A DNA stretch of 64,000 nt from Nitrospira sp. (GTDB lineage: Bacteria; Nitrospirota; Thermodesulfovibrionia; UBA6902), in assembly GCA_016784355.1 (NCBI GenBank), contig JADHUV010000012.1:1-64000 (forward strand). The letters are read 5' to 3'. The position numbers and the translations under genes are program-made. Below, piece by piece: positions 1 to 64,000 of this stretch. The notes below the pieces were generated by a model. That model was not told the origin of the DNA. It ran no database searches and saw only the letters and a list, made by a program, of their open reading frames with translations. How positions within the stretch are numbered: position 1 is the first letter of the stretch; the number at the start of each line of letters is the position of its first letter.

Positions 1-873
1 ATCAAGGTTACCTTGGACAACAGCATCCGGGCCGAGTCTTTTAATTGCATCGTCCAGATTGATTCTCCAGTCAACACCGTAGGCATCAGCACCGGCAGTC
101 TTGATCTCTTCCAGAAGTCCGGCTGTCTCACCAACAAAATAAATAATTGGAACGGGCGCCATGTTCTGTTCTTTCATCCAGCGTTTGAGTTCTGTAATTA
201 TGCGCTGAACATATTTCAATGCGTATTTCTTGAAATGGTGCGGCATGAAGATGCCTCCCCATGTATCAAAGATCTGGATAGCCTGCGCCCCGGCAGCTAT
301 CTGGGCCCGCAGATATTCGGTGATTGTTGCAGTGACCTTGTCCATAAATTTTTCGTATACATCAGGTGCTTCAAAGATCAGTCTTTTTGTATTTAGAAAG
401 TTCTTTGATGTACCGCCTTCAACCATGTACGTGCCTGTTGTGAAAGGGGCTCCGGCAAAACCTATCAGAGGCACCCGACCCTCAAGCTCTTTTCTGAGCA
501 GACGTATAGCATCCATTACGAAACCCATTGTATCCTCAGGGTCCGGTACGCAAAGTTTGTCGACCGCTGCAGCATCTCTTATCGGAGGTCCGAGCAATGG
601 TCCCTTGCCTTCATGGAATTCCAGTCCCTGTCCCATCGCCTGGCATGGGATCAGGATGTCTGAAAAGAGAATGGCCGCATCGACCTTCAATATATCTATA
701 GGCTGCATAGTTACTTCTGCTGCGAGTTCCGGATTTTTGCACATCGTAAGGAAATCGGCCTTGCCGCGGATCGCCCTGTATTCCGGCATATACCTTCCAG
801 CCTGTCTCATGATCCATACAGGCGTATATGGTACTTCTTCTCCCCAGCATGCTTTTAAAAATGTATCGTTCAT
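1..873 (-). CDS. hemE: Uroporphyrinogen decarboxylase (partial, C-terminus beyond the window)
   Basis: HemE decarboxylates uroporphyrinogen III to coproporphyrinogen III in the cytoplasm, a step of heme synthesis. I translated the minus strand from the ATG at 871-873, and the frame stays open for 291 codons to the window edge. The N-terminus carries the family signature RQAGRYMPEYR at about residues 23-33, and FSDILIP and GFAGAPFT follow in the expected order. The family is usually about 340-350 residues, so roughly the last 50 are missing. A strong ribosome site (GGAGG) lies 5 bases before the ATG. It is followed upstream (960-2036, same strand) by a radical SAM protein of the heme-modifying type, which supports a heme operon. 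Confidence 0.96.
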   Translation of the reverse strand, partial: MNDTFLKACWGEEVPYTPVWIMRQAGRYMPEYRAIRGKADFLTMCKNPELAAEVTMQPIDILKVDAAILFSDILIPCQAMGQGLEFHEGKGPLLGPPIRDAAAVDKLCVPDPEDTMGFVMDAIRLLRKELEGRVPLIGFAGAPFTTGTYMVEGGTSKNFLNTKRLIFEAPDVYEKFMDKVTATITEYLRAQIAAGAQAIQIFDTWGGIFMPHHFKKYALKYVQRIITELKRWMKEQNMAPVPIIYFVGETAGLLEEIKTAGADAYGVDWRINLDDAIKRLGPDAVVQGNLD

Positions 874-959
874 TATTCCTCCAAAGTATAAATAGTTGAC
901 AATTAGCTATCGGTTAATGACCCATGCCCGTTGGAATTTTTACCGGCATGTTGCATATG

Positions 960-2036
960 CTATTTTTTATCTACCTGTAATTTCCTTGGTATGTATCCGC
1001 AAAAAGGTTCTTCTTCCATATAGTCGCCTGTGATGGCGTAGGCCCTGGCCCTGCAGCCTCCGCAGACGTTTACATATTCACATGAGCCGCATCTTCCCTT
1101 GTAGCTTTTAAAGTCCCGCATGTCCTTAAAGAGCTGGGAGTTTTCCCATATGTGCTGAAAGGAATTTTCTTTCAGATTTCCGGCAGACATTGGAAAGTAG
1201 CTGCAGGGAAGCAGATTTTCATCTACATCAATAAGGCAGATGACCTGTCCGGCAAGACAACCCTTTGAGCCTCCAGTAGAAAACTTCAGTGTCCTGCGCT
1301 TGAATTTTTCACCATCTTCCTTCTGCTTTTGCAGAACCATCCTGTAATAATGAGGTGCGCAGGTAGGACGGACAAGCAGTTCATCCTCCTCTTTTTCCAT
1401 CTCATAATGCCAATCAAGTATCTCTTCATAATCTTCAAGCGAGATAAGCTCATTCATGATCTCCTCGCCCCTGCCTGTCGGTACGATCATGAACATGTAC
1501 CAGGCCGTAGCACCGAGTTCTTTGGCGAGTTTGTAGACTTTAGGGATTTCTTCCTGGTTTCGCTTTGTAAATGAAGAATTTATCAGGAACTTGATACCGT
1601 GCTTATTAAATAGCTTTGTTGCATTGACAACCCCTTCGAAGGCGCCTTTCTGGCTGCGGAAATCATCATGAACTTCAACCGTAGCACCATCAAGGCTTAG
1701 AGATACCATCTTGATTCCGGCCTCTTTCATCTTTAAACATATCTCCTCAGTTACAAGAGAACCGTTTGTGGCAATACACATTCTGAAACCTTTATTGGTT
1801 CCATATTGTGCGAGATCGAATATATCTTTCCTCAGCAGCGGCTCTCCACCTGAAAGTACCATAACCGGCTGAGCATAGCTGGCTATATCATCAATTATTC
1901 TATAGCCTTCTTCTGTTGAGAAGTCTTCGTGGCCATGTGTATCCATTGTGGAGGAAGATCTACAGTGAACACAGTTGAAATTGCACTTTCTGGTTATTTC
2001 CCATGCGACCCATTTAGGTACGAATTCTTCAATCAT
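960..2036 (-). CDS. Radical SAM/SPASM protein, AhbD/NirJ-like (heme biosynthesis type)
   Basis: The protein has 358 residues. The radical SAM cluster motif CxxxCxxC is at Cys18, Cys22 and Cys25, followed by LSGGEPLLR (the GGE motif). A C-terminal SPASM-like cysteine region ([19 protein letters not shown]) would bind an auxiliary [4Fe-4S] cluster. The [14 protein letters not shown] stretch resembles AhbD/NirJ proteins, which remove or modify propionate side chains on heme precursors. Position next to hemE and hemW agrees with tetrapyrrole work. AhbC, AhbD, NirJ and PqqE-like proteins are close relatives, so the exact reaction cannot be fixed from sequence alone. The start is an ATG with a GGAGTGAG ribosome site. 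Confidence 0.8.
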
Positions 2037-2059
2037 AAATTCTCACTCCTATAGTATAG

Positions 2060-2075
2060 TTGCGCAACAGCGCAA
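2060..2075. promoter_or_regulatory. Inverted repeat TTGCGC-N4-GCGCAA upstream of the radical SAM gene
   Basis: A perfect 6-bp inverted repeat with a 4-base centre lies about 25 bp before the start of the radical SAM gene, beside a TATACT hexamer on the minus strand. It could be an operator or a small hairpin in the leader. No regulator can be named. Confidence 0.35.
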
Positions 2076-2132
2076 ATGCCTTATTATTGTACATATTTTG
2101 AGATTGTTATGGAAGAGATACAGAAGGTCTGC

Positions 2133-3281
2133 TCATATAAACCGCTCAAATACTTCATTGGAAAGCACCAGTCCCCTTCTGGTGAGTCTGAGTTCTGACT
2201 CATAGGAACATTCTGAGGCTGATATCTCTATCAGTCCCATAGCTGTAAGTTCTTTTATTTCTTTTACATATATAGTGAGAAGATTTTTTTTGTAACGCTT
2301 TGCAAAAGACTCGATGCAAACACCTCGTGTCTTTCTCATTCCGAGAAACAGTGCCTCCGAGAACGCTTCTTCATCAGTTATAAAGCGGGGGTCTTGAAAG
2401 GGAAGGTTCCCTTGTGAAAAAGTCTGGATGTATTTGTTTATGTCCGATATGTTTGCGCTGCGAACTTTATCGACAAATGAGTGAGCCCCGATTCCTGCTG
2501 CATAACACGTCCCGCGGTCCCAGTAGTTTAAGTTGTGGCGGCACTCTTTATCATTCTTGGCAAAGTTTGAGATTTCATAGTGGGCATAGCCTTTTGAGTC
2601 AAGGTAATCTATGGCATGGTAGTACATGTCAATGATCTCTTCTTCGCAGTCTTGAGATATAAGACTGGCATTGGCCGGGTTTTTCATAAATAAAGACAGC
2701 TCGGTATCCTTTTCAAAGGTTAGCTCATAGGCAGAGATATGTTGAGGTCTCAGGCTGACTGCAGTTTTTAAATTGTAATGCCAGGAGTCCTGCGTTTGAC
2801 CTGGGAGTCCGTATATAAGATCTATTCCAATATTGGTGAAGCCGGCTTCCCTGCCAATTTCGATAGAACGGCGAGCTTCCTCCGAAGAATGAATCCTGCC
2901 AAGCAGTGCAAGTTCCTGATCATTGAATGACTGCATACCGATGCTCAGCCGGTTGATCCCAGCCTGTCTTAATAATGTAAGCTTTTTAATATCAAGGGTT
3001 CCGGGGTTCGCCTCGATGGTTGCCTCGTAATTTTCTATAAAGGAAAAGTGTTGAAATACCGTATTCAGCAGGGAATGAAGCTGGTCTGTTGAGAGGGTGG
3101 TTGGAGTGCCGCCGCCGATAAAAAGTGTTGATATAGGATGCTTATTAGGCAGTCTGGAGATTTCTATCTTAAGCGCAGAGATATAGCTATCCGCTAATGC
3201 CGGATTATAAATGCCCGATATGAAATCGCAGTAACTACAGCGTTTTAGACAAAAGGGAATGTGGATATAGAGTCCGGGCAT
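2133..3281 (-). CDS. hemW: Radical SAM heme chaperone HemW
   Basis: This 382-residue protein belongs to the HemN-like family. HemW binds heme and delivers it to respiratory proteins; it was long misannotated as oxygen-independent coproporphyrinogen oxidase. The N-terminus MPGLYIHIPF runs into CLKRCSYC (Cys11, Cys15, Cys18), the cluster motif. The glycine motif FIGGGTPT follows, then IEANPGT and a C-terminal HemN-like domain. The length fits HemW rather than HemN (about 450). There is no Shine-Dalgarno sequence, and a TATAAT hexamer ends 5 nt before the ATG, so the mRNA may be leaderless. The position close to hemE fits heme metabolism. Confidence 0.9.
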   Translation of the reverse strand: MPGLYIHIPFCLKRCSYCDFISGIYNPALADSYISALKIEISRLPNKHPISTLFIGGGTPTTLSTDQLHSLLNTVFQHFSFIENYEATIEANPGTLDIKKLTLLRQAGINRLSIGMQSFNDQELALLGRIHSSEEARRSIEIGREAGFTNIGIDLIYGLPGQTQDSWHYNLKTAVSLRPQHISAYELTFEKDTELSLFMKNPANASLISQDCEEEIIDMYYHAIDYLDSKGYAHYEISNFAKNDKECRHNLNYWDRGTCYAAGIGAHSFVDKVRSANISDINKYIQTFSQGNLPFQDPRFITDEEAFSEALFLGMRKTRGVCIESFAKRYKKNLLTIYVKEIKELTAMGLIEISASECSYESELRLTRRGLVLSNEVFERFI

Positions 3282-3286
3282 GAATG

Positions 3287-3315
3287 ATTATAGCAGGGCG
3301 ACGTGAAACTGTTCA
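3287..3315 (-). promoter_or_regulatory. Promoter of hemW, probably giving a leaderless mRNA
   Basis: On the minus strand a -35 box TGAACA (3310-3315) is separated by 17 bp from a perfect -10 box TATAAT (3287-3292). Only 5 bases lie between the -10 box and the hemW ATG (3279-3281), so transcription would begin at or next to the start codon. No ribosome site is visible. Confidence 0.6.
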
Positions 3316-3321
3316 GGTCGT

Positions 3322-3519
3322 TTAAAGCAGCTTCATTGCCCGGTCAAACAGGCCATTCATTTTTTTGCTCTCTGTTGAAATTTCCTTCAGTATTTCTGCG
3401 ACATCTTCCTGATTCAGTTTGCGGGCCTTTGATTCCCACTCGCTGTATGTTGTTATATGTGCGTCATTATGTTCTTTCCAGTGGCTGAGCAGGTGTTTCA
3501 GTTTTTCAATATCATTCAT
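3322..3519 (-). CDS. Small helical protein, 65 aa, next to a metal permease
   Basis: A conserved-looking small protein, charged and probably all-helical, with an N-terminal stretch LKHLLSHWKEHNDAH rich in His, Trp and Glu. It lies 34 bp downstream of the His-rich permease gene (3554-4273) on the same strand, so the two are probably cotranscribed. I do not recognise a named family with certainty. The His residues and the neighbour suggest, but do not prove, a role in metal handling. A ribosome site (AAAAGGAGC) precedes the ATG. Confidence 0.65.
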   Translation of the reverse strand: MNDIEKLKHLLSHWKEHNDAHITTYSEWESKARKLNQEDVAEILKEISTESKKMNGLFDRAMKLL

Positions 3520-3553
3520 ACTACGGTGCTCCTTTTCGGGATATAAAGTTTAA

Positions 3554-4273
3554 TTAAAGTCCGAGAAATAAAATTGATATTCCGCAGAAAGAGACTATTG
3601 CGCCTGCTATGGCGTGTGTGTATCTTTCCAGGTTTATTGATCTCATAAGATCTCTTTTGTAGCTGGCAATCATTACCACGGTAAGCATTGTGAGGATTGT
3701 GACAAGCGCGAAGACGCCTGATACAAGCCAGACGGATGTCATGCTGTTTTTTGCAGCCGGGTACATAAGCATGGGTATTAAGGGCTCGCATGGACCGAGA
3801 ACAAAAATTACGAAAAGAACCCAGGGTGTCAGGCTTTTAGAACCTGCTGCTTTATGTACATGTGCATGTTCGCTGCTATGAGTATGTTTGTGTGAATGAG
3901 CATCTCCTGCTTCATGGGCATGTTCGTGTCGGTGCGGCCTGTTGCGAATGGCTTTCCTTATTCCCCATACAAGGTATGTCAGTCCGAAGGCCAGCAGACC
4001 CCAGGCCGCAATATTTCCGCGAAATGATTCAAACGCGGTCAGTTTGGAAAGAGTGAGTCCGAAGGCTATGCCTAAAAATCCCAGCATGATTGAGCTTGCC
4101 ACATGCCCTGCTCCGCAAAGGATAGTTACCCATACTGTCTTGCTGGTCGACCATTTACCTGATCGGGACATCATTATAAACGGTAGATAATGGTCCGGGC
4201 CTAAAAGCGTATGAAAAAAAGCTATGGAGGCTGAAGTGCCTAAAAGGATTAGTAATTCGCTGGATATATCCAT
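3554..4273 (-). CDS. UreH/NicO-like membrane permease with a His-rich loop (probable Ni/Co transport)
   Basis: This 239-residue protein has about six hydrophobic segments. The first contains FHTLLGPDHYLPF, related to the H-x(4)-D-H signature of nickel/cobalt transporters but with one extra residue between the His and the Asp. A cytoplasmic loop at about residues 105-145 is packed with His (HRHEHAHEAGDAHSHKH and so on), typical of nickel or cobalt binding. I chose the ATG at 4271-4273. A longer reading from TTG at 4315 would begin inside the U-run of a terminator-like hairpin and lacks membrane character. The gene also resembles UreH-domain and TauE/SafE-type exporters, so the direction of transport is open. 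CooT at 13120-13308 is another sign of nickel use. Confidence 0.75.
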   Translation of the reverse strand: MDISSELLILLGTSASIAFFHTLLGPDHYLPFIMMSRSGKWSTSKTVWVTILCGAGHVASSIMLGFLGIAFGLTLSKLTAFESFRGNIAAWGLLAFGLTYLVWGIRKAIRNRPHRHEHAHEAGDAHSHKHTHSSEHAHVHKAAGSKSLTPWVLFVIFVLGPCEPLIPMLMYPAAKNSMTSVWLVSGVFALVTILTMLTVVMIASYKRDLMRSINLERYTHAIAGAIVSFCGISILFLGL

Positions 4274-4313
4274 AAGATAAATTGCTCGATTAAGGTTTTT
4301 ATATTTAAAACGC

Positions 4314-4361
4314 AAAAAGCCGCGAAGTCATCAGGTCTTCAGACCCGTCAGCCTTCGTGGC
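4314..4361 (-). promoter_or_regulatory. Terminator-like hairpin in the permease leader, with a kink-turn-like internal loop
   Basis: Read on the minus strand, GCCACGAAG (4361-4353) pairs with CTTCGCGGC (4327-4319) and is followed directly by five T residues (4318-4314). An inner stem GGTC/GACC is capped by TGAA. The internal loop between the stems has CTGA on one side and TGATGA on the other, the two short sequences that make kink-turns in box C/D RNAs. It sits about 40 nt before the permease ATG. It looks like a leader attenuator or regulatory RNA; no known riboswitch class was recognised. Confidence 0.5.
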
Positions 4362-4368
4362 TGGTATA

Positions 4369-4398
4369 TTAATATCACAATATTGGCCATGCTGTCAA
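4369..4398 (-). promoter_or_regulatory. Promoter of the metal permease gene
   Basis: On the minus strand a perfect -35 box TTGACA (4393-4398) is followed after 18 bp by TATTAA (4369-4374). Transcription would begin close to 4362, at the 5' foot of the hairpin at 4319-4361. Confidence 0.5.
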
Positions 4399-4436
4399 GA
4401 AAATATTGGCTCTTACTAATTCTGATGCGGGTTTAA

Positions 4437-4465
4437 TTGACCTTGCTCTGTAACTTTGTTAGTAT
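4437..4465 (+). promoter_or_regulatory. Promoter of the M16 peptidase pair
   Basis: TTGACC (4437-4442), a 17-bp spacer and TAGTAT (4460-4465) form a good promoter whose start would fall at about 4472, next to the ATG at 4474. A TTGGAG sequence at 4465-4470 could instead serve as a ribosome site for a longer transcript. Confidence 0.45.
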
Positions 4466-4473
4466 TGGAGATT

Positions 4474-5823
4474 ATGAAAAAATATACCTTGTTTTTTGGG
4501 CTTTTGTTTTTAATCTATGCATGTGTGCCTGCTGCTTCGGTCAGGAATGAGGTCGCTGTGCCTGTCTCGGAAGGGCCTGTTTATGAGGAGACTCTTGATA
4601 ACGGGCTGAAGGTTCTTATTATTCAGGATGCCAGTGCCCCTCTTGCTGTTTTTCAAGTATGGTACGATGCCGGATCAATTCATGAGCAGATAGGTAAAAC
4701 AGGTCTGAGCCATCTTCTTGAGCATATGATGTTTAAGGGTACGGAAAGACACGGGCCGAAGACCTTTTCCAGGATGATAAAGCGGGTAGGTGGTCTGGAC
4801 AATGCCGGCACGAGTAAGGACTATGTCTTTTATTATCAGAAACTGGCGCCGGACAGGCTTGAACTGTCTATAAAACTTGAGGCAGACAGGATGCAAAATT
4901 TACTGCTTGATCATGACGAAACCCTTTCAGAAAGGGATGTTGTGATGGAAGAGCGGAGGATGCGCTATGAGGATGATCCGCAAAATCTGGTATATGAAGA
5001 AGTGGTCTCAGCTGCCTTTAAGAACCATCCCTATCGCTGGCCCGTTATAGGCTGGATGCAGGACCTTCAGAATGCCAGTGTTGCAGATCTTCGGGAATAC
5101 TACAGTACTCGCTACGTGCCGAATAATGCCTTTATTATTGTTGCAGGCAATATAGATCTGCCCGCAGTGATGGCTTCTATAAAGAGGGAGTTTGGAAAGA
5201 TTCCGAGGGGACCGCAATTGAAACCGCTTGATGTTCAGGAGCCGGTGCAGAGGGGTGAAAGAAGGGTTTATGTGAGGAAAGAGGCAGAACTGCCTTATGT
5301 CTTAAGCTCGTACAGGGCCCCGAATATTGAAAGTCCTGACAGCTTTGCACTTGAGGTTCTGGCCGTGATTTTGTCAGATGGGAAAAGTTCTCGTATATAT
5401 AAAAATCTTGTAGACGGTAAACGCCTTGCCCTCTCAGCAGGCGCCTGGTACAGCAGTACTTTCCGGTACCCGTACCTCTTTTCTGTATATGGCACGCCCC
5501 TCCCGGGGAAGTCCATAGATGAACTTGAAGCAGCATTATATGAGGAGCTGGAAGCTTTAAAGAAAGAGGCCCCTTCGGAGAGAGAAGTTCAGAAGGCAAG
5601 AAATCAGGCAGAGGCGGATTTTATCATGGGGCAGGACTCGATATTTTATCAGGCCAGGGTGCTTGCTGAATTTGAACTGCTCGGGGACTGGCGGCTGAAG
5701 GATGAATATTTAGAAGGTATCCGAAACGTAAAACCCGAAGATGTGCAGCGCGTAGCACAAAAGTACCTAGTGCAGGATCAGAGAACTACAGGGACACTCA
5801 TACCTGTTATTAACAAGGAATAA
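4474..5823 (+). CDS. M16 zinc peptidase, catalytic-type subunit, putative lipoprotein
   Basis: This protein has 449 residues. It begins with a signal peptide ending in IYAC (Cys17), so it is probably a lipoprotein. The inverted zinc motif HxxEH is intact (HLLEH at 80-84), with a downstream Glu in ERDVVMEER near residue 160 as the third ligand. Two M16 domains follow. I chose ATG 4474 over a TTG at 4456 because the signal peptide then starts with MKKYTL. The next gene, 2 bp after the stop, encodes a second M16 protein without the zinc motif. Such pairs form heterodimers like the mitochondrial processing peptidase, with one active and one substrate-binding subunit. The likely role is degradation or processing of peptides in the periplasm. 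Confidence 0.9.
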   Translation: MKKYTLFFGLLFLIYACVPAASVRNEVAVPVSEGPVYEETLDNGLKVLIIQDASAPLAVFQVWYDAGSIHEQIGKTGLSHLLEHMMFKGTERHGPKTFSRMIKRVGGLDNAGTSKDYVFYYQKLAPDRLELSIKLEADRMQNLLLDHDETLSERDVVMEERRMRYEDDPQNLVYEEVVSAAFKNHPYRWPVIGWMQDLQNASVADLREYYSTRYVPNNAFIIVAGNIDLPAVMASIKREFGKIPRGPQLKPLDVQEPVQRGERRVYVRKEAELPYVLSSYRAPNIESPDSFALEVLAVILSDGKSSRIYKNLVDGKRLALSAGAWYSSTFRYPYLFSVYGTPLPGKSIDELEAALYEELEALKKEAPSEREVQKARNQAEADFIMGQDSIFYQARVLAEFELLGDWRLKDEYLEGIRNVKPEDVQRVAQKYLVQDQRTTGTLIPVINKE

Positions 5824-5825
5824 AA

Positions 5826-7175
5826 ATGAAAACAAATCTGCTTACGAAGGCTGCGGTAATAGTGCTGACAATAGGCTTTATGGTGGTTTTTACTGCAACC
5901 GCCAGAGCTCTTGATGTCAAGCGGATTGAGCTGCCAAATGGTCTGATTCTGCTTGTAGTTGAAAGGCATAACCTGCCGGTCGTGAAGGTATCGCTTGGTA
6001 TTGATGCGGGCAATCTTTATGAGCCTGAGGATAAGTCAGGTCTTGCAGCTTTAACCGCCTCCATGCTTTCCGAGGGTACGGTCAACAGGTCATCTCAGCA
6101 GATAAGCGAGGCGATTGAGTTTGTGGGCGGATCGGTCGGAGCCTCCAGCGGAAAGGATTATGCATCTGTAAGCCTTTCGATTTTGAAAAAAGATATTGAC
6201 CTTGGATTTGAGCTTATGTCGGATATCCTGCTGAATCCGGCCTTTCCTGCCGATGAAATTGAAAAGAAAGTGGAAAGAATCAAGGGTAGTCTCAGATCCA
6301 GTGAGGAGAATCCCGGATATGTAGGCGCAAGAGAATTTAAGCGCATAGTGATGGGCGCTCATCCTTATGGTCGGCTTGTATCCGGTACTGTGGAGACAAT
6401 TGATAATATTCAGAGGGATGATCTTATTCTGTATCACAAAAAATATTATGCTCCAAACAGGACTGTCATGGCGGTTGTCGGAGATATTACTGCAGATGAA
6501 GTTCGGCAGCTTGTGAATAAATATCTTTCATCATGGAAAACTGCAGATGCTGAGACTGTTTCAGCCGAACACGTAACTGCCGTTTTGAAACGGGAAACGT
6601 ATATGCTGGACAGGGATCTGACACAGGCTAATATTTTAATGGGACACATTGGCGTCAGCAGGGGCGATCCTGATTATTATTCTCTTTCTGTGATGAATTA
6701 TATACTGGGCGGCGGCGGGTTTGCGTCACGTTTGATGGATAATATACGTGATAATAAGGGTCTGGTTTATGACATTCACAGTTATTTTGCTGCTGACAGA
6801 CTTGGCGGTACCTTTCAGATTGGACTTCAGACAAAGAGTGAATCTGCTAATCTTGCAATATCCGAGACGATTAAAGAGATTAACAGGATACGGACGGAGC
6901 TTGTTACAGATGAAGAACTTTCCGATGCAAAGGCATTTTTGACGGGCAGTTTTCCGATGAGGATTGAGACAGGTGAGCGTATTGCCAACTTTCTGGTGGC
7001 GGTTGAGTTGTATGGACTCGGTTCGGATTATGTAGATGAGTATGCTGGTTTTATTAATGCGGTTACCAGTGAGAATATATTGCTGATTGCAAAAAAATAT
7101 CTGCACCCTGAAAAACTGGTAATAGTTGTAGTCGGTGATCAGGAAAAGATCGCACTGCAGGAAGATTTTAGATAA
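5826..7175 (+). CDS. M16 peptidase family, non-catalytic subunit
   Basis: This protein has 449 residues with an N-terminal hydrophobic signal segment. It aligns by pattern with M16 peptidases (NGLILLVVERHNLPVVKV at the first strand), but where HxxEH should be it reads LAALTASMLSEGT, so it cannot bind catalytic zinc. The C-terminal domain keeps FASRLMDNIRDNKGLVY, the Arg/Tyr pair that in this family holds substrate. It probably pairs with the active subunit encoded just upstream. A bidirectional terminator follows at 7192-7227. Confidence 0.88.
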   Translation: MKTNLLTKAAVIVLTIGFMVVFTATARALDVKRIELPNGLILLVVERHNLPVVKVSLGIDAGNLYEPEDKSGLAALTASMLSEGTVNRSSQQISEAIEFVGGSVGASSGKDYASVSLSILKKDIDLGFELMSDILLNPAFPADEIEKKVERIKGSLRSSEENPGYVGAREFKRIVMGAHPYGRLVSGTVETIDNIQRDDLILYHKKYYAPNRTVMAVVGDITADEVRQLVNKYLSSWKTADAETVSAEHVTAVLKRETYMLDRDLTQANILMGHIGVSRGDPDYYSLSVMNYILGGGGFASRLMDNIRDNKGLVYDIHSYFAADRLGGTFQIGLQTKSESANLAISETIKEINRIRTELVTDEELSDAKAFLTGSFPMRIETGERIANFLVAVELYGLGSDYVDEYAGFINAVTSENILLIAKKYLHPEKLVIVVVGDQEKIALQEDFR

Positions 7176-7191
7176 CTCGTACTGAATAAAT

Positions 7192-7227
7192 AAAATACCG
7201 ACAGGCGATGGCCCATCGGTATTTTTT
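7192..7227. terminator. Bidirectional terminator between the M16 operon and the HPF gene
   Basis: AAAATACCGA (7192-7201) pairs with TCGGTATTTT (7216-7225). The A-run and T-run on the two sides let it work for the convergent genes on both strands. Confidence 0.75.
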
Positions 7228-7254
7228 GCTAATATAAATCTGTTTTAAACGGCG

Positions 7255-7788
7255 TTATTGTATTACAGATACCTGGCTTGCCTGGGGACCTTTGTCGCCT
7301 TCCTGTTCAACAAAGCGAACTCTCTGTCCTTTCTCAAGATTGTAAAACTCCTGGTTTAGAACACTGTTTTGGTGAAAATAGATCTCCTTTCCATCATCAG
7401 TAGTAATAAACCCGTAGCCCTTGCTCTGAAATAGTGAGCTAATGAGGGCAGAAGGGGTTGTCTCATGGCGTTTTACATCGCCCCGCTGCTTCCTGGCGGT
7501 ATCCTCCAGTTTTCTGCGTGCAGCCTTAAAGGCATCCCTGATAGAAACATAGATGTCTTCATTCGGCTCATGTTTTATTACTATTTCTGCGCCTGGTACG
7601 GTTATGTCAAGCCTGACATTGTATAAACGGCCGTTTCTGTTGTGTCGATGCGGAGCCTCTACCGTAACTCTGCATCTTGTGATACGGCTATGAAACTTAC
7701 TGAGTTTTTCTGCTTTTTCCTCAATTTCGCTTCTCAGAACCTCGGTCAGTTCAAAATCCCGTGAAGTGATCTGTAAAGGAATTTCCAT
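7255..7788 (-). CDS. HPF/RaiA ribosome-hibernation domain fused to a cold-shock domain
   Basis: This protein has 177 residues. Residues 1-100 match the HPF/RaiA fold (LQITSRDFELTEVLRSEIEEKAEKL, then VRLDITVPG), which binds the 30S decoding region and silences ribosomes. Residues 113-177 are a cold-shock domain with RNP1-like KGYGFI and RNP2-like IYFHQNSV, a nucleic-acid binder. The order HPF then CSD is seen in a known subgroup of this family. A GGAGG ribosome site precedes the ATG. The probable role is protection or silencing of ribosomes under stress, with the cold-shock part touching RNA. Confidence 0.88.
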   Translation of the reverse strand: MEIPLQITSRDFELTEVLRSEIEEKAEKLSKFHSRITRCRVTVEAPHRHNRNGRLYNVRLDITVPGAEIVIKHEPNEDIYVSIRDAFKAARRKLEDTARKQRGDVKRHETTPSALISSLFQSKGYGFITTDDGKEIYFHQNSVLNQEFYNLEKGQRVRFVEQEGDKGPQASQVSVIQ

Positions 7789-7977
7789 TCTGCTACCTCC
7801 GCTGTATCTAAAGGTTAATTACTATATTATTATGGTATCAGTCTAGTAAGTTAGTGTCAAATTATGCCTTGCCGGAATTTATGCAATTCGGGGGTGTGTT
7901 GTAAATATTAGGAAGTAATTAATATAAAATGATAATCTGATATAATCTAATTTGCCCGTAAACCGGAGTATTTATTT

Positions 7978-8979
7978 ATGAAAAATCAGTCTGCTGCCAT
8001 AAATGTCATATCAGCTGAAAAGCCATGCTCGATTCCTTGCAATCTCTGCGGTTCTGTAATTGTTGAGGAGTTATCACTGGTGGATCGGGACAACAGATAT
8101 CTCAGGACTGTAATCTGCCGTGAATGTGGCCTGGCCTGGACAGATCCGAGGCCTGAAAAAGAAGATATGCGCAGGTATTACAGTAAGGATTACCGCCTAA
8201 AGTATAAAGGGACTTTTGAGCCCAGGATGAAGCATATAGACAGGGCAGGGCATGTCGTTTTATCCCGGTATGAGAGAGTCAGGGATTACCTGAAGTCGGG
8301 GATGAAGACCCTGGATGTAGGAGCCGGCGGCGGAGAGTTTGTTTACCGATTAAAGACACTTGGACATGATGCGTCTGGTATTGAACCAAATGAGGGGTAT
8401 GCCGGATATGCAATTAAGGAATACGGAGTTAATGTACAGGTCGGGTTTATACAGGATGCAGAGTTAGATGATGCTTCCTTTGATTTCATAACCATCTTTC
8501 ATGTGCTGGAACATGCAGAGGATCCCCTTTCAGTATTGCAGAAGCTTCGAAGCTGGATCAAACCCGGCGGCACGATTGTAGTCGAAGTTCCAAATATTGA
8601 GGCCGTCTGTCAGGCGCCGGTGCATCGGTTTCATCTTGCACATATATACAGTTTTAATGAGAGTACACTGGTGCATATGGGCCGTCGGGCAGGACTTGAC
8701 GCTGTAGAGGTCAAGTTCTCGCCGGACCGTGGTAATATAACCGTGTTTTTCAGACGGGCTGATTCTGGGATGGATAAGCCGTTTGAGGGGGGGATAAGCG
8801 GAAATTGTGAGCATGTTTTAGAGGTGGTGAATAAGCATACGAGCTTCGTGCATTTTACGTCTAGTTACCCGTATGTGCGGTTTTTTAATAAGCTCAGACG
8901 TATTATTGATGAGGGATTATCAGTTGGGAAATTTACATCGGGCAAGCAGATTTTAGATGATATTTTCAAATCCGCATAG
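7978..8979 (+). CDS. Class I SAM-dependent methyltransferase with an N-terminal zinc-ribbon
   Basis: This protein has 333 residues. An N-terminal Cys knuckle (CNLCG and CRECGLAWTDPRP) is followed by a Methyltransf_23-type domain: TLDVGAGGGEF is the SAM-binding motif I, FDFITIFHVLEHAEDP is motif post-I/IV, and PGGTIVVEVPN is a later strand. This layout is common in methyltransferases of surface-sugar and O-antigen loci. No sugar gene is adjacent, so the substrate is unknown. The start is an ATG with CCGGAG 10 bases upstream. Confidence 0.85.
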   Translation: MKNQSAAINVISAEKPCSIPCNLCGSVIVEELSLVDRDNRYLRTVICRECGLAWTDPRPEKEDMRRYYSKDYRLKYKGTFEPRMKHIDRAGHVVLSRYERVRDYLKSGMKTLDVGAGGGEFVYRLKTLGHDASGIEPNEGYAGYAIKEYGVNVQVGFIQDAELDDASFDFITIFHVLEHAEDPLSVLQKLRSWIKPGGTIVVEVPNIEAVCQAPVHRFHLAHIYSFNESTLVHMGRRAGLDAVEVKFSPDRGNITVFFRRADSGMDKPFEGGISGNCEHVLEVVNKHTSFVHFTSSYPYVRFFNKLRRIIDEGLSVGKFTSGKQILDDIFKSA

Positions 8980-9093
8980 GCTGCCTTTTTTCTGCATACT
9001 GCTAAAGACCTGACCAGTTGCTTTTTTGCATGCTATTATTAATGCCTGCATCAGTTAGTTTGTTGTTATAGAATAATTAGAGGGAAAAAATAT

Positions 9094-9366
9094 ATGGATT
9101 GGAAAATATTTCTAACAATATTTGGTGCAGTTTTTATTGCAGAGTTGGGTGATAAAACGCAGCTTGCAACAATGTTATTTGCCGCGGATAAAGAAGTGAG
9201 TAAATATACTGTTTTTTTTGCCGCATCGGCGGCATTGATTATAGCATCTGCAATTGGTGTTTTGGCTGGAAGTATGCTGTCAGAATACATAAATGAAAAA
9301 TATTTACACTATATAGCAGGTGTTGGCTTTATCGCAATCGGTCTTTTTACCTTATACAATGCATAG
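9094..9366 (+). CDS. GDT1/TMEM165-family membrane protein, single-repeat form
   Basis: This 90-residue protein has three hydrophobic segments. It carries the UPF0016 signature ExGDKT in FIAELGDKTQLATMLFAA. Full-length members (MneA, Gdt1) have two such repeats in about 190-220 residues and export Mn2+ or Ca2+. This gene holds only one, so the working unit is probably a dimer or a hetero-oligomer with another half. An AGAGGG ribosome site is present. No second half is nearby. Confidence 0.85.
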   Translation: MDWKIFLTIFGAVFIAELGDKTQLATMLFAADKEVSKYTVFFAASAALIIASAIGVLAGSMLSEYINEKYLHYIAGVGFIAIGLFTLYNA

Positions 9367-9489
9367 ATAATATAAGACGGGTAGTTATCTGGGTAAATAA
9401 AAGCCTTGGCTTAATCACTATATTTTATGGCAAATGCTGCTGAGGTTATAAAATGCAGTGATTACTAAAATAGAGTACACTTGTCCTGA

Positions 9490-10371
9490 CTACTTCACTA
9501 TCTCTGTCCCGATTCCTTCTTCTGTAAATATCTCAAGCAGCAGCGCATGCGGTACACGGCCATCGATAATATGTGTCTTTCCAACGCCTCCTGCAAGCGC
9601 GCTCTGGCAGGATTGAACCTTGGGCAGCATTCCGCCGGATATCGTGCCATTGGCTATCAGTGTCTTGATCTTGAGCTTGGACAAAGAGGAGAGCAGATTT
9701 CCCTTCTTATCTTTTATTCCTTCTACATCGGTCAAGAGGATAAGCTTTTCAGCATTAAGTGCAGCAGCTATTTCTCCGGCAACGTAGTCGGCATTAATAT
9801 TAAGTGTCTGGTTATTCTTGCCGGCGCTTATAGGAGCAATGACGGGTATGAAGCCGCTTTCATCTATTGAAGTCAGTATTTTGGGGTTGACCTGCTCGAC
9901 TTCACCTACCAGGCCCAGGTCTATGATTTCTGATACACCTGTTTCCGGGGAGATCTTTTTGATGATTTTTTTGCGTGCCTTTATCAGGTTGCCGTCTTTG
10001 CCGCTAAGACCTACAGCGAGTCCGCCGTGGTTATTTATAAGGCTGACTATCTGTTTGTTGATAAGGCCGCCGAGAACCATTTCTACTATATCAATGGTCT
10101 CTTCGTCAGTGACTCTCTGGCCGTGAATGAACTTAGGCTCTTTCCCCATTTTACCCATGATTAGATTGATCTTGGGTCCGCCGCCGTGCACGATTACGGG
10201 CTTTATGCCTATCAGGTTAAGAAGTACAATGTCCTGGGCAAAGGCATCTTTCAGCTCTTCATCTACCATTGCTGCCCCGCCGTATTTAATGACAAAGGTC
10301 TTGCCTGAGAACTTGCGTATATATGGAAGTGATTCAATTAGTATGTTTGCTTTTTCTATGGATTTTTTCAT
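9490..10371 (-). CDS. argB: Acetylglutamate kinase
   Basis: ArgB phosphorylates N-acetylglutamate, the second step of arginine synthesis. The 293-residue protein shows [10 protein letters not shown] near the N-terminus, [11 protein letters not shown], and [14 protein letters not shown] towards the C-terminus, all typical of the amino acid kinase fold. The length fits the family. A GAGGAATAA ribosome site precedes the ATG. It follows trpC (10444-11256) on the same strand by 72 bp, but no other arginine genes are in the window. Confidence 0.97.
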
Positions 10372-10443
10372 TTATTCCTCGCAGGCAGGTTGTTGAAATA
10401 TTGTTTAATCTATGAGATATTGCAATTTACAAAAAGATTCTAT

Positions 10444-11256
10444 TTAAGAATTAATTATGTTGATGTCTGTGGTAAGGCCCATAAGTTCATCTATTTTTGC
10501 ACTCATATCTTTTTCTTTCATTATAGTGCTGCCGACAAGGATTGCATCGAGTCCGGCTTCCTGCATTGTCTCTACGTCTTTTCTTGAGGCTATCCCGCTT
10601 TCGCTGACGATTATTCGATCACTGGGGACATCTTTGAAAAGGCCGAGTGAGACATTGAGGCTGATATCCAGTGTGTTGAGATCCCTGTTATTAATACCTA
10701 TGATCTCTGATCCGCAGTATAGGGCGGCATCCAGTTCCTTGTAATTATGCACCTCTACCAGACAATCAAGAGAGAGTTCATGGGCCAGTCCAAAGAGATC
10801 GGCCAGCTGGGATTTATCAAGGGCTGCGGCAATCAGGAGTATTGCATCAGCAGAATTAGTCCTCGCTTCGTATACCTGGTACGGATCAATTATGAAGTCT
10901 TTTCTCAGCAACGGCTTATCTGTTTTTTTACGGGCCTCACGCAGGTACTTTAATTTTCCGCCGAAAAACTTTTCATCTGTCAGCACAGAGATGGCCGCGA
11001 CCGGTTTGTTGTGATAAACGGATATGATTTCTGAAAGATTGAAATTATCCCTGATCAGGCCTTTGGATGGTGAGGCCTTTTTGACTTCAGCAATAAGATT
11101 GATGGGAGAATTTTCCTTTCTAACAAGAGCATCCCTGAAGGACTTTGTAGCGTCCATATCCACAATGCGGGCTTTAAGTTCATCAATAGGCGTACTCCTG
11201 ACGGAGTCACCGATTTCTTCCCTCTTATGCTTTAGTATGGTTCCCAGTATACTCAT
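10444..11256 (-). CDS. trpC: Indole-3-glycerol phosphate synthase
   Basis: TrpC closes the indole ring in tryptophan synthesis. This 270-residue single-domain enzyme has AEVKKASPSKG at about 57-67, LLRKDFI with its catalytic Lys, and IIGINNRDL and VSESGI late in the barrel. It is a stand-alone gene, away from other trp genes. No Shine-Dalgarno is seen: TATAAA lies 10 nt before the ATG with TTGAAA 16 bp further on, so the mRNA may be leaderless. Confidence 0.96.
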   Translation of the reverse strand: MSILGTILKHKREEIGDSVRSTPIDELKARIVDMDATKSFRDALVRKENSPINLIAEVKKASPSKGLIRDNFNLSEIISVYHNKPVAAISVLTDEKFFGGKLKYLREARKKTDKPLLRKDFIIDPYQVYEARTNSADAILLIAAALDKSQLADLFGLAHELSLDCLVEVHNYKELDAALYCGSEIIGINNRDLNTLDISLNVSLGLFKDVPSDRIIVSESGIASRKDVETMQEAGLDAILVGSTIMKEKDMSAKIDELMGLTTDINIINS

Positions 11257-11266
11257 GATGCTGAAT

Positions 11267-11294
11267 TTTATAGTGTATACAATGACTTTTTCAA
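11267..11294 (-). promoter_or_regulatory. Promoter of trpC, near-leaderless
   Basis: On the minus strand TTGAAA (11289-11294), a 16-bp spacer and TATAAA (11267-11272) precede the trpC ATG (11254-11256) by only 10 bases. There is no ribosome site in between. Confidence 0.5.
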
Positions 11295-11355
11295 GTATAA
11301 TTGTCTGTGAAGCTGAAATGTCCAGAAGAAGCCTTTATCTTGCCGGGAATAAATT

Positions 11356-12291
11356 ATGATTATTGAGTCTTTAAAAGAGGGGATTTACCTTGGTCTGAGT
11401 AATTACCGGACTGTACTGATCAGGCTGGTGTTCAGTCTGTTTAATTTGCTTTTGCTGGCCGTATTTGCTGCTGTCCCGATCCTCGTTGCCGTTGCCCAGT
11501 CGGGTATGGACTGGAGCGATGCAGGGGAGATTGTCTCCGGTCTGCTTCACAGTCCTTTGCAGTACCTCGGGCAATACCTTGGAGTTCTACTTATAGCCGG
11601 AACCTCTTTTGCGTTTTATTTAATGGTTTCTTCTTTCTTATATATATTTGTGCTTGGCGGTACTTTGGGTATGCTTCTGAAAAAGGTTGCTGCTCCGGAT
11701 TATCAGGCGAGTTATTCTGCATTTTTTGCAGAGTGCGGTAAAAACTTTTTTCGTTTGACCCGGCTTATATATCTTGTACTAGCCGGAGGGTTTGCTCTCT
11801 CTCTAGCGGCAGCGATGCTTGGTACGACATTAAATGCGGCTATGCATTTAATTATAGTTAGTTGGCCAGTTACAGAGGCAGTCCTCATGACTTTCAATCA
11901 GGTGAGTGGTGCGGTGTTTGGTGTTATCCTGCTCTCAGTTCTCTTGGCGACCGCTGCCTTTTCAGCCGTGTTGTCTGTTGAAAATGAGATGAACTCTCCT
12001 GATTCGGTGCAGGGCGCTATAAGGTTAATACTGGACAGACCTGTTGTTGTATGCCTGTTTACAGCTATGCTCCTTATTTATGTGATTATAAACATTGTGT
12101 TATTTTCGCTTATCCAGGCTCTCGGGGTTACTGCTTTTGTGCTGGCCTTGATCGTAAAGAATTATCTGACAGTGGTAATCTGGACGGTACTGACAGTGTA
12201 CTGCAGGCAGTTCGGGGAACAACGCTTATATGAGACACAGTCTTTAAATGGTTCATTAATGGCTACCTCTTACAGTTCCACTCATCAGTAG
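11356..12291 (+). CDS. Polytopic membrane protein of unknown function
   Basis: This protein has 311 residues with about six long hydrophobic helices, starting with IRLVFSLFNLLLLAVFAAVPILVAV. I do not recognise catalytic motifs or a named family. A TATAAT hexamer at 11296-11301 could drive it, divergent from trpC. Its 3' end overlaps the convergent LipM-like gene by 29 bp. Repeated helix-loop units suggest an integral membrane scaffold or sensor, but this is only a guess. Confidence 0.7.
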   Translation: MIIESLKEGIYLGLSNYRTVLIRLVFSLFNLLLLAVFAAVPILVAVAQSGMDWSDAGEIVSGLLHSPLQYLGQYLGVLLIAGTSFAFYLMVSSFLYIFVLGGTLGMLLKKVAAPDYQASYSAFFAECGKNFFRLTRLIYLVLAGGFALSLAAAMLGTTLNAAMHLIIVSWPVTEAVLMTFNQVSGAVFGVILLSVLLATAAFSAVLSVENEMNSPDSVQGAIRLILDRPVVVCLFTAMLLIYVIINIVLFSLIQALGVTAFVLALIVKNYLTVVIWTVLTVYCRQFGEQRLYETQSLNGSLMATSYSSTHQ

Positions 12292-13048
12292 CGTATTTGT
12301 TTTTCCTCAGATCCTTTGCAAGGCCGGTTTCAAAGCGCGTCGGCGCATCCTCAATAAACTGCACCTCAAATTCCTGCTGAAAGGCCTCTTTTAAACTCAG
12401 GCAGAGTTCGGTAATGGTAACCCCGGGCGCAAGATTCTCAAGAGAGGTTACTGTTTCGAAAGACTCAGGGCCTTCGTAATTCAGGACGGTGTTAAGATTT
12501 TCAGGACTGAATCCCAGTAGCATGGATCCGTGCTGCAGAAAACTGTTTTCAAAGCGTTTCTGCGCACTGCCAATGATTTTTTTTCCCGCAACGCTTATTT
12601 CACCGAAGGAGACCGCCTTGAAGCAGGCGGGGTTTTTGTGGGTCTGTGACCTTTTTTTTTCAAGTGATATGGTGGCATCAATTCCACAAGACAAAAGACA
12701 GCGTATAAGGGCATTGCTTATTATTTTGTAAGTTTCAAAAAGGTTTCCCCTGAAAAGTTCATGACTGTTCAGGGCTGAAAAGCTGTATGTCAGTTCTCTG
12801 TCATGTAGAATGGCTCTGCCCCCTGTAAGGCGTCTGACAACAGGCAGTTTCATCTCCCGGCAATACTGCAGATTAATATCAGTGTTTTTCTGAAAATAGC
12901 CGATGCTCAGTGAAGGGCGGGTCCACTGGTATATGCGGAGTGTTGGCGGTGAAAGTTCCTGTCTGACGGCTTCAGTTATTGCCTCATCCATAGCCATATT
13001 GGCATAAGCATCTTCAGGCCCCTGGGTAATAATGCGCATAAATTTCAT
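12263..13048 (-). CDS. LipM-like octanoyltransferase / lipoate-protein ligase family
   Basis: This 261-residue protein of the BPL/LplA superfamily transfers octanoyl or lipoyl groups to carrier proteins. VRRLTGGRAILHDRELTYS is the core family motif at about 87-105. A later ACFKAVSFGEISVAGKKIIGSAQ contains a Cys at the place where LipM enzymes carry their acyl-accepting Cys, followed by the conserved Lys. The Cys favours octanoyl transfer (LipM) over ATP-dependent ligation (LplA). An AGGGAA ribosome site is present. The 3' end overlaps the convergent membrane-protein gene. Confidence 0.85.
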   Translation of the reverse strand: MKFMRIITQGPEDAYANMAMDEAITEAVRQELSPPTLRIYQWTRPSLSIGYFQKNTDINLQYCREMKLPVVRRLTGGRAILHDRELTYSFSALNSHELFRGNLFETYKIISNALIRCLLSCGIDATISLEKKRSQTHKNPACFKAVSFGEISVAGKKIIGSAQKRFENSFLQHGSMLLGFSPENLNTVLNYEGPESFETVTSLENLAPGVTITELCLSLKEAFQQEFEVQFIEDAPTRFETGLAKDLRKNKYATDEWNCKR

Positions 13049-13074
13049 CTTTAGTGTTCCCTGTATCCGGGGGA

Positions 13075-13114
13075 TAAAATTGCGGCAGCCTTCGCAGGCT
13101 TTAGCTGCCGCAAT
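13075..13114 (-). terminator. Terminator after the recO-DUF3842-CooT genes
   Basis: GCTGCCGCAAT and ATTGCGGCAGC (13104-13114 and 13079-13089) form a perfect 11-bp stem. On the minus strand it is followed by TTTTATC, as expected for a terminator after the gene ending at 13120. Confidence 0.75.
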
Positions 13115-13119
13115 GGTTT

Positions 13120-13308
13120 TTAGTCGTTGCTCAGTATGATTCGGTGTGTGATCAGCGAAATTTCCTTGATGTAACCCTCGAAATGCTTTTGTTCCCCGAA
13201 AAGGTTTTTTAAGAAGATCTTGCCCCCCTCAGGCTTAAGCACATCAACATTCTCAAGGTATAGTTCTTCCTGACCGTCTTTTTCAATATATGCATTGGCT
13301 TCACACAT
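13120..13308 (-). CDS. CooT-family nickel-binding protein
   Basis: This protein has 62 residues. It begins with MCEANAYIEKDG, and the second-position Cys is the nickel ligand in characterised CooT, a small SH3-like dimer linked to Ni insertion into CO dehydrogenase. Most of the protein is compatible with short beta strands. It is encoded 1 bp after the DUF3842 gene, with recO further upstream. No CO dehydrogenase is in the window, so the client is unknown; the His-rich permease at 3554-4273 is consistent with nickel use. Confidence 0.85.
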   Translation of the reverse strand: MCEANAYIEKDGQEELYLENVDVLKPEGGKIFLKNLFGEQKHFEGYIKEISLITHRIILSND

Positions 13309-13309
13309 T

Positions 13310-13720
13310 TTATATTTTCTCCTTTATTTTTTTTATAAGCGACTCTATTAAATGAGGCAGCGGTTCTTTTTGAAAGCCGACTATATCAACCTGCTCCTGG
13401 TTAAGAGGTATCAGCAATTTGGCCGCAGGGCTTGAGGATAGAGCCTCGGCCATGCGTGGAGTCAGCTCACCGAGCATTGCATTAGGCAGGATAATGCTGA
13501 TAGGTCCCGTGATTAAATCGACCCTTTCAGAGTTCCAGACTATAGCGTTTTCACCGCTGGCACCTCTGTCAGCCCCGGAACTCATCATACCCGTGGTAGC
13601 AACCGCATTGGTGCCTAGAGCAGTAATTTCTACGGAATCACCGAATTCTTCCCTCAGTTTTTTTACTATGAGGCTGCCTATGCCTCCGCCCTGACCGTCT
13701 ACTACTGCGATTTTTATCAT
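13310..13720 (-). CDS. DUF3842 family protein
   Basis: This protein has 136 residues with a Rossmann-like start IKIAVVDGQGGGIGS, then TALGTNAVATTGMMSSGADRGASGENA and IILPNAMLGELTPRMAEAL. The pattern fits DUF3842, whose function is unknown. It adjoins CooT (1 bp apart). The ATG at 13718-13720 gives the usual MIKIAVVDGQ start. An upstream ATG at 13762 would add a short unusual hydrophobic stretch, and neither start has a clear ribosome site. Confidence 0.85.
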   Translation of the reverse strand: MIKIAVVDGQGGGIGSLIVKKLREEFGDSVEITALGTNAVATTGMMSSGADRGASGENAIVWNSERVDLITGPISIILPNAMLGELTPRMAEALSSSPAAKLLIPLNQEQVDIVGFQKEPLPHLIESLIKKIKEKI

Positions 13721-13774
13721 ATGAAAAAGTATAAAGAAAAGAAGGCGAGAGTGCAAGGACATTACGCAGTCATA

Positions 13775-14545
13775 CTATTGTCTCTTACTTGCAGTTCCTC
13801 TGTTTTCAATGAATTTGGAGGTCATGAGTTTTTTTGAGAGCATGAAGGACACATGACGGTCAAGGATGCCTGAAAGCTCTGCCAGTGTTCCCTGATTGGG
13901 TTTAAGGCGGTTAGATTTGTCTATGGGCCATTCTATGCAGTGTGAATAGAAATGGATGGCCTGGTTGCTTATTTTCACAAAAGGCTTGCTTTGATGTCTA
14001 GGATCTTTGACACAGCTGGGGCAGAGGGTTGTGCCCGCGTCAGGATAAAAGTCATGACTCATGCCACCACAACGGCCGCAGCTGCTTAATCTCGGGGCGA
14101 AACCCAGATGCTTCAGTAGCCGTATCTGGGAGATGATATGCAGGGATGTCGAGCCTTGCAGGTCAGTGTCTTTTATAATATTCAGGATATTCAGGAAGAA
14201 GGCGAACAGTCTTATGTTTGGAATTGCTTCCGGCGTAAATGATATAAGTGTCTCAGCGAGTTTGGATACATAAACAAAGTCATTATAATTTTCACGTATC
14301 GGGTGAAAAGAGTTAAGGATATCTGCCTGAGTGATTTTAGAGAGGGAAGTTTGCTCCTTACCCCACAGGGCTATCCTGGCATGGGTCAGAGGTTCAAGGC
14401 TGCTTCCGAAACGGCTTTTGGTTTTTCTGGAACTTTTGGCAAAGGCCCGGATCAAGCCTCTGTCAGGGGTTAAGTAAGTTACTATGAGGTCAGCTTCACC
14501 GTATTTGAGAGTTTTAAGGACGATGCCTTCGGTCTTTGTAATCAT
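13775..14545 (-). CDS. recO: DNA repair protein RecO
   Basis: RecO anneals single strands and loads RecA in the RecFOR pathway. The 256-residue protein has the N-terminal OB-fold start TEGIVLKTLKYGEADLIVTYLT and a zinc-finger CGRCGG with CPSC at about residues 162-186. It heads a small minus-strand run with DUF3842 and CooT. A GAGGCTGC ribosome site precedes the ATG. Confidence 0.93.
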   Translation of the reverse strand: MITKTEGIVLKTLKYGEADLIVTYLTPDRGLIRAFAKSSRKTKSRFGSSLEPLTHARIALWGKEQTSLSKITQADILNSFHPIRENYNDFVYVSKLAETLISFTPEAIPNIRLFAFFLNILNIIKDTDLQGSTSLHIISQIRLLKHLGFAPRLSSCGRCGGMSHDFYPDAGTTLCPSCVKDPRHQSKPFVKISNQAIHFYSHCIEWPIDKSNRLKPNQGTLAELSGILDRHVSFMLSKKLMTSKFIENRGTASKRQ

Positions 14546-14562
14546 GCAGCCTCATGGTTGGA

Positions 14563-15018
14563 TTACATAATATTGCCGAAATCTTCAGGCTTCAGTTTTT
14601 TCAGCCAGTCTTCCAGTTCATCATTGTTTTTGTGCTCGATAACACTTTCATCGACGAATATCGGGGCATTGATCCTGATAGCAACGGCTATGGCATCACT
14701 TGGCCTGGAGTCGATCGAAACCTCTGTTCCATCGGTTTTTTCAATATGAATTCCGGCATAGTAGGTATTGTCAACGATTTCTGCTATGACGACTTTAGTA
14801 ACCTGCATATTTAAACCTGAGATTACATTTTTTATAAGGTCATGAGTCAGCGGACGCGGTGTTACTATTTTCCCCAGTGCAAGTGCTATCGAATCAGCTT
14901 CCGGCTTGCCGATCCATATAGGCAAAGTGTTGTTGCCATTGATCTCTTTTAGAAGCAGTATATACATATTGCTTCTGGGATCAAACAGCAGGCCTTCAAT
15001 TTTCATCTGCTTTACCAA
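14563..15018 (-). CDS. Bifunctional nuclease family protein (DUF151)
   Basis: This 151-residue protein matches the DUF151/BFN family, which includes proteins with both RNase and DNase activity in plants and conserved bacterial members. LPIWIGKPEADSIALAL and SIDSRPSDAIAVAIRINAPIFV are the core motifs. The start at TTG 15018 has GGAG seven bases upstream; an ATG at 15006 is the alternative. It lies 17 bp upstream of recO on the same strand and may be cotranscribed. Confidence 0.9.
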   Translation of the reverse strand: MVKQMKIEGLLFDPRSNMYILLLKEINGNNTLPIWIGKPEADSIALALGKIVTPRPLTHDLIKNVISGLNMQVTKVVIAEIVDNTYYAGIHIEKTDGTEVSIDSRPSDAIAVAIRINAPIFVDESVIEHKNNDELEDWLKKLKPEDFGNIM

Positions 15019-15130
15019 AACACATCTCCTTGATACGAAATCTTATTGAATAGCATACCTTATTGTTAAAAGTTTATCTATCAGAACACGTCTGTATAAG
15101 CCTTCAACTATGCCTGTCGTGATTCTCTCT

Positions 15131-16324
15131 TCAGACCAGATTTTTCAGAGCTTTTTCAATTCCATTCAGGCCTTTTTCGATATTTTCCATTGAGGTCGCA
15201 TAGGAAAGCCTTATATATTTGTCATCTCCGAAGGCAGACCCTGGTACGGCCGCAACTCCTGCGTGCTCAAGCCAGTATGTTGACAGTTCAAGCGAGTCTT
15301 TGATCACACTTCCCTGAAATGATTTACCAAAATAAGAGGAGATATTAGGAAATGCGTAGAAGGCACCGACAGGTGTCTTGCATGTTACCCCCGGCATATT
15401 GTTCAGGCGCTGAACCATGTACTTTCTTCTGGTATCAAATGCGGCAAGCATTTCAGGAAGAAAATCCTGCGGGCCTGTAAGTGCCTCGACTGCTGCTTTC
15501 TGCGATATGGATGTTGGGTTCGATGTTGACTGACTCTGTATGTTTGTCATGGCCTTTGTAATGTCTTCAGGGCCTGCGGTAAAACCAATTCTCCAGCCGG
15601 TCATTGCATGAGACTTAGACAGACCGTTTACAACAATAGTGCGCTTTTTAACCTCTTCTCCCAAGGTAGCAATGCTTATGTGTTTAAATCCGTCATAAAT
15701 CATCTTCTCATAAATTTCATCAGATATAATGTAAAAGTCATGCTCAATAGCCAGTTCTGCTATAGTCTGCAGGCATTCTCTGTCATAGCCAAGTCCTGTA
15801 GGGTTTGAGGGACTGTTGAGAATTATAGCCTTGGTGTTCGAGGTGATTTTACTCTTCAGCTGATCCGGGGTTACCTGAAACGAGTTGCTTTCATCTGTCT
15901 CAACAATGACTGGAACTGCATCATTGAGCAATACCTGATCTGGATATGTGACCCAGAACGGAGCTGGAATTATTACCTCGTCTCCGGGGCCGAACAGTGC
16001 TTCAGCTATGTTGTACAGGCTGTGTTTTGCGCCGCAGGAAACCAGGATTTCACTTTTCTTATATTCAAGACCGTTATCATTTTTAAACTTCTCGACTATG
16101 GCCTGCTTTAGTGGATCGATGCCTCCTACAGCAGTGTATTTGGTAAAGCCGTCTCTGATGGCCTTGATCGCGGCCTCTTTTATATTGTCAGGAGTATCAA
16201 AGTCAGGCTCACCAACACCGAAGTTAACGATATCTACTCCGGATGCCTTCAGCGCAGTTGCTTTTGCATTCATTGCCAGAGTTGGGGATGGTTTGATGGA
16301 GTTTGTTCTTGCCGCTAGTCTCAT
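15131..16324 (-). CDS. aspC: Pyridoxal-phosphate aspartate-type aminotransferase
   Basis: This 397-residue class I aminotransferase (Ib/gamma type) moves amino groups between aspartate or related amino acids and 2-oxo acids. VNFGVGEPDFDTPDNIK is the N-terminal signature and SNPTGLGY is a cofactor-contact segment. VVNGLSKSHAMTGWRIGF holds the Schiff-base Lys and the conserved Arg, and YIRLSYATS has the carboxylate-binding Arg. GAGGTATACC precedes the ATG. Prephenate or other substrates are possible in this subgroup. Confidence 0.93.
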   Translation of the reverse strand: MRLAARTNSIKPSPTLAMNAKATALKASGVDIVNFGVGEPDFDTPDNIKEAAIKAIRDGFTKYTAVGGIDPLKQAIVEKFKNDNGLEYKKSEILVSCGAKHSLYNIAEALFGPGDEVIIPAPFWVTYPDQVLLNDAVPVIVETDESNSFQVTPDQLKSKITSNTKAIILNSPSNPTGLGYDRECLQTIAELAIEHDFYIISDEIYEKMIYDGFKHISIATLGEEVKKRTIVVNGLSKSHAMTGWRIGFTAGPEDITKAMTNIQSQSTSNPTSISQKAAVEALTGPQDFLPEMLAAFDTRRKYMVQRLNNMPGVTCKTPVGAFYAFPNISSYFGKSFQGSVIKDSLELSTYWLEHAGVAAVPGSAFGDDKYIRLSYATSMENIEKGLNGIEKALKNLV

Positions 16325-16356
16325 GGTATACCTCGGTGCAGTTAATTATTTTAAAG

Positions 16357-17331
16357 TCAGTTAAGAGGGTTATTGTTTTTCAGGCTTTGTAACAGTTCCT
16401 TTGTTGTTGCTGTTGCTGTGCCGGCTTTGCCAACGACAACACCTGCTGCATGATTGGCCAGGATTGCTGATTCGCTTAGAGTTGCTCCGGCAGCATGGCT
16501 GAGCGTGAGAGTGGCTATGACTGTATCTCCTGCGCCTGATACATCATAGACTTCCCTGGCAAAAGTGGGAATGTGGGTAATTTTGCCATTTTTTTCAAAC
16601 AGGCTCATTCCTTCATCTCCCCGTGTAATAATTGCAGCACCGCACTGCAACTTTTTCAGCAGGACTTTGCCTGCCGCTAAGAGACTTTTTTCATCGGTTA
16701 TATCAATGCCGGCACCAAAAGATGCCTCGTTGAGATTAGGAGTAATAAGATCAACTCCTTTATAAAAGTCGAAGTGACCTATTTTAGGGTCAACGGTTAT
16801 AAAGATTTTCTTGGGTGCGGCATCAATGATTTTTTTGATCAGAGATCTTGTTACAACTCCCTTGCAATAATCTGAAATAATAATGCCCTTAATTTTAGGG
16901 AAACAGGATATAAGATAGTCCAGAAGTTTTTTCTGGATTGGTTTTTTCAAGTCCTGTTTCACCTCTTTGTCAAAGCGCACGACCTGCTGGTGATTCGCAA
17001 TGACGCGGGTCTTTACTGTGGTTGGTCTGTCCTGATCAATAATTATTCCTTCGGTATGGAAACCCTGTTGCCGGAGTTTATTGATAAGTATTTTGCCGTT
17101 TTCATCCTGTCCGGCAATACCGGCGATAAATATCTGACCTCCGAGCGATTGTACATTGTTAGCTACATTTGCAGCCCCACCAAGCAGCAGGGTTTCTTCC
17201 TGAATCTCAACGACAGGGACTGGCGCTTCCGGGGAGATTCTCCGGACTTTACCAATTATATACTGGTCGGCCATAAGGTCTCCGATAACCAGGATGCCGG
17301 TATTTGCAAAATGTGAGAAAATATTTTTCAT
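16357..17331 (-). CDS. hldE1: D-glycero-beta-D-manno-heptose-7-phosphate kinase (RfaE domain I type)
   Basis: This 324-residue PfkB-family kinase of the ADP-heptose pathway supplies the inner core of LPS. GDLMADQYIIGKVRRISPEAPVPVV near the N-terminus and VYDVSGAGDTVIATL (PfkB signature with the catalytic Asp) match HldE domain I. The C-terminal adenylyltransferase domain is absent, so it is the single-domain form, and HldE2 would be encoded elsewhere. It lies 32 bp upstream of the aminotransferase gene. Confidence 0.9.
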   Translation of the reverse strand: MKNIFSHFANTGILVIGDLMADQYIIGKVRRISPEAPVPVVEIQEETLLLGGAANVANNVQSLGGQIFIAGIAGQDENGKILINKLRQQGFHTEGIIIDQDRPTTVKTRVIANHQQVVRFDKEVKQDLKKPIQKKLLDYLISCFPKIKGIIISDYCKGVVTRSLIKKIIDAAPKKIFITVDPKIGHFDFYKGVDLITPNLNEASFGAGIDITDEKSLLAAGKVLLKKLQCGAAIITRGDEGMSLFEKNGKITHIPTFAREVYDVSGAGDTVIATLTLSHAAGATLSESAILANHAAGVVVGKAGTATATTKELLQSLKNNNPLN

Positions 17332-17407
17332 GATAGGTTATTTAATGCAATAAATTAGCATTTAAGTCGGGAATTAATCAACCGCAATTAGAGCATTAAT
17401 GTATCAT

Positions 17408-17437
17408 TTGTTATAAGGATTGGCTTTGTGACATAAT
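17408..17437 (+). promoter_or_regulatory. Promoter of the TPR lipoprotein gene, probably leaderless
   Basis: TTGTTA (17408-17413), 18 bp, CATAAT (17432-17437), then seven bases to the ATG at 17445. No ribosome site is visible. Confidence 0.45.
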
Positions 17438-17444
17438 AGCAATT

Positions 17445-19058
17445 ATGAAAAATGGATTGAGAATATTTATCATTATTTTGGCCGTATTCACTGTAGCCTC
17501 CTGTGCGTCTACTATGCGGAGTCTTAAGCCTGCGACTGCGGACCCGGCAGCGATGGCAAAGGCTAACTATCATTATATTATCGCTGTTGAGGCTCAAATA
17601 GCCAGAGATTATGATGAGGCCCTGAAGCACCTGCGTCTGGCCCTGGACGAAGATTCTGAATCTCTGCATCTTAAGACTGAGATCATGAAGCTGTATGTGA
17701 GAATGGATAATGCGGAGAGAGCCATTGAAATGGGTGAGGAATTGCTCAGGGAAGACCCGGATAATGAGATTGTGCTTGAGATTGTTGCTCGTCTTTATGC
17801 AGCACATCAGGATAATCCCAGGGCTATAAGTGCATATGAGAGACTCATAAAAGTCAGTCCTGATAATACAAAGCCTTATATTCACCTTGCCTATATATAT
17901 GAGCTTGAAGACATGATCGATGAATCTGCGAATACTCTGAATCAAGTGCTTGAAATCGATCCCGCAAATGTCATGGCCAGATACTATCTTGGAAGGATAT
18001 ACGTAAAGATAAAGGATTATGAAAAGGCGGTTATACACCTTGAAGAGGCAGTTTCTATGAATCCTGCTCTCTGGGATGCATATTACAGCCTGGGAATTGC
18101 ATACGAGTTTACAGGTGCTAATGAAGAAGCGATGTCCAGTTATCTCGAGGCCATCCGTTTAAATCCCCAGAATTCTGATGCACGCAAAAGGCTTTCATCT
18201 TTGTACCTTAAGAGTGAATCGCTTGAGGATGCACTGAGCCAGCTCACCGAGGTGCTGAAGGTCGAGCCTGGAAATATGGAGATTCGTAAACTTCTTGCGA
18301 ATATATATGCTGATGTGGAGCAGTATGACAGGTCTGTGCAGGAGTTTTTACGGGTGCTTGAGACCGAACCTGAAGATACAAATGCCCTATTTATGCTTGC
18401 CAAGGTATATGGTTTGATGGATCGTTATGAAGATGCGATCGGGATGTTTAGAAAACTTGAGAATTTGATGCCGGATCATTCAGGTGTACAGATACATTTT
18501 GGCAAACTGTATTTTCAGCATAAGGAGTATCAGAAGGCAACCGAGAAATTTGAGCGCGCTCTTGAGATAGAACCGGCAAGTGATGAGATCTTTTTCCTTC
18601 TTGCCCTTGTATATGAAAAAGTCAAAGATTATGAGACGATGGGAGGCTATCTTCAGGATGTTCTCAGGATTAACCCCAATCATATTCAGGCACTTAATTA
18701 CCTTGGGTACTCTTACGCAGACAGAGGGATTAACCTGGATGAGGCACTGGCCTTGATCAGACGGGCGGTTGAACTTGATCCGGATAGCGGCTATATAAGG
18801 GATAGTCTGGGATGGGTGTATTACAAGCAAGGTATGTATGATAATGCGCTGCATGAGCTTAAGAGGGCCTCAGAGTTGGAGTCCGATGACCCTGTCATAT
18901 ATGAGCACCTTGGAGATGTATACATGAAATTGCAAAATTATGGTGAAGCCCGTGCTGCATGGGAAAAATCATTACATTATATAAAAAATGGAGATGACCT
19001 CAGAGAAAGAGTAGGAAATAAGATAAAAGAACTCAAAATTGAAGGGATTAATCCTTAG
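17445..19058 (+). CDS. TPR-repeat lipoprotein
   Basis: This protein has 537 residues with a lipoprotein signal ending VASC (Cys20). The rest consists of about 13-14 tetratricopeptide repeats, seen as recurring A-x-x-x-Y/L-x-x-A-L/I-x-P-x-x blocks (for example ALEIDPANVMARYYLGRIY). It probably works as a protein-protein scaffold anchored to an envelope membrane. It lies 18 bp before ispE in its longest reading (48 bp from the chosen start) and may be cotranscribed. The partner is unknown. Confidence 0.88.
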   Translation: MKNGLRIFIIILAVFTVASCASTMRSLKPATADPAAMAKANYHYIIAVEAQIARDYDEALKHLRLALDEDSESLHLKTEIMKLYVRMDNAERAIEMGEELLREDPDNEIVLEIVARLYAAHQDNPRAISAYERLIKVSPDNTKPYIHLAYIYELEDMIDESANTLNQVLEIDPANVMARYYLGRIYVKIKDYEKAVIHLEEAVSMNPALWDAYYSLGIAYEFTGANEEAMSSYLEAIRLNPQNSDARKRLSSLYLKSESLEDALSQLTEVLKVEPGNMEIRKLLANIYADVEQYDRSVQEFLRVLETEPEDTNALFMLAKVYGLMDRYEDAIGMFRKLENLMPDHSGVQIHFGKLYFQHKEYQKATEKFERALEIEPASDEIFFLLALVYEKVKDYETMGGYLQDVLRINPNHIQALNYLGYSYADRGINLDEALALIRRAVELDPDSGYIRDSLGWVYYKQGMYDNALHELKRASELESDDPVIYEHLGDVYMKLQNYGEARAAWEKSLHYIKNGDDLRERVGNKIKELKIEGINP

Positions 19059-19106
19059 TCCCTTACATTCCCTTATTTGAAGCCCCTGTTTTTCTGGTTA
19101 CTGCTT

Positions 19107-20018
19107 ATGCGTACATTGACGACCCCTGCGAAAATTAACTGGTTTTTGCAGGTTTTACACAGGCGTGCTGATGGTTTTCATGAGATTCGCAGTCTTATGC
19201 AGAAGATCGCAATTTATGATACCCTGACTTTTCAGAGATCAGATGAACTGTTGCTGCAGTCAGATGTTCCCGTGAAGATGGAAGACAATCTTGTGTTTAA
19301 AGCAGCGGATCGTTTGAAAAAATATTCTGGATTCAGCAGAGGCGCTTCCATTAAGCTGGAAAAAAATATACCCATGGGAGCAGGTCTTGGTGGCGGCAGC
19401 AGTGATGCCGCTGCTGTGCTGATCGGTCTCAACAGTTTTTGGGAGCTGAATCTGTCAATAAAGGAGCTTGCCGGGATTGGTGCTGAAATTGGCTCTGATG
19501 TCCCTTTTTTCCTTTACGGTGCATTATGTGATGCTTCCGGTCGCGGGGAATTAATATCTGGCAGAACCGTCGTTGGTAGCTGCACTATATTGCTCGTTAA
19601 GCCGGAGTATGGTATTTCGGCTGCGTGGGCTTATGGGGAACTGGCAAAGAAACGCAGGGATACAGGAGTTGGTATAGTTGAGGCGGACATAGTCCCGGCG
19701 GATCATAGCGTGAGCAAGTTGACAAAAAAATATACAAAAGATAATAATATTGAGCATTTTATCAGTAGTGTCGAGAATGCTCAGCCCGTTGCTATGCCTG
19801 GAATTGTTTTAAATGACTTAGAACCGGTGGTTGTAAGCAGTTTCCCTGAAATCGCAGAGATAAAGGAAAAAATGATTCAAAATGGCGCTGTTATGTCCCT
19901 GATGAGCGGTAGTGGTTCAACTGTTTTCGGGGTTTTTGATGAATGGAAAGCGGCCTCGAAGGCGGCCGATCAGTTCAGAGAATGCTGGACTAGTGTGGTT
20001 CGGACAATTACGGATTGA
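19107..20018 (+). CDS. ispE: 4-diphosphocytidyl-2-C-methyl-D-erythritol kinase
   Basis: IspE phosphorylates CDP-methylerythritol in the MEP isoprenoid pathway. The 303-residue GHMP kinase has TPAKINWFLQVLHRRADGFH at the start, PMGAGLGGGSSDAAAVL as the ATP loop, and SLMSGSGSTVFGVF near the end. I chose ATG 19107, which places the PAKIN motif at the usual distance; a TTG at 19077 is the longer option. The ispE-prs-rplY-pth order, with a tRNA in between, is a common bacterial arrangement. Confidence 0.96.
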   Translation: MRTLTTPAKINWFLQVLHRRADGFHEIRSLMQKIAIYDTLTFQRSDELLLQSDVPVKMEDNLVFKAADRLKKYSGFSRGASIKLEKNIPMGAGLGGGSSDAAAVLIGLNSFWELNLSIKELAGIGAEIGSDVPFFLYGALCDASGRGELISGRTVVGSCTILLVKPEYGISAAWAYGELAKKRRDTGVGIVEADIVPADHSVSKLTKKYTKDNNIEHFISSVENAQPVAMPGIVLNDLEPVVVSSFPEIAEIKEKMIQNGAVMSLMSGSGSTVFGVFDEWKAASKAADQFRECWTSVVRTITD

Positions 20019-20081
20019 TATTTGTTTGGAAATTTTAACTTTGGCGACTACTTAAGATATGAGATAAAAATTGTCATGTAA

Positions 20082-20156
20082 TGGGGTGTCGCCAAATGGT
20101 AAGGCAGCGGGTTTTGGGTCCGCCATTCGGAGGTTCGAATCCTCCCATCCCAGCCA
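20082..20156 (+). tRNA. tRNA-Gln (anticodon TTG)
   Basis: A cloverleaf folds from TGGGGTG to CATCCCA (acceptor stem) with the D arm GCCAAATGGTAAGGC, anticodon loop TTTTGGG giving anticodon TTG, and T arm GGAGGTTCGAATCCTCC. The discriminator is G and CCA is encoded (20154-20156). Confidence 0.97.
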
Positions 20157-20180
20157 TATTAAACTGAATAGGGAGGTCAT

Positions 20181-21122
20181 ATGCCGTTAGAAGTGAAATT
20201 ATTTACTGGTAACTCCAATCTACAGCTGGCAAATGAAATTGCCGGAGTTCTGGGGATCTCTCTTGGTGAAGCAACTGTTTCAAATTTTAGTGATGGAGAG
20301 AGTTATGTTCAGATAAATGAAAATGTCAGAGGAGACGATGTTTTTGTTCTGCAGTCGACTTGTACACCGGTTAATAATAATTTGATGGAGTTGTTACTGA
20401 TGATAGATGCTCTTAAGCGTGCATCTGCCGGAAGGATAACAGCTGTGCTGCCCTATTATGGATATGCCAGGCAGGATAGAAAGGCTCAGCCCCGGGTTCC
20501 GATTTCCGCAAGACTTGTAGCTGATCTGCTTAGTACTACCGGGGTTGACCGGGTTCTGACTGTCGATCTGCATGCAGGACAGATACAGGGATTTTTTGAT
20601 ATTCCTGTTGATCACCTTTATGCTGCACCGGTGCTTACGGATTATCTGAAGAAGACTTATAAAAATGATGTTGTGGTTGTCTCACCGGATGCTGGTGGAG
20701 TGGAGAGGGCAAGGGCTTTTTCAAAGAGGCTGAATGCCACATTGGCGATTATTGATAAACGTCGTGAAAAGGCGAATGTATCTGAGGTAATGAATGTTAT
20801 AGGGGATGTTGCAGGTAAAAATGCCATTCTCTTTGATGATATGATAGACACTGCCGGTACTATTACGCAGGCTGCGGCAGCAATCAAGGCCAATGGTGCG
20901 AAGCGTGTTATTGCGACCTGTGCGCATGCGGTACTCTCCGGACCTGCGCTTGACAGGATAAACCAGTCAGTGCTGGAGGAGGTAATAGTAACCAACACTA
21001 TCCCGATGGATGAAAAGCAGTTGAAATGTAAAAAACTGAAGGTGCTTTCAGTGGCAGGTCTCCTTGGAGAGGCTATTAAAAGGATTCATGAAGAGAGCTC
21101 ACTGAGTTCACTTTTTAACTAG
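20181..21122 (+). CDS. prs: Ribose-phosphate pyrophosphokinase
   Basis: Prs makes PRPP from ribose 5-phosphate and ATP for nucleotide, His and Trp synthesis. The 313-residue protein has [36 protein letters not shown] (metal and ribose site), [13 protein letters not shown] and the PRPP loop [18 protein letters not shown] precedes the ATG by five bases. Confidence 0.98.
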
Positions 21123-21172
21123 AAAAAATATAATACGTATATTTTATAGAGATTTGATGGAGGTTGTATAAA

Positions 21173-21802
21173 ATGGAAAAGATATTAATTAAGGCGGATG
21201 CTAGAGCAGATGTAGGTAAAGGGGCCGCAAGGTCATTAAGAAGAGCGGGAATGCTGCCGGCTGTAATGTATTCTGAGGGGAAATCTACTCCTTTGACCGT
21301 TGAGGGCAAACAGCTTACAAAGCTTCTTTTTTCCGGGATGGGTGAACATTCACTGCTTACTGTTTCTATTGGGGATGGTGCCGGTGAACATTCTGTACTG
21401 ATGAAGGATTATCAGCTCGACCCCGTAACAGATGAGCTGCTTCACGTAGACTTCATAGAGATTTCACTTCAGAAGAAGATTAATATCAAGGTGCTTGTGG
21501 ATATAGTTGAAAAGCCTTTAGGTATTAAAATGGGTGGTACTATGGAGATAGTCCGCAGAGAGATTTCAGTTGAGTGTCTTCCCACTGATATAATGGCCGC
21601 TATTGCTGTTGATGCGAGTCATATTGGATTAGGACAGTCTTTATATGTGCGTGACCTGATTGTGACAGAGGGAATTAGAATAACTACGAATCCGAATGCA
21701 ACTATTATCAAGGTATCGGCTCCTAAGGTAGATGCTGGTAAGGTTGCTGCTGCGGAGCCGGCTAAAAAGGGCAAGGCTGCTGCCGTAGTCAAAGAAGAGT
21801 AA
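21173..21802 (+). CDS. rplY: 50S ribosomal protein L25 / general stress protein Ctc
   Basis: This 209-residue long-form L25 binds 5S rRNA in the large subunit. The N-terminal domain has ADVGKGAARSLRRAGMLPAVMY, and the middle has LLHVDFIEI. The C-terminal Ctc beta domain ends in an Ala/Lys-rich tail. The ATG at 21173 lies nine bases after GGAGG (21159-21163). The gene directly precedes pth, a common pairing. Confidence 0.96.
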   Translation: MEKILIKADARADVGKGAARSLRRAGMLPAVMYSEGKSTPLTVEGKQLTKLLFSGMGEHSLLTVSIGDGAGEHSVLMKDYQLDPVTDELLHVDFIEISLQKKINIKVLVDIVEKPLGIKMGGTMEIVRREISVECLPTDIMAAIAVDASHIGLGQSLYVRDLIVTEGIRITTNPNATIIKVSAPKVDAGKVAAAEPAKKGKAAAVVKEE

Positions 21803-21811
21803 TCTGTAGGC

Positions 21812-22378
21812 ATGTGGTTACTGGTCGGACTTGGTAATCCTGGTGAGGAATATGCCGCTACGCGTCACAATGCCGGTTTTATGGTAATCGATGCAGTAGC
21901 GGCGAGACACTCTATTTCGTTTAGACAGAAAAAGACGAATTATGAATATGCTACTGGCCGTATCTGCGGGGATGAGGCTCTGCTTGTAAAGCCTTTGACA
22001 TATATGAACAGAAGTGGGCACGTTGTCAGAGAAATTATTAATAAGCATGACGAGATCCATGAAATCATAGTTATACATGATGATCTGGATATAGAGCCGG
22101 GTACCATAAAAATAAAAACTTCCGGCTCAGCAGGTGGTCATAATGGTGTATCTTCCATAATTGAGTGTCTTGGCTCAGGGGAATTTACACGCATTAAGAT
22201 TGGTATCGGTCGTCCTGCTAGAATGCCTGCTGTTAAGTATGTCCTGCAGAATTTTTCATCGCATGAGAAGAATATAATGGACGATACAGTGGAAAATGCG
22301 GTTGATGCTGTAGAGTATATTGTAAACAAAGGTACATCCAGCGCTCAGTGTTTTTTTAATAAAAAACCGCAGTCCTGA
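21812..22378 (+). CDS. pth: Peptidyl-tRNA hydrolase
   Basis: Pth frees tRNAs from stalled peptidyl-tRNA. The 188-residue protein has VGLGNPGEEYAATRHNAGFMVID with the catalytic His, KPLTYMNRSG, VIHDDLDIEPGTIK and SAGGHNGVSSI. All are core family motifs. It lies 9 bp after rplY. Confidence 0.97.
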   Translation: MWLLVGLGNPGEEYAATRHNAGFMVIDAVAARHSISFRQKKTNYEYATGRICGDEALLVKPLTYMNRSGHVVREIINKHDEIHEIIVIHDDLDIEPGTIKIKTSGSAGGHNGVSSIIECLGSGEFTRIKIGIGRPARMPAVKYVLQNFSSHEKNIMDDTVENAVDAVEYIVNKGTSSAQCFFNKKPQS

Positions 22379-22452
22379 ACATCCCTCACATAGTGATCTG
22401 ACTTTTTATGAAGACTGATAGTTTACTGGTGTAAGGTATTTTCATTTTTTTC

Positions 22453-22481
22453 TTGACAAGTAAATAAAAAAGAGGTATTTA
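22453..22481 (+). promoter_or_regulatory. Sigma-70-type promoter before a small Cys protein gene
   Basis: TTGACA (22453-22458), a 17-bp A-rich spacer and TATTTA (22476-22481) precede the small ORF at 22530. Confidence 0.5.
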
Positions 22482-22529
22482 TCTAATATCGCATTATATC
22501 TAAACGCTGGTATTAATTATTTTTGAACA

Positions 22530-22760
22530 ATGGGGAATGGAAACGTGGAAACAGATACGAGGAATTATGCTGATATTGCCAGGAAAATTGAAGTTTCCGG
22601 TGCTATAAAAGCTATGCTTGATTGCATGATGGATGTAGGGGAAAAGCACTGCAGGTTATGTGAAAAATCAGATGCATGCAGTTTTCTGACTGAGGCTGTC
22701 TTTGCCTATAGATATAAAAAGACGATAAGAGACCCTTTGCCGCATCTTAAGGCTCTGTAA
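22530..22760 (+). CDS. Small hypothetical protein with a CxxCxxxxxC cluster, 76 aa
   Basis: This protein has 76 residues with a Cys-rich centre (KHCRLCEKSDACSF, plus an upstream Cys at about 31), which could bind a metal. No family was recognised. A clear sigma-70 promoter sits about 50 bp upstream, and the following gene is on the other strand. The ribosome site is weak. Confidence 0.5.
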   Translation: MGNGNVETDTRNYADIARKIEVSGAIKAMLDCMMDVGEKHCRLCEKSDACSFLTEAVFAYRYKKTIRDPLPHLKAL

Positions 22761-22797
22761 CAGGGTATTGATTCCAGTAGGATGCCGTAACAGAAAA

Positions 22798-23175
22798 TTA
22801 TCCTGTATTTTTACGAGCCATTGTGAGTAGCTCAATGTCTTCGTTGTATTCAGGTGCAGGTTTGCTTTTATGTGTAATTGTGCTTAGATATTCGCCTGCA
22901 GCATTACAAACTTCCAGTAAGCCTGCATCAACCGTAACCTTATACCTGAACTCACAGGAAAAGCATGATGATTTGTGGTGCAACTCAGAACATTTTATAG
23001 CGTCTGACGGGCTGTCTTCTGCGATGATCCAGCAAATTCTTCCCCCATTGATTCCGTCATTAAGACCTGCAGCTTTTTTATCAGTTGCTACAGGGCAGAT
23101 ACCTGATTTAGTCGAATTAGAATTGCCAGGCCCATGTCCGCAATTCATATATTCCCAACAGTTTACGTTACTCAT
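22798..23175 (-). CDS. Two-CW domain protein
   Basis: This protein has 125 residues. It shows the NCWEYMNCGHG start, then GICPVAT, GGRICWIIAED and SCFSCEFRYKV, the arrangement of Cys and Trp residues seen in two-CW domain proteins of anaerobic bacteria. These are often linked to sensor or redox proteins; the function is unknown. I chose ATG 23175, which has AGGGGA about nine bases upstream, over the longer reading from 23268. Confidence 0.8.
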   Translation of the reverse strand: MSNVNCWEYMNCGHGPGNSNSTKSGICPVATDKKAAGLNDGINGGRICWIIAEDSPSDAIKCSELHHKSSCFSCEFRYKVTVDAGLLEVCNAAGEYLSTITHKSKPAPEYNEDIELLTMARKNTG

Positions 23176-23433
23176 AAAGTGAATCCCCTTATAGATTTTT
23201 ATAGTTTCTAAAAAAATTATATCACATAAGAACTTGAATGCAAGAGGAGAAAAATATTGTAAAAACAATATGTTATGGGTTTGTCAGTGGTGACGGTATC
23301 TGCGGAGCTGCCTCTGAGATTAAAGAACAAGCAGTAAGGTGGATTATTTATCCTTTTTATGTTTGTTATTCAGGTATAATGTAAAGATAGTTGCCACTAT
23401 CTGCAATCATATAAAAATCTGGAGGCGTTGCTT

Positions 23434-23874
23434 ATGAGTAAGAATTTTAATGATCATGGGGATATTAATACTGAAAGTCTGGCTGAGTTTGTTGCCCGCC
23501 TTGATGAGGAAATGCCGCCCTCTGATGAAAAAAGAAAGTTTATTCGTTTTAGCCTGAATGTTCAACTACAGCTTAAGCCTGTCATGCCTGGTGTGAATTT
23601 CATGGATGGTCTGACTCGTAACTTCTCACGGGAAGGATTCAGTTTTGTATCAGAGAGTTTCACGCCCGGGGCTGATAATACACTGGAATTTATGCTCAAG
23701 CATCCGCTTAAGGATATTGTGGTTCCTGTTTTGGGCGATGTAATGTGGCAGAGTACGATTCACGGCAAGAGTCTCGCAGGAATTAAATTTAAGCAGATAG
23801 AAAGTGAATTGAAGGTAGAGATACTTGATCACGCTTATGATATCTGGCTGCAGGATAAGATCAAGAGTATATAG
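23434..23874 (+). CDS. PilZ-domain protein
   Basis: This protein has 146 residues. After a 30-residue acidic N-terminus, KRKFIRFSLNVQLQL gives the RxxxR-type start of PilZ, and NFSREGFSF corresponds to the (D/N)xSxxG motif. These are the residues that bind cyclic di-GMP, although the second motif is slightly changed. GGAGG (23421-23425) is eight bases before the ATG at 23434. A strong terminator follows. Confidence 0.8.
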   Translation: MSKNFNDHGDINTESLAEFVARLDEEMPPSDEKRKFIRFSLNVQLQLKPVMPGVNFMDGLTRNFSREGFSFVSESFTPGADNTLEFMLKHPLKDIVVPVLGDVMWQSTIHGKSLAGIKFKQIESELKVEILDHAYDIWLQDKIKSI

Positions 23875-23907
23875 CCGCATCTTTCCCATTTTTAAATAAT
23901 GTATCTT

Positions 23908-23941
23908 ATGCAGGGCGTATTTCCATACGCCCTGCATTTTT
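23908..23941 (+). terminator. Strong terminator after the PilZ gene
   Basis: ATGCAGGGCGTAT (23908-23920) pairs perfectly with ATACGCCCTGCAT (23925-23937) around TTCC, followed by TTTT. It contains the GGCGTAT core of the dispersed palindromes described under repeats. Confidence 0.8.
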
Positions 23942-23957
23942 GTGATCGCTTTGCAGT

Positions 23958-23974
23958 GGCGTATCGCATACGCC
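23958..23974. repeat. Short palindrome GGCGTAT-N3-ATACGCC
   Basis: A perfect 7-bp inverted repeat with a 3-base centre, sharing its GGCGTAT arm with the terminator 20 bp upstream and with the element at 24944-24967. Confidence 0.5.
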
Positions 23975-23985
23975 CGAATGGAAGT

Positions 23986-24014
23986 TTGACTTGTACTTTT
24001 TGCTTTGTTAGTAT
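23986..24014 (+). promoter_or_regulatory. Promoter of the MNT gene, leaderless type
   Basis: TTGACT (23986-23991), 17 bp, TAGTAT (24009-24014), then six bases to the ATG at 24021. The CTTTGTTAGTAT block is shared with the M16 promoter at 4437-4465. Confidence 0.45.
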
Positions 24015-24020
24015 CCTTGA

Positions 24021-24352
24021 ATGAGGCTTGAAAATTACTCACCTGAAAAACTTGCTAATGAAATATTGAATATCGCCGGCAGCATCTGGACCTTGGGATG
24101 TTCGAGATATATTTTTTCGGTTCGCGAGTGACGGATACCGGAAGTGAGCGTTCCGATATTGATATTGGAATCAGAGGACCCGTGCCAGTGCTGCCCTTAA
24201 CGCTCTCCGTATTAAGGGAGGAAATAGAAAATCTTCCACTTTTATATAAAATTGAGATAGTAGATTTTGCGCAGGTTTCGGATGACTTTCGGGATGTTGC
24301 ATTACAGCACATAGAATATTTAAATTCGTATCAGTCCTCTGAAGCTTCATAA
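24021..24352 (+). pseudogene. MNT-type nucleotidyltransferase (antitoxin), interrupted by a -1 frameshift
   Basis: From ATG 24021 the frame reads MRLENYSPEKLANEILNIAG, a normal start for minimal nucleotidyltransferases. It then goes wrong at about 24080. The correct continuation, QHLDLGMFEIYFFGSRV, lies in a different frame, with GSR and the DxD pair in ERSDIDIGI intact. Adding one base near 24080 restores a protein of about 110 residues. The shorter reading from ATG 24098 loses the first 26 residues, including the helix before the GSR loop. The cause could be a real mutation or a sequencing or assembly error. It pairs with the HEPN-type gene that begins one base after its stop. Confidence 0.75.
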
Positions 24353-24353
24353 T

Positions 24354-24740
24354 ATGTCAAAACTCGATGCCATTATAAAGCAGTATGAAAAAGCGCTTCA
24401 GCGGTTTGAAGATGTCCTCGCCCAGGATGAAAATGAGTACATAAGAGATTCGGCAATCAAGCGCTTTGAATTTATATTTGATCTTTCATGGAAATTAATC
24501 AAGGCCTTTCTTGAGCAGGAAAAAGGCATTATCTGTGCCTCCCCCAAAGGCTGTTTCAGAGAGGCATACCAACAGGGTCTTCCGCCGTATGATGAGTTCT
24601 GGATTGTGATGACTGATATGCGAAATAAAACCGCACACACATGCAGGGAAGAAACATTTGAAGAGATTTATTCTCAGTTACCCGTTACACGCGACCATTT
24701 TCAAACACTGCTAAAAGCAACAGAACCCCGGCAATCATAA
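24354..24740 (+). CDS. HEPN-like nucleotidyltransferase substrate-binding protein (HI0074 family)
   Basis: This protein has 128 residues and is all-helical. YEKALQRFEDVL and SAIKRFEFIFDLSWKLIKAFL match HI0074-type proteins. RNKTAH at 90-95 is the Rx4H motif that in HEPN proteins is the RNase active site. Together with the MNT gene before it, it forms an MNT/HEPN toxin-antitoxin pair, in which the MNT protein AMPylates or otherwise neutralises the HEPN toxin. If the MNT gene is truly broken, the HEPN protein must be harmless or checked by another antitoxin. Confidence 0.85.
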   Translation: MSKLDAIIKQYEKALQRFEDVLAQDENEYIRDSAIKRFEFIFDLSWKLIKAFLEQEKGIICASPKGCFREAYQQGLPPYDEFWIVMTDMRNKTAHTCREETFEEIYSQLPVTRDHFQTLLKATEPRQS

Positions 24741-24994
24741 GAGCATCAGCATTCATAGTTCTAATTTCTAATTTCTAATTTCCCCCTATGTTTTTTCCTT
24801 ATGCTTGTAGGATAAGTCTGATAGACAGAGTTTTTATATTGTGATAATATTTAAAAAATCGAGCTCTATTTAATTTTCTAAAAACAGATTTTTACATAAA
24901 TTAATTGAACTGATAATTATCAGGCAGCACAGTTTATATGGTTGGGCGTATGGCAATACGCCCCTACATGTGGTGACTGGGTTTTAATATGGGA
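24741..24994. other. Intergenic region between the HEPN gene and napD, with one dispersed palindrome
   Basis: AT-rich stretch of about 250 bp with no coding potential that I can see. It holds the short direct repeat 'ttctaattt' twice (24761-24779) and a GGGCGTAT...ATACGCCCCTAC palindrome at 24944-24967. Confidence 0.6.
24944..24967. repeat. Dispersed intergenic palindrome, GGGCG(T/C)A...TACGCCCCTAC family
   Basis: GGGCGTAT pairs with ATACGCCC around GGCA, followed by CTACATGTGG. Related copies are at 32197-32227 and 41527-41554, all between genes. Confidence 0.7.
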
Positions 24995-25276
24995 TTAATT
25001 AATTCGATCCCCTCGCGTCTCAATATGCTCCATAGCTTCACCAACTTCTTCCCCGCAGTATGAATACATCACACTTACATTCAGGACATCGGGCATGTTC
25101 TGTATCTCCTTGACGCTTTGCATCATTGCATCGATATTCTCTCCTTCAAGGGTAACTACAATACGGCCTTCCTCATCTTTGAAGTGTACTTCGCAAAGGT
25201 CTGTTTTAATAATTCTGCTGATAACGCTGGAAGTATTCGCTGGTGCTGTTCTTACTACTATGCTTGATACAGTCAT
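24995..25276 (-). CDS. napD: NapD chaperone for periplasmic nitrate reductase
   Basis: This 93-residue ferredoxin-like small protein begins TVSSIVVRTAPANTSSVISRI and has GRIVVTLEGEN. NapD binds the TAT signal peptide of NapA and holds back export until the molybdenum cofactor is in place. It is the last gene of the napAGHBD run. Confidence 0.88.
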   Translation of the reverse strand: MTVSSIVVRTAPANTSSVISRIIKTDLCEVHFKDEEGRIVVTLEGENIDAMMQSVKEIQNMPDVLNVSVMYSYCGEEVGEAMEHIETRGDRIN

Positions 25277-25300
25277 TATTATTTCCTTTCGCTTAAATTA

Positions 25301-25834
25301 TTATTCAACGCCTTCATTGAGTATATCGATCAGATTGGATCTGTATTTCTGTTCCTCTGCACGGAACTCTCCTTTGAATATATTTGCTACAGGAGGGGTG
25401 GCCGTGGTTTGAATTACATGACACTGCATGCAGTTATAGCGGTCACCATCGAGCTTGTCTCCAAGATCCTTTCCGGTACCGAGTTCTGTGAAATGTGATT
25501 TAGGAATGGGGGTAGCACCCATACTGACGGCCTCTTCAGGTATGTGGCAGTCGAGGCAGAGATTATCTTTTTGTGCTATCGGAAGCATATCGGTTACGTC
25601 ATGAGATATAAGCGGAGGGCTGTTTTCAAAGGCCCTCTCAAACTTTTCACTGGAACCTGCTTCTATGGTTGTTTTCTCGCCAGTGGCAGGCATGATGTTT
25701 TTTTCGTCATAGATAGTTTGCTTGCGTATTCCAAGTTCCTCTTCGTAATATTCTTCGTCTCCATCTGCATGGATTAAATTCGCCATGCCTAAAAACATGA
25801 TTAATGACAGAGAGATGAGAAATGCTTTTTTCAT
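25301..25834 (-). CDS. napB: NapB, diheme cytochrome c subunit of periplasmic nitrate reductase
   Basis: This 177-residue protein has an N-terminal signal peptide (KKAFLISLSLIMFLGMANLIHA) and two c-heme motifs, CLDCH and CMQCH, about 46 residues apart. NapB passes electrons to NapA in the periplasm. It lies between napH and napD. Confidence 0.92.
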   Translation of the reverse strand: MKKAFLISLSLIMFLGMANLIHADGDEEYYEEELGIRKQTIYDEKNIMPATGEKTTIEAGSSEKFERAFENSPPLISHDVTDMLPIAQKDNLCLDCHIPEEAVSMGATPIPKSHFTELGTGKDLGDKLDGDRYNCMQCHVIQTTATPPVANIFKGEFRAEEQKYRSNLIDILNEGVE

Positions 25835-25851
25835 GATATTACCTCCATAAC

Positions 25852-26655
25852 TTAATGCTTCAGTTTATCTGAATATATGTTGCAAAAATTAACCGCATTA
25901 TCATCGCAGACTTCTACACATCGACCGCAGTTAATGCATTCGCCTGAACGCACAGAACTGCTGAGGGTGCCTACTATAGAGAGCACCTGAGGTTCCGGGC
26001 ATACCTCCAGGCATTTCATACACATTGAACATTGTTGCAGATTATAGCCGACTCTGAGTAACCCGTAACGACCAATAATTGCATAAAGCCCGCCAACCGG
26101 ACAGAGATGTCCACAGAAGCCGTTTTTAACCCCGAACATATCAAAGAAAAATATTGCAAGTAGATATGTCCATCCTGTGCCAAAACCGTACATTATTCCT
26201 CTATGCATCATGCCGATTGGATTGATCGATTCATATGCCGCAATTTCCAGAATTCCGGAAAGTATAAGAGAAATTCCAATAACCCAGTAGCGAGCTGAGC
26301 GCGAAAAATCCCATGAACTTATCGCGACTGATGGTAAGGACCGTCGTAATCCGGCCGCAGCATCCGTAATGATATTTATCGGGCAGACCCATGCGCAAAA
26401 TGCTCGGCCGCCAAGTATTGCATAGAAAAGTAAAACGATTGCAGCGCCGATAAACAGGTCAGATGCAGCAATGTGGCCGGTGAACAGGTTTTGCAGGACC
26501 GCCAGAGGATCAGAAAGAGGTATCGCATTCATAATTTTTGCGGAGCTCAGATTACCTCTAAGCACATTCCATCCAAACACATTTCCGCTTATGAAGAGCA
26601 GAAGGATGCTCAGTTGAGTAGTGCGTCTAGCGATTGTATAGCGTCCTTTTTTCAT
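25852..26655 (-). CDS. napH: NapH, quinol dehydrogenase membrane iron-sulfur subunit
   Basis: This 267-residue protein has four membrane helices. Two cytoplasmic CxxxCP-type motifs (CAWVCPINI and CGHLCPVGG) and two C-terminal [4Fe-4S] motifs (CSMCMKCLEVC and CINCGRCVEVC) are as in NapH, which oxidises menaquinol with NapG. No NapC is encoded here, so NapGH is the likely quinol-side route. Confidence 0.93.
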   Translation of the reverse strand: MKKGRYTIARRTTQLSILLLFISGNVFGWNVLRGNLSSAKIMNAIPLSDPLAVLQNLFTGHIAASDLFIGAAIVLLFYAILGGRAFCAWVCPINIITDAAAGLRRSLPSVAISSWDFSRSARYWVIGISLILSGILEIAAYESINPIGMMHRGIMYGFGTGWTYLLAIFFFDMFGVKNGFCGHLCPVGGLYAIIGRYGLLRVGYNLQQCSMCMKCLEVCPEPQVLSIVGTLSSSVRSGECINCGRCVEVCDDNAVNFCNIYSDKLKH

Positions 26656-26665
26656 TATAGTTGTC

Positions 26666-27487
26666 TCAAAACTCTTCTTCGTTCAGATAGTCCACGGCTT
26701 TTTTGCTGCTTCTGGGGGTCATGGTAGTGACTCCTTCATCGGCGTTATCGATAGTCTTTTGATCAATCCGGCTTCTTTCCGTAAGATATCGGGAACCCGT
26801 TTCTCCAGTTGCCAGTTTAACAGGCAGGATGAATATTGAAGCCCTGCTTGTAACGCATGCCTTTTCACATAGTCCGCAGCCTGTGCAGACATTACTATGG
26901 ACAACCGGAGCATGCAGGGCATGTTTGCCGGTACGCTCGTTTCTGGATAGATCAATCGTGATAGCGCTATCTATCAAAGGACATGCCCTGTAGCATGCAT
27001 CACACTGAATTTCGGAATAGGCGATACAGCTGTTTCGGTCAATGACTGCCAGTCCCATTTTTGATTTATTGATATCCAGTGCCGGGCTGCCGTCATCCTT
27101 TAAAATGCTTACAAGCATGCTATCCAGAGCACCAGACGGGCAGGCAGGGACGCATGGAATGTCTGTGCACATGTAACAAGGGGTCTCCCGGGGTATGTAG
27201 TACGGTGTCCCCGGAGGGCCTGGATATCCGGGGGCGGTCAGCTTCAGTGAATCGTAAGGGCAGGCCTCTGCGCACATGCCGCATTTTATGCACTTTGCAA
27301 TAAACTCTTCCTCCGGCAATGCTCCCGGAGGTCTGATAGCAAGAGGTGCGGCTTTTCCCTGTTCGATTATTCCGCCCCATGCGGCACCGCCTGCTATGGC
27401 GAGTCCAGCATTTCTCACGGTCTTTAACAGAAAATCTCTTCTTCCGGGCATCACCGCCTCATCTCCTTTGCCTTCTTGTTTACTCAT
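26666..27487 (-). CDS. napG: NapG, ferredoxin-type quinol dehydrogenase subunit
   Basis: This 273-residue protein has a TAT signal (GRRDFLLKTVRNAGLAIAGG) and four cysteine clusters (CIKCGMCAEAC, CYMCTDIPCVPAC, CDACYRAC, CTGCGLCEKAC), enough for four [4Fe-4S] clusters. It hands electrons from NapH towards NapB/NapA. The gene adjoins the stop of napA (27488) without a gap. Confidence 0.93.
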   Translation of the reverse strand: MSKQEGKGDEAVMPGRRDFLLKTVRNAGLAIAGGAAWGGIIEQGKAAPLAIRPPGALPEEEFIAKCIKCGMCAEACPYDSLKLTAPGYPGPPGTPYYIPRETPCYMCTDIPCVPACPSGALDSMLVSILKDDGSPALDINKSKMGLAVIDRNSCIAYSEIQCDACYRACPLIDSAITIDLSRNERTGKHALHAPVVHSNVCTGCGLCEKACVTSRASIFILPVKLATGETGSRYLTERSRIDQKTIDNADEGVTTMTPRSSKKAVDYLNEEEF

Positions 27488-30259
27488 TTACACCTTATAT
27501 ATCTTGACCGCACACTTTTTAAAATCGGTCTGTTTAGATATCGGACACGTAGAATCCAGGGTTACCTTGTTGATCAAAACCCGCTCATCAAACCATGGTA
27601 CAAATATCAGTCCTCTTGGCGGTGTATTTCTGCCGCGTGTCTCAACCCTGGCCTTCACCTTTCCTCTTCTTGATTCAATCCAGATGAGCTGACCCTGTTT
27701 CAGGCCGCCTGCTTTTGCATCAGCGATATTCATATAACAAAGGGCTTCTGAGACAGCCCTGAACAGCTCGGGTACACGCATTGTCATAGTACCGCTGTGC
27801 CAGTGTTCCAGCACCCTTCCGGTACAAAGCCAGAGAGGGTAGTTGGTGTCAGGTATTTCTGCAGGCTCTGCATAGTAGCGGAGAAATATTTTTGCCTTGT
27901 TTGGAATCTTGATCTTATCAGTGCCTTTAGGGCCGAAGAGATCTCCTTTGTTAAGTTCCTTAAAGGCCTTTCCATAAAAGGCAAATTGTCCGTGATTGGC
28001 GGCCTTTGCGTATGGATCATAATCGGCATTAAACCGCCAGTCTGTTTCCTTGCCGTCTATCACAGGCCACTTCAGACCTCTGACCTTGTGGTATACATCA
28101 AAGTGGGCAAGGTCATGACCATTGCCTGTTCCGAATTTTCGGTATTCTTCCCAGAGATATTTTTGAATGAAAAAACCGTACCCCTTGAAGCCCTCGATAT
28201 CTCTGCTGTCTCCTTCAGCCTCGGAGTTCAAGAAATTATCTCCAACCTTGTCAGGCCACTTGTATGATCTGGCCTCAGTGTTTGCAAACAGCACATCGAA
28301 CAGGGTATCGGTCTCTTTGTAACCCATTGCTTTGGCCTTTGCGATGACATTCGGCAGGGTGACCTTATCATTGATCTTATGGGCCTTCCATACGTCCTTC
28401 AGCTGAAACCTTTTTGCAAACTCTGTTATCTGCCATGTATCGGATGTGGCCATTCCGACCGGAGTAACCTGCTGCCTCCAGTGCTGAGTCCTTCTTTCGG
28501 CATTTCCGTACGCACCCCATTTCTCAAATATCATTGCACTTGGGAGAATCAGGTCAGCCACCTTTGCGGATATGCCGGGATAGGCATCAGACACTACCAG
28601 GAAGTTGTCCATCTCGCGTGCGGCCTTGATCCAGTGATTAAGGTTGGCCGCGTTCTGCCAGGGGTTACACACCTGAACCCATGCCCATTTGATATTGCCG
28701 TCTTCAAGGTCACGCATCATTTTCATGACATGAGAACCCACGACAGGGTTTAAGGTATCTTCAGGCAGTTTCCAGATCTCTTCTGATTTCTTACGATGTT
28801 GTGGATTAGCTACTACCATATCTGCCGGCAGCCTGTGTGCAAAGGTTCCTACTTCTCTTGCGGTACCGCAGGCGCTTGGCTGACCGGTCAGGCTGAAGGC
28901 ACCGTTTCCGGGCTGGGCCTGTTTGCCGAGCAGAAGGTGTACCATGTATATCTGTTCATTGACCCAGGTTCCCCTCGTGTGCTGATTGAATCCCATAGTC
29001 CAGAAGCTTGTTACTTTACGTTTGTCTTTTGTGTAGTAATCAACAAGCAGCTTTAATTTATTCTTGAAATTTTCCAGGGATTCATCGGGGTCGCCCTTGG
29101 CCAGTTTTGCAACATAGTCCAGGGTGTAAGGCGCAAGACCTTTTTTGAAATCCTCAAACTCAATCAGCCAGTGCTTACCTGCCTTGTCCGCATTTTTCAT
29201 AACCATCTCTGAACCGGCCTTGATACCTAAAGCACTCATACCGTGGGCCTCGGCCTCAGTAATGATTTTTGATGCCTGTTTGGCAACGGTATCTTTTTCA
29301 GCGTTACTAAATCCGGGGTGATCTTTGTTGCCTCTCATCCCGTAACCGATGTCCACAGGGCCAGTTGCAAAAACACAGTTCTTATTTACAAAATCCCAGT
29401 CTATGGCCTCTGGCCTGTTATAAACTATTTCGCGGGCTATATAATTCAGGAGTGCCAGATCCGTGCTGGGTTTAAATATGATTTCCAGATCAGCCAGGTT
29501 GGAGCAGCGGTTTGAAAAGGTTGAAAGATTGATGACTTTCACATGGTCAGGCTTGCTGAGTTTTCTGTCAGTTATCTTTGACCACAGGACCGGATGCATC
29601 TCTGCCATATTTGCGCCCCATAAAACTATAGAGTCTGCATGATGCATATCATCATAATTGCCTGCCGGTTCATCAATTCCGAAGGTCTGTATGAAACCCG
29701 CAACCGCGCTTGCCATACAGTGACGTGCATTAGGGTCAATATTGTTACTTCTGAATCCGGCCTTCATCAGCTTAACTGCAGCTACACCTTCCATTATTGT
29801 GTACTGCCCGGAGCTGAATATTCCAACGCCTTTCGGTCCGAGCTCTGCATAGGTTTTTTTGAACTGTTTTTCCATCTCAGAAAAAGCCCGCTCCCAGGTA
29901 ATTGCCTTAAACTTGCCTTTCTTATCAAACTCGCCATCGCTGTTTACTCTTAGAAGCGGCTCCACTAATCTGTCTGCTCCGTACATGATCTTGGCATTGA
30001 AATAACCTTTGATACAGTTCAGTCCCATATTAACGGGGGCCAGGGGATCACCTTTAACTGCGACAATCATGTCATTCTTTGTCGCTACCATGATGCCGCA
30101 TCCGGTGCCGCAGAACCTGCATACGGCCTTGTCCCAGCGCCATCCGGCCTCTGTCTGGCGGGCAACTGCCAAGGCATCCTCAGGCACACTTAGGCCTAGT
30201 GCGGTGGCCGCGCTGACGGCCGCGGTGGTTCTTAGAAAATCCCTTCTTGACAGTTTCAT
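27488..30259 (-). CDS. napA: NapA, periplasmic nitrate reductase catalytic subunit
   Basis: NapA reduces nitrate to nitrite in the periplasm with bis-MGD molybdenum and one [4Fe-4S] cluster. The 923-residue protein has a TAT signal ([20 protein letters not shown]), cluster cysteines Cys47, Cys50, Cys54 and Cys82, and ARHCMASAV with the Cys that binds molybdenum. The length is slightly above that of proteobacterial NapA (about 830), as in some deeper-branching forms with insertions. It is the first gene of napAGHBD. A divergent promoter region with a Crp/Fnr-type palindrome lies upstream. Confidence 0.96.
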
Positions 30260-30617
30260 AGTATCCTCCCCGTTTATATTAATAACTGAATTATAGTTTA
30301 TCTATTACTTTAAAAGTATATAATCTGACCCTTTGTCCATATGATTCGCATCATATACCTTAGCCGACGGATAATAATTTAATGGAAGTATTCTATGGAA
30401 GTATCAGGTGGATAGTGCAGGGTGAAACGGGTTGATATCTCTAATGTCTTGATTAATATAGTTAAATTATGTCTAAATAAGTGAAGTTTGTAAGGATGGC
30501 TTGCAAATTTCTAAAGGAATGCTAATATGTGTATTAAATAATAAAACTAATGAATATCGTAAGTTATGAGGTGCCGGCGTGATATCTGTAAAACTTTTAA
30601 ACTGGAGAGAAATATAT
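30260..30617. promoter_or_regulatory. Divergent control region between napA and the octaheme cytochrome
   Basis: About 358 non-coding bases between two genes of nitrogen respiration, read outward in both directions. The only clear site is the palindrome at 30339-30356. The rest is AT-rich with no ORF of substance. Confidence 0.7.
30339..30356. promoter_or_regulatory. Crp/Fnr-type operator ATATGAT-N4-ATCATAT
   Basis: A perfect 7-4-7 inverted repeat, ATATGATTCGCATCATAT, centred about 88 bp before the napA start and 270 bp before the cytochrome start. Its TGAT-N4-ATCA core equals the core of the FNR/DNR consensus TTGAT-N4-ATCAA. A Crp/Fnr regulator is encoded at 53430-54110. Confidence 0.6.
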
Positions 30618-32084
30618 ATGATTATGTTACTTAGCAGAATCCATCTCATTATCCTAATGTTTATAATGGCCATAGCAGCCCCGGCTGCTGCTGCGGAGAT
30701 GATACAGATGGAGCTTTCTGATGACAGCAGGGAGTGTGTTGAGTGTCATAAAGGCATTAATGTAAATATATACCAGCAGTGGGGCAACAGTAAACATTTC
30801 CGGGCCAATGTCGGCTGTTACGAGTGTCACAAGGCCTGGGAGGAAGATATTGATGCCTTCGAACATGAGGGCAAGCTGATTTCTATTATTGTCTCGCCTA
30901 AGGATTGCTCACGCTGTCATGAAAAACAGGTGGAGGAATTTGTTAACTCGCACCATGCCAAGGCCGGCAGGATCATGGGTTCTCTGGACAATATCCTGGC
31001 TGAACAGGTCGAGGGTAACAGGGGTATGAAGACCGAGGGTTTTCCGGATGGTATATCAGCGGCAGCGGTAAATGGCTGCTGGCAGTGTCACGGCTCTGTA
31101 GTAAAGGTTAATAAGGATGGCCGCCTTGACCCTGCAACCTGGCCGAACACCGGCATTGGACGGGTGAACCCTGACGGTTCTGAGGGCAGCTGCACGGCAT
31201 GTCATCAAAGACATGAGTTTTCCGTAGCTCAGGCGCGGCAGCCGGAAAACTGCGGCAAGTGCCATATGGGTCCTGATCACCCGCAAATCGAGATATATAA
31301 GGCATCCAAGCACGGCATTAATTATTATGCCAATAAGGAGCGGATGAATCTTGAGTCATCAAAGTGGGTAGTAGGCGAGGATTATTTCGCGGCCCCAACC
31401 TGTGCTACCTGTCATATGTCCGCAACGGATGATATGCCGGTCACCCATAATGTGGGCCTGCGTATTAAATGGAATAACAGACCTCCTCAGCTTAAACTGG
31501 CTCATGAGACCGATAAAAAATGGGGTCTTGAGTCGGCAAATATAACTGGTGATATGAGAAAGTCCAATATGGTCAATGTATGTGTGAAATGTCACAATGA
31601 AAACTTTGTAGAGGCCTTTTACATTCAATATGAGGCGCAACTGCAGCTATACAGCGAAAAATGGGCAAAGCCCGGTGCGATGCTTTATGCAAAAGCCACA
31701 GAGGTACTGCAGGCGGTTAAGGGTACGGCCTATGCAAGATTTGCCCAGAAGGTTGATTATACGTGGTTTGAACTCTGGCACCACGAGGGCCGCAGGGTGC
31801 GTCATGGAGCATCTATGATGGCCCCTGACTATACCCAGTGGCATGGAAACTATGAGCTTGCAAAACATTGGTACGGCCAATATATTCCGGAGCTAAAAGA
31901 AGTTGCAGAGATGGGTAAGAAAAGCGATAGTCCTTTAGCAAATGAGCTTGCTATTGATCTTGAGGCAATGATTGATGAAGTCATGAATTCTGATAATCAT
32001 AAGTGGTCTATCGGCAAGGAAGATGAGGCCACAACTGCTGAAAGGGAAGCGAGACGGAAGCAGTTTCTGGAACATTATGAGTAA
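30618..32084 (+). CDS. Octaheme hydroxylamine oxidoreductase-like cytochrome c (HAO family)
   Basis: This 488-residue periplasmic protein has a signal peptide (LIILMFIMAIAAPAAAA). I count eight CxxCH motifs: CVECH, CYECH, CSRCH, CWQCH, CTACH, CGKCH, CATCH and CVKCH. The heme number and the C-terminal WHHEGRRVRHGASMMAPDYTQWHG stretch match octaheme HAO-like proteins. HAO itself oxidises hydroxylamine. Relatives beside nap genes in campylobacterial-type nitrate ammonifiers are thought to reduce nitrite to hydroxylamine or ammonium, and the neighbourhood here favours that direction. I chose ATG 30618, which has GGAGAG eight bases upstream, over the GTG at 30579. Whether the Tyr cross-link of true HAO is present needs an alignment. 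Confidence 0.88.
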   Translation: MIMLLSRIHLIILMFIMAIAAPAAAAEMIQMELSDDSRECVECHKGINVNIYQQWGNSKHFRANVGCYECHKAWEEDIDAFEHEGKLISIIVSPKDCSRCHEKQVEEFVNSHHAKAGRIMGSLDNILAEQVEGNRGMKTEGFPDGISAAAVNGCWQCHGSVVKVNKDGRLDPATWPNTGIGRVNPDGSEGSCTACHQRHEFSVAQARQPENCGKCHMGPDHPQIEIYKASKHGINYYANKERMNLESSKWVVGEDYFAAPTCATCHMSATDDMPVTHNVGLRIKWNNRPPQLKLAHETDKKWGLESANITGDMRKSNMVNVCVKCHNENFVEAFYIQYEAQLQLYSEKWAKPGAMLYAKATEVLQAVKGTAYARFAQKVDYTWFELWHHEGRRVRHGASMMAPDYTQWHGNYELAKHWYGQYIPELKEVAEMGKKSDSPLANELAIDLEAMIDEVMNSDNHKWSIGKEDEATTAEREARRKQFLEHYE

Positions 32085-32397
32085 GGCTGGTTGTCCCTAC
32101 ATCACTTGTCATTCCACGACTCGTCTACTTCGGGCAGGTTTGAAACCTGCCTCTACATAGTTCATCATTAGTTGCTTTCATGTTAATCAATGTTCCGGGC
32201 GCACACAGGGGTACGCCCCTACGTGGTGTCTTTCGTAATTCCTTCCGGTCGGGGTGTATTATAGGGGCGGCAATGGTCTTTTGGCGTTTTTATGAAATTT
32301 ATTTATCGTTTGTTTTGAGATAATTAGATTTTGGATCAAATTAATGGCTTATCTTTCTGGATTTTTGCGTTGCATATGACATACACTAAAAAGAGTT
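32085..32397. other. Intergenic region with dispersed palindromes
   Basis: About 313 bases without a gene. It contains CGGGCAGGTTTGAAACCTGCC-type repeat sequence at about 32130-32150 and a GGGCGCACACAGGGGTACGCCCC element at 32197-32222. Confidence 0.6.
32197..32227. repeat. Dispersed intergenic palindrome, GGGCG...CGCCCCTACGTGG family
   Basis: Same family as 24944-24967 and 41527-41554. GGGCG and CGCCC arms flank ACACAGGGGTA, then CTACGTGGT follows. Confidence 0.65.
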
Positions 32398-33135
32398 ATG
32401 TTTGTAATATCACTGATCCTGTCTTTTCTTTTAATCCCGGCTGTCGCGGATGCCTGGGGCCCTCTGACACATGTCTATCTTGGATACCAGATACTTGATC
32501 TGGGCGCATCTCTTATACCGCTTGGCATATACAGCATAATCAATAATTACAGAAATGATTTTCTCTATGGAAACCTCAGTGCCGATATAATCCTCGGGCG
32601 TCGGTTTCAGGGGCTTGAGAAAAGTTCCCATAATTGGGAGGTTGCATGGCGAATATTGGAGTCATCTGAATCTGAGAGGCAGAAGGCCTTTGCATACGGC
32701 TATCTAATGCATCTTTGTGCAGATACTGTGATTCATAACCATGACAATTTGAAGTTATCTTTCAGTCATTCCATACTGGAATTGAGATCGGACAGTATTC
32801 TGGATAAGAAGTATAGAAGAATCATGAAGAACCTGGATAAATATATGCAGAAGAAAAATGACATTTTTTTGGAAAAAACGCTCGAAAGTCTTATATTTTC
32901 CTTTAAAACAAATAAACGGATATTTAAGGGACTTCTTGTGCTTTCAAGGCTGCCGAGTTATACGCCGGTCTCAAGTTTCATTGATAAACGTTTTACTGAG
33001 CAAATATCCCCTGCAGATATACGCGAGATTCACAAATTATCGCTTATCAGGATGTTTGAGTTGCTTAATTGCGGTAGAGATTCTGCGGCTTTGAAGCATA
33101 ACCCCCTCGGAAAATATCAGAAAAAAGCCTCTTAG
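32398..33135 (+). CDS. Zinc-dependent phospholipase C family protein
   Basis: This protein has 245 residues. The signal peptide is followed directly by WGPLTH (20-25), the start of mature zinc phospholipase C, where the Trp N-terminus and His ligate zinc. Further candidate ligands are GNLSADI, SHNWEVAW, YLMHLCADTVIHNHD and others, rich in His and Asp. It is probably exported and may cut phospholipids, though many family members have unknown substrates. No clear Shine-Dalgarno is seen. Confidence 0.8.
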   Translation: MFVISLILSFLLIPAVADAWGPLTHVYLGYQILDLGASLIPLGIYSIINNYRNDFLYGNLSADIILGRRFQGLEKSSHNWEVAWRILESSESERQKAFAYGYLMHLCADTVIHNHDNLKLSFSHSILELRSDSILDKKYRRIMKNLDKYMQKKNDIFLEKTLESLIFSFKTNKRIFKGLLVLSRLPSYTPVSSFIDKRFTEQISPADIREIHKLSLIRMFELLNCGRDSAALKHNPLGKYQKKAS

Positions 33136-33267
33136 CTAAAAGATTTAGCAATACAGTATAGCGTCTTTATATTGTATTTTTTGCCTGAATTCTGTTACGA
33201 TTTACCTCACCGCAGAGTCTATAATCGCAGTATGACATGATCTATTACAGGGGGTTTTGCTTAATAC

Positions 33268-34071
33268 ATGGAAGATACGGAAGCCAAATCCATTATAGAA
33301 TCCATTTTGTTTATGGCCGGAGAGCCTTTATCCATAGACAGGATGAGAAACTTGATAGATGTAGACAAATATAATACGGAACGTCTTTTACATGAACTAG
33401 TCAGTGATTATTCTACCCGGCACACCGGTATCCTGATAGTTGAGGTAGCCGAGGGATTTCATATGGTTACTAATCCGGCATGTGCCCCATGGGTAAGAAA
33501 ACTGCTCTCCACTTCCGTGCCGAAAAAATTATCACAGTCTTCCCTTGAGACCATGGCTATAATCGCTTATAAACAGCCTATTATTAAGGCGGAGATTGAG
33601 GCCATAAGGGGTGTAAATTCAGACGGTGTGGTGAAGACCCTGCTTGAAAGGCATCTGATAAAAATTCTTGGCAGGAGAGAGGCTCCGGGAAGACCCCTTA
33701 TGTATGGAACCACGATGGAGTTTCTTCAATACTTCGGGCTGAAGAATCTCACGGAGCTGCCGACACTTAAAGAGTTTGCCGAGGTAAATATTCCGGAACC
33801 TATGGAACAGGCTGAATGGGTGGTAGATGAAGGTCCCTCTTCTCACTCAGAGGAAGAGGGAAACATTGAGTTTGTCCATGATACACCAGAAAATAGCGGC
33901 CATGAAGAAGCCGTTTCAGAAGATATTGATGCAGAAGAACAGATAGCTCAGGCTGAGACATTGACTGAGGAGCAGGATGATGAGATGCAGCCCATACAGG
34001 AGAATGAAGATGGGACTGTTGAAGAATCAGGTGATGGGGATGAGACCAGGACTGCTGAAGCTGGAGAATGA
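33268..34071 (+). CDS. scpB: Segregation and condensation protein ScpB
   Basis: ScpB binds the SMC-ScpA kleisin complex and helps chromosome condensation. The 267-residue protein has the two winged-helix domains (IIESILFMAGEPLSIDRM and LETMAIIAYKQPIIKAEIEAIRGVNSD, LLERHLIKILGRREAPGRPLMYGTT). A long acidic tail (about residues 185-267, Glu/Asp rich) extends beyond the usual 190 or so residues. scpA is not next to it. Confidence 0.93.
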   Translation: MEDTEAKSIIESILFMAGEPLSIDRMRNLIDVDKYNTERLLHELVSDYSTRHTGILIVEVAEGFHMVTNPACAPWVRKLLSTSVPKKLSQSSLETMAIIAYKQPIIKAEIEAIRGVNSDGVVKTLLERHLIKILGRREAPGRPLMYGTTMEFLQYFGLKNLTELPTLKEFAEVNIPEPMEQAEWVVDEGPSSHSEEEGNIEFVHDTPENSGHEEAVSEDIDAEEQIAQAETLTEEQDDEMQPIQENEDGTVEESGDGDETRTAEAGE

Positions 34072-34109
34072 GATGAGTGTTTAAATTTTAAATGCAGGCA
34101 GTATAAATC

Positions 34110-34280
34110 TTAATCTGTAGAATTGCTGCCATCGTTTTTATTTTCAGGAGCGCAACCCTCTTTTATAGACACATCTCTGGAAAATTCCGGGCAGCGAATG
34201 TCCTTTCCGCTTACTGAAAATTTTTTCTGGCAGGTAGCTCGCCAGGCGCATATTACACATGACTCTTTGTTGATATTCAC
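34110..34280 (-). CDS. Small Cys-rich protein, 56 aa, downstream of DUF116
   Basis: Translated by hand from a GTG at 34278-34280 with GGAG eight or nine bases upstream. The product begins VNINKESCVICAWRATCQKKF and continues SVSGKDIRCPEFSRDVSI. Four cysteines (8, 11, 17, 30) could hold a metal or cluster. It follows the DUF116 gene by 29 bp on the same strand. Short proteins of this CxxCAWR...C...RCP(D/E)FSRDV look accompany DUF116-type genes in anaerobes as I recall; the function is unknown. Confidence 0.7.
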   Translation of the reverse strand: MNINKESCVICAWRATCQKKFSVSGKDIRCPEFSRDVSIKEGCAPENKNDGSNSTD

Positions 34281-34309
34281 GGCTTATACTCCGTTAGTAT
34301 GGGTTTTTG

Positions 34310-34867
34310 CTACAACAGTTCTTTTATCTTGTTCCATTCCACAGTGTTATTAACACAGTCGTATACATTAAGGCGCAGGCCCTGTGTTTTGATCTTTCTA
34401 CGCTCAACAGCCAGTCCGTTATTGGAGATGTTTTCTGCCCTGATCCCTTTCTCAATTTCATAGTCGCAGGCTACCCCGATTACACCCCGGAGATTTTTCC
34501 TTGTTATAAGTCTTTTGGTAAAGCCGACGCTCGGGGTGATATAAAACTGATAGTTCCTGCTCAGCGCTGTCTCGCGTATATCACCGCAGCCGCACAAGTT
34601 GCAGCTGTTACAAAGTATGCCGTCTGTCTTGGAAAATCTGGCAGGACATTTATCATTGATCAGGCAGTGCGGTAATATCACTGCAACTTCATTCTTTGCA
34701 ATTTTAATGAAGTCCTCGCGATAGTAAGCATTGATGACCGACATGATATCAGACCGCTTAAGACTGAGGAGTCCCTGGAGCTTGTATCTATAAAGATGGG
34801 AGATGAATTTGAGTTTTTTTATCATATTCGCGGAAGAGCTGTTTTCATATCCCTCAATTTTAAGCAT
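34310..34867 (-). CDS. DUF116 family protein
   Basis: This protein has 185 residues from ATG 34867 (191 from a TTG at 34885). LPHCLINDKCPARF and CNSCNLCGCG are the cysteine motifs of DUF116, which probably bind an iron-sulfur cluster. ITPSVGFTKRLI and GVIGVACDYE follow. The family is found in anaerobes, often near methyltransferases or formyltransferases; the function is unproven. It is slightly shorter at the N-terminus than many members. Confidence 0.82.
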   Translation of the reverse strand: MLKIEGYENSSSANMIKKLKFISHLYRYKLQGLLSLKRSDIMSVINAYYREDFIKIAKNEVAVILPHCLINDKCPARFSKTDGILCNSCNLCGCGDIRETALSRNYQFYITPSVGFTKRLITRKNLRGVIGVACDYEIEKGIRAENISNNGLAVERRKIKTQGLRLNVYDCVNNTVEWNKIKELL

Positions 34868-34995
34868 AAGCGGCAGGATAATCAATACTTCATGGCTTCA
34901 GGTCTCAGGAAATATTTATAACTCTATGCTTTTTCATTAAGTGATTGACAGGGTTCCGTATGTATGATAATTATCTTAAATAAAGGGTGAAAACT

Positions 34996-35286
34996 ATGGA
35001 ATTGAAAAAAACAAAGCACCCGGGCGGACGATCAGGCATGGAACAGATAATGCAAAATAGATTGGATCATTGCACGTCAGTAAGTTACGCATTTAAATTT
35101 GGACAGATAGCAGTAACGCTCGGTTTTGTAACTCAGGAACAGGTTAGTGAGGCGCTTATGGAACAACTCTCACTGAAATCTACGGACAGATTGAGACCTA
35201 AGAAACTTATAGGAGAGATACTGTTTGAAAACGGTTGGATCACATTCCGACAGATCGAACAGGTTTTGGAGGAACTTTTTCTTTAG
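34996..35286 (+). CDS. Small protein resembling the N-terminal domain of GspE/PilB ATPases
   Basis: This protein has 96 residues. FGQIAVTLGFVTQEQVSEALMEQ and RPKKLIGEILFENGWITFRQIEQVLEEL repeat a helical 'LG-x-I-T-x-Q-x-L' pattern typical of the MshEN/GspE-N type domain, which in some proteins binds cyclic di-GMP. It stands alone without the ATPase. A PilZ gene follows 55 bp downstream. AGGG precedes ATG 34996; a GTG at 34987 is the alternative. Confidence 0.6.
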   Translation: MELKKTKHPGGRSGMEQIMQNRLDHCTSVSYAFKFGQIAVTLGFVTQEQVSEALMEQLSLKSTDRLRPKKLIGEILFENGWITFRQIEQVLEELFL

Positions 35287-35341
35287 TATGATCTTGCAGT
35301 CACTCTCGCTATTTAAATAATCTGTATATTATGGAAGAAAA

Positions 35342-35656
35342 ATGACAATAACTAGAAGAAGCACTTGGAGAATACCGATAAATCTTAATATAATGCTGTC
35401 TATGCAGGATGATATGTTTCCAGCTGAGGTGATGAATATGTCAGAGGGAGGTATGTTTATATCTGCAGATGTCATGTATGCCCCGCGACGCAGGGAGATG
35501 ACTGTGACCTTGTCAGCAAATGGCACTGCGTTTCAGATGCCTGCCAGAATAGTCTGGTTTATGAATAACCGAAGCTATGCTCGTGCAGGTATAGAGATTA
35601 TCAGTCCCCCGCCCGGTTATATGAACTATATTGATAAATTGTTGACTGTACTTTAA
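35342..35656 (+). CDS. PilZ-domain protein
   Basis: This 104-residue protein is only a PilZ domain. RRSTWRIPINLNIML gives the RxxxR start and NMSEGGMFIS is the (D/N)xSxGG motif, both intact for cyclic di-GMP binding. It is the second PilZ protein in the window (the other is at 23434-23874). Confidence 0.82.
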   Translation: MTITRRSTWRIPINLNIMLSMQDDMFPAEVMNMSEGGMFISADVMYAPRRREMTVTLSANGTAFQMPARIVWFMNNRSYARAGIEIISPPPGYMNYIDKLLTVL

Positions 35657-35820
35657 CGGCGATTAAAATTCCCTGCCTTGCCGCTGTTTTAAGGCCTATC
35701 CTTCCTTTTACATATCCAGTTATGTCTACGGCTTTTTGTATTTCTATGGGCAAATCTTGCAGATATCAAATAAAATAGATGTTCAGATTTAAATGAGAAA
35801 TGATAGGGGTTAGGGGAAAA

Positions 35821-37116
35821 ATGAGAAATGAGAAATGGGCTGTGCTTAGTTGGGCGTTGTATGACTGGGCTAACTCGGCTTTTGCTACAACAGTAATGGC
35901 CGGTTTTTTTCCGATTTTTTTTAAGCAATTCTGGAGCGCCGGGACTGATGCGGCGGTCAGTACGGCCAGGCTCGGGATGGCTAATTCTATATCCGGCATA
36001 CTTGTGGCACTTGTGGCCCCACTGCTCGGTGCGATTGCGGACAGGGGGTCGGCCCGTAAAAAGTTTTTGTTTTTATTCGCTTATCTGGGAATAGTAATGA
36101 CCCTTGGGCTTTATATGGTCTCAAGGGGACAATGGGCCATGGCAGTTATTCTTTATGTGCTCGCTAATACAGGATTTGCGGGCGCTAATATATTTTACGA
36201 TTCATTGCTTGTATCGGTTGCGGAGACGAAAAAACTGGATGCGGTCTCTGCCCTCGGTTTCTCACTCGGGTATCTTGGAGGCGGGGTCTTGTTTGCCCTG
36301 AATGTATGGATGACCCTTAGTCCGGAAATGTTTGGTTTTGCTGATGCTGCAGAGGCGGTGAGGTTTTCTTTTCTGACTGTCGGCATATGGTGGGCGGTGT
36401 TTTCGCTGCCGGTATTTTTTTTCGTTAAAGAGCCTCAAAGTCCTTCATCTGTTTCAGGGATTGAAGCGGTTACACAGGGTATAGCACAACTCCGTCAGAC
36501 CTTTAAAGAGATACGCAGTCTTAAAAATATTTTCCTTTTTCTTGCCGCTTACTGGTTGTACATAGATGGTGTAGATACAGTAATCAGAATGGCTGTAGAT
36601 TATGGTATCTCCATAGGTCTTGCGAGCAAGGATCTTATCAGGGCGCTGTTAATAACTCAGTTTGTAGGTTTTCCCTCTGCCCTGGCCTTTGGGTATATGG
36701 GAGCGCGGATAGGTCCCAAAAAGGCTATATTGGGGGGCATTGCAGTATATTTATTTATATCTATATGGGGTGCCTTCATGAGCAGTGCGAGGGAGTTTTA
36801 TATCCTGGCTGTGATGGTCGGGCTGGTTCAGGGCGGGATTCAGGCTCTGAGCCGCTCTTTTTATGCACGCCTTATTCCGCCTGATAAGACAGCGGAGTAT
36901 TTCGGATTTTACAATATGCTTGGAAAGTTTGCCGCGGTTTTAGGACCGGCACTTATAAGCCTGGTAGTTCTGCTGGTCCGGCAGTTGGGTTATAGCAGTG
37001 AAATCGCATCGAGGGTGAGTATCTCTTCCATATCGATATTTTTTATAACCGGAGGAATTCTCTTGTATTTTGTGGATGAAGAAAAGGGCAGGCAAGAGGT
37101 TGAAAGTATTGTTTAA
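35821..37116 (+). CDS. MFS transporter of the UMF1/Atg22-like family
   Basis: This 431-residue membrane protein has about 12 helices. SWALYDWANSAFATTVMAGFFPIFF is the typical N-terminus of the Atg22-like UMF1 family, and GAIADRGSARKKF is the MFS loop 2-3 motif. In yeast, Atg22 exports amino acids from the vacuole; bacterial substrates are unknown. ATG 35821 follows AGGGGAAAA. Confidence 0.88.
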   Translation: MRNEKWAVLSWALYDWANSAFATTVMAGFFPIFFKQFWSAGTDAAVSTARLGMANSISGILVALVAPLLGAIADRGSARKKFLFLFAYLGIVMTLGLYMVSRGQWAMAVILYVLANTGFAGANIFYDSLLVSVAETKKLDAVSALGFSLGYLGGGVLFALNVWMTLSPEMFGFADAAEAVRFSFLTVGIWWAVFSLPVFFFVKEPQSPSSVSGIEAVTQGIAQLRQTFKEIRSLKNIFLFLAAYWLYIDGVDTVIRMAVDYGISIGLASKDLIRALLITQFVGFPSALAFGYMGARIGPKKAILGGIAVYLFISIWGAFMSSAREFYILAVMVGLVQGGIQALSRSFYARLIPPDKTAEYFGFYNMLGKFAAVLGPALISLVVLLVRQLGYSSEIASRVSISSISIFFITGGILLYFVDEEKGRQEVESIV

Positions 37117-37127
37117 GCTGGGCAGGC

Positions 37128-37688
37128 TTACATTTGATAATCCAGAAGCATCTTTGCCTCTTTATAGCTTAGCGTCTTTATCCCGCTCAGTTCCATTGAT
37201 CTTCCCAGAGAATGGGCAAGTGCCGAGGCAAATAATCTGCGGTAAAAAGGCATGGATCCACAGAATACCGGCAGCACGTCTTCAAGTTTTTCTGCGTTTT
37301 CAAGAGCCTTTTCAAAGGCATTTTTTTTAGACTGAATAAATCCTATAAGTTCTGTATCCAGTGCAGCGACTTCATCCATTATAAGGGTCCATGTTATGTC
37401 CTGCTCCAGAGTGCAAGCGCCAATATATTGTCCGAACAGGTTGCCGGGCCACTGCTTCGGATCTATCAGAGAAAGACGGAACAATCCTTCCTTACGGTAA
37501 AGGAAGTAGGGCTTGCCGATAATCGGCTTAAATGCAAACTCGCTTTCAAGGACAAACATCGAGGTGAAGAGTTCCCCTGCTATCTGGTCAATATGTTTGG
37601 GAGGAACTGCAAGTTTCGGGCGGCTGGATGACAGGCTTTCAAGTATAGGTATAAGGCCTTTACCCTGCGGGTTTGGAAAGGATTTCAT
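37128..37688 (-). CDS. DUF2452 family protein (C1orf50-like)
   Basis: This protein has 186 residues. KPIIGKPYFLYRKEGLFRLSLI, SLIDPKQWPGNLFGQYIGAC and LEQDITWTL resemble the central block of DUF2452, a family shared with eukaryotic C1orf50-type proteins. The function is unknown. It is the last gene of the lipid A-linked operon, 8 bp after yjbQ. Confidence 0.65.
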   Translation of the reverse strand: MKSFPNPQGKGLIPILESLSSSRPKLAVPPKHIDQIAGELFTSMFVLESEFAFKPIIGKPYFLYRKEGLFRLSLIDPKQWPGNLFGQYIGACTLEQDITWTLIMDEVAALDTELIGFIQSKKNAFEKALENAEKLEDVLPVFCGSMPFYRRLFASALAHSLGRSMELSGIKTLSYKEAKMLLDYQM

Positions 37689-37696
37689 TTGTTGAA

Positions 37697-38095
37697 TTAT
37701 CCTTTTATTATCTTGACCAGAAACTTTCTGTTTCTCGGTCCGTCAAACTCACAGAAAAATATTGATTGCCAGGTCCCGAGTATAAGACGTCCATCTTCAA
37801 TGATGATTGCCTGTGAGGGTCCCATCAGAGATGTCTTAATATGAGAATCTGAGTTGCCTTCCATATGAGTGTAGTTGTTACTGTGCGGGATGAGTTTTCC
37901 AAGTGTCCTTTCGATATCTTCTGCCACGTCAGGGTCTGCGCCCTCATTGATTGTCACCCCTGCGGTTGTATGCAGCACGTATATATAGCATATGCCGCTA
38001 TTGATGCCGGAGTCCTTAACGGCATCCTGAACATTTTTTTTTATATCGATCAACTCTGAACGCCTGGTTGTCTTAAGTTCGTATGTCTTTGTCAT
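37697..38095 (-). CDS. yjbQ: YjbQ family protein (secondary thiamine-phosphate synthase type, UPF0047)
   Basis: This protein has 132 residues. GICYIYVLHTTAGVTINEGADPDV is the family core, and HSNNYTHMEGNSDSHIKTSLMG and LGTWQSIFFCEFDGPR complete it. YjbQ proteins show weak thiamine-phosphate synthase activity; the true role is uncertain. The start overlaps the end of lpxK by 4 bp. Confidence 0.92.
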   Translation of the reverse strand: MTKTYELKTTRRSELIDIKKNVQDAVKDSGINSGICYIYVLHTTAGVTINEGADPDVAEDIERTLGKLIPHSNNYTHMEGNSDSHIKTSLMGPSQAIIIEDGRLILGTWQSIFFCEFDGPRNRKFLVKIIKG

Positions 38096-39081
38096 GCCAG
38101 TCTCCTGAAAAGGTTGTCGTAAAAATCCCCGGTTACCGAGTAATCTATGCGTAATGCCATCATGTTGTCCGGTATACTCAGTTCTTTCAGTTTTACCATG
38201 TCTTTTTCGGTTGTCAATATACCGGCATCTCCTGCCTCATGGACGATCCTGTCGATATCCTTTTGGGTGAACATGTGGTGGTCTTTGAAATGGGTGAAGT
38301 GTTCGATAATAGCACCGTGCTTTTTCAGCATCGTTTCAAAGTGCGCGGGATTTGCGATTCCGGCAAAGGCATGAAATCTTTTACCTTTCAGTAATTTTAA
38401 ACTATGCTCATCTCCTTTTGCTGATACCAGAAGGGCCGGATGGTGGATTGAATGGTAAACGGGTATATCTGCGGTGTAAGCATTGATTGTATTTTTAATT
38501 TTAGCGATTTCCTGTGCATTTATCATATCGGATTTTGTAATTACTATTATTGCTGCGCGTGCTATAGCCGTAAAGGGTTCTCTCATTATCCCCTCAGGAA
38601 ATAGCCTGCGGTTGCCAAAGGGGTTTGCGGAGTCTATGAGAAGTACATCTATATCGCGGTGAAGTTGCCAGTGCTGAAAGCCGTCATCCAGTATGAATAG
38701 ATCGGGGCGTGGATTCAGTTTTTGCAGCGCCAGTTTGCCGGCCTCATAACGTTTGAGAGCTTTTATAATCGGAATACCCTTTAAGACCGAGGCCATAAGA
38801 AAGGGCTCATCACCTGTATCCGTGGCTGACAGCAGAGGACCGTCGCCGCGGCTGACTATGCATGAGTCTTTTGCTTTTCCTCTATACCCTCTGGTGAGAA
38901 TACAGGGGCGGTAACCACGTTTTTGAGCCTCACGAGCCAGCGCAATTGCAGCCGGTGTCTTGCCCGTGCCGCCGAGTGTCAGGTTGCCAATGCTTATTAC
39001 AGGGACCTCAAGCCGCAACGGGGTTATGCGTGACTTCTTAAACTGAAGGCCGATATTGTATAGAAAACTAAGCAGTCCCAA
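38092..39081 (-). CDS. lpxK: Tetraacyldisaccharide 4'-kinase
   Basis: LpxK adds the 4'-phosphate in lipid A synthesis at the inner membrane. The 329-residue protein has the P-loop GNLTLGGTGKTP near residue 36 and LFILDDGFQHWQL, a family hallmark. It overlaps waaA by 14 bp in the same operon. Confidence 0.95.
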   Translation of the reverse strand: MGLLSFLYNIGLQFKKSRITPLRLEVPVISIGNLTLGGTGKTPAAIALAREAQKRGYRPCILTRGYRGKAKDSCIVSRGDGPLLSATDTGDEPFLMASVLKGIPIIKALKRYEAGKLALQKLNPRPDLFILDDGFQHWQLHRDIDVLLIDSANPFGNRRLFPEGIMREPFTAIARAAIIVITKSDMINAQEIAKIKNTINAYTADIPVYHSIHHPALLVSAKGDEHSLKLLKGKRFHAFAGIANPAHFETMLKKHGAIIEHFTHFKDHHMFTQKDIDRIVHEAGDAGILTTEKDMVKLKELSIPDNMMALRIDYSVTGDFYDNLFRRLA

Positions 39082-40309
39082 GGTACTTCCTCATCAGCGT
39101 CATTGCCTTGTTTATCGCCCCCTTGTTTTTATCGACGATCGCCCGCGCCCTTTGTCCCATTTCTGAGGTTTGTGATTTATCATTGAAAAGGTCGATGACA
39201 ACTGCGGCAAGCCCTGCTGGAGTGGTGATCCTGACGGCTGCTGCCTGTTTAATAAATTCTTCTGCAATGGGGAAATTTTCCATATGCGGTCCAAATATAA
39301 CCGGTTTTGACCAGTAGGCCGGCTCAAGTACATTATGTCCGCCGGCAGGTACCAGGCTGCCTCCAATGAAGGCGATATCCGCATGTTCAAACAGCCCGGA
39401 TAACTCCCCCATAGTATCGAGCAGGATAACATCAGTTATGGGTGATTCATTGGTAATGCCGGACTTTCTCAAGCAGGAAAACTTAGTTTCAGTAATAAGT
39501 GCCTCGACCTGATTGAAGCGCTCTGGATGGCGAGGGACCATTATGAGGCCGCACTCGGGCATGTCTTTTTTAATCAGGCTGAAGGCCTCAAGTATTTTTT
39601 CATCTTCGCCCTGATGTGTGCTTGCTGCAAGTATTATCTTCTCAGGTAACAGGTCTATCCAAAGCGGTCTGTCCGTGTGAGGGAGGGCAATATCAAACTT
39701 GAAATTGCCCATAAAACCCACTTGATTATTTTCAGCCCCCATTTCTCTGATTCTTTCCGTGTCTTCTTTCCCCTGCATATAAAAATAATCTATCACCCTG
39801 AAAAATCTTTTCATGAAATATCTGATCTTCAGGTAACCCTTATAGGAATTTTCCGAGATCCTGCCGTTGAGGACTAAAATTTTCGCTCCCCTGTTTTTCA
39901 GGTTGCAGAAAAGTGATGGCCATAGCTCTGTTTCAACCGAGGCAAATATCTCCGGACTTATTATTGCAGCGGGTCTGCGCGTACATAACCATGTATCCGC
40001 AGGCATGTACATGATGCGGTCGGCCTCGGGGAATTTTTCCATGGCTATCTTCTGTCCTGTATATGTAGTGGTGGAGAGGATGAGTTTTTTTTCGGGGTAG
40101 CTTTTTTTCAGAACTTTTAAAAAGGGCAGGGCAGCTATGACTTCTCCCACTGATACCGCATGTATCCATATGTCAGCCTTTTCATAAGCAGCCATCCCGA
40201 AGCGCTCCAGAATAAATTGTTTATGGTCATCAGGACCTTTTTTAAAAAAAATCCAGGGGGAATAAAGCAGCAGGGCTATGGCTGAGAGCAGGTTATAGAG
40301 CAGGAACAT
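39068..40309 (-). CDS. waaA: 3-deoxy-D-manno-octulosonic acid (Kdo) transferase
   Basis: WaaA adds Kdo to lipid IVA. The 413-residue protein has an N-terminal membrane anchor (LLSAIALLLYSPWIFF), IWIHAVSVGEVIAALPF, and PRHPERFNQV and GGSLVPAGGHNVLEPAYWSKPVIFGP in the nucleotide-sugar domain. ATG 40309 is 7 bp after the lpxB stop; a longer reading would overlap lpxB. Confidence 0.94.
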   Translation of the reverse strand: MFLLYNLLSAIALLLYSPWIFFKKGPDDHKQFILERFGMAAYEKADIWIHAVSVGEVIAALPFLKVLKKSYPEKKLILSTTTYTGQKIAMEKFPEADRIMYMPADTWLCTRRPAAIISPEIFASVETELWPSLFCNLKNRGAKILVLNGRISENSYKGYLKIRYFMKRFFRVIDYFYMQGKEDTERIREMGAENNQVGFMGNFKFDIALPHTDRPLWIDLLPEKIILAASTHQGEDEKILEAFSLIKKDMPECGLIMVPRHPERFNQVEALITETKFSCLRKSGITNESPITDVILLDTMGELSGLFEHADIAFIGGSLVPAGGHNVLEPAYWSKPVIFGPHMENFPIAEEFIKQAAAVRITTPAGLAAVVIDLFNDKSQTSEMGQRARAIVDKNKGAINKAMTLMRKYLGTA

Positions 40310-40316
40310 CGTAATC

Positions 40317-41459
40317 TCATTCAGCCGGCGAGCCCCAGTCTGCAAGCTCCCCTGCAATGGCAGCGACTCTGGCGGACGGATGTTCGGTCTTCATGGATTT
40401 TTTTATGAGGAGGAGGTTGGTTATCATCTCGGTCCTGTACATATCATTGTCAAGTATACGATCAAGTTCCTGGAATATATTATCCGCATTTGCTTCATTC
40501 TGCACATATTCCTGCACCACCTGTTTATCAGACAGAAGATTTGCCAGGGATATGAATTCTACATCTACAAGAAGCTTCCCCAGGTGATAAGTTAAAGGAG
40601 GAATGTTGTAATAAACTACCATCGGGGTGCCTAAAATGGCGGTTTCCAGTGTTGCTGTCCCTGAAGCTACCGCTGCCGCCTTTGCTGCTGCGACGAGTTT
40701 TGTTGTCTTGCCTGCTATGACCTTTATATATTCCGGCATTACAATGTCCAGTGAGGTGCCAGCTGCGAGCGCTACGGCTATCTGCAGGGAAGGGTATTTA
40801 TTGTGAAGCTTTGCTGCAGTCTCTTTTACTATTTCTATATGCCTGCTGATCTCACCCGGCCTGCTTCCCGGAAGCAGGGCGACAAGGTCTTTCTTCGGAT
40901 CAAGTCCCAGTGAAAGTTTTAGCTCTTCTTTAGATTCGGTAATATTAAGGGTCTCAGTTATGGGATGTCCTACGAACTCGCAGGGCAGGCCGACACGCTC
41001 ATAGTACTGCACCTCAAATGGAAACAGTACAGCCATTTTAGACACCCGAGCGGCGATCTTGTGAATGCGTCCCTTGCGCCATGCCCATACCTGCGGACTG
41101 ACATAATAGAGAATAGGAATGCCTGCAGCATGAGCTGCTTTGGCTAGGACTAGATTGAAGTCAGGATAATCAATGAGTACCAGGAGGTCCGGTTTTTCAC
41201 TTTTCAGTGCGGCCTTGGCCCTTTGGTATGTATCCCATAGCTTCGGGAGATGGCGTACTACCTCAAAGATACCTACAACATGCGTGATCGGGGCTATCAG
41301 CTCTATCCCTTCTTCTTTCATATGAGAGCCGCCGATACCGAGTATCTTGATATCAGGCCACATTTTTTTTATCTGGCGGCTCATCAGGGCGCCGTATATC
41401 TCACCGGAAGTCTCGCCAGCGCTTATCATTAATTTTTTTGACACATCATAAAATATCAT
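40317..41459 (-). CDS. lpxB: Lipid-A-disaccharide synthase
   Basis: LpxB joins UDP-diacylglucosamine and lipid X. The 380-residue protein has LMISAGETSGEIYGALM, VLIDYPDFNL, YYVSPQVWAW and LLPGSRPGEISRH. I start it at ATG 41459 (380 residues, the usual length); the longer open frame reaches 41615 but runs through an 8-bp repeat array and into the acyltransferase gene, so it is unlikely to be translated. Either start lacks a strong ribosome site. Confidence 0.93.
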   Translation of the reverse strand: MIFYDVSKKLMISAGETSGEIYGALMSRQIKKMWPDIKILGIGGSHMKEEGIELIAPITHVVGIFEVVRHLPKLWDTYQRAKAALKSEKPDLLVLIDYPDFNLVLAKAAHAAGIPILYYVSPQVWAWRKGRIHKIAARVSKMAVLFPFEVQYYERVGLPCEFVGHPITETLNITESKEELKLSLGLDPKKDLVALLPGSRPGEISRHIEIVKETAAKLHNKYPSLQIAVALAAGTSLDIVMPEYIKVIAGKTTKLVAAAKAAAVASGTATLETAILGTPMVVYYNIPPLTYHLGKLLVDVEFISLANLLSDKQVVQEYVQNEANADNIFQELDRILDNDMYRTEMITNLLLIKKSMKTEHPSARVAAIAGELADWGSPAE

Positions 41460-41483
41460 TAATGATTGAGGGAATACAACTTG

Positions 41484-41529
41484 AGAGAGGCAGGGGGGCA
41501 GAGGGGCAGAGGGGTAGAGGGGTAGAGGG
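41484..41529. repeat. Short tandem array, 8-bp unit AGGGG(C/T)AG
   Basis: Between the LpxL-like gene and lpxB the sequence repeats AGGGGCAG and AGGGGTAG about five times. The unit length and shape match the longer array at 63697-63920. Confidence 0.75.
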
Positions 41530-41554
41530 CGCACATGTGGGTACGCCTCTACGT
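41527..41554. repeat. Dispersed intergenic palindrome, GGGCGCAC...GTACGCCTCTACGT
   Basis: Third copy of the family seen at 24944 and 32197, here directly after the 8-bp tandem array. Confidence 0.6.
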
Positions 41555-41560
41555 CTTTGG

Positions 41561-42511
41561 TTATGACATTACTGCTTTGCGTCCTTTGTACGTCTTCCAG
41601 CGGTTGTGTATCCATAGATATTGGTTTGGATACTTGCGGATTATTTTTTCCATTTCCTTTGTTATGGCTGTTGTGATGCGTATGATCTCATCTTTTTCGC
41701 TGGTATAATTGCCTGGTAATATAGGCTCACTTATGAAACCCTCATACTTGTAACTGCCAGGTTTACGGCAGCAGGCCACGACAATAACTGGCTTGTTATA
41801 GTTGATCGCGAGTATTGCGGGTACGGGTGTGGTAGTGGCCTGGCGTTTAAAGAAATCGATCAGTACACCTTTGGCCGTGCTCTGATCCGGGAGCATTCCT
41901 ATTGATATGCCCCTTTTGAGTGTTTTTTGCAGGACGAACATTGCATTTGTCTTTGGTATCAGCACCTGGCCTTCGGATATCCTGTTAGCAAACAGGAGTT
42001 TTTCAAGGTATTCATTATCCAGGGGCCTTGCTACCACTGCGAGCGGGATTTCAATATGTGAACATACCATGGGCAGCATCTCCCAGTTGCCAATGTGCGG
42101 TGTCACAAAAATACAGGCTCCATATTTCTGGTGATATTGCTTTGCCTTGTCGTATAGCTCTTCAAGATTATCCGTGGTCTGACGCAATGTCTCAAATGCA
42201 TCATGCCTGGCAAATACATATCTCATCTTGATAGCCTCAAGAAAGGTGAAAAAGAAGGCCTGGCAGCTTGATCGTGCAAGTCTGCGGATCTTCTTTGCAC
42301 TCATCTCATACCTGAAGGCATGTGTCAGGTTATTTATTGCTATATTGCGCCTGCGAGAGGATATAAAGTAAAGAAGATTCCCAGCTGTATTGCTTATAAA
42401 TTTTACTATTGGCAGGGGGGTGATCCTGGTCATATATACCAGTGCAGAGATGGTTACATACTCAAGAATCTTTAGCAGTTGCCCTTTCTTTTTTTTTGGT
42501 TTACGTTTCAT
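41561..42511 (-). CDS. LpxL/HtrB-type lysophospholipid acyltransferase
   Basis: This 316-residue protein has an N-terminal membrane segment. VTPHIGNWEMLPMV carries the family HxxxxD/E-type site (His and Glu), followed by VARPLDNEYLEKLL and GMLPDQSTAKGVLIDFF. Such enzymes add secondary acyl chains to Kdo2-lipid A from acyl-ACP. Its place between a ketosynthase cluster and lpxB suggests it uses the product of that cluster, which is an inference. Confidence 0.88.
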   Translation of the reverse strand: MKRKPKKKKGQLLKILEYVTISALVYMTRITPLPIVKFISNTAGNLLYFISSRRRNIAINNLTHAFRYEMSAKKIRRLARSSCQAFFFTFLEAIKMRYVFARHDAFETLRQTTDNLEELYDKAKQYHQKYGACIFVTPHIGNWEMLPMVCSHIEIPLAVVARPLDNEYLEKLLFANRISEGQVLIPKTNAMFVLQKTLKRGISIGMLPDQSTAKGVLIDFFKRQATTTPVPAILAINYNKPVIVVACCRKPGSYKYEGFISEPILPGNYTSEKDEIIRITTAITKEMEKIIRKYPNQYLWIHNRWKTYKGRKAVMS

Positions 42512-42600
42512 AAATTATTTTTTTAATGGTTCCGGATCGTCAACCTTTGCATATTTGAAAAGGGTATCGTCTATAAGATTTCATGTTATATAGGGATGAA

Positions 42601-43890
42601 TTATGCTGATTCTATTATTACAGATGAAGACTGTCCTCCCACGCCGTAACTTAAGGAAAGAAAGCAGCCATGGCTGCAGGGCTGGGGTTCGGCGGATATT
42701 TTCAGGTTGTTGAAGTCTTTGTCTGATTTGAGGAAATTCAGTGTGGCGGGTACGGTTTTTTCCTGCATCGCCTTTACACCAGTGATAATCTCAGCGAGGT
42801 CGCTGGCAGCACCCATATGTCCGGTGTAGGGTTTAAGGCCGCATATGATCGGAGAGGTCCCGCTTGCACGGGTCAGAGACAGCAAGGAATTCAGCTCTGA
42901 TCTGTCCCCCTTGACGGTGCCGCTGCCATGGGGAATGATAAAGCTGAGGTCTTCGGCCTTGCAGTCAGCGGTCTTCAATACATCCTGCATATTGTATTCG
43001 CTTACTTTTCCCGGGACACTTATAGTTTTGTTTGATTCAAACTCAACGGTATTGCTGAAACCTTTGATCCGGCCTAATATTCTTGCGCCTCTGTTTTCGG
43101 CTGATTCGGCTGATTCGAGCATAAGGGCCGCGCCGCCTTCTCCAGGAATAAACCCGTCTCGTTTCCGGTCAAAGGGCCTGAAGGAATTTACACCCTGCCT
43201 GCACCCGGAGAGTATGCCGAGTCCTTCAAGTTCATATATCGGTATCTCTGTTATCCAGTTGCCATAACCCACTGCCAGTGCTATATCAGCCTTGTTCTGA
43301 CGTATGCTTCGGCTGGCAAGCTCAAGCGTATTGCCGCCGTTAGGAGAAAGGCTGGCAAGGCTTGTGTTAGGCCCCATAAATTCTGCAAAGGCCGAAAGGA
43401 AACTGAACAAATTATTATGAAGTGATTCGAGCAGGAAAAAAGGATTGACCTTATTAAGTGCTGCGTTGTTAAGCTTTTCATGATCAATTGTTTTCCAGTG
43501 TTCATCAACTGCATCCTTTACAGCGGGATACATGAACTCCGAGCCGACCCTTGTGAAATCCCCTGAGGCCACATAAAGTGCTCTTCGGCCCGGGGTAATT
43601 GCTGCGATGCCTTCTGCAGCGCCGGCAATGGCCTCATAGGCGGCACAAAAGCCGAGTAACGCACCGCGGTTCAAAAACTTCATCTGACCTCTTTGTTTCT
43701 GGGGAATATCTTCTGGCAGTTTATGGTGGTCTGTGACACCCATATACTGAAGAAATGCGGGTCTGTCCTCAGCAGGGAAATGTCTGATCCCGGTCTTCAT
43801 AGCCATAATATTGGCCCAGTTCTCCTCTACGCTGCTGCCCAACGGCGAGGTCAGGCCCATGCCCGTGATTACTACTTCTCTATTAGCCAT
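42601..43890 (-). CDS. Beta-ketoacyl synthase-like protein with Ser at the catalytic Cys position
   Basis: This 429-residue KAS-fold protein has REVVITGMGLTSPLG at the N-terminus, both active-site His (PHGSGT, His321; TGHMGAAS, His358) and FDRKRDGFIPGEGGAAL. The nucleophile position, seven residues after the N of GPN, is Ser182 (SLSPNGG) instead of Cys. It may act as a chain-length factor or decarboxylating partner for the active KAS at 45574-46863. Its start overlaps the stop of the dehydratase upstream by one base, which suggests translational coupling. Confidence 0.88.
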   Translation of the reverse strand: MANREVVITGMGLTSPLGSSVEENWANIMAMKTGIRHFPAEDRPAFLQYMGVTDHHKLPEDIPQKQRGQMKFLNRGALLGFCAAYEAIAGAAEGIAAITPGRRALYVASGDFTRVGSEFMYPAVKDAVDEHWKTIDHEKLNNAALNKVNPFFLLESLHNNLFSFLSAFAEFMGPNTSLASLSPNGGNTLELASRSIRQNKADIALAVGYGNWITEIPIYELEGLGILSGCRQGVNSFRPFDRKRDGFIPGEGGAALMLESAESAENRGARILGRIKGFSNTVEFESNKTISVPGKVSEYNMQDVLKTADCKAEDLSFIIPHGSGTVKGDRSELNSLLSLTRASGTSPIICGLKPYTGHMGAASDLAEIITGVKAMQEKTVPATLNFLKSDKDFNNLKISAEPQPCSHGCFLSLSYGVGGQSSSVIIESA

Positions 43891-44345
43891 TACCTCTGCT
43901 TTAACTCCCGTCTAAGGACCTGATAAAATCTTTTTTGTCCCTGAACATCTTCTATCTCATCTAAAGGGATAAGGGTTCCTTCAAAATCTGCTACTATTTT
44001 CTTTTTACCGTTAACAGTCCCCCGTCCCCTGTATGCCCTTACCGAAGGATCCTCGCTCTCTATAGGCTCGACCTCGAGTTCTACCTGATCGCCAGGGAAG
44101 GCGAAGCCGTAAAAGTTTGATTTGCGTACCCGGCTTATGAGAAACCAGCTTTTGAAATCCGAGGAGGCCGCTTCATACCACCCGGTTAACTGGGTAAGTG
44201 CCTCAAGCAGCATCACCCCCGGCATGATGGGGTTCCTGGGAAAATGAAACTCCAGGAAGTCCTCGCTCATTGCCACGTTTTTTACTCCGCGGATTACCTT
44301 GCCAGGCTCAAGTTCAGTTATGTGATCAATCAATAAGTAACGCAT
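43890..44345 (-). CDS. FabZ-like 3-hydroxyacyl-ACP dehydratase
   Basis: This 151-residue hot-dog protein has FHFPRNPIMPGVMLLEALTQ, which keeps the His and Glu of FabZ. It begins 32 bp after acpS. It probably dehydrates the 3-hydroxyacyl intermediate of the chain made by the adjacent ketosynthases. Confidence 0.88.
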   Translation of the reverse strand: MRYLLIDHITELEPGKVIRGVKNVAMSEDFLEFHFPRNPIMPGVMLLEALTQLTGWYEAASSDFKSWFLISRVRKSNFYGFAFPGDQVELEVEPIESEDPSVRAYRGRGTVNGKKKIVADFEGTLIPLDEIEDVQGQKRFYQVLRRELKQR

Positions 44346-44377
44346 AATTTTATAGTACCTTTGCTTTTCTGCAGATA

Positions 44378-44779
44378 TTATACAGTATTTTGTTTTCCTG
44401 TAAGAACGACCGATGCGATGGCATAATGTTCAGAGTGAGATATAGAAACTGTGAGCTGGCTGATATGTTTTTTTTGTGAGAGTTTTTCTATCCATCCGCT
44501 GAGCTGCAGCTCCGGTCGGCCTGATTTAGAGGGCAGGACCTCTATCTCCCTGAGTGTATGATCTATGCCGCCTCCTGACATACCAATTCCCAGCGCTTTG
44601 ATACCGGCTTCCTTGGCCGCAAATCTGCCCGCGTAATGCACTGAGCTGTCTTTTTTTGAATCACAGTATGCGCGCTCCTTTTCTGTGAAAATATCCGGTA
44701 TAAAGTCAGGATGTCTGAGTATGATCTCCCTGAATTTTCCTATCTCTACGATATCGATCCCCTGATAAATCTGCATCAT
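44378..44779 (-). CDS. acpS: Holo-[acyl-carrier-protein] synthase
   Basis: AcpS attaches phosphopantetheine to ACP. The 133-residue protein has GIDIVEIGKFREI and AGRFAAKEAGIKALG, the two metal and CoA motifs. It overlaps the fabG-like stop (ATGA). No ACP gene is in this cluster, so the substrate is probably encoded elsewhere. Confidence 0.93.
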   Translation of the reverse strand: MMQIYQGIDIVEIGKFREIILRHPDFIPDIFTEKERAYCDSKKDSSVHYAGRFAAKEAGIKALGIGMSGGGIDHTLREIEVLPSKSGRPELQLSGWIEKLSQKKHISQLTVSISHSEHYAIASVVLTGKQNTV

Positions 44780-45528
44780 CCTATAGTCATTCCTCCGTCA
44801 ACGCATATGGACTGCCCTGTTATATAGGATGCCTGCTCAGAGGCCAGGAATACTATTAGTGCTGCAATATCTTCAGGCTCACCGAACCTGCCGGCAGGGA
44901 TTCTCTCAAGTATCTCCTCAGAGGCTCTTTTTCTGGCACGGACTGTCATATCTGTGGATATCATACCTGGCATTACCGCATTGACCTGTATGCCTCTTGG
45001 TGAGAGTTCTACAGCGCACGCCCTGGTAAAGGCTGCAAGTCCTCCCTTGGAGGCCGCGTAATTGGCCTGTCCCCGGGTGTTTCTGAGAGCTATGATAGAG
45101 GATATATTGATTATCTTGCCTGCCTGTCTGGGCATCATCATCTCTGCCGCCTGCTGTGTACATAAAAACGCACTTCTGAGGTTTGTGTCAAGGACCTTGT
45201 CCCAGTCTGAAAGCCTCATTGAAAGCAGGAGGTTGTCTTTTATAATACCGGCGTTGTTTACGATGATATCCAGCACTTTGTGCTTTTGCTGAACGTGATT
45301 AAACAGGGCCTGTACTTGATCCGGATCTGATACATCCGCCTTGAAAATATCTGCTTCAGCACCGAGGGCCGTTATCTGATCTTTGAGCGCCAGGGCTTTC
45401 TCTTCTGACTTGTTATAATTTATAATTACTTTTGCCCCGGCGCTGGCCAGTGCCACGCAGGCAGCCCTGCCTATCCCTCTTGAGCCTCCGGTAACGAGCG
45501 CGGTTTTTCCAGACAGATCAATATGCAT
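44776..45528 (-). CDS. fabG: 3-oxoacyl-ACP reductase (FabG-like SDR)
   Basis: This 250-residue short-chain dehydrogenase has TGGSRGIGRA for NADPH binding, NNAG, and YAASKGG with the catalytic Tyr and Lys. It ends VDGGMTIG. It reduces the beta-keto group in the cluster's elongation cycle. Confidence 0.92.
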   Translation of the reverse strand: MHIDLSGKTALVTGGSRGIGRAACVALASAGAKVIINYNKSEEKALALKDQITALGAEADIFKADVSDPDQVQALFNHVQQKHKVLDIIVNNAGIIKDNLLLSMRLSDWDKVLDTNLRSAFLCTQQAAEMMMPRQAGKIINISSIIALRNTRGQANYAASKGGLAAFTRACAVELSPRGIQVNAVMPGMISTDMTVRARKRASEEILERIPAGRFGEPEDIAALIVFLASEQASYITGQSICVDGGMTIG

Positions 45529-45573
45529 ATTTGCTCCTGTTAATGTTTATCATTGTAATAGTGGCTTAGTATG

Positions 45574-46863
45574 CTAAGCCCCAGCGTGTCCAATATATTT
45601 CTTAATCACTATGGAGGCATTTTGCCCCCCGAAGCCGAATGAGTTGGAAATAGCCGCCCTGACTTGTTTTTGTCTCTTGGTGTTAGCGACATAATCCAGG
45701 TCGCATTTCGGGTCAGGATTTGTCAGATTTATTGTAGGATGAATTTCATCCCTGTTTACAGACAGTGCAGTAAATATAAACTCCGGTCCGCCCGAGGCCG
45801 CTATTAAATGACCAGTGAGTGATTTGCTGGAGTTGATTGCCAGCTTTTGAGCATGAGGGCCGAATACGTTTTTTATTGCCATTGTCTCTGCCGAGTCATT
45901 AAGCTTAGTGCTTGTGCCGTGAGCATTTATATAATCAATATTTTCGGGATCCATTGCAGCATTATCCAGAGCCTTCTTCATGGATAGTTCCGCACCCCTG
46001 CCTTTCGGGTCAGGCGCGGTTACCTTATATGCATCCATGGTGGTTGCGTAGCCGCAGACCTCTGCATAAATCTTCGCACCCCTTTTCTTTGCATGCTCTT
46101 CTTCTTCCAAAACTGCAATGCCCGCACCTTCGCCCATTACCAACCCGCTTCTTTTTCTGTCAAAGGGCCTGCATGCAGATGCGGGGTCTCCATCGCTCTG
46201 AGAAGCGGCTCCGAGGAGTACGAAGAATATAAGTCCTACCGGATTGATCATTGAATCCGCGCCGCCGGCCAGCATTATGTCCGCATCTCCTCTGCGTATT
46301 GCCCTGTAGGCGGTACCAAATGCCTGGGTGGCTGAGGCGCAGGCCGTGGTTATTGTGGCATTGTAGCCCATGAGTCCAAAACGGTCTGCTATAAGTGCTG
46401 CAGGCCGGTGAGAGTTGTTCTTTATTATAGATTCTGGATGAACCATCTTATATTCATTGATAAATTTCTGATAGTCAAATTTTTGGTCATCCGTTAACCA
46501 GTGATGAATATCTTCAAGACGGTTAATCCCCAGTCCTGCCGCCAGTATAACTCCGGCCCTTTCTTTTGTGCCGCTGTTTAATGCGGCATCACTGTAAGCT
46601 TTTTGAGCCGCCCAGAGAGCGAATTTTGTTCTGCGTTCGTCTGCTTTATTGGAAGCCGGATCGAGTTCCTGACATAGCTTTTTCCAGTCATCCGATTTGA
46701 CAGTTCCTGCTGCCTGTATGCGGGAGTGTTCTGTTTCAGGGTATGAAAGCTTTTGTATGCCCGATATTCCTGCAAGGGCATTTGACCAGTTTTCTTCTAC
46801 CTCAAGTCCTAAAGATGTGACCATGCCCAGTCCTGATATGACGACTCGCCTGGAATTATGCAT
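45574..46863 (-). CDS. Beta-ketoacyl-ACP synthase II (FabF-like), active type
   Basis: This 429-residue protein has all three catalytic residues in place: Cys175 (TTACASA), His315 (NAHGTST) and His352 (TGHLIAAS). It is the only one of the three KAS proteins here that can form the acyl-thioester. I chose ATG 46863, which overlaps the upstream dehydratase gene by 8 bp; a longer frame to 46941 lies inside that gene. Confidence 0.92.
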   Translation of the reverse strand: MHNSRRVVISGLGMVTSLGLEVEENWSNALAGISGIQKLSYPETEHSRIQAAGTVKSDDWKKLCQELDPASNKADERRTKFALWAAQKAYSDAALNSGTKERAGVILAAGLGINRLEDIHHWLTDDQKFDYQKFINEYKMVHPESIIKNNSHRPAALIADRFGLMGYNATITTACASATQAFGTAYRAIRRGDADIMLAGGADSMINPVGLIFFVLLGAASQSDGDPASACRPFDRKRSGLVMGEGAGIAVLEEEEHAKKRGAKIYAEVCGYATTMDAYKVTAPDPKGRGAELSMKKALDNAAMDPENIDYINAHGTSTKLNDSAETMAIKNVFGPHAQKLAINSSKSLTGHLIAASGGPEFIFTALSVNRDEIHPTINLTNPDPKCDLDYVANTKRQKQVRAAISNSFGFGGQNASIVIKKYIGHAGA

Positions 46864-47314
46864 TTTCAGAGGAAACTGTTCTGATGCCGCTATAGTAGTA
46901 AAATAAATCGCGGAGATCCTGAGGGTTGACCTTGTGAACATGGCTGTATATGATCCTGTTCATAGATGCTACTACTTCACCATCGATTGTGATCCATGCC
47001 CTTCCGAGCGAGTCTCTGCGTGAGGTAGAGATGATTTCCCCATGGATTTCTGCTGTGAATCCCGGCCTCAGGGCAGGGGGTACCTTAACGTCTTCAACCA
47101 GGGACATGACCGCTGATAAATTGAAGTCATGAGAGTAGATGATAAGCCAGCCAAGGAGCTGGGCCATGGCCTCAATGTATATTACACCTGGAACCAGCGC
47201 CTGTTTTCTGAAGTGAGAACGGAGAAACTCTTCAGAGAGCGTAAAGGTTTTTGCGCCTGCAATTTTGACGTTTTTATCCAGGCTGTCTACCCTGTCATAA
47301 TACAGAAATCTCAT
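46856..47314 (-). CDS. FabZ/FabA-like dehydratase, second copy
   Basis: This 152-residue hot-dog protein has SHFRKQALVPGVIYIEAMAQ, which keeps the His and Glu of the active site but differs from the FabZ consensus around it. It may take a different chain length from the copy at 43890-44345. It starts 3 bp after the KAS gene at 47318-48571. Confidence 0.82.
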   Translation of the reverse strand: MRFLYYDRVDSLDKNVKIAGAKTFTLSEEFLRSHFRKQALVPGVIYIEAMAQLLGWLIIYSHDFNLSAVMSLVEDVKVPPALRPGFTAEIHGEIISTSRRDSLGRAWITIDGEVVASMNRIIYSHVHKVNPQDLRDLFYYYSGIRTVSSENA

Positions 47315-47317
47315 TAT

Positions 47318-48571
47318 CTATTTATATTTCTCCAGAATGATCGAGGCGCACTGTCCTTCGTAACTTTGCGAGTTGATCATTATTTTGCGGATTTTCTTTG
47401 GGAGCGGGGCATCCTGTACGATACGGAACCCTGCGGTGCTGTCCATAGAATATGACCCGTAGACCGCTGGAATTATATCATTTTTCATTATGTAAATACC
47501 CAAAACCATGTCCACAGCGGAGGCTCCTGACATCAGATGTCCGAGGGACGACTTTGATGAATAGACATGCAGATCGTTTAAAGAGGATTTAAAGACCTTG
47601 TTGATTGCAAGGATCTCATTTTTATCGCCTTCTAAGGTTCCGTCCCCATGCGCAATTAGAAGGTCAATCTCATCAGGACTGATGCCGGCAGATTTTAAGG
47701 CCTGCAGGGATGCCGATGCCACGGCCTCAGCGGATGCACAGTTTCCTTCAGACGGTCTGCCGAAGGCAAGTCCATAACCTGTCATGAGCGCAAGAGGCTT
47801 AATACCCCTTTTTTCTGCGTCATCAAGCGTCTCCAGCACAACCATGCCGCTTCCTTCTCCCGGCAATGTCCCGATTCTGTCAGAGGCGAAGGGACGACAA
47901 AGATCAGTTTCCGTGTTCATTATTCCGAAGGTCATTGATCTCGCGATATTCATAGCAGATACTTTTTCGCTTACTCCTCCCGCAAGGGCTATCTTTGAAT
48001 GTCCCTCGTGTACAGAACAGGCGGCCTCTATCAAGGCATGCATGCCCGAGTCCGAGTGCGCGGAAAAGGTGGTGTTGTCACCTTTTATTTTCAGGTCAAT
48101 GGCAACCTGGCAGAAGCTGATGTTATTGAGCATGGAAAGGGGCCAAAGCGGATGAATATTCTGAAAGCCTTCTTTGTAAAAGCTGTTATAATTAAGTTTA
48201 CCATCATTATCAAGGGACTTCAGTACGGCCTGAAGCAGGTCTTCTGTCCTGTAATCAACCATGCCCATAGCTGCGAAATAAGCAATGTCTTCGGGCGCTA
48301 TCCGGCTTGCAGTTATCCCTGCAGCACTATAGGCCTCCCGTGTACTTTTCATGAGCATCAGGGAATGAGTGTCCATAATGCGGGAGTCACGTGGATGAAG
48401 GCCCAGAGATTCCGCATCAAGGCCCTTGACGCGCGCTGCGACCTTATATTCGCTGCCCTCATAAGGCTGAATACCTCTATCGCCGCTAAGGATGCCTTTC
48501 CATGTGCTCTCGGCATCAAGTCCCAAAGACGTAATTAACTCTGCCCCTGTGATTGCTGTTTTGTTCTTCAT
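47318..48571 (-). CDS. Beta-ketoacyl synthase-like protein, second one with Ser for Cys
   Basis: This 417-residue KAS-fold protein starts MKNKTAITGAELITSLG and has LCRPFASDRIGTLPGEGSGM. Both His are present (IAHGDGT, His308; SLGHLMSG, His345), but the nucleophile position is Ser173 (FSAHSDSG). It is the first gene of the 13-gene minus-strand run. With 42601-43890 it makes two Ser-type KAS proteins in one cluster. Confidence 0.85.
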   Translation of the reverse strand: MKNKTAITGAELITSLGLDAESTWKGILSGDRGIQPYEGSEYKVAARVKGLDAESLGLHPRDSRIMDTHSLMLMKSTREAYSAAGITASRIAPEDIAYFAAMGMVDYRTEDLLQAVLKSLDNDGKLNYNSFYKEGFQNIHPLWPLSMLNNISFCQVAIDLKIKGDNTTFSAHSDSGMHALIEAACSVHEGHSKIALAGGVSEKVSAMNIARSMTFGIMNTETDLCRPFASDRIGTLPGEGSGMVVLETLDDAEKRGIKPLALMTGYGLAFGRPSEGNCASAEAVASASLQALKSAGISPDEIDLLIAHGDGTLEGDKNEILAINKVFKSSLNDLHVYSSKSSLGHLMSGASAVDMVLGIYIMKNDIIPAVYGSYSMDSTAGFRIVQDAPLPKKIRKIMINSQSYEGQCASIILEKYK

Positions 48572-48831
48572 ATAAAATCCATGCACTGTCCTGTTTGTAT
48601 AATAAGAGGTTCAGGAAAGGGCTTTATGAGTATTAAGACCGAAAATTGTCCGGCAGATCAGAAAATATAGTCTAAATTAAGGGTAAAATAATTATCAACC
48701 GCTGTGCGATCGAAAATATACAGCAGGCTATGATACTTAACTTTGAAAATATATTTTAGGATATAATAATTCGTGCAATATTATGGTAGGTCTCAAAAAC
48801 TCCGCTTGGTGTTTTATAAGGATTGTCTGAA
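48572..48831. other. Divergent intergenic region before the ketosynthase operon and prsK
   Basis: About 260 AT-rich bases. No operator-like palindrome or ORF stands out. Both operons probably start here. Confidence 0.5.
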
Positions 48832-50895
48832 ATGTTGATATTATATGTGTCTGTTTTTTCTTTGCTGATGGCCGCATTACTGGCGGCTGTAAGTATGTAT
48901 AAAAATTACAGAAGCATTGCTAATATTGCATTTTCCGTGAGCATCCTGTCTATTGCCGCTGTTGTCTTCAGTGATGCCATGGCGGTGAACAACCCTGATG
49001 CCTATGAAATGTGGAAGCGCACGGCGTATATCGCTGAGTCTATAATGGCGCCTGCCTGGCTTCTCTTTTCAATGACTTTTGCCAGGACCGATATGAGCTT
49101 TTCCTCAAACAGGTTAGGCTGGCTGCTAATGCTTATCTCTCCTGTTTTTCTTGTTTTTTGCGCCATCTTCCCTCTTAGTGATTTTTTCTACTCTCCGGAG
49201 TTTGAGACTGAAAAGATCCTTTTCCTGGGAAATGCAGGCTTTCTTTTTAATATACTGCTGCTTTTGTATTCAGTAGTGGTGGTTATCAATCTTGAGGTTA
49301 CCCTTAGAAATTCGACCCGGGCAAACTTATGGACGGTAAAATATTTTATTCTTGGAGCCGGCGGCATATCCGCTCTTAATATTTTTTATCACAGCAGGGC
49401 ACTTCTTTATCGATCTATTGATATGAACCTGCTGACGGGCAGATCATGGCTGCTGCTGTTCTTTCTGCTGATTATTGGATTTTCTCTGATAAGGCAAGGG
49501 GCGATGGATGTGAAAATATCGGTTTCAAGGAATGTTTTCATGAAATCGCTCAGTTTGCTTGTCGTTGGTATATACCTGCTTGGCCTCGGAATAACGGGTG
49601 AGGGGATGCGTTATCTAGGTCCTGAGGTTGGACAGAATATTACTGTAATTGTTGGTTTTGCAGGCGCTGTATTTCTTCTCTTTATCGCTCTTTCAGAGCA
49701 GGTCAGGAGAAGAATTATGGTCGTTATAAATAAAAATTTTTACAGCCAGAAATATGATTACAGAGAGCAGTGGCTGAAATTTACCAGAAGAATATCGATG
49801 AAGCATTCTTTTGAGGAGCTGCTGAAGGCTATATTGGAAGAATTTATAGACTCTGTCGGGGTCAACAGTGCTTCAATCTGGCTTCGGGAGAAAGACAAAG
49901 CTGATTTTATATTTGCCGCAGGAGTTGATGGAAAACGGGTGGATATAGTGCCGACAAGGGAGTTGACAGATTTTCTGGAGCAGAAACAGTGGATAATAAA
50001 TGTACATGACCAGCAGTGCAGGGAGGTTGTTGCCGCAAATGAAGAATTCCTGAGCATCGGGGAAACTCATTTAATAGTACCGCTCTTAAATGTTGATCAG
50101 CTTGTCGGGTTTATAACATTGTCAGAGTCACTGGCAGGGCATGCATATGCCTATGAATACGAAGATTACGATCTGCTGAAAACACTTGCCAGTCAGGCCG
50201 TCTCCGTACTCTTGAATGCAAGGTTATCGGAGGAGCTGTTTGAGGCAAAGGAAATGGAGGCAATAGGCAAATTATCCACCTTCATAATTCATGATTTAAA
50301 AAATGCAGCCTCTATGCTTACACTTATCACTCAGAACGCGGAAGAGCATATTGATAATCCTGAATTTCAAAAAGATGCGATCAAGGCAATATCTCATACC
50401 TCTGAGAAGATGAAAAAGATTATACAGAAACTCAGGGATATTCCCCGTAAAAAGAAGTTTGAGCTTGAGGAAATCGATCTTGTGGAATGTGTGAGGGCTG
50501 CATTAAAAGACATGAAAATCAATAGTGATGCCAGTCTTGTCATCAATGCTGAGAGCAGTGTTATCGCAATGTTTGATCAAAAGGAAATCAGCAATGTCAT
50601 TGTTAATTTAGTTTTAAATGCGCTGGAGGCAACTGAGCAGAAGGGTCGAATTGTTCTGGCTATAGGACAGGATAGCGGAATGGGTTATGTAAAGGTGTCT
50701 GATAATGGATGCGGTATAACCAAAGAGTTCATTGAAAACAGTCTGTTTAAGCCTTTTCAGTCCACAAAGGAAAAGGGTCTGGGTATTGGATTGTTTCAGT
50801 GTAAGACAATTGTGGAGGCTCATTCCGGCAAACTTCTTGTCAGAAGCAGGGTGGGAGAGGGGACTGACTTTATCCTTAGTCTGCCGCTTGCATAA
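48832..50895 (+). CDS. prsK: PrsK-type histidine kinase (PEP-CTERM/XrtA system)
   Basis: This protein has 687 residues. The N-terminal third has about eight membrane helices, followed by a GAF-like domain (about 320-470) and a kinase core with phospho-acceptor His in FIIHDLKNAASML. The ATPase motifs are VIVNLVLNALEAT (N box), VSDNGCGI (G1) and GLGIGLFQCKTIV (G2). This architecture matches PrsK, partner of the sigma-54 regulator PrsR, which switches on exopolysaccharide/PEP-CTERM genes. ATG 48832 has AAGGA nine bases upstream. PrsR is encoded at 51993. Confidence 0.88.
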   Translation: MLILYVSVFSLLMAALLAAVSMYKNYRSIANIAFSVSILSIAAVVFSDAMAVNNPDAYEMWKRTAYIAESIMAPAWLLFSMTFARTDMSFSSNRLGWLLMLISPVFLVFCAIFPLSDFFYSPEFETEKILFLGNAGFLFNILLLLYSVVVVINLEVTLRNSTRANLWTVKYFILGAGGISALNIFYHSRALLYRSIDMNLLTGRSWLLLFFLLIIGFSLIRQGAMDVKISVSRNVFMKSLSLLVVGIYLLGLGITGEGMRYLGPEVGQNITVIVGFAGAVFLLFIALSEQVRRRIMVVINKNFYSQKYDYREQWLKFTRRISMKHSFEELLKAILEEFIDSVGVNSASIWLREKDKADFIFAAGVDGKRVDIVPTRELTDFLEQKQWIINVHDQQCREVVAANEEFLSIGETHLIVPLLNVDQLVGFITLSESLAGHAYAYEYEDYDLLKTLASQAVSVLLNARLSEELFEAKEMEAIGKLSTFIIHDLKNAASMLTLITQNAEEHIDNPEFQKDAIKAISHTSEKMKKIIQKLRDIPRKKKFELEEIDLVECVRAALKDMKINSDASLVINAESSVIAMFDQKEISNVIVNLVLNALEATEQKGRIVLAIGQDSGMGYVKVSDNGCGITKEFIENSLFKPFQSTKEKGLGIGLFQCKTIVEAHSGKLLVRSRVGEGTDFILSLPLA

Positions 50896-51115
50896 GCTTG
50901 AAATAGTATTTTTTATCAACGGCCTGGAGGAAACTTTTTATTATATTCCTTTATAATGTAATGATTAGATTAAAGATTCTGTATGGATATCCGAGATAAG
51001 TGACGTATCCGGGGAACATTACAATATAAATTATGTACAAGATATATACGGAATGCACTAATGATTTCCGTATGGCCAAGCGGTTTAAATCTGAGAGTTA
51101 TTACAGGAGGGCGCA
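50896..51115. other. Intergenic region between prsK and the PAPS-reductase-like gene
   Basis: About 220 bases; no gene is seen. A purine-rich ACAGGAGGGCGCA ribosome site ends it. Confidence 0.5.
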
Positions 51116-51940
51116 ATGGAAATTGAAACAATGGAAGAGTTAATGGCAATGAGTCTCGATGAAAAGTCCGAGCAGACCAAAAATGTGATCAGAGAGGCAA
51201 TTGACAAATATGGTGTTGAGAAGATTGCCATAGCCTGGACCGGCGGCAAAGACAGTACGACGATGCTGTGGCATTTCCGTGAAGTATGCAAGGAACTGGG
51301 CGTAGCGATGCCCCGGTGTATGTTTATAGATGAGGGTTATGTGTTTGAAGAAATATGGGACATGTTTAACCTTATGAAAAAAGAATGGCACCTTAATGTT
51401 GTTATAGCTAAAAATACAGATGTCAGCGATAAGGCGGAAAAAGTCGGTGATATGGTGAAGGTTAGCAGTCTTAATGAGAGAAATCGCAAGGAAATTGAGC
51501 TGCTTGAGATTACCGATGAGGAATTCCCCTTTGAACCTGAGTCCTTTATCGGAAATCACCTGATGAAGACTATAGCCATGAACATGTTTATTGAAGAGTA
51601 TAAGATAGAGGCCGTCGCTACTGCTATCCGCTGGGATGAGCAGGAAGCAAGGGTACAAGAGGACTATATAAGCCATAAGAAAAATCCTCCGCATGACAGA
51701 GTACAGCCGATTCTTCATTTTATGGAAAGAGACATCTGGAATTTCATGTTTCAAAAGGAGATACCGTATTGCACTCTGTATAAAGAGGGGTATCGTTCAC
51801 TCGGTGCCAAGGGTTCTACTACAAAGATGTCTGATATTCCGGCGTGGGAGCAGGACCTTGAAAATACCTATGAAAGGGCCGGCAGGGGTCAGGGTAAAGA
51901 AGAGATTATGGCAAAGCTGAGAGATCTTGGATATATGTAG
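51116..51940 (+). CDS. PAPS reductase / CysD-like ATP-PPase family protein
   Basis: This 274-residue protein has the PP-loop as AWTGGKDSTTMLWH. IRWDEQEARVQEDYI and LYKEGYRSLGAKGSTTKMSD match sulfate adenylyltransferase subunit 2 or PAPS reductase-type proteins. No CysN or sulfite reductase is encoded next to it, so it may be a relative with another role, such as sulfur incorporation into a cofactor. It lies between prsK and prsR on the same strand. AGGAGGG precedes the ATG. Confidence 0.82.
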   Translation: MEIETMEELMAMSLDEKSEQTKNVIREAIDKYGVEKIAIAWTGGKDSTTMLWHFREVCKELGVAMPRCMFIDEGYVFEEIWDMFNLMKKEWHLNVVIAKNTDVSDKAEKVGDMVKVSSLNERNRKEIELLEITDEEFPFEPESFIGNHLMKTIAMNMFIEEYKIEAVATAIRWDEQEARVQEDYISHKKNPPHDRVQPILHFMERDIWNFMFQKEIPYCTLYKEGYRSLGAKGSTTKMSDIPAWEQDLENTYERAGRGQGKEEIMAKLRDLGYM

Positions 51941-51992
51941 GCCGTTGCCATATTTTTTGAAATGCCGTGTTGAAAAATTATAGTGGATATAA

Positions 51993-53387
51993 ATGGATAA
52001 CGTACTGATTGTAGAGGACGACAGCGATATACAGACGCAGATGAAATGGGGGCTTTCAAAGGACTTTCAAGTTCATCAGGCAACGAACAGGATTGATGCA
52101 ATGAAGATCTTTGATGCTGTTATGCCTATGGTAGTAACTCTTGATCTGGGTCTTCCGCCTGATGAAGATGGCTCAACAGAGGGTCTTGCCTGTTTGCATG
52201 AGATTCTAAAAAAAGCACCCAGAACTAAAGTTATCATGGTTACAGGAAATGAAGATCGTGATAATGCGCTAAAAGCTGTGCAGATGGGAGCTTATGATTT
52301 TTATCACAAGCCTATAGACATGAAGGAATTGAAGATCATTATCCAGAGGGCCTTTCATCTGTCTCAACTGGAGGGTGAAAATCTTCAACTGCATATGCTG
52401 CTTAATAAAGAAGCAGGTTTTGTGGGTATGCTGGGGCAGTGCAGTGAGATGAACTCGATTTTTGAGACGATTCAAAAAGTCGCAACGACGGATGCAACGG
52501 TCATGGTGACCGGAGAGAGCGGAACAGGTAAGGAGCTTGTCGCCAGAGCTGTGCATGAAAAAAGCGGCAGGAATTCCGGGCCCTTTATAGCAATAAACTG
52601 TGGTGCAATACCAGAAGAACTCCTGGAGTCAGAACTGTTCGGGCATGAGAAGGGCGCCTTCACCAATGCCTTTGCCCAGCAGAAAGGAAAATTTGAGTAT
52701 GCTGAAAAGGGTACGCTGTTTCTGGATGAGATTGGAGAGATGTCGACTAGACTGCAGGCCAAACTTCTGAGGTTCTTACAGGAACGTACGATGCAGCGTG
52801 TAGGCGGACGGAAAGACATTGAGATAGATACCAGGGTTATAGCCGCTACCAATATTGACCTTGAGGCAGCTATGAAAGATGGTTCATTTCGGGAGGACCT
52901 GTATTACAGAATTAGTGTGATCTCAATTAATATCCCGCCGCTTAGAGACAGGGGGGCGGACATTACTCTGCTTGCAAGTGTATTTTTGGATAAATACACG
53001 GCCATGTTCAATAAAAAGATTAAGGGGTTTAGTCCTGAGGCACTGGAAGCCCTTGGAAATTATACCTGGCCGGGCAATGTCAGAGAGCTTGAAAATAAAC
53101 TTCAGAAGGCAGTAATAACTGCTGATGGTGTTATTATTCAACCGGAGGATATGGGGCTGGATAAGGAGTCCCGAGCTAATTTTTCTAATGACAGGCTTAA
53201 AGACAGATATGCTGGTATTACCCTGAAAGAGGCTCGTAAGCGTCTGGAAATGGACCTTATAGGAGGAGTGGTGGAAAGGCATAGAGGCAATATTAAGCGC
53301 GCTGCTGAGGAGCTTGGTGTAAGTCGTCCTACTCTTTATGATCTTATTGACAAGTACGATCTCTCTACCAAGGAAAGCGACACATAA
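51993..53387 (+). CDS. prsR: PrsR-type sigma-54 response regulator
   Basis: This 464-residue protein has a receiver domain at the N-terminus (VLIVEDDSDIQTQ, with the phosphoacceptor Asp in VVTLDLGLP). An AAA+ sigma-54 domain (VTGESGTGKELVARA, GAFTNAFAQ, LFLDEIGE) and a Fis-type helix-turn-helix (NIKRAAEELGVSRPTLYDLI) follow. With PrsK it is the two-component pair known from PEP-CTERM/exopolysaccharide loci. No sigma-54 target site was recognised in the window. Confidence 0.9.
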   Translation: MDNVLIVEDDSDIQTQMKWGLSKDFQVHQATNRIDAMKIFDAVMPMVVTLDLGLPPDEDGSTEGLACLHEILKKAPRTKVIMVTGNEDRDNALKAVQMGAYDFYHKPIDMKELKIIIQRAFHLSQLEGENLQLHMLLNKEAGFVGMLGQCSEMNSIFETIQKVATTDATVMVTGESGTGKELVARAVHEKSGRNSGPFIAINCGAIPEELLESELFGHEKGAFTNAFAQQKGKFEYAEKGTLFLDEIGEMSTRLQAKLLRFLQERTMQRVGGRKDIEIDTRVIAATNIDLEAAMKDGSFREDLYYRISVISINIPPLRDRGADITLLASVFLDKYTAMFNKKIKGFSPEALEALGNYTWPGNVRELENKLQKAVITADGVIIQPEDMGLDKESRANFSNDRLKDRYAGITLKEARKRLEMDLIGGVVERHRGNIKRAAEELGVSRPTLYDLIDKYDLSTKESDT

Positions 53388-53429
53388 AGACTGCTGCAAA
53401 TTTCCTGCCAAAACAAAGTAATATATACA

Positions 53430-54110
53430 ATGATTATTGAAGATACACTTAAGAAAAGCAGCATATTCTCTGCCCTGAGCGAGGAAGATATAAAGAACAT
53501 CCGTTCGATGTTTGAGGTCCTGAGTGTAGAACCCGGGGAGTTTATGTTCAGGGAAACTGAAGTTCCTGAATGGGTATATATCGCCTCTGAGGGTAAGATA
53601 AAGATCACGAAGCATGTCCATTCCGGCAGTGAGGTTATTGTTGAGATAAAAAATCCGGGTGAGCTATTCTGCTGTGCCGCTGTTTTAGGAAATAAGCCCT
53701 ATCCTGATTCCGCGCAAAGCATGGAGCCCGCTACGGTGCTGAGGATAAGGCGTAGTGACTTTCTGCGAATTATAGAGGAATATCCGCTACTGCATCTGCA
53801 GATAATGCGTTATACCAGTCAGAAGGTGGGTGATGCGCAGGAAATGCTGAAGAATATAGCCCTGGAGCGGGTGGACAGGCGGATTGCGATTGTACTGGTA
53901 AGGCTCGCTGAAAAGGCCGGTGTTCAGGACGGAGATTTTATCCGGATAGATTTCCCGCTGAAGAGGCAGGAGATCGCGGAAATGGTCGGAACCACCATCG
54001 AGTCCTGCATTCGAGCGATGAGCAAATTTAAAAAGTCAGGCTGGGTCGAACGCTCCGACAGTAGAATCCTCGTAAAAATAAATGAACTGCGCTCGTTTCT
54101 TGATTCATAG
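53430..54110 (+). CDS. Crp/Fnr family transcription regulator
   Basis: This 226-residue protein has a cyclic-nucleotide-type beta roll (LSVEPGEFMFRETEVPEWVYIASEGKI) and a C-terminal winged helix (RQEIAEMVGTTIESCIRAMSKFKKSGWV). The FNR cluster cysteines near the N-terminus are absent, although CCAAV sits in the roll. It may be a heme- or NO-sensing DNR/HcpR-like protein. The palindrome at 30339-30356 near napA would suit it. It lies downstream of prsR. Confidence 0.88.
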   Translation: MIIEDTLKKSSIFSALSEEDIKNIRSMFEVLSVEPGEFMFRETEVPEWVYIASEGKIKITKHVHSGSEVIVEIKNPGELFCCAAVLGNKPYPDSAQSMEPATVLRIRRSDFLRIIEEYPLLHLQIMRYTSQKVGDAQEMLKNIALERVDRRIAIVLVRLAEKAGVQDGDFIRIDFPLKRQEIAEMVGTTIESCIRAMSKFKKSGWVERSDSRILVKINELRSFLDS

Positions 54111-54306
54111 GGGGCAGGCGGTTGAGCTACGACAAATACTTTTGGGAATTTAAATGAGTTTTTTATCTTCCAGTCTTTGATTTGTCATGTGGTTGATCTG
54201 ATACAGCTTGGGGGCGCCTGTGCATAAAGGCAGGGCACAGAGTTTAGTCGATTCGACCTAGGGGAGTCCCTACAAATATGTTTCAACAATTTTAACTGCT
54301 ATGAAT

Positions 54307-54327
54307 GGGCAGGGCTCGCCCCTGCCC
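54307..54327. repeat. Dispersed palindrome GGGCAGGG-N5-CCCTGCCC
   Basis: Inverted repeat between genes; a variant is at 55069-55090. Such elements are common between genes in metagenome-derived anaerobes. Confidence 0.6.
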
Positions 54328-54363
54328 AAGGATCGCATTAATAATTTGAAAAGATCAGCGACA

Positions 54364-54384
54364 TGTATTACAATATGTAATACA
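54364..54384. promoter_or_regulatory. Operator of the VapBC-type operon (perfect palindrome)
   Basis: TGTATTAC and GTAATACA form a perfect 8-bp inverted repeat around AATAT. The antitoxin ATG follows 11 bases later with AGAGGTG in between. Ribbon-helix-helix antitoxins usually bind such a site to repress their own operon. Confidence 0.65.
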
Positions 54385-54395
54385 GAGGTGCGAAA

Positions 54396-54638
54396 ATGAT
54401 TACTTTAAGACTTGACCCTGAGCTGGAAAAAAATGTTCAAAATATGGCCAAAAAACTTGGTGTAACAAAATCCGAGTTAATCCGTAAAAGCATTGCTGAA
54501 TATATTAGTAAAACAGTCCATCCCAGTCCGTGGGAAGTCGGGGAGAGTTATTTTGGCAAATATTCCAGCGGGCAGGGTAATCTGTCGTCAGATAGAAAAG
54601 CATTGCTGAAGACGAAACTTGCAGCAAAAAGAAAATGA
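54396..54638 (+). CDS. Ribbon-helix-helix antitoxin
   Basis: This protein has 80 residues. MITLRLDPELEKNVQNMAKKLGVTKSELIRKSI is a clear RHH domain that binds DNA as a dimer; the C-terminal half probably blocks the toxin. It overlaps the toxin gene by 4 bp (ATGA). Confidence 0.85.
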   Translation: MITLRLDPELEKNVQNMAKKLGVTKSELIRKSIAEYISKTVHPSPWEVGESYFGKYSSGQGNLSSDRKALLKTKLAAKRK

Positions 54639-55045
54639 AGAAAATCCTTATAGATTCGGGACCGTTAATTGCCCTGTTTGACGCATCAGACAGGTATCAT
54701 CAGAATTCCGTAGACTTCATAAAAAATAACAAGGCAATATTAGTAACTACAATTGCATCAATCACAGAAACATTGCATTTGTTGGATTTTAACCGTAATG
54801 CCCAGATAGATTTTCTGGAGTGGTTAAGTTGTGGAGCTCTGGAGATTCACAATATCGAAATATTTGATTTTGTCAGGATCAAAGAGTTGATCTCAAAATA
54901 CCATGACCTGCCGATGGATTTTGCTGATAGCTGTCTCGTACTGTTGGCAGAGAAACTGAATATTCAGACTATTGCGACTATAGACAGGGACTTTACAATA
55001 TATAGAATCAAAGGAACAAAGAAGTTTAATGTTGTTCTGTCATAG
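54635..55045 (+). CDS. PIN-domain toxin (VapC type)
   Basis: This protein has 136 residues. The acidic residues of the PIN nuclease are in place: Asp7 (ILIDSGPL), Glu45 (ITETLHLL), Asp95 or Asp98 (DFADSC) and Asp117 (ATIDRDF). VapC toxins cut tRNA or rRNA. It pairs with the RHH antitoxin before it. Confidence 0.88.
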   Translation: MKKILIDSGPLIALFDASDRYHQNSVDFIKNNKAILVTTIASITETLHLLDFNRNAQIDFLEWLSCGALEIHNIEIFDFVRIKELISKYHDLPMDFADSCLVLLAEKLNIQTIATIDRDFTIYRIKGTKKFNVVLS

Positions 55046-55068
55046 TTCTGATACAACATGTAACGTAG

Positions 55069-55090
55069 TGGCAGGGCTCGTCCCTGCCCT
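55069..55090. repeat. Variant of the GGGCAGGG dispersed palindrome
   Basis: GGCAGGGCTCGTCCCTGCCC-type repeat between the toxin gene and the ComFB gene, followed by degenerate TGCCCTGGCTTG units. Confidence 0.55.
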
Positions 55091-55130
55091 GGCTTGCCAC
55101 TGCCCTGGCTTGTTCCCGCCCTTTGTTTAG

Positions 55131-55430
55131 TCAGTGGTGAGGATGGTGGGTGACTTTATCTATTGCCTCATTTATGGCAGCAGATACAGCATCCCTGTCG
55201 ATAACTTTTCTCAGGTCAAACCCCGCAAAAGTGTGGTCTTTAATATTGCTCTGTACATAAAGGGGTTTCATACTGTTCATCGAGAGGGCAAAGATATCCT
55301 CTACGCAGAGCTGGCATCTGCAGATTGAGTCATTTTCATTCAGGATCTTTTCTATGAGCTCCAGCACGACTTTTTCAGTAAGATTGTCTATTTCAGAGAG
55401 ATCATGACCAAACAGGATTTTGTCTTCCAT
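55131..55430 (-). CDS. ComFB family protein
   Basis: This protein has 99 residues. ICRCQLCVEDIFALSMNSMKPLYV is the conserved ComFB core with its cysteines. Cyanobacterial ComFB proteins bind cyclic di-GMP or cAMP; the bacterial role in competence is not settled. It ends with a His-rich tail (THHPHH). Confidence 0.85.
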   Translation of the reverse strand: MEDKILFGHDLSEIDNLTEKVVLELIEKILNENDSICRCQLCVEDIFALSMNSMKPLYVQSNIKDHTFAGFDLRKVIDRDAVSAAINEAIDKVTHHPHH

Positions 55431-55485
55431 AATAATATTGCCTCGTAGTTTAAAGTTTGCGTACGGTAGTAATTATTATATGATA

Positions 55486-56364
55486 TTAATTAACAATACA
55501 ATCTTTTACCGCTTCCTCAATATCTGTGAAAGTGAATTTGAAGCCGGCCTGAAGCAGGCGCTCCGGCAGTACACGCTGTCCCCCTGTCAGTATTTGCGCA
55601 CCTTCACCATATTGCAGTTTCAGTGCGAACCTGGGAATTTGCATGATAGTGGGCATTGAAAACGCATGGCCGAGTGCATGGGTCAGGCCCTCGTTCGTTG
55701 TAGGATTCGGGGCGGTAAGATTATACGTTTCAGTATAGGCAATGTCTTTTATAACCGTTTCATAGGCATTCACAAGATCCTTGATATGAATCCATGAAAA
55801 CGCCTGCGAACCATCTCCTATAGTACCGCCAAGCCCCAATTTAAAGGGCTGCAGCATCTGCTTTAAAGCGCCTCCGTCTTTGCCCAGTACCACCCCGAAG
55901 CGGAAAATGACAGTTCTGATTCCATATCTTTCTGCCTTTAGTGCCTCTTGCTCCCAGTCACGGGCAAGTTGACCGAGAAATCCGGTAGCAGTGACGTTTT
56001 GGGTCTCGGTATGGGTACCTTTGTCACTATAGTATCCGACAGCTGAGGTTGAGATTAACAGTTCCGGTTTCTTATCCATATGTACGAATGCCTCAACCAG
56101 ATTTCGGGTGACAGGTATACGGCTGTTGTAGAGTTCTTTTTTATAATCCTGTGTCCATCGGTGAATGACCGGTGCCCCTGCAAGATTGATGACAACCGAG
56201 CATCCAGTAATTTTTCGGGCAAGCTCTTCAGGGCTAAGTTTCAGGGTATCTCTATCTAGTGTGATCACATTCCATTTATGAGCTTTGAATGAGGCTCGAA
56301 GGTGAGTACCAATAAAACCGCTGGCGCCACTCATAGCGATAGTATGTGCAGTGTTATCATGCAT
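55486..56364 (-). CDS. TIGR01777-type SDR oxidoreductase (epimerase, DUF1731)
   Basis: This 292-residue protein has a GASGFIGTHL nucleotide-binding start, RIPVTRNLVEAF, ISTSAVGYYSDKG and a C-terminal DUF1731 domain (LPERLLQAGFKFTF). The biochemical role of the family is unproven, though it is widespread. Confidence 0.9.
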   Translation of the reverse strand: MHDNTAHTIAMSGASGFIGTHLRASFKAHKWNVITLDRDTLKLSPEELARKITGCSVVINLAGAPVIHRWTQDYKKELYNSRIPVTRNLVEAFVHMDKKPELLISTSAVGYYSDKGTHTETQNVTATGFLGQLARDWEQEALKAERYGIRTVIFRFGVVLGKDGGALKQMLQPFKLGLGGTIGDGSQAFSWIHIKDLVNAYETVIKDIAYTETYNLTAPNPTTNEGLTHALGHAFSMPTIMQIPRFALKLQYGEGAQILTGGQRVLPERLLQAGFKFTFTDIEEAVKDCIVN

Positions 56365-56509
56365 TATGAGCTGACTCAGGAGCGGAGTTTATGTTATGGA
56401 AGATATGCATAATGATATTATATTGCTTTAGAGTCCATTGAGTAAATTGTAATTATTCATGTGTAAGTATTGTACCCTGCTTTTAGATGCTGTTCAAGCG
56501 CGGCTATAT

Positions 56510-56791
56510 TCATTGGCCCTTTATCACTTTGCCTGAAGGCAGGATGATACATGCACCCTCAAAGCAGGCATGCTGAATTGCCTTCTGAGCAAGGGTTAGT
56601 ACTTCATCCATTGCAAGAGTGCCTGGAAGCGGTTTGCCATTTTTAGTTACGCGGTACTTAATCTGCCACTCTCCTTTAAGCATCAGGTTTAATATTTCTT
56701 CTGAAGTAATATTATGTTTGCGGCCATATTCAATAATATCTATGCAGGATTTTTTTATAGACCCGAATGTGTCTAAGTCTGTGCTATGCAT
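56510..56791 (-). CDS. Hypothetical protein, 93 aa
   Basis: I do not recognise a family. The first half is helical (FGSIKKSCIDIIEYGRKHNITSEEIL) and the second half has beta character (YRVTKNGKPLPGT). It sits downstream of the CHAT operon on the same strand, with about 100 bp between. Confidence 0.5.
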   Translation of the reverse strand: MHSTDLDTFGSIKKSCIDIIEYGRKHNITSEEILNLMLKGEWQIKYRVTKNGKPLPGTLAMDEVLTLAQKAIQHACFEGACIILPSGKVIKGQ

Positions 56792-56894
56792 TTCGGTATT
56801 TGCCCTCCGTTTTATAATCGGGTTAACTTCTTATAAGAATATAGACACGGGGGTTGGAAATTTCTTGCATGCAGCTGAAAAAAGGAGATGCGGG

Positions 56895-58580
56895 TTACGG
56901 AATAATAGAGGTGACCCTGCCGTGATCGATCACGACAAGCCCGAGTATGGTGTAATCGCCGTCTTTATAAGGCAGTTCGGGAATCGGATCTGAGATGTGC
57001 TCTACTGTCCAGAGTGACTGTGACTGGTCATCGATGGAGCTTTTGGAGTGCATTATATATATTGCAACTGCAGGTTCTTCGCCATCAAGATCAAGCGCCG
57101 CTCCGGAAATGCTGAATGAATGAAGTCCCTCTCTATTTTTAGTAATATTATTCTCTCCACTGAACAGCAGTCTGGAGGTTCCCCTGTCATTAAGGGCAAC
57201 TGCATAAATATTGCCTTTCCCCGCGCCCTCAAGCATGAATTCCAGGGACTCGTAATTATATAGCCGGCTGTCCTGCATTATTGGTTCTGAGCCGTCTTGC
57301 CCATCTTTTATAACGGCTCCCCTGATAGAGCTTAGGCGCAGAGGTGCAGGTTGTGAGATTATCGCATCTTGCCTGAGTTCAGTGAGCAGAGGCAATGTTT
57401 CCGGCTTATCTCTTACACTCATATAGATTAAGGCAATTGCTGAGGCTATGAATAAAGAAATGAGCCGGTATCTGAGGGAGGTGGCGGGGTGCTCAGGAAC
57501 AGGGGGCTTATTTTCTTTTTCTGTACTTTTTGGCTGTATGGAAAAGGCAGGATCTCCATAAAGCACATAGCCGGCCCACGTCACATTGTTAATGCCGTAT
57601 TGTGATATGAGTTTTCCCCGTGCATCTTTTAAGGCCGGGCCGATAGGTTTTCCGCTGCATAGTGCTTTGTAGAAGGAGAGGGCAAATTCACGGGAGGAGG
57701 CATCTGCTATGCTGCACATTGTCCCAATGTAGTGAGAGGAACCGGCCCTGAGAAAGGCTGAGGCCATATCATAAACAGCCTTTTCAGTATTGTTTTGCAG
57801 GCCTTCGAGATCTGCCCTGGCAGAGTTGCAGGCATTGGCAAATACAAGAAACGGGAAATGGCCATGTCCGCTTATCTCTGCTATGTCATCAGGATTCATA
57901 ATGCCGTCAGACATGCGCCAGCCGCATTTGTTTTTGTCAGAGGTATGATACTCTGCATGGCCTGCATAGTGTAATATTTCATAATCCCTGATATTTCTTT
58001 TCAGGAATCTTTTATCCACATTGCTGCTTGCAAGATCAGGCTTAAGCCGTTGCTGATTTTCAAGACCATGGCATATCTCCATGCCTTCTTTGTACGCGGC
58101 CTTCAGGCTGCTGTCCGGATCACCGATCACGAGCATGCCAGAACTGTTTTCCTGTGTTTTCGGCGGTCTGGCTAAAGGTGTGTGCTGTGTTGTCACGGCT
58201 CGGCCTGTGCTGAATCTGAGGCAGAGAAAATTATTGCCGTCATGCATGAGTTCCAGGGGCAGGTGAATTAGCTGATCATCAATATTAAGCGAGAGCATTT
58301 CGCAGGAAGTAGAGCGCACAGCCTCTTTGGCACCGGCTGGCAGGAGGCCTTCAAATAGCTCCTGCCCTGCTTTTTTAAGCCGCGCAAGAGCACTTTCATC
58401 AATCTCGCCGCGCAGGTTGGCCCTCCCAAGTATACTGACAATCTCCCGGCATATATGCTCTGTGGTCTTAAAGGATACAGGCCTGGTCTCATACTTGCGC
58501 AGCGTCTGTAAATGGCCTTCTTCCGCCCGGACGCGGACGCCCTGATCTGTCTTTGTGATACTGAGATTGAAAATATGCAT
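56895..58580 (-). CDS. CHAT-domain protease with membrane anchor and C-terminal extracytoplasmic domain
   Basis: This protein has 561 residues. The CHAT (caspase-like) catalytic His is His208 (HYAGHAEYH) and the Cys is Cys251 (FANACNSARA), with GTMCSIADASS following. A single membrane helix is at about 373-388. The remaining 170 residues have NIYAVALNDRGTSRLLFSG, a pattern like DUF4384-type regulatory domains. The start overlaps the anti-sigma stop by one base. CHAT proteases in other systems cut partner proteins when a sensor fires; here the sensor could be the sigma/anti-sigma pair. Confidence 0.87.
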   Translation of the reverse strand: MHIFNLSITKTDQGVRVRAEEGHLQTLRKYETRPVSFKTTEHICREIVSILGRANLRGEIDESALARLKKAGQELFEGLLPAGAKEAVRSTSCEMLSLNIDDQLIHLPLELMHDGNNFLCLRFSTGRAVTTQHTPLARPPKTQENSSGMLVIGDPDSSLKAAYKEGMEICHGLENQQRLKPDLASSNVDKRFLKRNIRDYEILHYAGHAEYHTSDKNKCGWRMSDGIMNPDDIAEISGHGHFPFLVFANACNSARADLEGLQNNTEKAVYDMASAFLRAGSSHYIGTMCSIADASSREFALSFYKALCSGKPIGPALKDARGKLISQYGINNVTWAGYVLYGDPAFSIQPKSTEKENKPPVPEHPATSLRYRLISLFIASAIALIYMSVRDKPETLPLLTELRQDAIISQPAPLRLSSIRGAVIKDGQDGSEPIMQDSRLYNYESLEFMLEGAGKGNIYAVALNDRGTSRLLFSGENNITKNREGLHSFSISGAALDLDGEEPAVAIYIMHSKSSIDDQSQSLWTVEHISDPIPELPYKDGDYTILGLVVIDHGRVTSIIP

Positions 58581-59269
58581 CAGTCGGATATGATACGGAG
58601 CTGCAGACCCCCGATTCGTTCGCCATCTTTTGAAAAAGCAAGTTCATAATCAGCAGGCGGCAGGTCCTCGAGAAATAATTTTTCTGCAAGTGCGCTGCAA
58701 CGCAGTTCCCTGTTTTTTTCGAACAGGCTTACCCTGATACCGGAAGGCTGCCGGCATGACAATAGAATATCAAAACGGCCAATGGAGGTTTGTTCAATTG
58801 TGATCTCTGTCGGGATTATGCCGATATTATGCTTAATAAGAACAGCGTCTGAAAGACCCATGCGGCCACCCCGCTGGGGAATTGCCTCAGGGTGAAACAC
58901 TGTACAGATTCCCGCGCTGTCGCTTAATATGGAGACTATATCTCTTGTGAAACTTACTGCTATTGCGGCAAGCTCACAGGTTTTTTCCCGAAAGGCTTTT
59001 TTTGTCCTTTCCGCTATTGATGAGGGTGCGGAGGTCATAGCGGCTTTTTCAGCCTCAGTGAACACCCTTCTATATATAATGCTTTTCTCAAGACACCCGG
59101 AACAATCAGCAAGATGAGACTCAGCTGCAAGTTTATTGTCATCAGGTAAACTGCCCTCGATATATCCGGCCATTGTTTCTTCGCTCAGACAGTGACTATC
59201 AGTGTTATCTATGCCGTGATTGTGTTTAGTCCTGAAAAAGGCCTTTAATTTTTTCTCAAGTTCATCCAT
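58580..59269 (-). CDS. Zinc-finger anti-sigma factor (zf-HC2)
   Basis: This 229-residue protein has HLADCSGC, the HxxxCxxC finger of HC2 anti-sigma factors, at His52, Cys56 and Cys59. No membrane helix is evident, so it is probably soluble. The C-terminal half has beta-rich sequence (GIRVSLFEKNRELRCSALAEK). It follows the sigma gene by 47 bp and overlaps the CHAT start. Confidence 0.82.
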   Translation of the reverse strand: MDELEKKLKAFFRTKHNHGIDNTDSHCLSEETMAGYIEGSLPDDNKLAAESHLADCSGCLEKSIIYRRVFTEAEKAAMTSAPSSIAERTKKAFREKTCELAAIAVSFTRDIVSILSDSAGICTVFHPEAIPQRGGRMGLSDAVLIKHNIGIIPTEITIEQTSIGRFDILLSCRQPSGIRVSLFEKNRELRCSALAEKLFLEDLPPADYELAFSKDGERIGGLQLRIISD

Positions 59270-59316
59270 TGATCAATTTCTCTCCCATACTTTAATAGAC
59301 ACAGCTATATGGATTT

Positions 59317-59928
59317 TTAGTCACCTTTTAATTCCTGCACCATAGAAGCCAGTTTTTTTCTGGCTCTGCTTAGTTTGCTGTATACTGCATTCGGCGTCGT
59401 ATGCATCAGTACGGCGATCTCTTCTGGTGACTGATCTTTCATGTAACGATATTTTATAACAAGCCGGTCATCCGGGGAGAGTTTTTGCAGTGCTCTATTA
59501 AAGAGTTCGGCTTCTTCCCGTTTTAGAAGTATCTCATCGGCATTTTTAGCCGGACTTGGAGTTTTTTCGGCTATTGATTGTCTGTCCGTAAGTTGATCAT
59601 CCAGAGATACAGTGGTTTTGCTGCGAGTCGCAAAATTTATCGTAGTATTGACTGCGATAATTCGAAGCCAGCTTGCTACTGAGCAGCCATTGTCACCTCT
59701 GTACATCTTGAGTTTTCTGCAATCGTCTTTTAACAGTGAGAGGAAGATATCATTATGCAGGTCTTCCAGATCCTCATTCAGGTAATCTTTGCAATAGAGT
59801 TCCAGAGTTGTCCTGATGTATTTATATAGCAGACCTGAAAACTGATCGATAAAGGAGTTCTTTGCCTCTGGGTCTCCGCTTATGCAGTTTTTGATTAGTA
59901 CTTTATCGTTTTTTCTTGAATCGGTCAT
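59317..59928 (-). CDS. RNA polymerase sigma factor, ECF-like
   Basis: This 203-residue protein has region 2 (LHNDIFLSLLKDDC, SVASWLRIIAVNTTINF) and region 4 (LVIKYRYMKDQSPEEIAVLMHTTPNAVYSKLSRARKKL). The pair with the downstream zf-HC2 protein is typical of ECF regulation. It follows the HEAT-repeat gene by 27 bp. Confidence 0.9.
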   Translation of the reverse strand: MTDSRKNDKVLIKNCISGDPEAKNSFIDQFSGLLYKYIRTTLELYCKDYLNEDLEDLHNDIFLSLLKDDCRKLKMYRGDNGCSVASWLRIIAVNTTINFATRSKTTVSLDDQLTDRQSIAEKTPSPAKNADEILLKREEAELFNRALQKLSPDDRLVIKYRYMKDQSPEEIAVLMHTTPNAVYSKLSRARKKLASMVQELKGD

Positions 59929-59955
59929 TTTAATAGAAAATAATAGACAGCTTAC

Positions 59956-60846
59956 TTACAGCCTCTCTTCGGTGATTTTTTCATCTTGAATCTTCATTAT
60001 GACAGGTTGTTCCTGATCGTTCAGTGCATCCAATATCCAGCCCGCACGGACCTTTGCATGTTTGTTGCCGTGCAGGGCTGTTGTCTTAATAACATCGAGA
60101 GCGTTTCTGCCATAGTGCTGCAGGCTTCTCTGTGCATAGACCCGTACATTATAATCACTGTCTCCAAGTGCAGAAGCCAGCGGTGTAAGTGCCCGTGTAT
60201 CGTTGATCTCGCCAAGTGCCCAGGCGGCCCATTTTCTGACATTCGGCATACGGTCATGCAGGACTAAACTGCTCAGTATATCAAGTGCACGACTGTCCTT
60301 GATTTTGCCGAGCGTACGAGCCGCGCTGCCTCTGACATCCGGTATAACACTTTTTGCAGTCTCTATAAGCGGCTCTACCGATCGTGCATCGCACATTTCT
60401 CCGAGAGCCCAGGCAACCATAGTGTGAAGTTGAGGCCTTTTATCCTCCAGAATCTCAATCAGAGGTTGAACTGCACGCCTGTCCCCTGTTTTTCCCAGGG
60501 CCTCGGCGGACTTCAGTCTGATGATCCAGTCACTGTGCTGCAGCGCATTGATAAGTGGATCAACCGCGCGTACGTCCGCTATCTCTCCCAGTGCCCATGC
60601 CGCACTTTTTCTAACGCCCCATACGTCATCATGTTTCAGCAGCATTGCAAGTGAGCCGACGGCGGCAGTGCTCTTTCTCTTGCCCAGTGTTATAACTGCT
60701 GCCTCACGTATATCTGCCTCTGGATGGTTGAGAAGAAATATTAGCTCACTTTCGGAACCTGACACTGGCTGAGTATAACTGTCGGCAGGGAAAAAACATA
60801 TTGCCGCTGCTACAATCAATAGATAATGGAAAAAGCCTTTCAGCAT
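59956..60846 (-). CDS. HEAT-repeat protein, probably exported
   Basis: This 296-residue protein has an N-terminal hydrophobic signal (YLLIVAAAICFFPADS). It then has about seven HEAT/PBS-type repeats with the recurring pattern AAWALGEI-D-R-A-V-xPL-I (for example VRKSAAWALGEIADVRAV). It offers a protein-binding surface in the periplasm or at the membrane. Starts further upstream exist (60873 and 60921); none has a good ribosome site. It begins the run of sigma, anti-sigma and CHAT genes. Confidence 0.82.
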   Translation of the reverse strand: MLKGFFHYLLIVAAAICFFPADSYTQPVSGSESELIFLLNHPEADIREAAVITLGKRKSTAAVGSLAMLLKHDDVWGVRKSAAWALGEIADVRAVDPLINALQHSDWIIRLKSAEALGKTGDRRAVQPLIEILEDKRPQLHTMVAWALGEMCDARSVEPLIETAKSVIPDVRGSAARTLGKIKDSRALDILSSLVLHDRMPNVRKWAAWALGEINDTRALTPLASALGDSDYNVRVYAQRSLQHYGRNALDVIKTTALHGNKHAKVRAGWILDALNDQEQPVIMKIQDEKITEERL

Positions 60847-61133
60847 ATTAGTTTCATAGGATAAACCGCGCATAACAACAATAATAAACAGATCTTGAGA
60901 GTAAGTCCATAAAACTCCCATTCCCTGAGCAGTATTTGATATGCACTCAGTTAAGTGCTGTTTAAAGAGTGAACGTAGCTTTGCTTATGGTTATCTATTA
61001 AATACCTACACTTACTTCATAGTGATAGATTGATGCTGCACCTGGTATTATGCATATTTAGCGCTGGTCTGCGCAGGAAGACTTGACCTGTTTTCGTACA
61101 TATAGTTTGCCAATATATTAAAATAAATGCCTT
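60847..61133. other. Divergent region before the HEAT gene and the efflux operon
   Basis: About 287 bases with no gene seen. A small inverted repeat GCACT...AGTGC is at about 60943-60958. Confidence 0.45.
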
Positions 61134-62543
61134 ATGATAATTAAGTACAACATATTGCTGCTGCTTTTTTTTGTGCTGGCAGGCTGTTCTGTATATTCCA
61201 TCAATAAGGAAATCTCACCTCTGACAGATACGGGGCAGGGTTACTCTATTGAATCGGATGATCTGCCTATTACTGGGCGCTGGTGGGAGGAATTTCATGA
61301 CCTTAGTCTCAATGCCCTGGTAGAAACTGCACTGGTAGATAATCTTACGCTGAAACAGCTTCATGAAAGGATTATTCAGTCTGAGGTTCAGAAAAAACAG
61401 TCAGCATCTTTTCTGCTGCCGGCGATTAATGTCAATGCCTCCGAAGAGATAAAGTGGAATAAACGCAATCAGCAGGCGGATACAGAGAAGGCCGGTGCGG
61501 TACTGTCCTGGGAACTGGATCTTTGGGGCAGGCTTTCGGCTGCGAGAAATTCGGCAGAATATGAATGGCTGGCAAGTATGGAGCGTCTTGATGCGGTAAC
61601 GCTTTTAGTGACCGCTGAGATCGCGCATACCTATTTTAAAATAGCGGAGCAGAGGCTGAAACTTGATCTTCTGGATCGGCAGATAGAGGCGGGTGAGACG
61701 CTGCGTGAGCTTGTAGAGCTCAGATTTGGTTATGGGGCGGCCTCGGTGGTTGATGTATATCAGCAGAGGCAGCAGCTTGCCGCAACCAGGGCCCAGGTGC
61801 CGGTGGTGAAGGCGCAGATGGTTACGCTGAAAAATAGTCTGGCGGTTTTGATTGGAACCGCTCCGCAGGATCTGCCCTTTGTTGACGGGTATAGGTTTTC
61901 TTACCTTTCACTAATGCCTGCTACGGGTATCCCTTCAGACCTTCTTTGCAGCAGGCCGGATCTCAGGGCGCTGTATAATGAGCTGATGGCAATTGACTAC
62001 AGTGTTGCAGAGGCCGTGGCCGAGAGATTTCCAGAGGTCAGTATATCAGCCAATGCAGGTTTTACAGAAAAGTTTTCAGCTCAAGGCAGGTTTCTCACAC
62101 TGGTCTTAAATGCGGTAGCTCCAGTGCTGGACTGGGGGAGACGCAGTGCAGAGGTCGCAAAGAGAGAGTCGCGCTTCAGGGAAAAGCTGGCAGAATATTC
62201 AGAGGCATATCTTGTTGCAATTAAAGAAGTTGAAAATGCTCTCTGGCAGGAGCATTATCAATGGGATTTGCTGCGTGCGCTTAAACTTCAGGAAGGAATC
62301 GCACGTTCAAATCTTCTTGAGACCCGCAACCGTTATTCTCAGGGTGTGACAGATTATCTTCCGGTGCTTACGGCCCTGCAGTCTCTTCAGAGAGTGGAAC
62401 ATGATTTAATTCTTCAAAAAAGACAGCTTATGTCCATACGAATTTTGCTGCACATGGCAATTGGTGGAGGCGGAGTAATAAATGAGTACAGCGATAATAG
62501 CAGGGCTGCAAGTGTAACTGAAAATATAGAAGAGGTTTATTAA
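61134..62543 (+). CDS. TolC-family outer-membrane efflux lipoprotein (NodT type)
   Basis: This 469-residue protein has a lipoprotein signal ending LAGC (Cys18). It has paired OEP domains (GRWWEEFHDLSLNALVETAL, GAVLSWELDLWGRLSAARNSAEYEW and AVAPVLDWGRRSAEVAKRESRF). It forms the outer-membrane channel of a tripartite pump. It overlaps the adaptor gene by one base. Confidence 0.92.
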   Translation: MIIKYNILLLLFFVLAGCSVYSINKEISPLTDTGQGYSIESDDLPITGRWWEEFHDLSLNALVETALVDNLTLKQLHERIIQSEVQKKQSASFLLPAINVNASEEIKWNKRNQQADTEKAGAVLSWELDLWGRLSAARNSAEYEWLASMERLDAVTLLVTAEIAHTYFKIAEQRLKLDLLDRQIEAGETLRELVELRFGYGAASVVDVYQQRQQLAATRAQVPVVKAQMVTLKNSLAVLIGTAPQDLPFVDGYRFSYLSLMPATGIPSDLLCSRPDLRALYNELMAIDYSVAEAVAERFPEVSISANAGFTEKFSAQGRFLTLVLNAVAPVLDWGRRSAEVAKRESRFREKLAEYSEAYLVAIKEVENALWQEHYQWDLLRALKLQEGIARSNLLETRNRYSQGVTDYLPVLTALQSLQRVEHDLILQKRQLMSIRILLHMAIGGGGVINEYSDNSRAASVTENIEEVY

Positions 62544-63694
62544 TGAAATACATTGTTACGGTTATTGCTGTTGTAATAGCAGTGGTAGTTGCTCTCGGGC
62601 TTTACAATACCAGTCCTAAGACAAAAAAGGCCCAGCCTCAGCGCTCGGTGCCGGTGGTGGAAACTGTAGAGCTGAATAGGAAAAGTGAAAGTATATCCTT
62701 TGAGGCTTTCGGAACGGTGGTACCTTCTCAGAAGATTACCCTGCAGGGTGAGGTAGAGGGCAGGATCGTAATGCTGAATCCTGAACTGCTGCCCGGCGGG
62801 ATAATCAAGCTTGGCGAGACCGTAGTGAAAATTGATCCGGCGGAATATGAGCTGGTAGTCACGGAGTACCGGGCGGCCCTTGACGAGGTTCTTGTTGAGC
62901 TGGATCTGGAACAGGGAAAACAGGTTATTGCGCAGAGGGAGCTGCAACTGATGGAGGCGGATATTAAAATACCCGAGCAGGGCAGGATTCTGGCTCTTAG
63001 AGAGCCTCAGCTCAGACTCGTGAAATCCAGGATTGAGAAGGCCAGAAGCAGGGTTGCTGCGGCAAATCTTTCATTGAGCAAGACAACGGTCACGGCCCCC
63101 TTCAATGCTATTGTCATTGAAAAATTAGTTGATATGGGACAGCTTGTAAGCCGGCAAAGCCCGCTTGCAGTGCTTGCAGGAACCGATGTTTTCTGGGTTC
63201 AGATATCTGTTCCGGTAAGTATGCTTCAGAGAGTCAGGCTGCCGGATAGTGCAGGAGAAAAGGGCTCAGAGGTTAAGGTTTATTTTGAGCCGGTAAATGG
63301 AGAAATAGTGCAGCGCAATGGGCATGTCCTTCGTGTGATGGGGGATCTGGATCCTGAAGGCAGGATGGCACGGCTTCTGGTTGTTATTGATGATCCTCTT
63401 CGTTTAAACGGCAGCGCTCCAGCCGGAAGACTTCTTCTTGGAAGTTATGTAAGGGTCGAGATAGAGGCAGGAAGTATTGCGGATATTTATACAATCCCAA
63501 GATCGGCACTTCGTGAAGGTGATTTGATATGGGTCAAAGACAGTGAAGATAAATTGCAGGTGCGTGAAGTCAAAATAATGTGGCGTATGCGGGAGAGATT
63601 ACTTGTAGAAGCAGAGCTTAAGCAGGGGGATCTTCTTATTACGAGCAGACTTCAGTCGCCGTTACCGGGGATGAAAGTGGTGGGAATTGACTGA
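62543..63694 (+). CDS. RND efflux periplasmic adaptor (membrane fusion protein)
   Basis: This 383-residue protein has an N-terminal anchor (YIVTVIAVVIAVVVALGL) and the lipoyl, hairpin and beta-barrel domains of HlyD/AcrA adaptors (GEVEGRIVMLNPELLPGG, SKTTVTAPFNAIVIEKLVDMGQLV). It links the inner-membrane pump to the TolC-like channel. Confidence 0.92.
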   Translation: MKYIVTVIAVVIAVVVALGLYNTSPKTKKAQPQRSVPVVETVELNRKSESISFEAFGTVVPSQKITLQGEVEGRIVMLNPELLPGGIIKLGETVVKIDPAEYELVVTEYRAALDEVLVELDLEQGKQVIAQRELQLMEADIKIPEQGRILALREPQLRLVKSRIEKARSRVAAANLSLSKTTVTAPFNAIVIEKLVDMGQLVSRQSPLAVLAGTDVFWVQISVPVSMLQRVRLPDSAGEKGSEVKVYFEPVNGEIVQRNGHVLRVMGDLDPEGRMARLLVVIDDPLRLNGSAPAGRLLLGSYVRVEIEAGSIADIYTIPRSALREGDLIWVKDSEDKLQVREVKIMWRMRERLLVEAELKQGDLLITSRLQSPLPGMKVVGID

Positions 63695-63696
63695 TT

Positions 63697-63920
63697 GAGG
63701 CATAGAAGCAGGCACAGAGGCATAGAGGCATAGAGGCATAGAGGCATAGAGGCATAGAGGCGCAGAGGCATAGAGGCATAGAGGCATAGAGGCATAGAGG
63801 CATAGAGGCACAAAGGCACAAAGGCACAAAGGCATAGAGGCACAAAGGCACAAAGGCACAAAGGCATAGAGGCACAAAGGCACAAAGGCACAAAGGAGCA
63901 GAGGAGCAGAGGCACAAAGG
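63697..63920. repeat. Tandem array of an 8-bp unit, AGGCA(C/T)A(A/G), about 28 copies
   Basis: Units AGGCATAG and AGGCACAA with rare AGGCGCAG or AGGAGCAG run for about 224 bp between the adaptor gene and the pump gene. As the unit is not a multiple of three, all three minus-strand frames stay open and give Leu-Cys-Leu-Tyr-Ala-Ser-Met-Pro-type repeats. These are not genes. A shorter array is at 41484-41529. Confidence 0.9.
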
Positions 63921-63960
63921 GCTGAATCCTAACCCCTGACACCTGACACCTGAATAATTA

Positions 63961-64000
63961 TGGATATAAATAAAAAAGGCATTTTAGCCTGGATGGCAAA
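63961..64000 (+). CDS. Start of an RND efflux pump, inner-membrane subunit (partial)
   Basis: Only 13 codons (MDINKKGILAWMA) before the window ends. The sequence and the position after TolC-like and adaptor genes fit an AcrB-type pump of the RND superfamily. It is too short to say more. Confidence 0.6.

Follow-up and report, generated by a model that had tools for sequence, protein, structure and literature searches.

CHAT proteases, which are caspase-like, are common in bacteria, but only a handful have been linked to a natural substrate. In the Craspase arm of the type III-E CRISPR system, which consists of Csx29 (TPR-CHAT), Csx30 and CASP-sigma, it was demonstrated experimentally that Csx29 cleaves the sigma inhibitor Csx30 (PMC10028731). 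DdvS/DdvA of Myxococcus xanthus (PDB 8rot, 8rw5, 8rlz) also joins a zinc-finger-type anti-sigma domain and a CHAT fold in the control of an ECF sigma factor. In the case of the ECF54 sigma factors, which are encoded near CHAT, subtilase or carboxypeptidase genes and according to their description have no anti-sigma factor, proteolytic control was proposed (PMC8999054). Removal of an anti-sigma factor by proteases likewise frees the ECF sigma factor in RseA/DegS/RseP and RsiW-type proteolysis (PMC10028731).

The window that was analysed here comprises 64,000 nucleotides of a Nitrospira sp. (assembly GCA_016784355.1, contig JADHUV010000012.1, positions 1-64,000). A preliminary description had placed a locus of four same-strand genes at 56895-60846 and had suggested as plausible a circuit in which an envelope signal activates a CHAT protease that cleaves an anti-sigma factor and frees its sigma factor. 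All four annotated ORFs (HEAT, sigma, anti-sigma, CHAT) are present on the minus strand at these positions, and the gaps of 27 bp (HEAT/sigma) and 47 bp (sigma/anti-sigma) as well as the TGATG overlap of 1 base between the anti-sigma and CHAT genes were described correctly. The features are as follows.

59956-60846, minus strand: HEAT-repeat protein, predicted to be exported (HEAT_2, 1.9e-66)
59317-59928, minus strand: ECF-type sigma factor, 203 aa (TIGR02937, 81.2 bits; Sigma70_r4_2, 1.6e-14)
58580-59269, minus strand: soluble anti-sigma factor, 229 aa, with a zf-HC2 helical domain (residues 30-96), a linker and a C-terminal beta-sandwich (residues 142-228)
58847-58918, minus strand: linker of the anti-sigma factor, residues 118-141, predicted to be disordered and proposed as the cleavage region from pLDDT and tree changes
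58871-58873, minus strand: codon of Arg133 of the anti-sigma factor, candidate P1 position for cleavage by CHAT
56895-58580, minus strand: CHAT-domain cysteine protease, 561 aa (PF12770, 5.7e-28), with the CHAT domain at residues 70-343 and a transmembrane segment at about 371-389
57957-57959, minus strand: codon of the catalytic His208 of CHAT (His in 81 of 81 relatives)
57828-57830, minus strand: codon of the catalytic Cys251 of CHAT (Cys in 81 of 81 relatives)

A contig scan with the window CHAT alone as the query found no relatives, and a four-member CHAT alignment as the query yielded 288, of which 80 were kept for analysis. The sigma, anti-sigma and CHAT genes are collinear at 57 of these 80 loci, which belong to Nitrospirota, Desulfobacterota and Omnitrophota, and this recurrence makes the order more than chance. 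With the window included, the anti-sigma gene stands immediately before CHAT at 64 loci and the sigma gene at position -2 at 60, and the order is kept even in the distant trio L137, in which the sigma factor is divergent. The HEAT gene, for which the ORF spans 59956-60921 and the ATG at 60846 chosen in the preliminary description gives a signal-peptide-like N-terminus, has no homologue beside any of the 80 related CHAT loci. Thus, of the four-gene order only the three-gene part recurs, and the HEAT protein is ruled out as a component of the module and of the proposed circuit; it is a local neighbour that is possibly co-transcribed with the trio. Comparison of the loci therefore indicates that the real conserved unit is a trio that encodes the ECF sigma factor, the soluble anti-sigma factor of zinc-finger type and the CHAT protease. 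Moreover, in three genomes that carry two divergent trios each, the divergence of the anti-sigma factor tracks that of the CHAT from the same trio (row correlation 0.45-0.68), whereas the correlation drops to -0.01 to 0.09 when the partners are swapped, which at the level of sequence indicates that divergent paralogous trios within one genome evolve as trios.

The sigma factor consists of regions 2 and 4 only, has the length of about 200 aa that is expected of the ECF type and scores well above the TIGR02937 cut-off of 42.9 bits, with only 18.9 bits against Sigma70_r2, which is under the Pfam cut-off of 24. The anti-sigma factor of the window matches zf-HC2 just below the cut-off (3.9e-4; 20.9 bits vs 22.2), and 51 of 67 members match it at E 0.01. 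Its helical domain carries the HxxxCxxC motif as His52-Cys56-Cys59, positions that are kept in 93-96% of the 67 sequences, and a profile search matched the anti-sigma domains of RsiW, DdvA and ChrR. Its solubility was rightly anticipated, as the window protein has no hydrophobic segment and 65 of 66 members have no transmembrane segment. The domain layout is supported by the AF2 model, in which the linker has block means of pLDDT of 54-61 and almost no secondary structure; the beta-sandwich has no clear Pfam family, and a Foldseek search with the whole protein gave weak Ig-like matches only, none at E 0.001 or better. The CHAT protein scores 98.6 bits against PF12770 (cut-off 24), with the His-Cys dyad intact in all 81 sequences. 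Its single hydrophobic segment, residues 371-389, lies C-terminal to the CHAT domain, and it is therefore predicted to be anchored in the membrane, as had been proposed. The CHAT region was modelled mostly above pLDDT 90 and its best PDB matches are Csx29 (E 1.7e-11) and separase (5fby; E 5.7e-11); the part past residue 391 was modelled poorly (pLDDT 30-59). Most of the relatives have a membrane segment and a variable C-terminal part, which makes an envelope signal plausible as the input; in the relative L036, DUF4384 and trypsin follow the CHAT. The input is not uniform, since some relatives, such as L016, have no predicted transmembrane segment and in others a nucleotidyl cyclase is fused to the protein.

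Arg133 of the anti-sigma linker is arginine in 67 of 67 sequences, with no change on a tree of length 63 on which the nearby linker sites change 20-40 times each, and it is retained also in L112 and L137. It stands in an aliphatic-R-Gly/Ser context, and [VLIAMF]R[GSDNA] occurs in 60 of the 67 linkers compared with a mean of 14 and a maximum of 26 in shuffles. Because the trio order is fixed over several phyla, the dyad is intact, paralogous trios are co-inherited and the linker arginine is invariant, conservation lends good support to the core of the circuit, that CHAT acts on the anti-sigma factor and frees the sigma factor; from this we infer binding of the sigma factor, the cleavage, its site and the signal. 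Our preferred reading, to which we give a probability of roughly 0.55, is a chromosomal signalling module in which CHAT cuts the anti-sigma linker at or next to Arg133. The zinc-finger helical domain would keep the ECF sigma factor inactive, while CHAT, a membrane-bound enzyme of the separase/Csx29 type, would be gated by its variable domains as these sense the signal. Once activated, CHAT would bind the anti-sigma factor, probably via the C-terminal beta-sandwich, and cleave the exposed linker at or beside Arg133, and the released sigma factor would then direct transcription of the target genes.

Several observations count against a cut at Arg133. In separase, D2151 reads the P1 arginine and its counterpart in Csx29 is K670 (PMC9729208); position 297 of the window CHAT, equated with D2151 by alignment via K670, is mostly Leu, Ser, Arg or Ala in the 81 sequences (L27, S16, R9, A7, K4, T4) and not acidic, which speaks against a separase-like Arg-specific peptidase; binding of the arginine would need an acidic side chain from elsewhere in the protein. 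The spacing from Arg133 to the beta-sandwich is nearly fixed (14-15 residues in 61 of 67), hence the arginine could be structural. Additionally, in L127 the sigma/anti-sigma pair is intact and CHAT is broken, and the arginine is still present. The non-acidic pocket position and the near-constant spacing would suit a CHAT that controls the sigma factor without cutting, either through signal-gated binding of the beta-sandwich or with the anti-sigma factor as a scaffold for CHAT and sigma, Arg133 being a docking or folding residue. We consider this somewhat unlikely, however, because the dyad that is intact in every relative points to proteolysis under selection and Arg133 sits in a low-confidence coil.

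It is also conceivable, although less probable still, that CHAT is the output: the sigma/anti-sigma pair would control expression of its own operon, and the protease would act on other proteins with envelope or cell-fate roles. The trio ends with the CHAT gene, and FadL-family and CsgG/TPR envelope genes lie nearby in many relatives, but this reading leaves the invariant linker arginine without an explanation and no conserved ECF promoter motif was found: GAAC/GTC-type and gapped-word searches for an autoregulatory promoter in 55 upstream regions gave nothing convincing, and the words that stood out were AT-rich and TATAAT-like only (TATAAT in 27 of 55 regions; 17 for the commonest 6-mer of one shuffled set). 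An anti-phage or abortive-infection role had been raised as well, and CHAT proteases are indeed at work in Craspase and alongside bacterial gasdermins. For the present trio it is highly improbable: relatives are absent from 50,697 phage records and from IMG/VR, plasmid matches are partial (<60% identity), PADLOC matched neither CHAT nor the anti-sigma factor of the window and gave scattered matches with no consistent defence genes around 24 related loci, and the neighbours are envelope, signalling and housekeeping genes.

The conservation thus points to a CHAT substrate and a likely bond in a module that is present in several phyla, which bears on the question of what chromosomal CHAT proteases outside defence cut. 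If the preferred reading is true, a clan CD protease would be added to the ways of removing anti-sigma factors, and the output arm of Craspase would gain a possible setting outside CRISPR for its origin. The RseA and RsiW-type anti-sigma factors are membrane proteins that are processed by site-1 and site-2 proteases, whereas in the window the anti-sigma factor is soluble and the protease is a cysteine peptidase of clan CD. The fold is shared with separase (peptidase C50), and 6 of 35 relatives match Pfam C50, but separase differs in its Asp that binds the P1 arginine. ECF54 is set apart by its description, as in the window and in most relatives an anti-sigma gene immediately precedes CHAT. Although both the anti-sigma factor and the CHAT of the window match DdvA, the latter is one transmembrane polypeptide, while the window and 57 collinear relatives have two genes, for a soluble anti-sigma factor and for a separate CHAT that is N-terminal to its transmembrane segment. 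Craspase comes close in its components and its Csx29 is the best fold match. However, no Cas gene, and hence no gRAMP/Cas7-11 partner, was found among the annotated ORFs beside the trio, PADLOC matched neither CHAT nor the anti-sigma factor, and the inhibitor is a zf-HC2 anti-sigma factor whose profile has no match to the Csx30 PDB chains at E 1. In Craspase the site of cleavage varies from one orthologue to another (PMC11106740), so an invariant site is not something that this precedent would demand, whereas the candidate site of the present module is invariant. A broader reading, rather unlikely as it stands, is that a widespread CRISPR-free sigma-release pathway with an arginine-dependent CHAT exists, in which the input domains (cyclase, CsgG/FlgO-like, TPR, DUF4384, trypsin, F5/8) would be swapped around a fixed core trio, and that the Csx29-Csx30-CASP-sigma arm of type III-E CRISPR was drawn from such stock.

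The preliminary description had placed four genes in a same-strand run, and re-reading the window returned the same open reading frames and spacing:
59956-60846, minus strand, HEAT-repeat protein
59317-59928, minus strand, ECF sigma factor
58580-59269, minus strand, zf-HC2 anti-sigma factor
56895-58580, minus strand, CHAT protease
The CHAT assignment is based on a PF12770 match (5.7e-28), the only one in this genome, and the ECF-like sigma factor was borne out by TIGR02937 (81.2 bits). The anti-sigma factor carries an N-terminal zf-HC2 motif that scores slightly under the Pfam cut-off (20.9 bits), and the start of the HEAT-repeat protein resembles a signal peptide. Elsewhere in the window, 26 tandem copies of the 8-mer AGGCACAG (63710-63920) lie where an efflux gene cluster ends, and a small ribbon-helix-helix-like gene followed, with a 4-base overlap, by a PIN-like gene (54396-55045, read by eye) looks like a VapBC-type toxin-antitoxin pair.

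Relatives of the CHAT protein were sought in the window's class and then, using a four-member alignment, in one genome per species; the latter search gave 288 relatives, and the genes neighbouring the best 80 were characterised using gene calls and profiles. The anti-sigma gene directly precedes CHAT in 64 loci and the sigma gene lies at -2 in 60, the window counted in both. Only part of the proposed four-gene order recurs: sigma/anti-sigma/CHAT was found in plus-strand order in 57/80 loci, while a HEAT homologue was found in none of the 80. Several of these best-80 loci without the whole trio are truncated by contig ends. According to the record titles, the loci come from Nitrospirota, Desulfobacterota/Deltaproteobacteria, Omnitrophota, Schekmanbacteria and further groups; most are MAGs, and the cultured Desulfonema magnum is also among them. 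An anti-sigma profile matched 17 of 231 genomes of the window's class at 2e-11 or better, window included, and CHAT adjoins the anti-sigma gene in 15 of them. One of the two matches without an intact CHAT, locus L127 (a single-contig MAG, 78% complete), has a CHAT gene that breaks off after residue 96 (8279-8566) beside intact sigma and anti-sigma genes, reflecting either recent loss or an assembly fault. At the other, L112, a 401-aa reading frame stands next to the anti-sigma gene in the place of CHAT.

Among 60 trios, pairwise distances correlated between sigma and anti-sigma (r 0.83), anti-sigma and CHAT (0.56) and sigma and CHAT (0.54). Because species history alone could yield such correlations, genomes with two trios were examined. 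In three with divergent paralogous trios, the anti-sigma/CHAT row correlation was 0.45-0.68 for true partners and -0.01 to 0.09 when partners were swapped; the pair in a fourth genome is a recent duplicate and hence uninformative. Judging from these sequences, the three genes are inherited together, and we put the probability that they form a functional unit at about 95%. The suggested defence role found no support: PADLOC gave weak matches for sigma, repeat matches for HEAT and none for CHAT or the anti-sigma factor, no relatives were found in phage records or IMG/VR, plasmid matches were partial (<60% identity), and 111 neighbours of 24 related loci gave few, scattered PADLOC matches, each family in at most three.

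The His208/Cys251 dyad of CHAT is kept in 81/81 sequences. For the CHAT part of the AlphaFold2 model (pLDDT mostly >90), the closest PDB structures were Craspase Csx29 (1.7e-11) and separase (5.7e-11), and the Myxococcus anti-sigma factor DdvA was also among the matches (2.5e-07). The parts around this core vary: of 35 relatives, 11 carry a CsgG-like domain, 6 an LpoB-like domain and 5 a class III nucleotidyl cyclase ahead of CHAT, and TPRs, DUF4384 with trypsin and F5/8 domains also occur. FadL/TodX-family outer-membrane proteins, one cluster of which is found in 38 loci, and TPR/CsgG proteins are frequent neighbours. This pattern suggests a constant core whose inputs can be swapped. Cyclase fusions occur at loci L009 (3559-6267), L011 and L022 (8371-10869), and a cyclic-nucleotide-binding protein gene directly precedes sigma in L022 (Pfam match) and L074 (by eye); from these, a cNMP input is possible. 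A single protein of locus L036 (9022-12072) runs from CHAT through a TM segment to DUF4384 and then a trypsin-like domain, which would place two different protease types on opposite membrane sides.

In keeping with the description of the anti-sigma factor as soluble, 65/66 members have no predicted TM segment. In its model, the zinc-finger domain is helical (30-96), two strands of low confidence come next, and a coil (118-141; pLDDT block means 54-61) leads to a confidently modelled beta-sandwich (142-228). The N-terminal part matches the solved anti-sigma domains of RsiW (8.4e-05), DdvA (2.2e-04) and ChrR (1.1e-03); for the sandwich, no Pfam family was convincing and the fold matches were Ig-like but weak. 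Only Arg133, which lies in the coil, and Tyr208 are unchanged in 67 sequences; the other coil sites changed 20-40 times each (tree length 63). Leu, Val, Ile, Ala or Phe precedes Arg133 in 63/67 and Gly or Ser follows in 54/67; [VLIAMF]R[GSDNA] occurs in 60/67 linkers (shuffled: mean 14, maximum 26), and Arg-Gly recurs at this place in L112 and L137, the two most distant relatives read. Such an invariant arginine, set in a linker that is otherwise free to vary and in a protein encoded ahead of a protease whose dyad is always intact, is the pattern expected of a conserved cleavage site. We therefore propose that CHAT would cut at or next to Arg133, parting the putative sigma-binding domain from the beta-sandwich. 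The nearly constant spacing between Arg133 and the sandwich would rather fit a structural residue and counts against this detail. So does CHAT position 297, mostly Leu, Ser, Arg or Ala; Csx29 alignments equate it with separase D2151, which binds a P1 arginine and is K670 in Csx29 (PMC9729208). It is likely that CHAT acts on the anti-sigma factor; that the cut falls at Arg133 is a prediction with even odds.

A literature search returned no description of the trio, although the main ECF classification, outside that search, may mention such groups. In the ECF54 group, CHAT lies near sigma factors described as working without an anti-sigma factor (PMC8999054). A precedent for the proposed cut by CHAT is Csx29, which cuts Csx30, the inhibitor of CASP-sigma (PMC10028731). 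Csx30 touches the protease of Craspase chiefly through its C-terminal portion (PMC11106740), and on that ground we propose the contact role for the sandwich here. In DdvA, anti-sigma and CHAT parts are joined in one protein.
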